29,392 nt of DNA from a virus (IMGVR_UViG_3300031964_000072:1-29392), one strand, 5' to 3'; shown: positions 1 through 29,392, counted from the stretch's first letter. The notes: generated from the sequence alone by a model not told the origin. Numbers and translations are program-made.

Positions 1-42
1 GCGCGGGGCCACGCGCGTTTCGAGGGTTTCAGCCAGGCTCAT
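1..42 (-). CDS. Partial unknown gene leaving the left edge (possibly host)
   Basis: Read on the minus strand, an ATG at 42-40 opens 14 codons (MSLAETLETRVAPR) that run off the window. A weak AAGGAA ribosome site lies about ten bases upstream. The DNA here is GC-rich, whereas from about 110 onward it becomes AT-richer and phage-like, so this is probably the start of a host gene flanking the prophage. The fragment is too short to name, and the reading frame could be fortuitous. Confidence 0.3.
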   Translation of the reverse strand, partial: MSLAETLETRVAPR

Positions 43-225
43 CGACGGTCATTCCTTGGGCCGATCGCCAGGGCGCCGGGCGCGCCAAGCGGATCGCATC
101 TACGCTTATGTCGCAATCATAGCACAAAATAATATGCTCATACACGGGTTTCAAATAAAGCCTTCAAAATCAATGCGCTCTGTTTGAATTTCGTAACGCC
201 TTGAACCCTTTCGAAACCCATTTTG

Positions 226-233
226 TATAAATC
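226..233 (+). promoter_or_regulatory. Variant TATAAATC motif before the integrase
   Basis: TATAAATC differs from the TATAAATA motif found elsewhere in this phage only in its last base. The ATG at 238 begins four bases after it, the same spacing as at the leaderless genes downstream. It may be a weak or host-read version of the phage promoter. Confidence 0.35.
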
Positions 234-237
234 CTGT

Positions 238-1560
238 ATGAACGGTTTGGGTAAAATGGCTCACAAACTTTCTAACGCCTTTGTTGGCTCTCTGAAAGCC
301 GATCCTTCCCGCAAGAGCGGTCAGGTTTTCACTGATCCCATGGGAGGCTTACAGATATGGGTGAGCACTAACGGAACCAAGACGTGGCGATTTTCGTACC
401 GGCCGAAAGGTAAGAACCCCGTCACCCTAACCCTTGGTCGCTTCCCTGAAATGGATGCGGAGACGGCTCGGTTTAAGGCTCTCGCCTGTCAGGGCGAGCG
501 TGATGATGGCGACCCGAAGAAGCTGGTGGACACCCGCGCACGGATCAGCACGATAGCTGAAATCCTCTATGCCCATGCCGACGTGCTTGAGGCACGCTCG
601 CCCGCGACAGGCCGGTCGGTTCGCAAACGCTATCAGCGATTAGTCCGCGTCTATGGTGACGCTGAAATCCACGAATTCGGTGAAGCCCTGAAAGCCTACG
701 TGGACTTTCAATATTCCTCCGACAAACAGCAAGGCGCCGCGCGGGGGCTTATCAGCTACGTCTCCGCCGCGTTTACCCGCGCCGAAGACCCGATGAACGG
801 TCTGGTGCTTCCGAGGGATCATGTGAACCCGATCAAGGGGCTGGTCAGCCATATCCCGTGGCTGATGGAAACGAAGGCGGGCACATGGAAGGTGAGCTTT
901 GAGGAGGCTGACCTGACAAAATTAATAGACGCGATCACGCTCGCTCAAGCGCAACCTTCGTTGCATTTACCGGGGTTGTTTGCGCTGGAATTGCTGCTGT
1001 TGACCGGCGCCCGCCCGAACGAAATTTGCTCATTGCGAGACAGCGAGATCACCGTTCGAGGCGGTGTCACGCGGATCATCAAGGATCGCCACAAGACATG
1101 GCGCAAGACGGGTCGCCCTCGTGAGATTTTACTGATGGGAGAGGCTGTAGAGGTGCTTGAGAGGGCGCGGGCATGGCGGGATAAGAGATTTCCGACCGAG
1201 TCCAACGATAGCTGGATTTTCCCCGCCAAGCCTAGCCAACCGAAGAAGCACAAGCTTCGCACTGGCCACATCAACAACCTCTGGAACTATGCGGCGAAGG
1301 TCAGCAAACTGTCGGGCGTGAAGTTCATCCCCTACAATTTACGATCCAGCTATATCAATGTGGCCTTGGACAATCCGCCGCCGGGGATGGATTTCTTCGC
1401 TTGGCTTGAACGGGTAGCTGAGAACGTCGGCCACACGAATGTTCAGACAACCCTTGGTTTCTACCGTAAGCAACGAGACGAAAAACTGATTGAAGCCGCC
1501 AAGCATACGGCAGGCGTGTTCAAATCGTTTCGGACGGTGGCGAACAATCCAGCCACATAG
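238..1560 (+). CDS. int: Tyrosine-recombinase integrase
   Basis: Site-specific recombinase that would integrate and excise the prophage. The N-terminal part (about residues 1-90, with the patterns TWRFSYRP and LTLGRFPEM) resembles the DUF4102-type arm-binding domain of phage/island integrases. The catalytic domain shows the first arginine in LLTGARPNE (about R259), basic residues in the following beta-hairpin (KTWRKTGR), the second arginine in PYNLRSS, GHTNVQTT and the nucleophile in GFYRK. The histidine usual in HxxR is tyrosine here (YNLR). About 440 aa, a normal length. Starts at 223 (TTG) and 256 (ATG) are also possible; 238 is chosen because it sits four bases after TATAAATC. It marks the left end of the prophage; no attachment core could be fixed because the other end is outside the window. 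Confidence 0.92.
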   Translation: MNGLGKMAHKLSNAFVGSLKADPSRKSGQVFTDPMGGLQIWVSTNGTKTWRFSYRPKGKNPVTLTLGRFPEMDAETARFKALACQGERDDGDPKKLVDTRARISTIAEILYAHADVLEARSPATGRSVRKRYQRLVRVYGDAEIHEFGEALKAYVDFQYSSDKQQGAARGLISYVSAAFTRAEDPMNGLVLPRDHVNPIKGLVSHIPWLMETKAGTWKVSFEEADLTKLIDAITLAQAQPSLHLPGLFALELLLLTGARPNEICSLRDSEITVRGGVTRIIKDRHKTWRKTGRPREILLMGEAVEVLERARAWRDKRFPTESNDSWIFPAKPSQPKKHKLRTGHINNLWNYAAKVSKLSGVKFIPYNLRSSYINVALDNPPPGMDFFAWLERVAENVGHTNVQTTLGFYRKQRDEKLIEAAKHTAGVFKSFRTVANNPAT

Positions 1561-1570
1561 GGTCGCTGCA

Positions 1571-1598
1571 TAAATACTCTCATAGATTTTTATGAGGG
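1571..1598 (+). promoter_or_regulatory. TAAATA promoter with SD-sequestering hairpin
   Basis: TAAATA at 1571-1576 (preceded by CA) is followed at once by a hairpin, CTCTCATA (1577-1584) pairing with TATGAGGG (1591-1598) with one G-U, loop GATTTT. The GAGGG in the 3' arm is the only good ribosome site for the TTG start at 1608. A start six bases after the motif would remove most of the 5' arm. Confidence 0.7.
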
Positions 1599-1607
1599 CA
1601 TTTCCAG

Positions 1608-2051
1608 TTGTCTGCTTCCGATTTCACCGTCCTTAACGTCGCCAAGCCGCAGATTTTGAATCTGTCTGAGAAGCTGTCTTCGGATACCTTCGCTATCGCG
1701 CTTGTCAGCCCGACACCTGCATTTTCGGCGACCTACACCGGTTCATCCGGCTCGGCTCGCTACTCGGACATTTCCGCCTCGGAAGTCACCGGGACTGGCT
1801 ATACGGCTGGTGGCGCGAACACCACGGTCACGGTCTCCGGTAACGCCACGGTCACCGTTGGCTGCACCGGCGCAAGCTGGACCACGGCGACCATCACGGC
1901 CTGCTACGCCGTCGTCTACGACCGGACGGACGCTAACCAGCAAATCCTTGGCTACGTAGCTCTGGACCCTGATGGGGGCACTGCAAACGTGTCGTCAACG
2001 GCGGGCACGTTCAGCGTGAGCTTCGCGAGCGGTCTCTTCTCGCTCGCCTGA
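1608..2051 (+). CDS. Phage virion protein, probable tail/fibre-associated
   Basis: A 147-aa Ser/Thr/Ala/Gly-rich, beta-strand-rich protein with no signal peptide or membrane segment. The stretches YSDISASEVTGTGYTAGG and TATITACYAVVYDR look like a family of small phage structural proteins encoded among tail genes. It starts at TTG, with GAGGG nine bases upstream lying inside the hairpin after the TAAATA promoter. It is followed by a clear terminator and then the giant fibre gene. The position argues for a tail or capsid-decoration role; no enzyme motif is present. Confidence 0.7.
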   Translation: MSASDFTVLNVAKPQILNLSEKLSSDTFAIALVSPTPAFSATYTGSSGSARYSDISASEVTGTGYTAGGANTTVTVSGNATVTVGCTGASWTTATITACYAVVYDRTDANQQILGYVALDPDGGTANVSSTAGTFSVSFASGLFSLA

Positions 2052-2078
2052 TGGATAGTCCAAATCTTTGAAGAATAC

Positions 2079-2117
2079 GAGCCGTCAGGGGTGACCTTGG
2101 CGGCTCTTTACTTTTTG
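2079..2117 (+). terminator. Rho-independent terminator
   Basis: GAGCCGTCA (2079-2087) pairs with TGGCGGCTC (2098-2106) with one G-U pair, across a ten-base loop, and is followed by TTTACTTTTT. It ends the 1608-2051 transcript just before the next promoter. Confidence 0.8.
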
Positions 2118-2167
2118 CTCAACCACTCAGTAATTTTGCGAAGCTCATCGTAGCTGGCATCTGCCGA

Positions 2168-2181
2168 TAAATATTGGCGTG
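2168..2181 (+). promoter_or_regulatory. TAAATA promoter giving a leaderless GTG start
   Basis: TAAATA at 2168-2173 is followed after five bases by the GTG start at 2179, with no ribosome site between. The flanks form GCCGAT / ATTGGC around the motif (one G-U, loop AAAT), so a read-through RNA could fold here. Confidence 0.7.
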
Positions 2182-5100
2182 ACTCAGTATTCTTATTTTG
2201 CGAACAGCACCAACTATTGGGTGGATAACGGTGCGACCGCTTCAGGGTCGTTTACCGTCCCTTCTGGTGTCTACTATGTTTTAGTTGAGCAATGGGGTGC
2301 AGGTCAGGGTTCGGCACTCGTGGGGGCGGGTCCTTACAACTACGTTTCTGGTGCTGGCGGCTCCTACGCTGTCACCAACGTCGCTGTCAGCCCCGGCGAC
2401 ACGATCACCTACGTCATCGGTTCACCCGGAACTTCTACTGACGCGCCGGGAACGCTTGCGGTGGGTGGCGATAGCTATGCGGTCCATAGCGGAACAACGG
2501 TTGTTGTAGCTCCGGGCGGCGGTAGCTCTACCACAGCAGTTGGCACAACAACCTACGCCGGTGGTGCTGGTGCAACCAACGGATCGAACTATGTGGGCGG
2601 CGGTGCAGCAGCCAGCCCATTCGGGGCGGGTGGTGCAGGCTCAACCTCTTCGGGCGGTAGCTCACCATCCGCCGGTGCGGGTGGTGGCACGGCCACGGCG
2701 GGCACGAGCAACGAAAATGGGGGTGGCGGCGGCGGCCCAACAAGCGCCGGGGTTACTGGATATAACGGTGGTTCGCCGGGTGGCGCGGGCGGCTACGGCG
2801 GCACTGCGACCACAAGCGCGGCTGGTCAGTTCCGCGCATCATGGGGTGTCACGTCGGCGCCGACGAACTCGGTTGCACCGACGATCAGCCAAAGCACCAA
2901 CCTGCTTACGGCGGGGAATGGCACTTGGGCACAGGCCGCAAGTTTTGCCTATCAATGGGCAAACAGCACCGGAAATATCACCGGGGCAACGTCGTCCACC
3001 TTCACGTTTTTGGCTGATGACAACTACGTTGTCTCGGTCACGGCCACTAATTCGCTTGGGTCGGCTACCGCCAATTCGAGCGCGTTCAACACCAACGCTC
3101 CGACGCTCAGTACCAATGGTTCGATCTCCACGACGATCAAGGCGATTGTCGGGAATGTCCTAACTGGCACTGCGGCAACCTTCACGAACTCAGCTTCGAC
3201 CGGGTTGCAATGGAATCGCAACGGCTCGCCGATCTCCGGTGCCACGTCCACCAGCTACACAATGGTAACCGCCGATGGCGGCTGCACCATCACACTCACA
3301 ACGACCGGAACCAACAACGCCGGTTCGACATCTCAGACCACGGGCAACTACGGCCCGGTTTTCAAGCAATCCGTCATCACGTCCGGTACGACGTGGACGG
3401 TTCCATATGACTGGAACTCTTCCAACAACACCGTTCAAGCTCTCGGATCGGGTGGTTCTGGTTTCCAAAAAGGCGGCGGCGGCGGGGGTGCGTTTGCCCA
3501 AGGCAACAACGTCGTTCTCACTCAGAACGCGGTCATTTTCGTCGCGGTAGCGTCCAGTGCCCCGACCTCCTTCAACAATACCTCGGTTGTCGCTGACTAT
3601 GGCCGCACGGCCAACGCGACATCTGGTGGTGCTGGCGGTTCAACGGCCAACTCAACAGGCAATGTCACCTATGCCGGTGGTGCTGGTGCGCTTGGAACGG
3701 GCGCAACCTCGCCTGAAGGCGCTGGCGGCGGGGGCGGTGCTGCTGGTGTGTTCGGGGCTGGTAAAGCCGGTGGTGCCGCATCGTCTTCCGGCGGCGGTGG
3801 TGGCGGCGGCTCGAACGGTGGTTCTTCGACCGCAGGCACGGCTTCAACATCCACGACGGGCGGTGCGGGTGGCAAATCCACCACGAACACGACAGGCGGT
3901 GCACAGCATACGGCTGGCACGAATGGTTCAGGCGGAGGTGGTGGTCAATCGAACACGACTTCAGCCGACGACAACGGCGGCGCGGGTTCTAACGATACAT
4001 CTATCAACTCGTCCTACGGCTCAGGTTCGGGCGGTGGCGGTGGCGCGGGGTTCAGCACCACTCAGCACGGCGCGGGAGGTAACGGCGGCTCATGGGGCGG
4101 GGGCGGCGGTGGTGCGGGCTACAACACTACACAGAGCTACGGCACGGTTGGCACGGGTGGTTCGCCGTGGATCGTCGTCACCTATCTTCCGGCAGCTTCC
4201 GCCACGAATTTCTCAGCATCGTTAGGTGCAGGATCGGTTGCGATCTCTGGCCAAACTCCGGCCGTGGCTGCGGATGGCAACACCAGCTTGGGTGCGTCTG
4301 CGCTCGCCATCACGGGTCAGCCTGTCACTTTTGAAGGCGATGCTCCGCTAAACCTTGGTGCATCGTCCCTGACGATCACCGGCCAGCCCGTCACATTCTC
4401 TTCGGTAAGCCCCGATTTCTCGGCGGCGCTTGGTGCTGGGTCGCTGGCGATCAGTGGCGAACCGGTCACCTTCACATCCGACGCTTACATGAACTTGGGT
4501 GCATCGTCCCTGACGATCACAGGCCAGCCCGTCACGGTTGGTCTTGGTTTCGGTGCTACACCCAATGCAGGTTTACTTACGATCTCCGGCGCCACGGTCA
4601 CGGCTACGTCTGGCGGAAGCCTCGCGCTAGGTAGTTCTGCCCTCACGATCACAGCAGAGCCGGTGGCAGTGTCCGCCGATGCGGCAACCAGCCTTGGCCA
4701 AGGATCGCTTACAATCACAGGCCACCCGGTCACGGTTTCGGCCGGGGTGTCCGCATCTCTGGGCAACGGCTCTGTAAGCCTCACTGGCGAGGCTGTGGGC
4801 GTGTCTGGCGGCTTTACAGTTTCGCTGGGCGTATCGGCGATCTCTTTCTCGGGTGAGCCTGTAACGGCCTCTGGCGCGGCTCCGCTAAGCCTTGGAGCTG
4901 GTAGCCTCACCATCCACGGCGAAGCGCCTACCTTCACTTCCGATGCCTACGCATCGTTGGGCAACGGTTCGGTCACGATCATTGGTCAGCCGGTCTTCGT
5001 ATCGAACACGACGGTCATAGATTTTTTCGCCTCGCTTGGTGTTGAGGCCATGCACATCGCGGGGAACGCGGTCAGCGTTCTTGCCAATGCAAGTGTGAGC

Positions 5101-5931
5101 CTTGGTGCATCGTCCCTGACCGTGACCGACGAACCGGTTAGCGTCAGCACCGGTGCGACCATATCGCTCGGCAATTCTGCCCTGACGATCATACCTGAGC
5201 CGGTCAGTGTCTCCACCAACGCTTCCACTAGCTTGGGAACGGAATCACTCACCATCACCGGCCTGCCGGTCACAGTCTCCACGGGCGTTTCGGCGAGCGT
5301 CGGTCACTCGGCTGTTTCGATCCTTGGTGAGATCGTTGGAGTGAATGCAAGCGCAAGCACAATGCTTGGCGCTGAAACTTTGGCAATCACGTCTGAGCCT
5401 GCGTCTGTGTCGGGCGGGGTGGCCGTGTCTGTGGGCCAATCGGACATGACGATCCTCGGTCAGATCGTCGGTGCAACCGCTCAAGCGAACGTCTCGCCGG
5501 GGGCGCAAGCCCTTCAGATCACCGGTCAGCCGGGCGATGGGGCCGCAGGATTTGCGGCGGCTGTTGGTTGCACCATCTTCAACATTGTCGGTTGCCCCGT
5601 CTCCGTCTCGGCTGACTGCAACCTTACACCCGTGAATGATGAAATCGGGATCGCGGGATGCCCGGTTCTGGCTTCGGAATCGGTCAGTTTCTTCCTTGGG
5701 GCTGGCTATCTGACGATCATCGGAGGGCGCGTTGATGTGCTCATCACCAAACGCCTCGTTCCATCGCCAGCAGATACGCTCTCGGCCAATAAAGAGACTC
5801 GCACCCTTAATGCGAACTTTGAAACTCGCTCGCTCAACGCGAATATTGAGCCACGAGTTCTCGGAGCTAACAAAGAACCGAACGCATTGAATGCCAATAT
5901 AGAAAGTCGCTCAATTAAGGCCGCCTCATAA
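2179..5931 (+). CDS. Giant repeat tail fibre / adhesin-like virion protein
   Basis: 1250 aa. Residues about 1-220 begin with TVPSGVYYVLVEQWGAG and are very glycine-rich, like phage fibre glycine-rich domains. About 225-390 hold two Ig-like segments (for example TSSTFTFLADDNYVVSVTA). A second glycine-rich domain follows at about 395-670. From residue 681 come 23 copies of a roughly 22-residue beta repeat of type SLGxxSLTITGxPVTVS, and the last 50 residues repeat the pattern ExRxLNAN. No signal peptide. The composition suggests an extended, host-facing or surface-attaching virion fibre. It is the first gene after a terminator and has its own promoter with a leaderless GTG start, so it is probably controlled separately. 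A structural role is confident; receptor binding is inferred. Confidence 0.82.
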   Translation: MTQYSYFANSTNYWVDNGATASGSFTVPSGVYYVLVEQWGAGQGSALVGAGPYNYVSGAGGSYAVTNVAVSPGDTITYVIGSPGTSTDAPGTLAVGGDSYAVHSGTTVVVAPGGGSSTTAVGTTTYAGGAGATNGSNYVGGGAAASPFGAGGAGSTSSGGSSPSAGAGGGTATAGTSNENGGGGGGPTSAGVTGYNGGSPGGAGGYGGTATTSAAGQFRASWGVTSAPTNSVAPTISQSTNLLTAGNGTWAQAASFAYQWANSTGNITGATSSTFTFLADDNYVVSVTATNSLGSATANSSAFNTNAPTLSTNGSISTTIKAIVGNVLTGTAATFTNSASTGLQWNRNGSPISGATSTSYTMVTADGGCTITLTTTGTNNAGSTSQTTGNYGPVFKQSVITSGTTWTVPYDWNSSNNTVQALGSGGSGFQKGGGGGGAFAQGNNVVLTQNAVIFVAVASSAPTSFNNTSVVADYGRTANATSGGAGGSTANSTGNVTYAGGAGALGTGATSPEGAGGGGGAAGVFGAGKAGGAASSSGGGGGGGSNGGSSTAGTASTSTTGGAGGKSTTNTTGGAQHTAGTNGSGGGGGQSNTTSADDNGGAGSNDTSINSSYGSGSGGGGGAGFSTTQHGAGGNGGSWGGGGGGAGYNTTQSYGTVGTGGSPWIVVTYLPAASATNFSASLGAGSVAISGQTPAVAADGNTSLGASALAITGQPVTFEGDAPLNLGASSLTITGQPVTFSSVSPDFSAALGAGSLAISGEPVTFTSDAYMNLGASSLTITGQPVTVGLGFGATPNAGLLTISGATVTATSGGSLALGSSALTITAEPVAVSADAATSLGQGSLTITGHPVTVSAGVSASLGNGSVSLTGEAVGVSGGFTVSLGVSAISFSGEPVTASGAAPLSLGAGSLTIHGEAPTFTSDAYASLGNGSVTIIGQPVFVSNTTVIDFFASLGVEAMHIAGNAVSVLANASVSLGASSLTVTDEPVSVSTGATISLGNSALTIIPEPVSVSTNASTSLGTESLTITGLPVTVSTGVSASVGHSAVSILGEIVGVNASASTMLGAETLAITSEPASVSGGVAVSVGQSDMTILGQIVGATAQANVSPGAQALQITGQPGDGAAGFAAAVGCTIFNIVGCPVSVSADCNLTPVNDEIGIAGCPVLASESVSFFLGAGYLTIIGGRVDVLITKRLVPSPADTLSANKETRTLNANFETRSLNANIEPRVLGANKEPNALNANIESRSIKAAS
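4219..5757 (+). repeat. 23 tandem 66-bp repeats encoding 22-residue beta units
   Basis: The repeats encode residues 681 to about 1193 of the fibre gene. Units start SLG, NLG or ALG and contain ITG/ISG and EPV/QPV. Two units are longer by 3-4 residues (GQPVTFSSVSPDFSA and the one ending NTTVIDFFA). Most have diverged at DNA level, but GGTGCATCGTCCCTGACGAT is shared by units near 4360 and 4498, suggesting recent duplication or conversion. The last three units are the most degenerate and carry cysteines. Confidence 0.85.
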
Positions 5932-5943
5932 GGCTCCCTGCGA

Positions 5944-5949
5944 TAAATA
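5944..5949 (+). promoter_or_regulatory. TAAATA promoter
   Basis: GATAAATAT precedes a 26-base leader to the GTG at 5976. The leader carries CAGG six bases before the start and lacks a strong hairpin. It contains TCCTCC, which could weakly mask the ribosome site in longer RNAs. Confidence 0.6.
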
Positions 5950-5975
5950 TTCTATCCTCCTAACTCAGGCGCGCC

Positions 5976-6326
5976 GTGGCTAACACAGTTCAAACATTTC
6001 TTCCCACCCTACCAACGGATCGCACGACGCGTTCGGTTAATTACGCAGGAAAATTGCTTCAAGTGGGGGACACCATCGCCAACGGAACGCAGGCTGTCGC
6101 ACAATATCTTGCCGATAGCTCTGTGCCTCCCAACCTTACCGCCAGCACCGACCTAACATTGGTTGGTGATGTTGAGATCGGTTCAAACGGAACCTCTGTA
6201 AATTGGGAGTTCACTGGTGGTATTTCGGGAAACACCTATTATTGGGGCGTAAGCTTCAACACGGTTGTCAGTGCGGAATCCTTCACGCGTTACTACATCC
6301 AACCCGTCACTGCGGCGCCGCTCTAA
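5976..6326 (+). CDS. Small phage structural protein
   Basis: A 116-aa, mainly beta protein (MANTVQTFLPTLPTDRT at the N-terminus, GNTYYWGVSFNTVVSAESF near the C-terminus) with no signal peptide or membrane segment. It lies between the fibre gene and a coiled-coil membrane protein, and its stop codon overlaps the next ATG (TAATG), so the two are coupled. The family was not recognised with certainty. The position and Thr/Asn-rich beta character suggest a small tail or fibre accessory protein. Confidence 0.65.
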   Translation: MANTVQTFLPTLPTDRTTRSVNYAGKLLQVGDTIANGTQAVAQYLADSSVPPNLTASTDLTLVGDVEIGSNGTSVNWEFTGGISGNTYYWGVSFNTVVSAESFTRYYIQPVTAAPL

Positions 6327-6796
6327 TGGACGAGAACGCAAACGCCACAAGCTCTAGCACTTCGACCACGACCACGACGACCGCAACCACGGGGATCAGT
6401 CAGGATCAGTTGAGCATTGCATTGCTGTCACAAAAATTCGACATGCATAACGACTCTGTGCTGAAACAGCTTGGAAGCATCAAAGACATACTTCTCGTTG
6501 AAGTCGCGAACGTCAAATTACAGGCCACCACTGATCGGGATAATACCAATATCCGCTTCACCGTCGTGGACGGGCAGATAAAGGACTTGAAGGAAAAGGA
6601 TATCAAGAACCTTCGGGACAACCTCGATAACATCAAGGATGATGTCGGTGACCTGAAAGAAGCCGCCGCCGCCGATGGTGCTGAGAAAACTCTTCAGTCA
6701 CGCATCCACGACGGTCTTCTGATTGTGTTCGCCGCTATTGTCGGGTCATTAGCAACGGTCTTTGGACCCGGCATTTTGAAGCTATTCCACTTTTAA
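6326..6796 (+). CDS. Coiled-coil protein with C-terminal membrane anchor
   Basis: A 156-aa protein starting at the ATG that overlaps the upstream stop (TAATG). Residues about 6-25 are a Ser/Thr run. Residues 30-130 are helical with a charged coiled-coil pattern (IKDLKEKDIKNLRDNLDN). Residues about 135-153 form one hydrophobic segment (LLIVFAAIVGSLATVF) near the C-terminus. The layout matches membrane-tethered phage accessory proteins of the XhlA kind, which assist lysis, but a tail or membrane-anchor role is equally possible. It is the last gene of the left (+) cluster; its stop shares bases with the convergent MucR-like gene. Confidence 0.7.
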   Translation: MDENANATSSSTSTTTTTTATTGISQDQLSIALLSQKFDMHNDSVLKQLGSIKDILLVEVANVKLQATTDRDNTNIRFTVVDGQIKDLKEKDIKNLRDNLDNIKDDVGDLKEAAAADGAEKTLQSRIHDGLLIVFAAIVGSLATVFGPGILKLFHF

Positions 6797-7245
6797 GCTT
6801 CGGCTTCGACCACCTTCGCCTTGCGTGGGGCCTTAGCCTTCACCGCCGGTTTCGCGGCTTTGCGACCACCCACGCCAAGCCCCATGCTTACCGCCAATGC
6901 GGATCGGCTGGCTGAATATGAACTGCAAACCATGGGATAGGAGTCCGGCAGACCCCACTTGGCGCGGTATTCTTCCGGCGAGAGACCATATTTTGATCGC
7001 AGATGACGCTTCAGCGATTTGAACTTCCGACCATCCTCAAGGCAGATGAGGTAATCGGGCTGAAGTGATTTTTTGATGCTGACGGCGGGGACGAGTTCCG
7101 CCGGTTCAGGTTGAGGCGCCGTGGCCGTGCCCGACAACGCGCCATGAACACTGCGGATCAGCGACGGCACTTCAGCCGCGCTGACGTGATTATGCTGAAG
7201 GTAGGCGGAAACGATGTCCGCCGTCATTTCGATGATTTCGCTCAC
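6793..7245 (-). CDS. Ros/MucR-family transcriptional regulator
   Basis: 150 aa. The core at residues 65-120 carries the family signature: CLEDGRKFKSLKRHL, then SPEEYRAKWGLP and YPMV, then a conserved SALAVSMGLG. Ros/MucR proteins are alphaproteobacterial zinc-finger-like regulators that bind AT-rich DNA and often silence genes. The first ligand pair is C68 and D71, as in many MucR proteins, and His81 is present. The C-terminus is a basic Ala/Lys/Pro tail. The start is GTG. It probably regulates phage or host genes; its targets here are unknown, but the AT-rich promoters of this phage are plausible. Confidence 0.88.
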   Translation of the reverse strand: MSEIIEMTADIVSAYLQHNHVSAAEVPSLIRSVHGALSGTATAPQPEPAELVPAVSIKKSLQPDYLICLEDGRKFKSLKRHLRSKYGLSPEEYRAKWGLPDSYPMVCSSYSASRSALAVSMGLGVGGRKAAKPAVKAKAPRKAKVVEAEA

Positions 7246-7332
7246 TTAAATTTCTCTCGCCTGTGGAGCGATCAGGGTAGGCCGCGCGGCACAGCTTTAC
7301 ACCATGAACCAACCGTGAACATTAATGCCCGT

Positions 7333-7647
7333 ATGATCCCCCGTTGGAGCCAAAACGTCAGCTACATGCTCGCCCATCAGATCAAGGATGGTGGCGAGGC
7401 GTGGCTGAACTGCACCCGATGCAAGGTCAGCCGTCCAGTCGATCTGGCGGCCTTGGTTCTGAAGATGAACCCGCTTTACAGCTTGTGGGAGCGGCGGCCA
7501 ATCTGCCCGACATGCGGCGGCCAGATGTTCGTCAACGCGCATTGGGCCAAGGGTGCGTTTGTCGTCCCACTCATCAGTCAGGATAGCAGCGAGCTTCACG
7601 CCGCATGGCATCGTGAGCAACGAAGGCTCGCGGGTTGGAAGACGTAG
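7333..7647 (+). CDS. Small zinc-ribbon protein
   Basis: 104 aa with two Cys-x2-Cys pairs, CTRC near residue 28 and CPTC near residue 60, joined by a helical segment (DLAALVLKMNPLYSLWERR). This is the layout of a family of small zinc-ribbon proteins found in alphaproteobacteria and their phages; function unknown. The start could also be GTG at 7315. The gene diverges from the MucR-like gene, and its last 74 bases overlap the end of a minus-strand gene. A minus-strand frame across the same DNA lacks these cysteine motifs and was rejected. Confidence 0.6.
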   Translation: MIPRWSQNVSYMLAHQIKDGGEAWLNCTRCKVSRPVDLAALVLKMNPLYSLWERRPICPTCGGQMFVNAHWAKGAFVVPLISQDSSELHAAWHREQRRLAGWKT

Positions 7648-7783
7648 ACGCTTCCGCATACCCATCAGCCACACGATCCAACGCCCTGACCATCTCGTCA
7701 GCCGACACACCGGCCCAATCCCATTCGGCCATGATGGCGATTTGGTTCAGATGGCCGTCGCGGATTTGGGTGTCTGTGATCAT
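7574..7783 (-). CDS. Small unknown protein, end of a coupled operon
   Basis: 69 aa, helical and acidic in the first 50 residues (VSADEMVRALDRVADGYAEA) and more basic at the C-terminus. Its ATG overlaps the preceding stop (ATGA), which supports translation as the last gene of the 8695-7574 operon. The last 74 bases overlap the convergent zinc-ribbon gene. No motif was recognised. Confidence 0.5.
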   Translation of the reverse strand: MITDTQIRDGHLNQIAIMAEWDWAGVSADEMVRALDRVADGYAEASTSSNPRAFVAHDAMRREARCYPD

Positions 7784-8019
7784 CCGCCTGCGGCCTTCTG
7801 TGCTTTTAGGATCAATTCCAACGCGAAATTTTCGGACTTAAGCGTCTGAATGGCCTTGGTCTGAAGGTCTTTCACCACTTCAAGCCGTGCCATTTCGGCT
7901 GCGGTTTCATCCATGAAACGCTGAACGCGGGCGTTATGCTCGGTCATGTCCCTGATCCAACCGGCGCGTTGCCGCTTTGGAACCTTAGCCGCTAAGGCGA
8001 TGATCTCTTGTTCGGTCAT
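7780..8019 (-). CDS. Small helical protein
   Basis: 79 aa, almost entirely helical and charged, with a coiled-coil-like middle (ETAAEMARLEVVKDLQTK). Start and stop each overlap the neighbours by four bases (ATGA), so it is translationally coupled in a four-gene operon. It resembles the 55-aa gene just upstream in composition (MTEQE versus MTDEE start, Arg/Glu/Ala-rich helix), so the pair may be related. Function unknown. Confidence 0.6.
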   Translation of the reverse strand: MTEQEIIALAAKVPKRQRAGWIRDMTEHNARVQRFMDETAAEMARLEVVKDLQTKAIQTLKSENFALELILKAQKAAGG

Positions 8020-8183
8020 GGTGCGACCGCCTCACGTTCGTTGGCCGCTTTGAGCTTCAGGGCGAGTCTCGCCATGTTCCGCTCTGCCGCTTCGAGCCGC
8101 GCCAGATATTCGTGGATCATTGCGACGGTCTCTTTCCGATGGGCGACGGTGCGCGGGTCGCGGTTCCATTCTTCATCGGTCAT
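8016..8183 (-). CDS. Very small helical protein
   Basis: 55 aa (MTDEEWNRDPRTVAHRK at the N-terminus), helical and charged. The ATG overlaps the stop of the upstream gene (TGATG) and the stop overlaps the next ATG (ATGA), and this coupling is the main support for such a short gene. No motif recognised. Confidence 0.55.
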   Translation of the reverse strand: MTDEEWNRDPRTVAHRKETVAMIHEYLARLEAAERNMARLALKLKAANEREAVAP

Positions 8184-8695
8184 CACGCGGCCTCTGGCTC
8201 GCGGCGACGCTTACCGCCCCACGGATCGGGGAACTCTTTGCCAGTGCGGAAATCCACCAGCCGGTAATCGTCGGGGCGGCCTTTCTTCATAGGAAGCGCG
8301 TGTATGGCCTCCAACTTGCCGCCCGTCAGCCGGTTGAAAATATCCAGACCAGCCGCGTAGTCGGGGCCTTGGCTCATATCGGCGGCGTAGATGAAATTGT
8401 TGTCTTGACTGCCTTCGAAATCAGGATGGATGCCCATGCTGACCGCACCGATAGTGTAGAGAAGGTGAGTCAGGTCTTGATCACTAATGCCACTGGATTC
8501 TTGACCTTCATACATCGCGGTCGCGGCACAGAAAGCAACCAGACCAAGTTCACGCTTCGACAACACTTTAAGGTCGTCAACGAACTTGCGGTTAGACTTG
8601 GTCGTGGGGTAGCACTGATACGCCTTAGCCGTGAAGACATCCGAATCCAATTCGTCGTCTTCGTAGGCAGACACTTTCCACAGGTGAACAATCAT
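8183..8695 (-). CDS. Unknown 170-aa protein, first gene of a four-gene operon
   Basis: Starts MIVHLWKVSAYEDDELDSD. The ATG at 8695 is preceded by a strong GGAGGG five bases upstream; the ATG four codons earlier would place that ribosome site inside the gene and was rejected. Mixed alpha/beta with no obvious membrane segment; the C-terminus is basic (GGKRRREPEAA). The patterns VLSKRELGLVAFCAA and ALPMKKGRPDDYRLVDF are distinctive but not recognised. Upstream lie AT-rich DNA and operator-like repeats (8808-8853), so the operon is probably regulated. Confidence 0.65.
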   Translation of the reverse strand: MIVHLWKVSAYEDDELDSDVFTAKAYQCYPTTKSNRKFVDDLKVLSKRELGLVAFCAATAMYEGQESSGISDQDLTHLLYTIGAVSMGIHPDFEGSQDNNFIYAADMSQGPDYAAGLDIFNRLTGGKLEAIHALPMKKGRPDDYRLVDFRTGKEFPDPWGGKRRREPEAA

Positions 8696-8807
8696 TAGGC
8701 CCTCCATTACAGCTAGGCCGCTATGCTCAATGCACGCTGTCGCCCTCCTTCACCTTCAGCATACGCGCGAAGTGGAAGTCGTCAATCAAAATATTGAGAA
8801 TATCATG

Positions 8808-8853
8808 ATGCAAGCATTTTGGTTTACCAGATTATGCTTGCATTAATGCTTGC
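8808..8853. promoter_or_regulatory. Cluster of AATGCTTGC-type operator repeats
   Basis: ATGCAAGCAT (8808-8817) and ATGCTTGCAT (8834-8843) form a perfect ten-base inverted repeat with a 16-base spacer, and a third copy AATGCTTGC lies at 8845-8853, 12 bases from the second. The cluster overlaps the end of the 43-aa gene and precedes an AT-rich stretch and the operon starting at 8695. It looks like a repressor or activator site; the binding protein is unknown. Confidence 0.5.
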
Positions 8854-8974
8854 TGCCTTGCCATGGTCTCACGGAACTCGAATTCGTCAACCTAATCCGC
8901 CGTCCACGTAACGACGCCGCGATCTTCGCTTTCGTCGCATAGGTGATGGCGTTATCGTTGCTCGCGATGGTCAT
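8843..8974 (-). CDS. Tiny basic protein coupled to the methyltransferase
   Basis: 43 aa (MTIASNDNAITYATKAK at the N-terminus, basic and Ser-rich afterwards). Its ATG overlaps the methyltransferase stop (TAATG), and a strong GGAGGG lies seven bases upstream inside the methyltransferase C-terminus. The stop falls inside the operator-like repeats. No motif is recognised; coupling and ribosome site are the support. Confidence 0.45.
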   Translation of the reverse strand: MTIASNDNAITYATKAKIAASLRGRRIRLTNSSSVRPWQGSKH

Positions 8975-10107
8975 TACGCAGCCCTCCGCAAACGACCTTC
9001 AATGATCTCCACATTGTGCGGATCACGCTCGAAGCCGATGTAGCCCCGGCCAGTGTTGATCGCTGCAACGCCGTGCGATCCAGACCCCGCGAACGGGTCA
9101 AGCAGGGTGTCGCCCGGCTTGCTGAACAACCGCAACAGATGTTCGATCAGTGCGACGGGCTTGACGGTCAGATGATCGTTGCCGTCCGCATCCTTTGCGG
9201 CCTTGGTGGGCTTATCGACCGACATCAGCGTTTTCGGGAAACCGCCGTCGAGCGTTTGGGAGGTGTCCACCAGTCCAACGCCATGCCTCATCCAATTATC
9301 GACGAAAGTTCCATCGCGGGGTTTTTGGGCCAGCACCATCGGTTCAAGCGTCTGGTTGATCATCGGGGTTTTGCGCCCACCAATACTTGCGCGGATCGCA
9401 TCCGCGTCGTCACGCCCGTCAATGAAGTGATCGAGCTTCATCGCTCGTGGCAAGCCGGGACGAACCCACCCGAGCATTTCCCGCACCTCAAACCCCACAT
9501 CTTCCACAGCGACCGCCATCCGGTGATAGAGGCGAGCTTGCGAAAAGCTGACGTAGAAACCGCCGGGCTTCAGGACGCGGAAGACTTGTTCGGACACCTC
9601 CGACATGAAGGCTTGGAAATCCCTGCCCTGCTTAGGATCAAACCGCGTGTTAGGCGGCAGACTGCCGATCTTGGCGGGATTGCGGGAACGCCTTTGAAGT
9701 TCTGCGTTATCCCAATCCTCGCCCATCCCTTGCAAAAAGTAAGGCGGGTCGGTGATGACGATTTCAATGGATTGGTCAGGGATCGCGGCGAACAGATCGC
9801 GGCAGTCTCCGCACAACACTTTTGCGTTGTCATTGGCCGACTTGGGAATAGTGATGCACTGCGCAGGCGCCACAACGGCAGGGACAGTTTCGCGGATGGT
9901 GCGACGGGCAACCTTTCGTGCAGCCCTTCGTGCAGCCCTTCGCGCCTCTAGGCGACGTTTCCACGGGGCTTGCTTGGCGACCTTGCGCTTGGGCGCCGCC
10001 ATGACGGCCTGAACGGCTGCGACGATCTCATCATGTTCGTCAACGCACGCCGGTTCAGGCTTGATGTTATCGTTGGCCGGAGTCGGGATCGGGGTTACTT
10101 GAGACAT
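8974..10107 (-). CDS. Orphan DNA adenine N6-methyltransferase (beta class)
   Basis: 377 aa. The first 80 residues are a basic Arg/Ala/Lys extension with PIPTPANDN. The methyltransferase domain begins near residue 95 (AKVLCGDCRDLFAAIP). Catalytic motif IV is DPPY at residues 120-123, which favours adenine-N6. The SAM-binding motif DPFAGSG lies late, at residues 337-343, after TVKPVALIEHLLRLF, which is the beta-class order. No restriction gene is adjacent, so it is probably solitary and protects or marks phage DNA. It is preceded by AAGGAACC at the right spacing and a 258-bp leader. Confidence 0.9.
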   Translation of the reverse strand: MSQVTPIPTPANDNIKPEPACVDEHDEIVAAVQAVMAAPKRKVAKQAPWKRRLEARRAARRAARKVARRTIRETVPAVVAPAQCITIPKSANDNAKVLCGDCRDLFAAIPDQSIEIVITDPPYFLQGMGEDWDNAELQRRSRNPAKIGSLPPNTRFDPKQGRDFQAFMSEVSEQVFRVLKPGGFYVSFSQARLYHRMAVAVEDVGFEVREMLGWVRPGLPRAMKLDHFIDGRDDADAIRASIGGRKTPMINQTLEPMVLAQKPRDGTFVDNWMRHGVGLVDTSQTLDGGFPKTLMSVDKPTKAAKDADGNDHLTVKPVALIEHLLRLFSKPGDTLLDPFAGSGSHGVAAINTGRGYIGFERDPHNVEIIEGRLRRAA

Positions 10108-10365
10108 GAGGGTTCCTTTTCGGCATTTGTGAAAATCCGTTGCTGGTAAGTTGAGACACAGGCGAACTACTTCGCGCCCAGAATGGACGTGAACGCTGCC
10201 TATGCTGATGTAGTGGGAAGTTTTAGAAGATAGTCAGGTAAGCCATTTGATTTCTCCACGCTTAGGGATGCGTGGAACAACTCCGCGCTCACCTCCTATG
10301 ACCTCATGATGCCCGCGATCTGGAATCCGTCAACTAAAACGGTCGATTATTTTTGGAGGTTTGGT
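10108..10365 (-). other. Leader/intergenic region before the methyltransferase
   Basis: No convincing gene. It holds a hairpin, TCCACGC (10255-10261) with GCGTGGA (10270-10276), and an AGGAGG followed by short frames of 7 to about 30 codons, possibly a regulatory leader peptide. No TAAATA motif, so methyltransferase expression may depend on read-through from 11260 or on a host-type promoter. Confidence 0.4.
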
Positions 10366-10710
10366 TTACGAAACCTTACAGGCAGCCTGCAACGCCATGA
10401 AGTGATCCAGCCGGATCACCGCCAAAGCCTCCCTGCGATCCTGCTTCAGGATCAGCAGAGGCTCTAAGGCGCCGTGTCCTTTGGCTTGCTCGAAGTCGGT
10501 GTAGACCGCCATCTTTGCGCGAGCCTTGACCTCCACCTCATACGGGAAGGATTGCTTGGCGGCTTGGCTGAGCATGATGTCACAACCGTTGGCGCCCATG
10601 CTGCGGCTTGCAACGTCGTCCTCGGTAAGGTGCGGGTGATGGGCGAGGATCGCCTTGGCGGCGATCTGCTGACCTCTACGGCCTTTCGCCTTCGCGCTGG
10701 CGGTCTTCAC
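10366..10710 (-). CDS. PD-(D/E)xK-type phage nuclease/resolvase-like protein
   Basis: 114 aa. SRSMGANGCDIMLS followed by FPYEVEVKA gives the acidic residue D44 and the E60-x-K62 signature of PD-(D/E)xK nucleases, in a pattern shared by small phage proteins annotated as endonuclease- or Holliday-junction-resolvase-like. Basic N-terminus (MKTASAKAKGRRGQQ). Its start overlaps the holin-like stop (ATGA), so it is cotranslated with lysis-type genes. Likely role: processing of replication or packaging intermediates. Activity is inferred from the motif only. Confidence 0.68.
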   Translation of the reverse strand: MKTASAKAKGRRGQQIAAKAILAHHPHLTEDDVASRSMGANGCDIMLSQAAKQSFPYEVEVKARAKMAVYTDFEQAKGHGALEPLLILKQDRREALAVIRLDHFMALQAACKVS

Positions 10711-10976
10711 TTGGTGGCGATGACCGCGTTCGTGGTGGCCGCCTCAACGACCGGCACAACCACATCCTGCACAGCAGCTTGGACATCGGCGGCGACGTTC
10801 TTCGGATCGGCCGTAACCACACCGATGAAGCCAGCGAGGCCCATGCCGCCCGCGATGATGATCACAGCCATGTGCGGGCTGATGGACACACCGGCGGCGG
10901 TCAGCAGGCCGACAAGGCCACGCCACGTAGACGCTTCGCCAAGACGGGCTTCAGCCCATGTCAGGAAGGCGTTCAT
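10707..10976 (-). CDS. Holin-like small membrane protein
   Basis: 89 aa with two hydrophobic segments, about residues 18-33 (WRGLVGLLTAAGVSI) and 36-55 (AVIIIAGGMGLAGFIGVVT), followed by a soluble Ala/Val-rich tail. Size and layout fit phage holins, which permeabilise the inner membrane so that the endolysin can reach the wall. It overlaps both neighbours by 1-4 bases. The lysin gene itself is 4.7 kb away at 15710; both are headed by TAAATA promoters, consistent with late expression. Confidence 0.65.
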   Translation of the reverse strand: MNAFLTWAEARLGEASTWRGLVGLLTAAGVSISPHMAVIIIAGGMGLAGFIGVVTADPKNVAADVQAAVQDVVVPVVEAATTNAVIATK

Positions 10977-11224
10977 CAGTGCGGCAGCTTCGCGGTCAAC
11001 GCCTCGATGACGCTGTTCACAAAGGCAATAGAAAGTGCTGTCTCTGCGGAGCCACCCACTTTCGACAGCACCAACGTGACGATCTGATCGGCGCCAGCTT
11101 CAGCCACGGGTGCAAACGCCGCCTCAATGGTTGCTAGAGCGGATTTCGCATCGTTGACGATGGTGGCTTCAAGGTTCGGAGCGGCTGCGGCTAGGAAGCT
11201 CTCGGCTTCGGAAAAGAAAGACAT
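10976..11224 (-). CDS. Small helical protein heading the holin operon
   Basis: 82 aa, Ala-rich and helical (MSFFSEAESFLAAAAPNLEA at the start) with a moderately hydrophobic C-terminal half (ALSIAFVNSVIEALTAKL). Its stop overlaps the holin-like start (TGATG). It lies directly behind a TAAATA promoter with hairpin. Perhaps a lysis accessory protein, judged from position only. Confidence 0.6.
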   Translation of the reverse strand: MSFFSEAESFLAAAAPNLEATIVNDAKSALATIEAAFAPVAEAGADQIVTLVLSKVGGSAETALSIAFVNSVIEALTAKLPH

Positions 11225-11233
11225 GAAAAATAC

Positions 11234-11260
11234 CTGCGTTAAAAACTACGCAGTTATTTA
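11234..11260 (-). promoter_or_regulatory. TAAATA promoter with hairpin before the holin operon
   Basis: GACTAAATA ends at 11255 on the minus strand; its TAA is also the stop of the upstream gene. CTGCGT (11253-11248) starts one base later and pairs with ACGCAG (11239-11234), and the AGG at the end of the 3' arm is the ribosome site for the ATG at 11224. Confidence 0.7.
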
Positions 11261-11455
11261 GTCAGCGAACATCAGACGAAATTTGGCGGCATCGTCCAAA
11301 ACGGTGAACTCAATCGTCATGAACCATTCATCATGGTGATCCAACGGTCCTTCGACCGTCAGCTTGAACGTCTCGCAATTTGCGAAGAGCCATTGGTTCG
11401 CCACCGCAGCCACGGAATAGGGGAAGGTGGCGGTGATGGTGTGGGTGGTGATCAT
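11258..11455 (-). CDS. Small unknown protein of the FK-tail array
   Basis: 65 aa, predicted strand-helix-strand (THTITATFPY, then NQWLFANC, then FMTIEFTV) ending DDAAKFRLMFAD. The pattern Trp followed by a Cys/Asn turn and a terminal DA-xx-FK-like segment recurs in neighbours at 13740-14445, suggesting a shared small alpha/beta fold. It is the last gene of the 14941-11258 unit, with its start coupled (ATGA). Its stop codon forms part of the next TAAATA motif. Confidence 0.6.
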   Translation of the reverse strand: MITTHTITATFPYSVAAVANQWLFANCETFKLTVEGPLDHHDEWFMTIEFTVLDDAAKFRLMFAD

Positions 11456-11709
11456 TCCCCACCCCAGAACATCTTGAATCTGGCGGCTTCAGCTTGCTCT
11501 TCATCAGTTGTCCACGCGGTGACGAGGAAAAGCGCGGCATCAATATGCTTGCTGAACGACACGGCCAGATCGTTAAAACCCGAGTAGACCGGAGACGCGC
11601 TAATCTGGATGTTCACCGCGTTAGTGGGGACAGTCCGGCAAAACTCGATGGTATTGTCTGCTGACATGGAGAAATTCACCGTCACGGGGAAGGACCGTTG
11701 CTGGATCAT
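11452..11709 (-). CDS. Small unknown protein ending FKMFWGGE
   Basis: 85 aa with alternating beta stretches (FPVTVNFSMSADN, LAVSFSKHIDAALF) and a helical C-terminus ending EAARFKMFWGGE. The last eight residues nearly match those of the 127-aa protein at 13047-13430 (FKMFWGGDQ), although the rest differs. Start and stop overlap neighbours by four bases. Function unknown; probably a non-structural accessory protein. Confidence 0.62.
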   Translation of the reverse strand: MIQQRSFPVTVNFSMSADNTIEFCRTVPTNAVNIQISASPVYSGFNDLAVSFSKHIDAALFLVTAWTTDEEQAEAARFKMFWGGE

Positions 11710-11969
11710 TCCGTGTCACCATCTTCTCGCGCGGGATAGGCGTAGACGCTCAGCAGATATTCCTTGTTGTCGCCCATCGTCATCCGAACAGAGCAATGAT
11801 CCAACGGCGGTTGAAACCGTTCGGCGCCCGGCTGATAGGGGATGATAGAAAAGCCGTTCTTGAGCGCGTGCGTGAGGTTAGGACCCAGTTCGTTTCGGAC
11901 GCGGGTCATCAGGTCTACGAACGCGATGCGCTCCTGAAGGCGGGTGTTGAGATTTTCGAGATCAGACAT
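11706..11969 (-). CDS. Small unknown protein
   Basis: 87 aa starting MSDLENLNTRLQERIAF, with a helical N-terminal half and beta C-terminal half. The frame opens further upstream, but the ATG at 11969 overlaps the stop of the 362-aa gene by eight bases and is preceded by a GGGG stretch, so it is preferred. It lacks the FK tail. Coupled on both sides. No motif recognised. Confidence 0.58.
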   Translation of the reverse strand: MSDLENLNTRLQERIAFVDLMTRVRNELGPNLTHALKNGFSIIPYQPGAERFQPPLDHCSVRMTMGDNKEYLLSVYAYPAREDGDTE

Positions 11970-13050
11970 TGTCGCCCCGGTCAGCTTCATCCGCATCCTT
12001 GGCGAGAAACGCCAGATGTTCAGCAAGGTTTTCCTCGGGTATGGTGTGAACGCGGTCTAGATTAAGCACAAATGCCTCACCTGACTCGTTACCACTCACT
12101 AGATTGATCGTCCCGATGACCCGGTGGACATCCTCTTGCGACGGTTCGGGAGCGTCCGACCACATTGGATCAATAATCGGCTCAATCTTGAATTCAGGAT
12201 AGATCGGCTCCGGCCATTTCGCAGGATCGGTGACTTCCTCAACGCCTGCTGCCATCATCTTCATGTTGAAGGTTGTGGCGGCGAGCGCGGGAGGCTCGGC
12301 TGAACGGTCTCCGAATAATGACTCCATCATCTCTTCATCAGTCATGCCGGTGAGAGTGACCACATCGCCTCTATCGGCTTGATCAGCGAGAGTGGTCAGG
12401 CGATTGACCAACTCTTCGTTGCGACAGATGCACGAACCCGTTTCTTCGTCATAGGCTGACGACAGGCATTCAGGGCAGAGCGGAACCCACGGCTCTGTGC
12501 CATCCCCGATCCACACAGGACGGGTGTCCACACGATAGCCGATGCCCGGCTGAATGGCGGTGTAAAGCTGGTCTTCCAGATCGGCGATACGGTCAAGGAG
12601 AGGCGCGGCGGGGACGGTGGCGGCAAGCTGGCGCGGATTATCGCCAAGATAGACTTCGCAGAAACCATCGTTCAGCCGTTCGGCGAAATCCACGCGGGTC
12701 TGGTCATCCCATTCCCAAAATGGTGTGCGAGCGGTGATGTCGTCCTGAGCCGATGAAACGATGTCAGCAGCCCAACCCGCACTGACGCGGCATCCATCGG
12801 GATAGCTGGCGATCAGGTCGGCATTTTCCTTTTCAAGTTCGGCGATCCGCAGACTTAAGTTCGTGTTCTCCGTTGCCAGATCGATGACCCTACTCGTGTC
12901 GCAAAGCATCGTGTTGGCTGGCGCGGCGAAATAGTCGGAATCGCCATTGTAAAATTCGGCATCAAAATCGTTCTCGGTTCGAGCGTCCTGAAGAGCGTCC
13001 ACCAGCATCGCCTTGATCGCCGTGAGATCGTCGTTCGCGGGGGCGGTCAT
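11962..13050 (-). CDS. Unknown 362-aa acidic protein with zinc-binding cysteines
   Basis: Acidic, Asp/Glu-rich, soluble protein. A helical stretch at about 68-85 (LSLRIAELEKENADL) may form a coiled coil. At about 190-210, CPEC followed by a Cys-x-Cys (SCIC) could hold a metal ion. No catalytic motif was recognised. It is the largest member of the 15633-11258 array and overlaps both neighbours (ATGA before, eight bases after). Its acidity resembles phage inhibitors or DNA mimics, but that is speculation. Confidence 0.62.
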   Translation of the reverse strand: MTAPANDDLTAIKAMLVDALQDARTENDFDAEFYNGDSDYFAAPANTMLCDTSRVIDLATENTNLSLRIAELEKENADLIASYPDGCRVSAGWAADIVSSAQDDITARTPFWEWDDQTRVDFAERLNDGFCEVYLGDNPRQLAATVPAAPLLDRIADLEDQLYTAIQPGIGYRVDTRPVWIGDGTEPWVPLCPECLSSAYDEETGSCICRNEELVNRLTTLADQADRGDVVTLTGMTDEEMMESLFGDRSAEPPALAATTFNMKMMAAGVEEVTDPAKWPEPIYPEFKIEPIIDPMWSDAPEPSQEDVHRVIGTINLVSGNESGEAFVLNLDRVHTIPEENLAEHLAFLAKDADEADRGDNV

Positions 13051-13430
13051 TGGTCACCACCCCAGAACATCTTGAACTGAACGGCTCTCTCAACGGCCTT
13101 GGTTAGGCGATCCCTATTAGCCGGGCTGTAAATCCCGTGAGGATCGTCCGGCAACTTCTGCATGGTCTCGACAATATCGACGGCGAACTTGATGCGCCCT
13201 TCCCACGACATACTGCGAACCACTTGTTCAAGGGCCGACTCCATGCTGTTGGCATACTCGTCCCGCGCCCAACGGTAGCGTTCCTCTGCGTTCTCATTGT
13301 GCATCAGTGACAAACGACCGGCGGTATCGACCGGCTTTCCGTTCGTTCGATAATATTCCAGTTGTTCCTTGGCTTCGTTGAATAGGAACTCTTCGCGGGT
13401 GCGCTTAGTATCAATAGGATGAAGGCTCAT
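13047..13430 (-). CDS. Helical protein ending FKMFWGGDQ
   Basis: 127 aa, predicted almost fully helical (FLFNEAKEQLEYYRTNG, YANSMESALEQVV), ending VERAVQFKMFWGGDQ. The tail nearly repeats that of the otherwise unrelated 85-aa protein at 11452. The leader has GGAAAGAC before the start, also seen before the next upstream gene. Function unknown. Confidence 0.65.
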   Translation of the reverse strand: MSLHPIDTKRTREEFLFNEAKEQLEYYRTNGKPVDTAGRLSLMHNENAEERYRWARDEYANSMESALEQVVRSMSWEGRIKFAVDIVETMQKLPDDPHGIYSPANRDRLTKAVERAVQFKMFWGGDQ

Positions 13431-13481
13431 TGGTAGTCTTTCCGACCGTCTTGCGCGGCCTAATCGTGTGTTTAGATCGTC

Positions 13482-13700
13482 TTATTCGCCGCCAAAAAAT
13501 AACTTGGCTTGAACAAGTTTGTCTTCTTCCGCTTCCATGACCATAATCATGAGGTTGGCGCGGTCGGCGTTGAGGCCGTAGTTGTGACGGAGGGCCTGCT
13601 TAAGGTCTTCGCGCTTGGCCGACTCACGCATTGCTTCGGTCAACTGCTTGATTTTCGCAAATGTCACACCGGTGGGTGGGGATGATAGAATGATCGCCAT
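13482..13700 (-). CDS. Small helical protein ending AKLFFGGE
   Basis: 72 aa from ATG (MAIILSSPPTGVTFAK), helical (IKQLTEAMRESAKREDLK), ending LVQAKLFFGGE, a third version of the shared tail. A TTG ten codons earlier is possible, but GGAAAG lies correctly before the ATG. A small hairpin (GGCGG/CCGCC) overlaps the ribosome-site region. Function unknown. Confidence 0.6.
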   Translation of the reverse strand: MAIILSSPPTGVTFAKIKQLTEAMRESAKREDLKQALRHNYGLNADRANLMIMVMEAEEDKLVQAKLFFGGE

Positions 13701-13739
13701 AGTGTCTTTCCGGCGGGAAATGTCCGCCAATCGCTGTTT

Positions 13740-13970
13740 TTAATCGTTCCACAGAATATCGGCGTGGAAGAGCTTGAATAGTGTTGCATCGCGTTTATTG
13801 AAGAACGTGAAGCGGTGACCGTAAGTGCTGATCTGGCCCGGTTCACCAAAGGCGACAGCTTGCCGCTCGTGCTTGATCCGGTTGTCATAGCACCACTTGC
13901 GCGGAGCCTTGATGCGACCGGTTATTTCGACAGTCCATTCGGTTTGTTCAATCGTCTCCACAGTCGTCAC
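13740..13970 (-). CDS. Small alpha/beta protein of the FK-tail array
   Basis: 76 aa: an N-terminal strand (WTVEITGRIKA), then RKWCYDN, then a strand (HRFTFFN) and RDATLFKLFHADILWND. KWC-x-DN and RDA-x-LFKLF are shared with the next gene (13967), so the two are likely tandem paralogues. The start overlaps the stop of 13967-14182 (ATGA). Function unknown. Confidence 0.62.
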   Translation of the reverse strand: MTTVETIEQTEWTVEITGRIKAPRKWCYDNRIKHERQAVAFGEPGQISTYGHRFTFFNKRDATLFKLFHADILWND

Positions 13971-14182
13971 CCGAAGAACAACTTAAAAAGGGCTGCATCT
14001 CGTTGGTCGTCGAAAAAGGCGCGGAACCTCTTATTGCCGTTCGGCAGTTGTATCCCACCACTTCCTACCGCCCATTCCCCTTCACAATTATCGACGCACC
14101 ATTTCTTCACCGTCTTGTATGCGGTCTGATGAGGCAGAGAGGTGATACGCACGCGGTATTCAAATCGCTCTGAAAGGCTCAT
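13967..14182 (-). CDS. Small alpha/beta protein of the FK-tail array
   Basis: 71 aa from the ATG overlapping the preceding stop (ATGA); a longer opening is available but less likely. FEYRVRITSLP, then VKKWCVDNC, then RFRAFFDD and RDAALFKLFFG. Closest match within the window is the 76-aa neighbour at 13740. The strand-helix-strand-helix order suggests a ferredoxin-like mini-domain. Function unknown. Confidence 0.62.
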   Translation of the reverse strand: MSLSERFEYRVRITSLPHQTAYKTVKKWCVDNCEGEWAVGSGGIQLPNGNKRFRAFFDDQRDAALFKLFFG

Positions 14183-14445
14183 CCCAACCACCGCATCTTG
14201 AAGTGGATCGCGTCCCGAGCGTTGGTGAAGGTCAGCCGCCAGAACCAATTGCCCAGCCTATATTCGGCCTTTGTAGTATGCTCTGGCTGTCGTTCTATGT
14301 TTTCGCTGTAGGTAATGCCTTGCTCTTCAAGCCATTTCTTCTCATCATCACACCGGCGAAAATTAACGCCGGGGCCGTCGAAGTGGATGATGAGGCTAAG
14401 GTTCTCTTCCGGGGCGGGCGTGGAGGTGTTGGGCTGAACGGTCAT
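14179..14445 (-). CDS. Small alpha/beta protein of the FK-tail array
   Basis: 88 aa. A disordered Thr/Pro-rich start (MTVQPNTSTPAPEEN), then a strand (LSLIIHFDG), a helix with EKKWLEEQG, a strand (WFWRLTFTN) and a terminal ARDAIHFKMRWLG. Same order as the genes at 13740 and 13967. ATGA overlaps at both ends. Function unknown. Confidence 0.6.
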   Translation of the reverse strand: MTVQPNTSTPAPEENLSLIIHFDGPGVNFRRCDDEKKWLEEQGITYSENIERQPEHTTKAEYRLGNWFWRLTFTNARDAIHFKMRWLG

Positions 14446-14657
14446 TGCTCAACCCCGAAGTAAGCCGGGCTACGCAACTTGCAAATCATCATCGCGTCTT
14501 CGTCGTACACGCTCACGTCAACAAACCAGTGCCGAGCATCAATAGCCCACATCCACTTGAACCTGCTGCGTCGTGAGCCAAGCAATGCCTTCAACTGTTC
14601 GTGGAAGCCTTCACGATCATAGATCGGGTCGAACCGAACCCAGCCAAATCGCTTCAT
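14442..14657 (-). CDS. Small unknown protein of the array
   Basis: 71 aa from the ATG that overlaps the preceding stop (MKRFGWVRFDPIYDREGF). RHWFVDVSVYDEDAMMICKL near the C-terminus looks like a diverged form of the strand-DA-x4-KL ending of its neighbours. ATGA coupling on both sides. Function unknown. Confidence 0.58.
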   Translation of the reverse strand: MKRFGWVRFDPIYDREGFHEQLKALLGSRRSRFKWMWAIDARHWFVDVSVYDEDAMMICKLRSPAYFGVEQ

Positions 14658-14941
14658 TCCACGTCCCCCAACACTGTCACCGTGGCGACACCCTGAATTT
14701 CGCACTCAAGATTGTCGAACCAATAGTCAGTCGCGTTGTATTGGACGAGACCTTCCTTGGTTATCGTGTTCAAATCGGTGCGGTATCCCATGCTCGAAGT
14801 CATCTTCAAGCTCTCGATCCTCATACTCGCCGTAGCTGTCGGGAGCCACTTGATGTAGATGCGGTGAGGTTTAGGTGCTTGGTGGGCGATAATGGCCCGG
14901 TCAATCGCAGCAATCGCGTCGTCAATCAGTTCGGTATTCAT
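14654..14941 (-). CDS. Small unknown protein, first gene of the array transcript
   Basis: 95 aa: helical N-terminus (MNTELIDDAIAAIDRAIIAH), then beta-rich. It has a clear GGAGA ribosome site directly after a hairpin and is headed by two successive TAAATA-hairpin units. It lacks the FK tail and ends VTVLGDVE. Function unknown. Confidence 0.6.
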   Translation of the reverse strand: MNTELIDDAIAAIDRAIIAHQAPKPHRIYIKWLPTATASMRIESLKMTSSMGYRTDLNTITKEGLVQYNATDYWFDNLECEIQGVATVTVLGDVE

Positions 14942-14953
14942 TTGTAGTCTCCA

Positions 14954-14976
14954 ATAGTAGATGCTGCTACTATTTA
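14954..14976 (-). promoter_or_regulatory. TAAATA promoter with hairpin (proximal)
   Basis: GACTAAATA (motif 14976-14971) is followed by ATAGTAG/CTACTAT (14973-14967 with 14960-14954), whose 5' arm reuses the end of the motif. GGAGA follows directly after the 3' arm and serves the ATG at 14941. Confidence 0.7.
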
Positions 14977-14985
14977 GTCACAATA

Positions 14986-15012
14986 CCTAATTACCTTGAA
15001 TTAGGCTATTTA
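14986..15012 (-). promoter_or_regulatory. Second, upstream TAAATA-hairpin unit
   Basis: TAAATA at 15012-15007, then CCTAATT pairing with AATTAGG in a perfect seven-base stem (15005-14986). Only a three-codon frame (GTG to TAG) fits before the next TAAATA motif, so this unit is tandem to the proximal one or left from a lost gene. Confidence 0.55.
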
Positions 15013-15017
15013 CTTCA

Positions 15018-15293
15018 CTATTTCGCAACCTTGTCGCGCCAATCAGGACCAATCTTTTCTTCGGACCATTTCTCGGAACGCTCGATAGCGTGCAGCCATA
15101 CCCGGCGTAGCGTGTACTCCGCCGTGTCCCTGAAACACACTACGCGAGCCGCCACGAACACATCGGTGTTCCAACGCTTAACAAGCGTAAGGTTATCTTG
15201 GTTCAGGCAAAATCGAGTGAAACTATCCATCTCGTCATGCGTCAGATGCAGATAGATCGATATCGGTTCATACTTACTAATCGTCTTTGCCAT
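15018..15293 (-). CDS. Small unknown protein
   Basis: 91 aa: ISIYLHLTHDEMDSFTRF, then a strand VFVAARVVCFRD and a basic helix (EYTLRRVWLHAIERSEKW). The strand-helix-strand-helix order resembles the array proteins downstream, without the exact tail. It overlaps the upstream gene by 17 bases, with GGAAAACG before the ATG. Function unknown. Confidence 0.6.
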   Translation of the reverse strand: MAKTISKYEPISIYLHLTHDEMDSFTRFCLNQDNLTLVKRWNTDVFVAARVVCFRDTAEYTLRRVWLHAIERSEKWSEEKIGPDWRDKVAK

Positions 15294-15633
15294 CGTTTTC
15301 CTCCCTACGCTTCCGGCGGTACTCAGCTTGGTATGCCGATAATCTCGCTCTATTTTCTTTTGAATATTGCTTCTGATAGTCTCGATAATGCTGCGCGTTC
15401 TTCTCGCGCCATTTTGTTGTTCTGGCGTGCTCTTTGTCTGGGTTCGCCTGTTGGTAAGCGCGCGCCACAGCGTTCAATCGCTCGCGGTGAGCAGCCCGAT
15501 ACTCGCGATTCTGAATCGTCTTACAAGTTTTGCAAATGTAAAGGTGGTGCGTAACAGAGAAATCAGACCAGTTTACGGTCTTCATTAAAAGCTTATCGCA
15601 GGTTCGACATCTATATGGAGGTTTACGGGTCAT
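15277..15633 (-). CDS. Zinc-ribbon / HNH-associated-type small protein
   Basis: 118 aa (120 from a GTG two codons earlier). CRTCDK and CKTCKTIQNREY provide two Cys-x2-Cys pairs, followed by a long, very basic Tyr/Arg-rich helix (ARTTKWREKNAQHYRDYQK). This resembles the N-terminal zinc ribbon found before HNH endonuclease domains, but the window shows no nuclease domain after it, so it may be a truncated or stand-alone nucleic-acid-binding version. It has its own TAAATA promoter, divergent from the lysin. Confidence 0.6.
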   Translation of the reverse strand: MTRKPPYRCRTCDKLLMKTVNWSDFSVTHHLYICKTCKTIQNREYRAAHRERLNAVARAYQQANPDKEHARTTKWREKNAQHYRDYQKQYSKENRARLSAYQAEYRRKRREENDGKDD

Positions 15634-15659
15634 AATCACTAGGAAATAGTTTGTAGTAT

Positions 15660-15665
15660 TATTTA
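15660..15665 (-). promoter_or_regulatory. TAAATA promoter (minus), divergent from the lysin promoter
   Basis: GACTAAATAATAC on the minus strand, about 20-26 bases before the start at 15639/15633. Only a weak five-base hairpin (AAATA/TATTT) can form. It stands back to back with the lysin promoter about 30 bases away. Confidence 0.6.
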
Positions 15666-15696
15666 GTCATAATATCCCAACGCTGTGCCAATAGTC

Positions 15697-15719
15697 TATA
15701 AATACGGTTATGATACCGT
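15697..15719 (+). promoter_or_regulatory. TATAAATA promoter giving a leaderless lysin start
   Basis: Perfect TATAAATA at 15697-15704; ATG at 15710 is five bases later with no ribosome site. ACGGT (15704-15708) and ACCGT (15715-15719) would close a hairpin with the ATG in its loop, but only in an RNA starting further upstream. Confidence 0.75.
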
Positions 15720-16177
15720 CTAACGATCAAGAGTGGTTGGCTTTGCTTATTTGGAGCGAGGCGCGAGGCGAACCTACCGACGGTCAAGCCGCCGTTGCCC
15801 GCGTCGTGCTGAACCGTAGCGTTCTGCGCTACAGTTCAGATGGGACGGTCAAGGGCACCATTTTGGCGCCTTCGCAATTTTCAGATTTCTGGTTCAAATT
15901 TGTTGGCGGGCACTACGTCCGCGTCTGCCACAGCCTTGCCGACGCAGAGGTACGCGCCGGTGTACTGATGGGGCAGGCAAAGGCTCAGGGAAGCCTCTGG
16001 ACGGCTTTGAGCGGTGTTGCGGCTGCGGTGATCGCCGAGACCTACACAAGCCCTGCCTATGACGTTCTGACGAACGATGTGGTGCTTTACGCCAACCTTT
16101 CGATCAGCAATCCCGCATGGGCTACGGCGGACAAGTTCGCGACGAAGATCGGCGCGCACTCTTTTTATCATGCTTGA
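15710..16177 (+). CDS. SleB-type cell-wall hydrolase (endolysin)
   Basis: 155 aa, the length of a stand-alone Hydrolase_2 (SleB/CwlJ) domain. EWLALLIWSEARGEP carries the expected catalytic glutamate (E17), followed by GQAAVARVVLNR and PSQFSDFW, which are typical of the family. These enzymes cleave the glycan strand of peptidoglycan. No signal peptide is visible, so export would need the holin. The gene stands alone between a leaderless promoter and a terminator region, consistent with late lysis expression. Confidence 0.88.
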   Translation: MIPSNDQEWLALLIWSEARGEPTDGQAAVARVVLNRSVLRYSSDGTVKGTILAPSQFSDFWFKFVGGHYVRVCHSLADAEVRAGVLMGQAKAQGSLWTALSGVAAAVIAETYTSPAYDVLTNDVVLYANLSISNPAWATADKFATKIGAHSFYHA

Positions 16178-16178
16178 A

Positions 16179-16184
16179 TAAATA
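16179..16184 (+). promoter_or_regulatory. Orphan TAAATA motif after the lysin gene
   Basis: GAATAAATAGATG, two bases after the lysin stop, points away from any gene of useful length. It is followed by the hairpins described for the candidate small RNA. Confidence 0.5.
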
Positions 16185-16275
16185 GATGTGTGGGGTTTCC
16201 TGAAGAGTTCCCCACACTCCAAAATAGGTAGATGCTTATCGGGGCTGCACATTATCCTTGGTGTGCAGCCCCTTT
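16185..16275 (+). ncRNA. Candidate small RNA with two hairpins
   Basis: Directly behind the orphan TAAATA motif, GTGTGGGG (16188-16195) pairs perfectly with CCCCACAC (16210-16217), a linker of about 23 bases follows, and then GGGGCTGCACA/TGTGCAGCCCC (16241-16272) ends the region like a terminator. The only frame is about 22 codons with poor ribosome-site spacing. No RNA family recognised. Confidence 0.35.
16241..16275. terminator. Bidirectional terminator-like hairpin
   Basis: Perfect 11-base stem, GGGGCTGCACA (16241-16251) with TGTGCAGCCCC (16262-16272), loop of ten, then TTTG. It lies between the convergent lysin (+) and HNH-protein (-) genes, though the T-run is short. Confidence 0.6.
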
Positions 16276-16306
16276 GCGTTCAGCATTTTCGGCCATTTAA
16301 TTGTTG

Positions 16307-17017
16307 CTATTTGAATCGTGAAATTGTTTTTGGCTTTGCCAGATTGATTTTGTAGCGGACTGCCCGAAGCTGAGCCCGCTCTTGGTGGTAAGCAATCCAA
16401 GCCGCATCCACCGCTTTATCCTTGAACCGCATATGCCACTCATCGTTGGCATGGGTCCGCATGAGATCATCGGCCTGAATACCGCCGTAAGCTTCTTCGA
16501 ACGCTTCAATGAAATCGTCCGCGATCTCTACGAAATCGATGGGGTCATGGTCGATATGGATCGCCTTGACAGGAACCCACGCCCCACTCACTTCGCATTT
16601 GATCTCACCGTCACGGATACGCTGGCGGCGGAATGCATCAATCTGCGGCACGATGGCGGTCCTGAAACCGGCCCGAACATTTCTCATCAATTGGCCGCGC
16701 GGTGATTGCTGAGCGGCGTTCCCCGCGTTCTCAGCACAGGTGTGCCAACCGAACGGCACGAAACCTCCAAGATCGTCCACCAAGCCCACCTGAACGCCGT
16801 TGCCACCCCTCGGATTGATACGGGTGGCAAACCCGGTGCATTCACCCTCAAGCTGGTCAGCCTTCACCGGGATGCTTTCGCTGTGCGCCATCAGAGCCCA
16901 CCAGAAATCATCAGGCTTGAAGGGCGTGGGGGTGTGCGTTCCCTGTGGAAGAGATGCGCGAGCATGATCCTTCAGCGCAGCCACAGATTTGAATTGATAT
17001 TCTCCAACGTGGATCAT
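16307..17017 (-). CDS. HNH-like protein with DCL/DUF3223-type features
   Basis: 236 aa. The N-terminus (FKSVAALKDHARASLP) resembles the start of DUF3223/DCL-type domains. CEVSG at 141-145 and HIDHD at 154-158 look like a Cys-containing HNH-type metal site, and the C-terminus (WHMRFKDKAVDAAWIAYHQ, then a basic tail) fits a DNA-binding helix after the nuclease core. The start overlaps the helicase stop (ATGA), placing it at the end of the replication operon. Likely a phage DNA endonuclease; activity inferred. Confidence 0.55.
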   Translation of the reverse strand: MIHVGEYQFKSVAALKDHARASLPQGTHTPTPFKPDDFWWALMAHSESIPVKADQLEGECTGFATRINPRGGNGVQVGLVDDLGGFVPFGWHTCAENAGNAAQQSPRGQLMRNVRAGFRTAIVPQIDAFRRQRIRDGEIKCEVSGAWVPVKAIHIDHDPIDFVEIADDFIEAFEEAYGGIQADDLMRTHANDEWHMRFKDKAVDAAWIAYHQERAQLRAVRYKINLAKPKTISRFK

Positions 17018-18594
17018 CGGCGGATGTCCGAGAATGGCACCACGTTGTCGTCAGTGTCGGGTTCAGGCTCGGGGGACTCATATAGGTAGGACGACGTGCG
17101 CGCCTTGCCCTTGATGGCCTTGATGAACACAGGGTGATCGGGGAGCAACTTGCTCACCTGCCTGCCCCAGACGGTCAGATCGGTGACGTAGTTCCGGCCA
17201 AAATGGTCAGACTCCCACTGGCGGAACACCGAATGAAGCTCGGTGGCCGTCACATAAGGCTTGACCTGAGAGTGCTTTTTAAGGTGGCCATAGTTGTATT
17301 CGCTCGGGTCGAACGACTCCAACCACACCTCCGTCCGCGTCTTGCTCCGTTGAGACCCTTGAAGGGCCTTCAGCGTCTCGTTATGGGCTTTCAAGGGGTC
17401 AACAGCGTCAACCCGCACCGAACTCCACACTGCGGTCCAATCAACGGCTGCGAGGCTCGCCCAATCGGGGTTGTCGCACATGCGGAGACCGACGAAGCGG
17501 CGGTTGCCGGTAGTGTCGCGGATCAGTTGATCCATTTCATCGTTGGACGTGCCGATCAGCGTGGCCTTCTGTTCGAGGCTGATCACCTCGTTCTTGCCGA
17601 GGGGGCGTGTGTCCGCGCGATCCTCGGTGATGAGCGTCTTGACGGTGTTCATTTCCGCCTTCTTCGCGCCCGCCATTTCGTCCACGAACAGGATAAAGCT
17701 CTTGCTCAGTTCCATCGAATAACGCTGGTCAGCGATCTGGTCGAACTTCACCGTCCGCATCGATTCCAAGAGTGGAGTGCAGATCGTCCGCACCAGCGTA
17801 GTCTTGCCGATGCCCTGCTTTCCCAACAGAACGATCATCAGGTGGTCATCCACCGGCTTGCCGACCATCTTGCATTTCACTTGGTGCATGAACTTTTTGA
17901 TGGCAGCTTCGTAGAACTCCACGGTGAAGTCATCGTCCACTACGAAGTTCGAACGGATCGCCGCGTGCAGCGTCGCGGTCAGCATGGGCGCCATGGTGGG
18001 ATCAGGCTGGCGGTCGATTTCACGGAACAGGACTGCTGGGCGAGCCGCGCGGGCCGTGGAGACCCATTCCCCGACCGCAGCCTTAAGCTCAGCCTCGGTG
18101 AAGCGTTTGAGGTTCGGCCACTTCCGGGTGAACAGGAAAATATCGTTATAGAGGCTCATGCTCGTGACATCGCGGCGCGTCAGAGCCATGCGGAGTTTCA
18201 CGGCAGGGTCGGCCAGATCGGCGGCGGTCACCTCAACCACCTTGCCGTTGTCCAGCACCATGGTGGTCTGACCGCTCGTGATCATGCCGTTGTGGCGGCA
18301 GACAATCCCGTAGGTTTGAACCCAAAGCTCCACGAGGTGCATCACATCGGTAGGGACGGCTCCAAGGATCGTGGAGACGCGGGCGTTCCAAACAGCCCGT
18401 TCCGCCATCTTGGCGTTCATGCTCTTGCCGCCATGAGACACCAGCACAGACAACAAGCGTTTCCAGACACCGGCGTGTGCATCGCGGTTGGTGCGCTCCC
18501 CCGCAAGGCTCAGAAGTTCATATCGTTCATCATCAGTAGCAGACTGATCGGGTTCGAAATTCTCCCACTCGGCAAGTTTAGTAATAAAATCCAT
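17014..18594 (-). CDS. VapE/D5-type replicative helicase
   Basis: 526 aa. Residues about 255-270 hold the P-loop (LLGKQGIGKTTLV), residues about 303-306 the Walker B (FVDEM), followed by TRPLGKNEVISLEQKATLIGTSN and NRRFVGLRM, the signature of the virulence-associated E / SF3-like helicase family. These proteins unwind DNA next to a primase in many prophages and satellites. A primase gene lies 34 bases upstream in the same orientation. The N-terminal 240 residues are helical and probably mediate assembly or loading. Confidence 0.9.
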   Translation of the reverse strand: MDFITKLAEWENFEPDQSATDDERYELLSLAGERTNRDAHAGVWKRLLSVLVSHGGKSMNAKMAERAVWNARVSTILGAVPTDVMHLVELWVQTYGIVCRHNGMITSGQTTMVLDNGKVVEVTAADLADPAVKLRMALTRRDVTSMSLYNDIFLFTRKWPNLKRFTEAELKAAVGEWVSTARAARPAVLFREIDRQPDPTMAPMLTATLHAAIRSNFVVDDDFTVEFYEAAIKKFMHQVKCKMVGKPVDDHLMIVLLGKQGIGKTTLVRTICTPLLESMRTVKFDQIADQRYSMELSKSFILFVDEMAGAKKAEMNTVKTLITEDRADTRPLGKNEVISLEQKATLIGTSNDEMDQLIRDTTGNRRFVGLRMCDNPDWASLAAVDWTAVWSSVRVDAVDPLKAHNETLKALQGSQRSKTRTEVWLESFDPSEYNYGHLKKHSQVKPYVTATELHSVFRQWESDHFGRNYVTDLTVWGRQVSKLLPDHPVFIKAIKGKARTSSYLYESPEPEPDTDDNVVPFSDIRR

Positions 18595-18628
18595 TAAAAA
18601 GGTTCATCCACAATATTGTTAGGTTAGT

Positions 18629-19639
18629 TCAGGCGACCGCTTTCAACATCACAGACCTGAGGTCAGTGTTGAGGTTGGCTAGCCCATATTTTCGTTGGCA
18701 ATATCCGCATTGGCGAGCATCAAGCTCGTCTCGAAGGTGCTTCATCTCACCCATGGTGAGCCTGCCTTTACTCTTGCACCAAATCCGCATCATGGTTCCG
18801 AACATCGATTGGCGATGACTTCCGCCCTTATATTGAACGTCAAAGTCGTCCAGCCATTCGCGGCGGCAGTAGTCAGGATTCAGGATCGAGGCGCCGCCAT
18901 CAACCTCCGAACTGTTCAGAAGGGGTTGGACCGCAACCCAATATTGTGCGGTCAGTGCCGGAGCGGTCGCTTTACGCTTTGACCGCTTCATGGCGAAGGT
19001 CAGAGCTTCATCGGGGAGCTTTTCGACCTCATAGAGGATCGCGTCAGCGTCGATGGCATCACCGTCAAGCCACTGTCGCTTCTCACCATAAAACGTAGGA
19101 CCAAAGAGAAAGTCCCCGTCATCGTAGATCGAACCATCCATCTGATAATGGAAAAGATGGTTGAACCAAACGTAGATCAAGAAACCCTCATCAAAACTCA
19201 CATCACGATTTAGCGGGATAATGGCACGGGTCTTAGGCTTAGCTTCCGTGTCCGAATAACTCGCGTAGAGCATGTGGGAATAATTGAGTGCGGTGAGGAC
19301 ATCTTGGATGGTGTCCATCGACACGTAGGGTTGCCCCGGTTCGTCGTTGTCGCAATCCAGATACATCAGGCTCATGTCGTGGCTGGAATAACGGCCAGTG
19401 CGCCAACGGCCAAACTCGGGTTGCCCCGAATAGCTGTTGATCTTGGTGCTTTCCTCGAACAGCGTAGGGGTGAACCCGTAGCTCTCTTGCTTGTTGGACT
19501 GTTCGGCCGGGTATGTGCAGCGCAGCCAGTAATCTGCGGCGAACTCCTCGAAGGAGTCGTAGAACCCCGCGTCATCGTCCACCTTCCCGAGCCGAAGTTT
19601 CAACTCGTTGGTGGACCGATCCGTGTAGAGGTCCGACAT
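18629..19639 (-). CDS. Archaeo-eukaryotic-type primase / replication initiator
   Basis: 336 aa from ATG at 19639 (MSDLYTDRSTNELKLRLG). MYLDCDND at about 92-98 supplies the D-x-D metal motif, then SHMLYASYSDT and KPKTRAIIPLNRD match the pattern of AEP/PrimPol-type primase domains encoded before VapE-type helicases. A C-terminal Cys pair (CGYCQRKYG) may bind zinc. The frame continues upstream to a TTG at 19771, giving a 380-aa alternative; the shorter form is preferred because the extension crosses two strong hairpins of the leader. It probably starts phage DNA synthesis at a nearby origin. Confidence 0.8.
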   Translation of the reverse strand: MSDLYTDRSTNELKLRLGKVDDDAGFYDSFEEFAADYWLRCTYPAEQSNKQESYGFTPTLFEESTKINSYSGQPEFGRWRTGRYSSHDMSLMYLDCDNDEPGQPYVSMDTIQDVLTALNYSHMLYASYSDTEAKPKTRAIIPLNRDVSFDEGFLIYVWFNHLFHYQMDGSIYDDGDFLFGPTFYGEKRQWLDGDAIDADAILYEVEKLPDEALTFAMKRSKRKATAPALTAQYWVAVQPLLNSSEVDGGASILNPDYCRREWLDDFDVQYKGGSHRQSMFGTMMRIWCKSKGRLTMGEMKHLRDELDARQCGYCQRKYGLANLNTDLRSVMLKAVA

Positions 19640-19794
19640 GTAAGATATAGTAATAGTAGACACGCTAAAGGCTCCGAGTGGTGGAAGACACTCGGAGCCT
19701 CGCTGATACACCACACCGGTTCCGGCCATCGGGTGTAAGTCGTTAAAACTCTGCGAAATGGTCTTCCACAACCATTGTTCTGTAATCTTATTTA
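19640..19794 (-). promoter_or_regulatory. Structured leader of the replication operon with possible kissing loops
   Basis: TAAATA on the minus strand at 19794-19789 begins a 150-base leader. Hairpin 1 is AATGGT/ACCATT (19757-19776) with loop TGTGGAAG; hairpin 2 is GGCTCCGAGTG/CACTCGGAGCC (19670-19699), an 11-base stem with loop TCTTCCAC. The loops are complementary over at least seven bases (GTGGAAG with CTTCCAC). An in-frame upstream TTG could also encode a 44-residue leader extension. Loop pairing suggests translational or attenuation control of replication. Confidence 0.55.
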
Positions 19795-20083
19795 TCTCAG
19801 ATGGGCGTGATGCCCGTCAATATCTTCTTTGGTCTTCCCTCGTGCGATTGGTTGTGGCTTGGCCCAAATGGAGATGAAGAGAGCCAAACGAGGGGATATT
19901 TAAATGTTGTCCCCTCACCCTTAAGCCATTGTTTTATCTCTTTATTTAGGCATATCGGAGAAGATAGAAGGGATAGTGAGGTATATTTCGGTCTCTGGCA
20001 TATTTATGCATTACATAATGGTGGATAACATATCTACAACTACCATTACTTTATATTCTCTATCTTCTCTATTTAAATATAAC
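19795..20083. other. AT-rich intergenic island, candidate replication origin
   Basis: No gene is supported. It holds nested inverted repeats: GAGAAGATAGA (19958-19968) with TCTATCTTCTC (20059-20069); TAATGGT (20016-20022) with ACCATTA (20042-20048); GAGGGGA (19890-19896) with TCCCCTC (19910-19916); and ATATTTAAAT-type tracts at both ends. Five of the TAAATA copies lie here, expected from AT content. The position upstream of primase and helicase suggests an origin; no DnaA box or clear iteron was found. Confidence 0.4.
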
Positions 20084-20164
20084 TCAATAACATAAAGTGG
20101 TTGTGGGTGAGAAGATGCCGTCAAAACCATCTACTCTCGCCCTCTCTTCTTGGACATTCATCAT
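20084..20164 (-). CDS. Possible 26-aa peptide
   Basis: MMNVQEERARVDGFDGIF and eight further residues, with GGAAGGTGAG at good spacing before the ATG and an upstream gene in the same direction ending 20 bases earlier. Too short to judge from codon use; listed because the ribosome site is strong. Confidence 0.28.
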   Translation of the reverse strand: MMNVQEERARVDGFDGIFSPTTTLCY

Positions 20165-20183
20165 CTCACCTTCCGGCTTTGCC

Positions 20184-20387
20184 TCATACCGCCCGAATTG
20201 CATCCCTCTTCGCAGCGATGATGTCCGCAAGCCGAACGGCTTGCTCCAACGAACACCCGGTTTCCACCAGTACGCGCTCAAACCTAACCCGTTGATCCGC
20301 CAACAACCTCGCCGCACGCTGCTCTTCAGCTAGCTCGCGGAATATAGCAGCCTCACGATCCGTGATGTCTTCCAATATGCTCTTCAT
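20184..20387 (-). CDS. Small helical protein
   Basis: 67 aa, fully helical and charged (MKSILEDITDREAAIFREL, then EEQRAARLLADQRVRFERV and a C-terminal ADIIAAKRDAIRAV). Size and character fit a small regulator or DNA-binding accessory protein, but no helix-turn-helix was identified. It has GGAGA seven bases before the ATG and its own TATAAATA promoter with a long hairpin. It lies just upstream of the candidate origin. Confidence 0.6.
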   Translation of the reverse strand: MKSILEDITDREAAIFRELAEEQRAARLLADQRVRFERVLVETGCSLEQAVRLADIIAAKRDAIRAV

Positions 20388-20398
20388 AATGTTGTCTC

Positions 20399-20446
20399 CA
20401 ATAACGGGTGGGGTTGATTTCCCATCTCGCGTTATTGTTATTTATA
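20399..20446 (-). promoter_or_regulatory. TATAAATA promoter with eight-base hairpin
   Basis: TATAAATA on the minus strand (20446-20439). CAATAACG starts one base after the motif (20437-20430) and pairs perfectly with CGTTATTG (20406-20399), and GGAGA follows directly for the ATG at 20387. A second partial stem can form inside the 23-base loop. Confidence 0.75.
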
Positions 20447-20474
20447 CAAGTACCGCAAAATGCTGCTCCGCTTG

Positions 20475-20480
20475 TAAATA
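20475..20480 (+). promoter_or_regulatory. TAAATA motif overlapping a start codon
   Basis: CTTGTAAATATG: the last A of the motif is the first base of the ATG at 20480. With TATTTATACAAG at 20439-20450 it forms an imperfect inverted pair (CTTG(TA)TAAATA), so the two promoters are mirror images. Too close for a standard start, so less certain than the others. Confidence 0.4.
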
Positions 20481-20695
20481 TGTCATTGGACATTCACTTA
20501 ACCTTCAAGTTCTCTACTGTCGACGATGCGAACGCGTTTCAATCGTGGTGCGAGGAGTCTGGATACATGGCTAGGCAAGTGCGTCTAGATAGTTCAGCGC
20601 ATTTTTGTGAGGCATGTATATCGGACGATCAGGTGTCGTCGTTCCACGATTTGTGGGGAATATTCTTGGTAAGTTTTGGCGTTAGACCTATCTGA
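20480..20695 (+). CDS. Small alpha/beta protein resembling the array proteins
   Basis: 71 aa (MSLDIHLTFKFSTVDDANAF, then QSWCEESGY, then a C-terminal VSSFHDLWGIFLVSFG). The strand, helix with WC, strand, hydrophobic end is the same order as the genes at 11258, 13740 and 13967 on the other strand, so it may be a distant relative placed next to the terminase. No ribosome site is visible before the ATG. The stop lies within a sequence (CTGAGGA) able to pair with the next leader. Confidence 0.52.
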   Translation: MSLDIHLTFKFSTVDDANAFQSWCEESGYMARQVRLDSSAHFCEACISDDQVSSFHDLWGIFLVSFGVRPI

Positions 20696-20720
20696 GGACA
20701 GGCTAAAAGGCATTTCCTCA

Positions 20721-20744
20721 TAAATATCCTCAGAATTACTGAGG
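20721..20744 (+). promoter_or_regulatory. TAAATA promoter with SD-sequestering hairpin before terS
   Basis: ATAAATA, then CCTCAG (20728-20733), loop AATTA, CTGAGG (20739-20744). The GAGGTGA in the 3' arm is the ribosome site for the ATG at 20752. A further copy CTGAGGA at 20692-20698, upstream of the promoter, could pair with TCCTCAG instead. Confidence 0.78.
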
Positions 20745-20751
20745 TGAACTA

Positions 20752-21099
20752 ATGGCTAAAGGTGGGTATCGCCCCGGATCGGGCCGTAAAGCTGGCAAAG
20801 CTGGCTTGGACAAATTGATCACAAACAATAAGTTGTTGGAAGAGGTGAAGGCCAAATATGCCCATCTTGGCAACATTGAAGACCCGCTTGAGGTTATGTT
20901 GCTGTGTCAGACCATGGCGGTTGAAGAACAGAATTGGGACAAAGCGTTTGAACGCTCTAGCGTTCTAGCTCCATTTTTCCATGGCAAGGCTCCGTCTGCT
21001 GTTGAGCACACGGTTAAAACCATCAAAGACGATGCATCGGTGGCAGAGCGTGCAGCGCATCTTTGGGGAACTGTTCCGAAGCTGACAGTGGTTAAATGA
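20752..21099 (+). CDS. Terminase small subunit-like protein
   Basis: 115 aa, starting MAKGGYRPGSGRKAGKAG, a GxRPGSGRK-type N-terminus common in phage small terminases. The middle is helical (DPLEVMLLCQTMAVEEQNW). It overlaps the large terminase start (ATGA) and so sits where terS is expected. It would recognise the packaging site and deliver DNA to the motor. Expression appears tied to the TAAATA promoter and its ribosome-site hairpin. Confidence 0.78.
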   Translation: MAKGGYRPGSGRKAGKAGLDKLITNNKLLEEVKAKYAHLGNIEDPLEVMLLCQTMAVEEQNWDKAFERSSVLAPFFHGKAPSAVEHTVKTIKDDASVAERAAHLWGTVPKLTVVK

Positions 21100-22670
21100 T
21101 CGAAGTTGATCCTTTAATCCTCGAAAATCTACGTGCTATTCGACAAGACATTTCGCTCTTGGAACAATATACGCCGGACCAACTCGAAGACATACGCGAA
21201 CTTCACAACTACGCGATGCGCGAATGCTTTGACTATTATGCTGAAGTCGTCGCACCGGATTTCTGCAAACCACACCACGATCCGGCCCCATCACGCCACC
21301 ACAGGCTGCTGATCTATTGGTTGAACCAACTCGCCGCGTGGGATGGCACCGGCAAAGTCGGCATCAAGCGCCTGATGATCTGGATGCCGCCCGGTTCTGC
21401 CAAAAGTACGTATACCGCACGTATCTGGCTGTCTTGGATGATGATGCGGAACGAGTTTTCCGAGTGCATCCTGACATCAGCATCAAGCACACTGGTTGAT
21501 GAGCACTCAGAGCGGATTCAAAAGCTCGCTATCAAGTATGGGGATATATTCAAGGTAAAGTTGCTCGGTTGCCGTGGTGAACAGTTACCAGCCAAAGGTA
21601 ATTGGAAACTTGATAATAAGTCTAGCCTCTTGGCGGTTTCGGCGGGCACTGATTTTCAGGGCTTCAGGGGTGACATCATCATAGCCGACGATCCCGTTGG
21701 TGGTGTTGAAGACATGACCGATGGCAAGCGTGAAGCCATGTGGCAGTGGTTCGACCAAAATATGCTTGGTCGTATTTCTGATGGTCTTAGCCGGATCGTC
21801 GTCATTATGACGCGTTGGAATGATGACGATATTTGCGGCCGGATTTTGCGTGAAAAGGGACGTGAAGGCTGGACGATTATTTCTCTCCCAGCGATTTGGG
21901 AATACGAGCACGACGAACCCGAGTTTCCGCTTGGTCTTGGCCGCAAGATCGATATCACGCTCGCCGAACCACTGCGTGATGAGCGGCTTTTGCTCTGGCC
22001 CCAGTACCACGGCTTTGAACGCTATGACGAAGCCCGTAAGGGTGCCGAGATCAAATTCCAAGCTCAATATCAGTGCAATCCCCTCCCGCCCGGCGGTGTC
22101 CTTTTCCAAGCGGACAAGATCAATCCTTCACGCGGCGCCCGCCGTGCAGTGAAGATGGTTCGGGCATGGGATTTCGCTGCAAGCAAGAAAAAAGGCGCCG
22201 ATTATACATGCTCTGTCAAAATGCAAGTGGATGCATTCGGCCATTATAACGTGCTGCACCGCACCAAGGATCGCCTTGGTCCGCATGAGGCTCGTGCAGC
22301 CGTGATGGATTTCGCCAAAGAGGATGGTCCGAATTGCTACATCGCAATTCCCAAGGACCCCGGTCAGGCCGGATCATGGCAAGCTCAGGACTTGGTTGCA
22401 GGGCTGGCGGGCTTCAAAGTTGAGGTATATTCACAAACAGGGTCCAAAGAGGATCGCGCTAAGCCGTTCGCCAGTCAGGTCAATGGCGAGAATGTCAGTG
22501 CTGAGATAGCCGATTGGAACCGCGATTTCGTTGACGAACTGCGCGGATTCCCAAATCTTCAGCATGACGATCAGGTGGATGCTGCATCGATGGCGTTCGG
22601 GTCGCTTTTGGACCTTCCGAAGCTAGTTCGCCCACCGCGTTGGAGCCATGGAAATCACCTTTCACGCTAG
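21096..22670 (+). CDS. Terminase large subunit
   Basis: 524 aa, normal for the packaging ATPase-nuclease. Walker A is MPPGSAKST (residues about 97-105) and Walker B IIIADDP with D198/D199. The nuclease domain begins MVRAWDFAASKKKGADY (D359) and ends with HDDQVDAAS (D491, D492, D495), the expected acidic cluster. It pumps DNA into the prohead at the portal and cuts the concatemer. Unusually, the portal gene is not next but 1.45 kb downstream, after a recombinase insertion. Confidence 0.95.
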   Translation: MIEVDPLILENLRAIRQDISLLEQYTPDQLEDIRELHNYAMRECFDYYAEVVAPDFCKPHHDPAPSRHHRLLIYWLNQLAAWDGTGKVGIKRLMIWMPPGSAKSTYTARIWLSWMMMRNEFSECILTSASSTLVDEHSERIQKLAIKYGDIFKVKLLGCRGEQLPAKGNWKLDNKSSLLAVSAGTDFQGFRGDIIIADDPVGGVEDMTDGKREAMWQWFDQNMLGRISDGLSRIVVIMTRWNDDDICGRILREKGREGWTIISLPAIWEYEHDEPEFPLGLGRKIDITLAEPLRDERLLLWPQYHGFERYDEARKGAEIKFQAQYQCNPLPPGGVLFQADKINPSRGARRAVKMVRAWDFAASKKKGADYTCSVKMQVDAFGHYNVLHRTKDRLGPHEARAAVMDFAKEDGPNCYIAIPKDPGQAGSWQAQDLVAGLAGFKVEVYSQTGSKEDRAKPFASQVNGENVSAEIADWNRDFVDELRGFPNLQHDDQVDAASMAFGSLLDLPKLVRPPRWSHGNHLSR

Positions 22671-22775
22671 CTTGTAGCCGCGTGCACACGCACACACGCT
22701 CTGAAAATAATCTAAACGCCCTCTCGCGCGTGTTCGCACAGGTCCCCACGACCAAAATGTGCCCCACAGGCACGC

Positions 22776-22810
22776 AAAAACGGTCTCAGCGCGGGATTTC
22801 GCGAGACCGT
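22776..22810 (-). terminator. Rho-independent terminator of the recombinase gene
   Basis: On the minus strand ACGGTCTC and GAGACCGT (22810-22803 and 22787-22780) form an eight-base stem followed by TTTTTGCG. The stem can also fold on the plus strand after the terminase, but without a T-run. Confidence 0.75.
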
Positions 22811-22831
22811 AGGCTCAAAATGTGACTGAGA

Positions 22832-23479
22832 TTAGGCGGAAACGATGCGGCTAACAGCGTCCAGCGAGAGCTTCCGACCATATTCGGCGAGAACATGCGC
22901 CTGAATCGTCCTCAGAGGCTTGTTTGAGGCTCTGAGAGCCTTCATGGCGGTGATGATGACCTGTTCCTCCTCAACCGGCTCCAAGGCCCCTTCAGAGCCT
23001 TTGGTGTAGCCAAACGGAACGATTCCACCGAGGTAGCGGCCACGTTCCTTCTGATCCTTCTTCATGGCGCCGACACGCTCGCGGATCATGTCGCGTTCGA
23101 CCTCTCCAAACGCGGCGGCAATGGTCAGGAACACCTTAGCCAGACCGTTTGACACTTCACCGATGTCCAAAAGGATGAGGGAAACGCCTTTATTTTTAAG
23201 CTCTTCAACGGTTTGCAGAGCGTCGAGCGCGGATCGGAACATTCTGTCCAGTTTCACGGCAACAATGATGTCGCCCTTGACGAGTTTGTTGAACAGGATG
23301 GTGCCTTGCGGGCGAGAACGCACAGGCAGGCTTCCCGACACCCCTTCTTCCACGAAGACCTCAGCGATATCGTGGTCGTTCATCATCGCCCAACCACGAA
23401 GTTTGCGTTCCTGAGCGGCGAGGCTTTCGCCTTCAGCCTGTTGGGCCGTGGAAACACGGCAATATGCATAAACGGTCAT
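22832..23479 (-). CDS. Serine recombinase (resolvase/invertase family)
   Basis: 215 aa. YAYCRVSTAQQ places the nucleophile at S10 with R8 beside it. AVKLDRMFRSALD and FGEVERDMIRERV are the other conserved blocks of the catalytic domain, and the C-terminal 40 residues (RTIQAHVLAEYGRKLSLDAV) look like the helix-turn-helix. It is small, so of the resolvase/invertase rather than large integrase type. It is the second recombinase of this phage and lies between terminase and portal, reverse to both. It may act on inverted repeats just upstream or be a cargo gene. Confidence 0.9.
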   Translation of the reverse strand: MTVYAYCRVSTAQQAEGESLAAQERKLRGWAMMNDHDIAEVFVEEGVSGSLPVRSRPQGTILFNKLVKGDIIVAVKLDRMFRSALDALQTVEELKNKGVSLILLDIGEVSNGLAKVFLTIAAAFGEVERDMIRERVGAMKKDQKERGRYLGGIVPFGYTKGSEGALEPVEEEQVIITAMKALRASNKPLRTIQAHVLAEYGRKLSLDAVSRIVSA

Positions 23480-23497
23480 GGGTCACTCCTGTCTGTT

Positions 23498-23566
23498 TGT
23501 CTGCTTGTATCTATTTAGCTTCGCGATGTCAAATGCTGTCTGTCTGTTTCAACAAGCAGACAGACA
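23498..23566. repeat. CTGT-rich inverted repeats beside the serine recombinase
   Basis: TGTCTGCTTGT (23498-23508) is inverted as ACAAGCAGACA (23552-23562); within the second arm TGTCTGTCTG (23537-23546) pairs with CAGACAGACA (23557-23566). Such paired arms next to a resolvase gene could be its recombination or operator site. A simple hairpin in the leader RNA is also possible. Confidence 0.4.
23512..23517 (-). promoter_or_regulatory. TAAATA promoter of the serine recombinase
   Basis: GCTAAATAGATAC on the minus strand lies 32 bases before the ATG, which has CAGGAG as ribosome site. Local hairpins are not of the sequestering type. Confidence 0.6.
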
Positions 23567-23734
23567 AACCATCAGGCAGGCCTCTAACCCCCTCAATACG
23601 CATCGTTTATCAATATCCTATGGGGTGGGTAGGTTTTGGGTGAGCGCACGACGCCCCAGCGCAAGCAGTTAAAACGCACAGCAACTACTTTCTGAAAAAT
23701 TTTCCCAATATTTTTCTTGAAACGACCCTCCCCA

Positions 23735-23747
23735 TAAATATCGGATG
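23735..23747 (+). promoter_or_regulatory. TAAATA promoter giving a leaderless start
   Basis: CATAAATA ends at 23740 and ATG begins at 23745, four bases later, with no ribosome site. The start codon lies in GATGA, which can pair with TCATC (23752-23756). Confidence 0.65.
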
Positions 23748-23939
23748 ATCGTCATCACCTTCCCGGCCCCGCTCTACATGGCTTTTCATGTTCGCATAGG
23801 GGTCATTGCTCGGTCAGTTGTTAATGGTGACCTTTCGGATGATCAGGTTGATTATGAGATGAAGTATCTGGTTCGTCAGGTCACGGAGGCCCATCTATTG
23901 TTGGAACAGATCAACACGATACTCCATCCACTATCCTAA
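23745..23939 (+). CDS. Small unknown protein, leaderless
   Basis: 64 aa: hydrophobic start (MIVITFPAPLYMAFHVRIG), then helical (DQVDYEMKYLVRQVTEAHL). No ribosome site; the ATG lies four bases after TAAATA. The hydrophobic N-terminus could be a beta strand rather than a signal. Its stop codon is the first half of the next TAAATA motif. Function unknown. Confidence 0.55.
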   Translation: MIVITFPAPLYMAFHVRIGVIARSVVNGDLSDDQVDYEMKYLVRQVTEAHLLLEQINTILHPLS

Positions 23940-23949
23940 ATAATGGATG
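23925..23949 (+). promoter_or_regulatory. TAAATA promoter formed by a stop codon, leaderless start
   Basis: TAAATA at 23937-23942 uses the upstream stop TAA, and ATG at 23947 follows four bases later. CATCCA (23925-23930), upstream of the motif, is complementary to TGGATG (23944-23949) containing the start codon, so only read-through RNA would hide the start. Confidence 0.65.
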
Positions 23950-24093
23950 CCAAAGACCACGAAAACATCGTCTCCCGCAGCGTCGATTCTCACACTTCCG
24001 AATGGAAGCCCCGAGCGTTCGGCTGCATTTAAAGCCTTTTGCCAAGCCCTGCTTGAGCGCAAAGCCGCATCCGACAAGCATTCCCCTAAATAA
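23947..24093 (+). CDS. Tiny basic protein, leaderless
   Basis: 48 aa (MPKTTKTSSPAASILTLPNG, then a helix ERSAAFKAFCQALLERKAA). Supported by its place between two TAAATA motifs, a start four bases after the first and a stop inside the second. An ATG four bases earlier opens only 29 codons. The C-terminal helix is amphipathic. Function unknown. Confidence 0.5.
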   Translation: MPKTTKTSSPAASILTLPNGSPERSAAFKAFCQALLERKAASDKHSPK

Positions 24094-24115
24094 TGGGTAG
24101 TCTAATAGGACACCC
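24087..24115 (+). promoter_or_regulatory. TAAATA promoter with hairpin before the portal gene
   Basis: TAAATA at 24087-24092 overlaps the previous stop. GGGT-A-GTC (24095-24102) and GACACCC (24109-24115) form a seven-pair bulged hairpin whose 3' side contains the AGGA nearest the portal ATG at 24123. Confidence 0.6.
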
Positions 24116-24122
24116 GTAATCA

Positions 24123-25694
24123 ATGTTTGATATTATTTCCGCAAAGTATAATCGCGATGAGCAATTTTTGCAGCGCACGCATGACCTAAATTTGCTGCTG
24201 CGGATCATTGCTCCCGAAGTTGCGGGCGGAATCTATGATATTCCTGAGAACTCGGGTCACCCACCCTTGGTGCCGTTCGGTCAAGAGACGACTGGTTCCG
24301 GTCGATACATCAAAATTGAAAATCGCCGCCCGAATATTCCCGAGGGCACGAGCACTTTGCGGGCACAGGTTGTACGCCAAGGGCAGATGTTATTTGGCGA
24401 TGATGCTTTCCCATCGGTCAGCACGTCTGATCAGACCGTTCGGGTTGTTCTAGAAGGCTGGATAGACCAAGCGCAGATAGCCGACAAGATGCGGGCATCC
24501 GTTCTGTTGGGGTCCGTGGGTTCCGTCGCCCTGCACCTCAAAGCATTGGCTGACATTAACGATCCTCACCGCGTCTACGTCGATGTTCACACCACCAGCT
24601 TCCTGAACCCCACGTTTAAGGCATATCGTCCTGACGAGCTGGAAAGCATGGAGGAAAAATACAAGATCGACGGCCAGAGCCTTCGTCTAGATGGTTACGC
24701 CATCCCTGAAGCCGATGACGCGGCCATTTTCTGGGTCATGCGTCAGTGGACTGAAACTGAAGAGATTTGGTATCAGCCTTGGAAAGACGTTGATGAGGTT
24801 CGCGCGAAAAATCGTGGTGAAACCTTCACGCCTGTTCGTGACGACGAATCTTCAACTGTCCACAATCTAGGTTTCTGCCCGTGGATTTGGATTAAGAACC
24901 TACCGTTGGGTCGTGGCGTGGATGGCTCTAGCCAGTTCCGCGCGGCCATCGATCACGCCATCAATCTTGATTATCTGGAATCCCAGATCGCGCGTGCGGT
25001 CAAGTATACCATGGACCCGACGCTGGTCATTCAGCAGGACCCTTCGACCCCGGATGATGAGGAAGAAGGCGGCGATGAGCTAGCCAAAAGCCCCAGCACC
25101 ATCCTCGTGATCGGCACGGATGGTAAGGCTTACTATCTGGAAATCAGTGGTGTGGGCATTGAGAAGGCGCGACAGGTCGCGGCGGACCTTCGCAAAGCCA
25201 TTATTGAGATCATGCACGGCGACCGTGTTGACCCTGAAAAGGTCACACAGGGCCATCAGGGCGCCAAGTCTCTCGCCATGCTCAATCAGCCTCTTATCGG
25301 TCTGTGTGACCAACTGAAGGTCTCTTACGGCTCTGCGATGAAGCAGATGCTTCGGATGTTCATCCGCATCGGCGCCACTCGGGACATCGAGGTCAACGAC
25401 ATCACCTATGCGGCGGCTTCACTGAAGCCTGTCCCTGATCTTCATTTGGATTTCGGCAACTACTACACGGACACGCCCGCCGAATTGTTCGCCCAAGCTC
25501 AAGCCGACAAGCAGAATATCGAGAACGGCTCCTTGAGCATTGAACGCGCGATCAGCAAGCACGCCAAAGACTACAATATCAAGGATGTTCCGGCGGAACG
25601 GCTGAAGATCGAGGAAGACCAAAAGGCTACGGATGCGCGCGCAATCAGGCTCGCTGGGGCTATGGCTCAGGTCAAAGTCAGCGAGGACATCTAA
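24123..25694 (+). CDS. Portal protein
   Basis: 523 aa, mixed alpha/beta and soluble. It lies between terminase and scaffold, and its length and order fit the dodecameric portal through which DNA enters the capsid. Support includes the early helix (LQRTHDLNLLLRIIAPEVAG), the NLDYLESQIARAVKYTM stretch, the middle SPSTILVIGTDGKAYYLEI segment and the C-terminal region AQAQADKQNIENGSLSIE, features of phage portal proteins. No enzymatic motif. Function assigned mainly from order. Confidence 0.82.
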   Translation: MFDIISAKYNRDEQFLQRTHDLNLLLRIIAPEVAGGIYDIPENSGHPPLVPFGQETTGSGRYIKIENRRPNIPEGTSTLRAQVVRQGQMLFGDDAFPSVSTSDQTVRVVLEGWIDQAQIADKMRASVLLGSVGSVALHLKALADINDPHRVYVDVHTTSFLNPTFKAYRPDELESMEEKYKIDGQSLRLDGYAIPEADDAAIFWVMRQWTETEEIWYQPWKDVDEVRAKNRGETFTPVRDDESSTVHNLGFCPWIWIKNLPLGRGVDGSSQFRAAIDHAINLDYLESQIARAVKYTMDPTLVIQQDPSTPDDEEEGGDELAKSPSTILVIGTDGKAYYLEISGVGIEKARQVAADLRKAIIEIMHGDRVDPEKVTQGHQGAKSLAMLNQPLIGLCDQLKVSYGSAMKQMLRMFIRIGATRDIEVNDITYAAASLKPVPDLHLDFGNYYTDTPAELFAQAQADKQNIENGSLSIERAISKHAKDYNIKDVPAERLKIEEDQKATDARAIRLAGAMAQVKVSEDI

Positions 25695-25710
25695 CCACTC
25701 AGTCCGTCAC

Positions 25711-25778
25711 TTTCAGTTCCCTTACTAAATAACTTCATAGATCGGCAGGGGCCGGTCGCATTGAAGTAGGGACTGAAA
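25711..25778 (+). promoter_or_regulatory. TAAATA promoter inside nested inverted repeats
   Basis: TAAATA at 25726-25731. Inner hairpin: ACTTCA (25732-25737) with TGAAGT (25762-25767), enclosing GATCGG/CCGGTC (one G-T pair). Outer stem: TTTCAGT-T-CCC (25711-25721), upstream of the motif, with GGGACTGAAA (25769-25778), which holds the ribosome site next to the ATG at 25778. Confidence 0.75.
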
Positions 25779-26341
25779 TGACAACTGAAACTAGCGCAAC
25801 CGCTTCGGCGGAATCGACAACCGAATCCAAGATCGAAACGAAGACCGCAGGGGCGGCTAAGTTTAGCTTCGAGGAACTTGAGAAATATCGGGAAGAAGCA
25901 ATTTCCGACAACATCAAGCTTCGGGAGAAGAACTCCGAATATAAGAAGCAAATGCAACAACTGGAAACGCAGGCACGCAAGGGTGCGGAGCTTGAGGAAC
26001 AGTTGACCAAAGTCGAACAACAGGCACGCCAACGCGTCGCCAAGGCCGAATTCAAAGCTCTGCTTAAGCATTCCGGCATTGATGACCCTGATGTGTTGAA
26101 GCTCCTTCCGCTAGAATCCGTCGAATATGACGACGAAGGTGAACCGAGCAACGTTGAGGCTATTTGGACCACGTTTCAGGAATCCAAAAAGTATCTCTTC
26201 AACGCAAAAACTAACACCAGCACTGCTGCGATTAAAGCAGCACCGGAACCTAAGAACGTCTCCGTGGACTGGAATACTTTGAGTGATGAGGAATTCGATG
26301 CTCGCCGTGCAGAAATGCACAAGGCGCAGCGTCGGCAATAA
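25778..26341 (+). CDS. Scaffold protein
   Basis: 187 aa, highly charged and almost fully helical from residue about 25 to 105 (FEELEKYREEAISDNIKLRE, then KKQMQQLETQARKGAELE), with a Thr/Ser/Ala-rich start and a basic C-terminus. Such coiled-coil proteins between portal and capsid are scaffolds that direct prohead assembly and are later lost. AGGG lies six bases before the ATG. It is headed by a promoter with an elaborate hairpin set. Confidence 0.8.
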   Translation: MTTETSATASAESTTESKIETKTAGAAKFSFEELEKYREEAISDNIKLREKNSEYKKQMQQLETQARKGAELEEQLTKVEQQARQRVAKAEFKALLKHSGIDDPDVLKLLPLESVEYDDEGEPSNVEAIWTTFQESKKYLFNAKTNTSTAAIKAAPEPKNVSVDWNTLSDEEFDARRAEMHKAQRRQ

Positions 26342-26388
26342 AACCTCCCGCCACGGCGGCACAACTATTGTAAAGTTGAATTTTTATT

Positions 26389-27732
26389 ATGTCTAATATG
26401 TCTCTTATCAATGTCAATTCGGCATTGGCTCCCCTAACCCAGCAAGGCTACTTGAACCGTCTGGTTCGTCCCTCTCTTGAGCCTGAAAACGTCTGGCGTA
26501 AAGCTGCCTCGACGGATGCGGAAAACTTCCCCCACCAAGCCGGTATGCCGGAAGTCATCAGCGTTCGTGGTCTGCTGACTCCGAACCTGACCCCGAACAA
26601 CGTCTCGTCCTTTACTGACCCTCTGGGTGGTATGACTGTCGGCAACGCCGTCCAGTATGAGCAATACCTCGGTAAGTTCGACCGCTACGACCACCTCCTG
26701 TCAGTTGACACGGAAGGCGAAGACTTCGCTATCGTGCGTCAGTTTGAAGAAAACTTCATCTCTCTGGCTCTCTATGGTGCGCAGGTCTCCGATTTCTTGG
26801 CTCGTAACGCGCTGTTCACCACCTACACCGGTGGTAACACCTTCCTGACGGCCAATGCTAACTCGTCCGCCACAACGATCCACGTTGACAACATCAACGG
26901 CTTCGTCCCGGCTTCGTCGACCCTTGGTACTGTCGCCACCCCGACGATCACCATCGCTGGCAACACCTACACCATCTCGGCTGCAACGCCTGACGGTTCG
27001 AACGCCTCTGGCTTCGTCGTCACCGATGTCACCGGTATGATCGGCACCAGTGGCACCTTGACGATCTCTCCGGGTCTGTCCGCCGCCACCGCGTCGGGCA
27101 CCGCAGTTACCGCCGTCAATGGCCCCCAAATGCTGCGTGCGAACTCGCGCGTCAGCTACAACACGATCCAGTCGGGTGACTTACTGACTTCCACCCTGAT
27201 CAACCAAGCGAAGGGTATCCTGACCGGTAACCGTGCGCCGAAGATCGGTGGAGCTTACACCCTTTACGCGGATAACTTTGCTCTGCAAGGTCTGTATCAG
27301 GACCCTGAATTCCAAAGCTTCTTCCGTGGCGGCTATGACTCGTCCGTCTGGCAGGATGGTGAAATCACCAAACTGCTTGGTGTCCGCGTTGTTGAGTGCA
27401 CGTCTAACCCGATCCAGTATGTCGGCAACCAACTGGTCTCCCGACCGATGCTGGTAGCCGGTGGCGCCCTGACTGAGTTCCAAGCTACGGACCGTATGGT
27501 CCGTAACTCCAAGGAAGCTGGCAACGGTGTCATCCACACGATGGTCATGGACAACATGGTGTTCCACACCCGTCCGCCTATCGATCCGGGTGCTCAGTTC
27601 ATCACGCAGGCCTTCAAGACCTACGTGGGTTACTCGGCCCGCACAGACCGCCTGCTGACCTCGCTGAACGTGCCCACGGCCAGCGCAGCGAATTACAAGC
27701 GCGCCGTCTGCATGGAAGTCGCTGGCGTTTAA
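26389..27732 (+). CDS. Major capsid protein
   Basis: 447 aa, following the scaffold. The N-terminus (MSNMSLINVNSALAPLTQQG) is followed by a segment rich in conserved turns, an insertion of about residues 150-245 that is Thr/Ser/Gly-rich and beta-like (TIHVDNINGF, PTITIAGNTYTISAATP), then a core beginning QMLRANSRVSY and a C-terminal half typical of coat proteins. No TAAATA motif or good ribosome site lies before the ATG; the leader is A/T-rich (TTGAATTTTTATT). Strong terminator downstream. Confidence 0.85.
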   Translation: MSNMSLINVNSALAPLTQQGYLNRLVRPSLEPENVWRKAASTDAENFPHQAGMPEVISVRGLLTPNLTPNNVSSFTDPLGGMTVGNAVQYEQYLGKFDRYDHLLSVDTEGEDFAIVRQFEENFISLALYGAQVSDFLARNALFTTYTGGNTFLTANANSSATTIHVDNINGFVPASSTLGTVATPTITIAGNTYTISAATPDGSNASGFVVTDVTGMIGTSGTLTISPGLSAATASGTAVTAVNGPQMLRANSRVSYNTIQSGDLLTSTLINQAKGILTGNRAPKIGGAYTLYADNFALQGLYQDPEFQSFFRGGYDSSVWQDGEITKLLGVRVVECTSNPIQYVGNQLVSRPMLVAGGALTEFQATDRMVRNSKEAGNGVIHTMVMDNMVFHTRPPIDPGAQFITQAFKTYVGYSARTDRLLTSLNVPTASAANYKRAVCMEVAGV

Positions 27733-27756
27733 TCGCCACCAAAAATAAGAGAATTG

Positions 27757-27786
27757 GCCCGGCAGGCAACTGCCGGGCTTTTCTTT
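27757..27786 (+). terminator. Rho-independent terminator after the capsid gene
   Basis: GCCCGGCA (27757-27764) and TGCCGGGC (27771-27778) with a six-base loop, followed by TTTTCTTT. This is the clearest terminator of the window. Confidence 0.9.
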
Positions 27787-27794
27787 GCCCATTC

Positions 27795-27808
27795 TAAATA
27801 AGGACATG
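27795..27808 (+). promoter_or_regulatory. TAAATA promoter with a start five bases away
   Basis: TCTAAATA ends at 27800; AGGAC and then ATG at 27806 follow. The AGGA would fall before a T4-like start site, so the RNA would begin at the ATG. The motif follows directly after the capsid terminator and restarts transcription for the head-tail genes. Confidence 0.75.
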
Positions 27809-28189
27809 AGTAACCCGCCCGTCCCTCTCACATATCAGCAGAAGTCTGACATCCGCCGCCACTTGGGATATCCCAACTGGGCGAGCGATCTCATGCCGAT
27901 TGCGTCCTATTACCGTCTAGAGCATTTGGAAAAACTCCAAATGGTCATGGATTATTTGGATCAGACGGACCACAACAACGTGGTTAGCCAACTTGCGGCG
28001 ATTAACGCTGCCTATGCGACTTGGCAGGCGAACCAAAACAACAATCAGAACTCACAAGTCGGCATTATCACCCGAGACCCTCGCCGTGTGGCCCTTGATC
28101 GCAGTTTCTACCGGTCGCTATGTCGCGATCTCGCAAGCTGGATCGGTGTTCCCTATCGGGGTGGCGGCAAGCTGCGTGTGGTGGTCTAA
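27806..28189 (+). CDS. Head-tail connector / head completion-type protein
   Basis: 127 aa from the ATG five bases after TAAATA (the frame also opens at 27785, before the promoter, which is unlikely). Helical (YYRLEHLEKLQMVMDYLDQ), with an Asn/Gln-rich turn (ANQNNNQNSQ) and a basic end. The first gene after the capsid protein in tailed phages is often a neck or adaptor protein, so the role is inferred from order. Confidence 0.65.
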   Translation: MSNPPVPLTYQQKSDIRRHLGYPNWASDLMPIASYYRLEHLEKLQMVMDYLDQTDHNNVVSQLAAINAAYATWQANQNNNQNSQVGIITRDPRRVALDRSFYRSLCRDLASWIGVPYRGGGKLRVVV

Positions 28190-28840
28190 ATGACTACTAA
28201 CATTTTGGCTTCAACAACCGCCGACCTTGTTGAGATGTGGCAAGAGATTGGGGCTACATTCGGGTCTACATACGAATGGTATTCTGCATCCACCGGCAAC
28301 AACCTCAATCCGATTTCTGATGCGAATGATAGTGGCTCATTTCAGTGCTACTTCGACCGCGACCCGACTTTCCCCACGAAGCGTGCTCGCGAGTATGGAA
28401 AACCCGAGTATTTCTGCGCTTACGATAGGGCTGGACCACAGGTAGGCGACTATCTTGTTGGGACTGACACCTATGTCATCATCGACCAAGATGACCTCAC
28501 ACCTTCCAAGGTGGTGATGTGTAATACTCTTGTAGATTTCTACCGACCCGGTCCCACGTCTATCAATGGAGTGCGTGAAACAACCAAAGGACTTGGAACT
28601 ATGATCGCCCAGCAATGGCCGGTGAGCCTATTGGCCGGTTCGCGTGGCGAAAAGGCTACAATAGACCTGCCTGATGCCGTTCGCCAACCTTGGGTGACGA
28701 TCCTTTGTCCGACCATCCCCGGCGTTATACTGATGAATGGCGACAAGTTGCAGGACTCTAGTGGCAATAAGTATCAAATCTCGATGCCAGAAGATACGCT
28801 GCTTGGAAATCGACTGACCGCCAAAATGGATATGGGGTAA
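28190..28840 (+). CDS. Phage neck/tail structural protein
   Basis: 216 aa starting directly after the upstream stop (TAAATG). Beta-rich (VGDYLVGTDTYVIIDQDDLTP, and a C-terminal MPEDTLLGNRLTAKM). Such a protein in this position usually joins head and tail or begins the tail module. Not recognised beyond that; no enzyme motif. Confidence 0.62.
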   Translation: MTTNILASTTADLVEMWQEIGATFGSTYEWYSASTGNNLNPISDANDSGSFQCYFDRDPTFPTKRAREYGKPEYFCAYDRAGPQVGDYLVGTDTYVIIDQDDLTPSKVVMCNTLVDFYRPGPTSINGVRETTKGLGTMIAQQWPVSLLAGSRGEKATIDLPDAVRQPWVTILCPTIPGVILMNGDKLQDSSGNKYQISMPEDTLLGNRLTAKMDMG

Positions 28841-28843
28841 GCG

Positions 28844-29305
28844 ATGACCTCTAATCCAGTCACCGTTACTGACTCGTCCAGCGTGGAGAATGCTATTCTT
28901 GCGCTTTTGAACGACGCTGTCTTTGGTGCGAACGCGACCATCGATTCATCCGTGTTAACACCTGTAAGCATCAACGGAACAACCGCCCCTATCGCGATTT
29001 TTCGCGGGTGGCCGACCCCTCAGGAACTTCAGTCTGATGTCGTGAACTCGGGCGGCGTTTACATAAGCGTCTACAAATCCACGGTGAGCCGCAATACGAC
29101 ACGGTTCCAACTCACCTATCAGCCGTATGCCAACGCCCCTGTAACGGCCTCTCTGACCGTCTCGGGAGCGTCTGTGACGGTCGGCGGCTATGGCTCGAAC
29201 TCCAACGTCATCGGAGCCGCCTACGGCTCTGTGTCAGGCTCCTATCGCCCGCTAGCGAACGAGAGTGCGGATTCCGAGCTGATCCCGCCGGCCATTCCGA
29301 TTTGA
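28844..29305 (+). CDS. Phage tail/neck protein, 3' end replaced by insertion sequence
   Basis: 153 aa as read, beta-rich and Ser/Thr-rich (VNSGGVYISVYKSTVSRNTT, APVTASLTVSGASVTVGGY). The last residues (about ADSELIPPAIPI) are encoded by the repeated IS21-like terminus, so the native gene was probably longer and has been cut by the insertion. Confidence 0.6.
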   Translation: MTSNPVTVTDSSSVENAILALLNDAVFGANATIDSSVLTPVSINGTTAPIAIFRGWPTPQELQSDVVNSGGVYISVYKSTVSRNTTRFQLTYQPYANAPVTASLTVSGASVTVGGYGSNSNVIGAAYGSVSGSYRPLANESADSELIPPAIPI

Positions 29306-29392
29306 TGCCGCCACCCGTTCCGATTTGATCCCGCCAGTCATTCCGGAATGATCCCGCCAGGGGTTCCGATTTGATGCCGCCAGGCAAGGGGC
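29266..29392. mobile_element. IS21-like element terminus (partial)
   Basis: From about 29266 (TGCGGATTCCGA) a 20-23 base unit recurs six times: ATTCCGA-type followed by TGATCCCGCC or TGATGCCGCC. Multiple short terminal repeats with TG at the tip are typical of IS21-family ends, which bind the IstA transposase. The element continues beyond the window, so orientation and identity are undetermined. The exact boundary is inferred. Confidence 0.6.

Follow-up and report, generated by a model that had tools for sequence, protein, structure and literature searches.

Gene context of the array

The window (the whole stretch of DNA analysed here) is a complete IMG/VR record of 29,392 bases from a virus. 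It carries the following genes outside the array.

223-1560: integrase (PHROG 1)
6793-7245, minus strand: phage-encoded ROS/MUCR regulator (PF05443, 1.7e-48)
8974-10107: DNA methyltransferase
10366-10710: RusA-like resolvase
15710-16177: cell-wall hydrolase
17014-18594: VapE-like helicase/primase gene
21096-22670: terminase

An array of small genes runs on the minus strand from 15639 down to 11258. Many of its stop and start codons overlap, as had been noticed beforehand from the sequence, and the C-termini quoted in that preliminary description were all present as given. The array adjoins replication genes, and the structural genes are carried by the other strand. Relatives of the ROS/MUCR regulator occur in the viral records G001 (= L001) and G006. 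MucR proteins are typical of Alphaproteobacteria, and an alphaproteobacterial host group is therefore suggested for the window phage. The sequence TGACTAAATA is present in three exact copies in the window against 0 expected, each lying 5' of a minus-strand gene in the region of small genes, and is a candidate extended -10 promoter or operator.

11255..11264, minus strand: TGACTAAATA, spanning the stop codon of 11258, upstream of the 11224 gene (exact-copy count)
14971..14980, minus strand: TGACTAAATA, upstream of the 14941 gene (exact-copy count); candidate operon promoter/operator
15660..15669, minus strand: TGACTAAATA, upstream of the 15639 gene, within an 18-nt repeat shared with the 14971 site (89%)

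C-terminal tails of the array proteins

C-termini were scored with a nine-column profile built from other viruses only, the null being 4,956 shuffled or host-genome C-termini. All genes listed are on the minus strand.

11258..11455, minus strand: tail protein, 65 aa, ending ...IEFTVLDDAAKFRLMFAD (13.8 bits, p=0.0002)
11452..11709, minus strand: tail protein, 85 aa, terminal tail EAARFKMFWGGE (16.7 bits, p=0.0002)
13047..13430, minus strand: 127-aa protein ending in RAVQFKMFWGGDQ, looking helical from sequence (8.3 bits, p=0.0004)
13482..13703, minus strand: small array protein ending ...KLVQAKLFFGGE (-7.6 bits, p=0.06), membership unsupported
13740..13970, minus strand: tail protein, 76 aa, ...FTFFNKRDATLFKLFHADILWND, with a 7-residue extension past the motif (18.5 bits, p=0.0002)
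13967..14182, minus strand: tail protein, 71 aa, ...FFDDQRDAALFKLFFG (21.3 bits, p=0.0002; AlphaFold2 pLDDT 86.3, pTM 0.68)
14179..14445, minus strand: tail protein, 88 aa, ...RLTFTNARDAIHFKMRWLG (22.5 bits, p=0.0002; tail HMM 5.8e-7)
14442..14657, minus strand: probable diverged member, 71 aa, ...VSVYDEDAMMICKLRSPAYFGVEQ (tail DAMMICKLRS, p=0.001)
15018..15293, minus strand: possible domain relative by sequence inspection, with a longer C-terminal helix (VVCFRDTAEYTLRRVWLHAIERSEKW) and a non-significant tail score

A common tail had been proposed for seven of these genes. Six match the profile from other viruses (p<=0.0004) and carry DAxxFKLxW within about 10 residues of the stop (14179, 13967, 13740, 11452, 11258 and 13047); the seventh, 13482, does not. 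Gene 14442, absent from the earlier list, is likely an additional member. The products of 13740 and 13967 are paralogues (E 4e-5, 48% identity). In 11452 an extra segment, HIDAALFLVTAW, separates the domain from the terminal tail EAARFKMFWGGE; its structure model (E-H-E-E-H-H) is of low confidence (pLDDT 68), and no conclusions are based on it. Relatives of 11452 and 13047 were sought in IMG/VR, and none were found.

Domain anatomy

Across the family the tail consensus is FxFxxxxDAxxFKLxW, usually placed 0-3 residues ahead of the stop codon (352 of 447 tail proteins). Some members extend 7-24 residues beyond the motif, and two extend 100 and 144 residues, so that a free C-terminus is ruled out as an absolute requirement. 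In two phage records, L148:6832-7512 and L171:15989-16537 are apparent homologues in which the domain is N-terminal and followed by 144 and 100 residues, respectively, of unassigned type, and L001:5469-5942 joins a family-like domain to an apparent membrane-spanning extension.

The AlphaFold2 model of 13967, built with 78 sequences (pLDDT 86), predicts a b-a-b-b-a domain: b1 (7-12), a1 (18-32), b2 (37-45), b3 (51-57) and a2 (60-70). The tail consists of b3 and a2, residues 60-70 forming the tail helix. Helix a1 holds a near-invariant W, often as WCxxN. Because this a1 motif is found in 76% of tail proteins compared with 5.6% of shuffled bodies, most bodies are homologous, diverged beyond the reach of ordinary searches, and the tail is for the most part not a tag on unrelated bodies. 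The b-a-b-b-a domain with its W-C/L-x-x-N helix is present in 13967 by AlphaFold2 and was not seen in 13047. The earlier view of unrelated bodies is thus mostly wrong, 13047 being the apparent exception in the window. The reading of the tail as a partner or address signal is in part weakened, since the 13967 model gives it as an ordinary C-terminal helix and most bodies are diverged versions of one domain. We describe the family as small domains in which the body evolves fast and the C-terminal strand and helix are nearly fixed, the fold being predicted from one AlphaFold2 model.

The product of 13047 looks all-helical by eye, with the C-terminus AVQFKMFWGGDQ, and no relatives of it were found. 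A 36-nt direct repeat (D1), shared with 11452, contains its tail codons.

11443..11478, minus strand: D1 copy 1, covering tail codons of 11452 and the start of 11258
13041..13076, minus strand: D1 copy 2 (83% identity), covering tail codons of 13047 and the stop/start of the next gene

A core of 20 nt, TTCAAGATGTTCTGGGGTGG, is identical between the copies, and no direct repeat longer than D1 was seen in the region searched. The simplest reading is that the tail reached a new body, that of 13047, by recombination. That the tail was retained there hints that it may be useful by itself; this is a single case and no proof.

Family libraries and known structures

The 89 members compared with PHROGs, NCBIfam and PADLOC gave 0 matches in each. 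Against Pfam they gave a single isolated match (7.5e-4, one member), with no shared family at E <= 0.001. No well-matching structure for the 13967 model was found in the PDB (best E-value 0.099), and the Foldseek PDB matches, at E 0.1 or worse, were set aside as analogy or chance. The best-matching viral models belong to uncharacterised proteins of phages, including one of PA5oct. A weak profile match (E=0.028) to the Ran-binding domain of Nup358/RanBP2 reflects a similar terminal strand and helix, IRFKTPEEAALFKCKFEEA; that domain is eukaryotic and has a PH-type fold, unlike ours, and the match (E 0.03) was also set aside as analogy or chance. Small a/b folds of the ferredoxin-like, ACT, PII and KH kinds share the general b-a-b-b-a topology with the family but reach a TM of at most about 0.65 among the matches listed, and the family lacks their last strand. 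With three strands and two helices, the 13967 model differs from the b-a-b-b-a-b arrangement with a four-stranded sheet that defines a ferredoxin-like fold. No description of the tail motif was found in the open literature searched. The protein family itself appears undescribed in the family libraries, structure library and open literature searched.

Distribution and copy number

A strict DNA pattern (DAxxFKLxW, two residues and a stop) matched 69 stretches in IMG/VR, most of which are genuine ORF ends. The same pattern in 257 Gb of bacterial and archaeal genomes gave 24 matches, only 2 of them at an ORF end and neither convincing. By these counts the tail family is viral. A looser pattern gave up to 27 matches per record in 32 viral records, and its reversal gave 0 in all 32; these records were chosen by a first match, which accounts neither for the extra copies nor for the zero reversed controls. 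A further set of 21 records yielded 447 tail ORFs, and the reversed pattern matched 0 times there. The tail is kept in hundreds of relatives from diverse viruses, which bears out the earlier expectation that relatives would not carry random tails. One of them, L001, is related to the window virus (helicase 63% identical) and carries a separate array in which other bodies bear the same tail.

The 561-kb contig of IMG/VR record G009 (L055) carries at least 139 tail genes, against zero in the reversed control. They form an exceptionally large gene family for a phage and are densest near 362-390 kb, 125-133 kb and 547-552 kb. Sinorhizobium phage Phosso has about 40 copies (reversed control zero), clustered so that 19 gaps are shorter than 1.5 kb where 5.4 are expected, and many neighbours overlap. 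Among INPHARED isolates, recognisable members were seen only in Phosso, the PA5oct/Paride group and Atu_ph07; a Dolichospermum phage gave one weak match. A tblastn search with the 21-aa tail alone was too insensitive, returning Phosso only (reversed control none).

Duplication, often in tandem and with overlapping stop and start codons, has brought the family to copy numbers of dozens, or above one hundred, in some jumbo phages. The window array is a small outpost of this superfamily, an undescribed one whose members are small proteins of phages. That a jumbo phage can expand a small family is known already: Bacillus phage G carries about 35 copies of zinc ribbons (PMC7824862). That case is similarly a lineage-specific expansion of a small protein family; its fold is different, its copies are fewer, and phage G has no tail proteins.

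A residue set by lineage

The residue x of FKLxW is K in 102 of 114 tails of the 561-kb record, R in 11/11 and 6/6 tails of two others, and mostly T in a large group. Among pairs with dissimilar bodies, x is identical at 0.36 within genomes and 0.13 between genomes, a ratio of 2.87; the corresponding ratios are at most 1.4 for a1 positions and at most 1.7 for other tail positions. With one protein per body cluster, permutation gave z of 11.5-12.1 overall for x and no more than 4.3 for the other tail positions tested. The value for x was 8.2 without the K-type phage; leaving out two R-type records as well lowered it to 2.8, which means that a few lineages carry the effect. Among body-similar pairs, x agrees in 39% across genomes and in 80% within genomes (phages taken together), and at most other tail sites these within-genome pairs are more diverged than the cross-genome pairs. 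The mixture of synonymous codons at x follows general usage, so the constraint is on the protein and does not stem from recent DNA copying. Recent gene conversion of 3' ends is thereby ruled out as the source of a uniform x. In the window, x is F in 13967, 13740, 11452 and 13047, a residue found in only 6 of 443 tails elsewhere, and R and M in 14179 and 11258; because 11452 and 13047 have the 36-nt repeat in common, their two F residues do not count as independent cases.

Discussion

The pattern at x is the one expected of an interaction site adapted to a single partner. We hypothesize that the tail helix is a docking surface shared by all copies in one phage for a common partner, and we give this an even chance, because the pattern could also reflect lineage history. 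In the proposed mechanism the helix would do double duty, A, F and W closing the domain core while K, L and x dock on the partner; x, the variable residue flanked by L and W, would be adapted to the local partner. The variable bodies would act as small accessory proteins with a separate target each, plausibly in early host takeover; we infer an early or takeover role solely from the placement of the genes beside replication genes. The helix would then bring all bodies to one hub, for which AAA+/Clp chaperones are the only candidate, and a weak one. The fuller proposal, that a constant helix plugs many small effectors into one phage or host hub and that one residue serves as a lineage-specific docking code, is more doubtful, and we put it forward tentatively.

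The shared partner of the preliminary description is thus a favored but unproven reading, of which its "address signal" may be regarded as one version. The lineage-specific x, seen across bodies without detectable similarity, speaks for it; the search for a partner came up empty. A conserved partner encoded by the phages themselves was sought among the proteins that the records share; MucR/Ros occurs in the window, G001 and G006 but did not turn up in every record.

A purely structural role, rather unlikely in our estimate, would make the tail the core helix of a fast-evolving domain, with x shared through common descent within a phage. It agrees with the ordinary helix of the model, with the placing of A, F and W on one helix face (by helical wheel), with the homology indicated by the common a1 motif and with the existence of extended members. 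It does not explain why K is near-invariant or why the helical-looking 13047 has the tail, and x is fixed by lineage while the neighboring tail positions and all a1 positions are scrambled.

Mutual assembly, in which the partner is the family itself, seems improbable. The truncated ferredoxin-like sheet would have a free edge and paralogues would co-assemble through a2, with x as a compatibility code; the arrays, the large copy number and the lineage-specific x would fit, and so would the absence from the model of the last strand of a ferredoxin-like fold.

Slightly less credit is given to the possibility that the helix docks on a phage or host Clp/AAA+ chaperone, with bodies that would deliver various proteins or shield them. 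Of 19 tail-bearing records searched, 15 have ClpP and 16 have ClpA/C- or ClpX-type ATPases scoring above the cut-off; among 6 jumbo phages without tails, ClpP was found in 2. The PA5oct members lie 0.5-1 kb from the PA5oct ClpP gene. However, the tail-bearing jumbo phages are largely interrelated and the correlation is confounded; phage G has ClpP without tails, ClpP is absent from both the window and the related L001, and the single Atu_ph07 member does not adjoin a Clp gene. Clp as partner, drawn from genomic co-occurrence, is speculative. There is a precedent in SPO1, whose host takeover module is a cluster of small genes with a Clp adaptor-like member, Gp53 (PMC6873191); the abstract mentions no common C-terminal element. 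As an observation in its own right, nearly all tail-bearing jumbo records encode ClpP together with ClpA/C-like and ClpX-like ATPases.

Very improbable is a virion-packaging tag, comparable to the capsid-targeting sequence of T4 internal proteins but placed C-terminally. In T4 a constant element is likewise borne by variable small proteins, where it is N-terminal and cleaved; here it is a C-terminal helix within a domain fold. The constant end on variable small bodies is what such a tag would look like, whereas the window genes sit with replication and not structural genes, and the two PA5oct members, EST35_0274/0275, lack the ESI-MS/MS note borne by some neighbors, a weak argument as small proteins are often missed. 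Chance or compositional artefact is refuted for the family, although the one quoted tail of 13482 falls within it: hundreds of forward matches stand against 0 reversed ones in the 32 records and 21 ORF sets.

If docking on one hub is true, some jumbo phages spend a large share of their genes on one family. Most jumbo-phage genes have no known relatives, and many "orphan" small genes in one jumbo group form a single family, for which annotation has a simple rule in that it is recognisable from the last 20 residues. The lineage-specific residue also makes the idea of a shared partner directly testable.

Two minor observations may be added. The F codon of FKL is nearly always TTC in G019 (58/61), G028 (23/23) and G021 (23/25), genomes that use TTC and TTT about equally overall; this bias indicates a nucleotide-level constraint, perhaps avoidance of slippery TTTAAA/TTTAAG. 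In the window itself, a small protein encoded at 20480-20695 on the plus strand (MSLDIHLTFKFSTVDDANAFQSWCEESGY...) superficially resembles the strand and W-C helix of the family.
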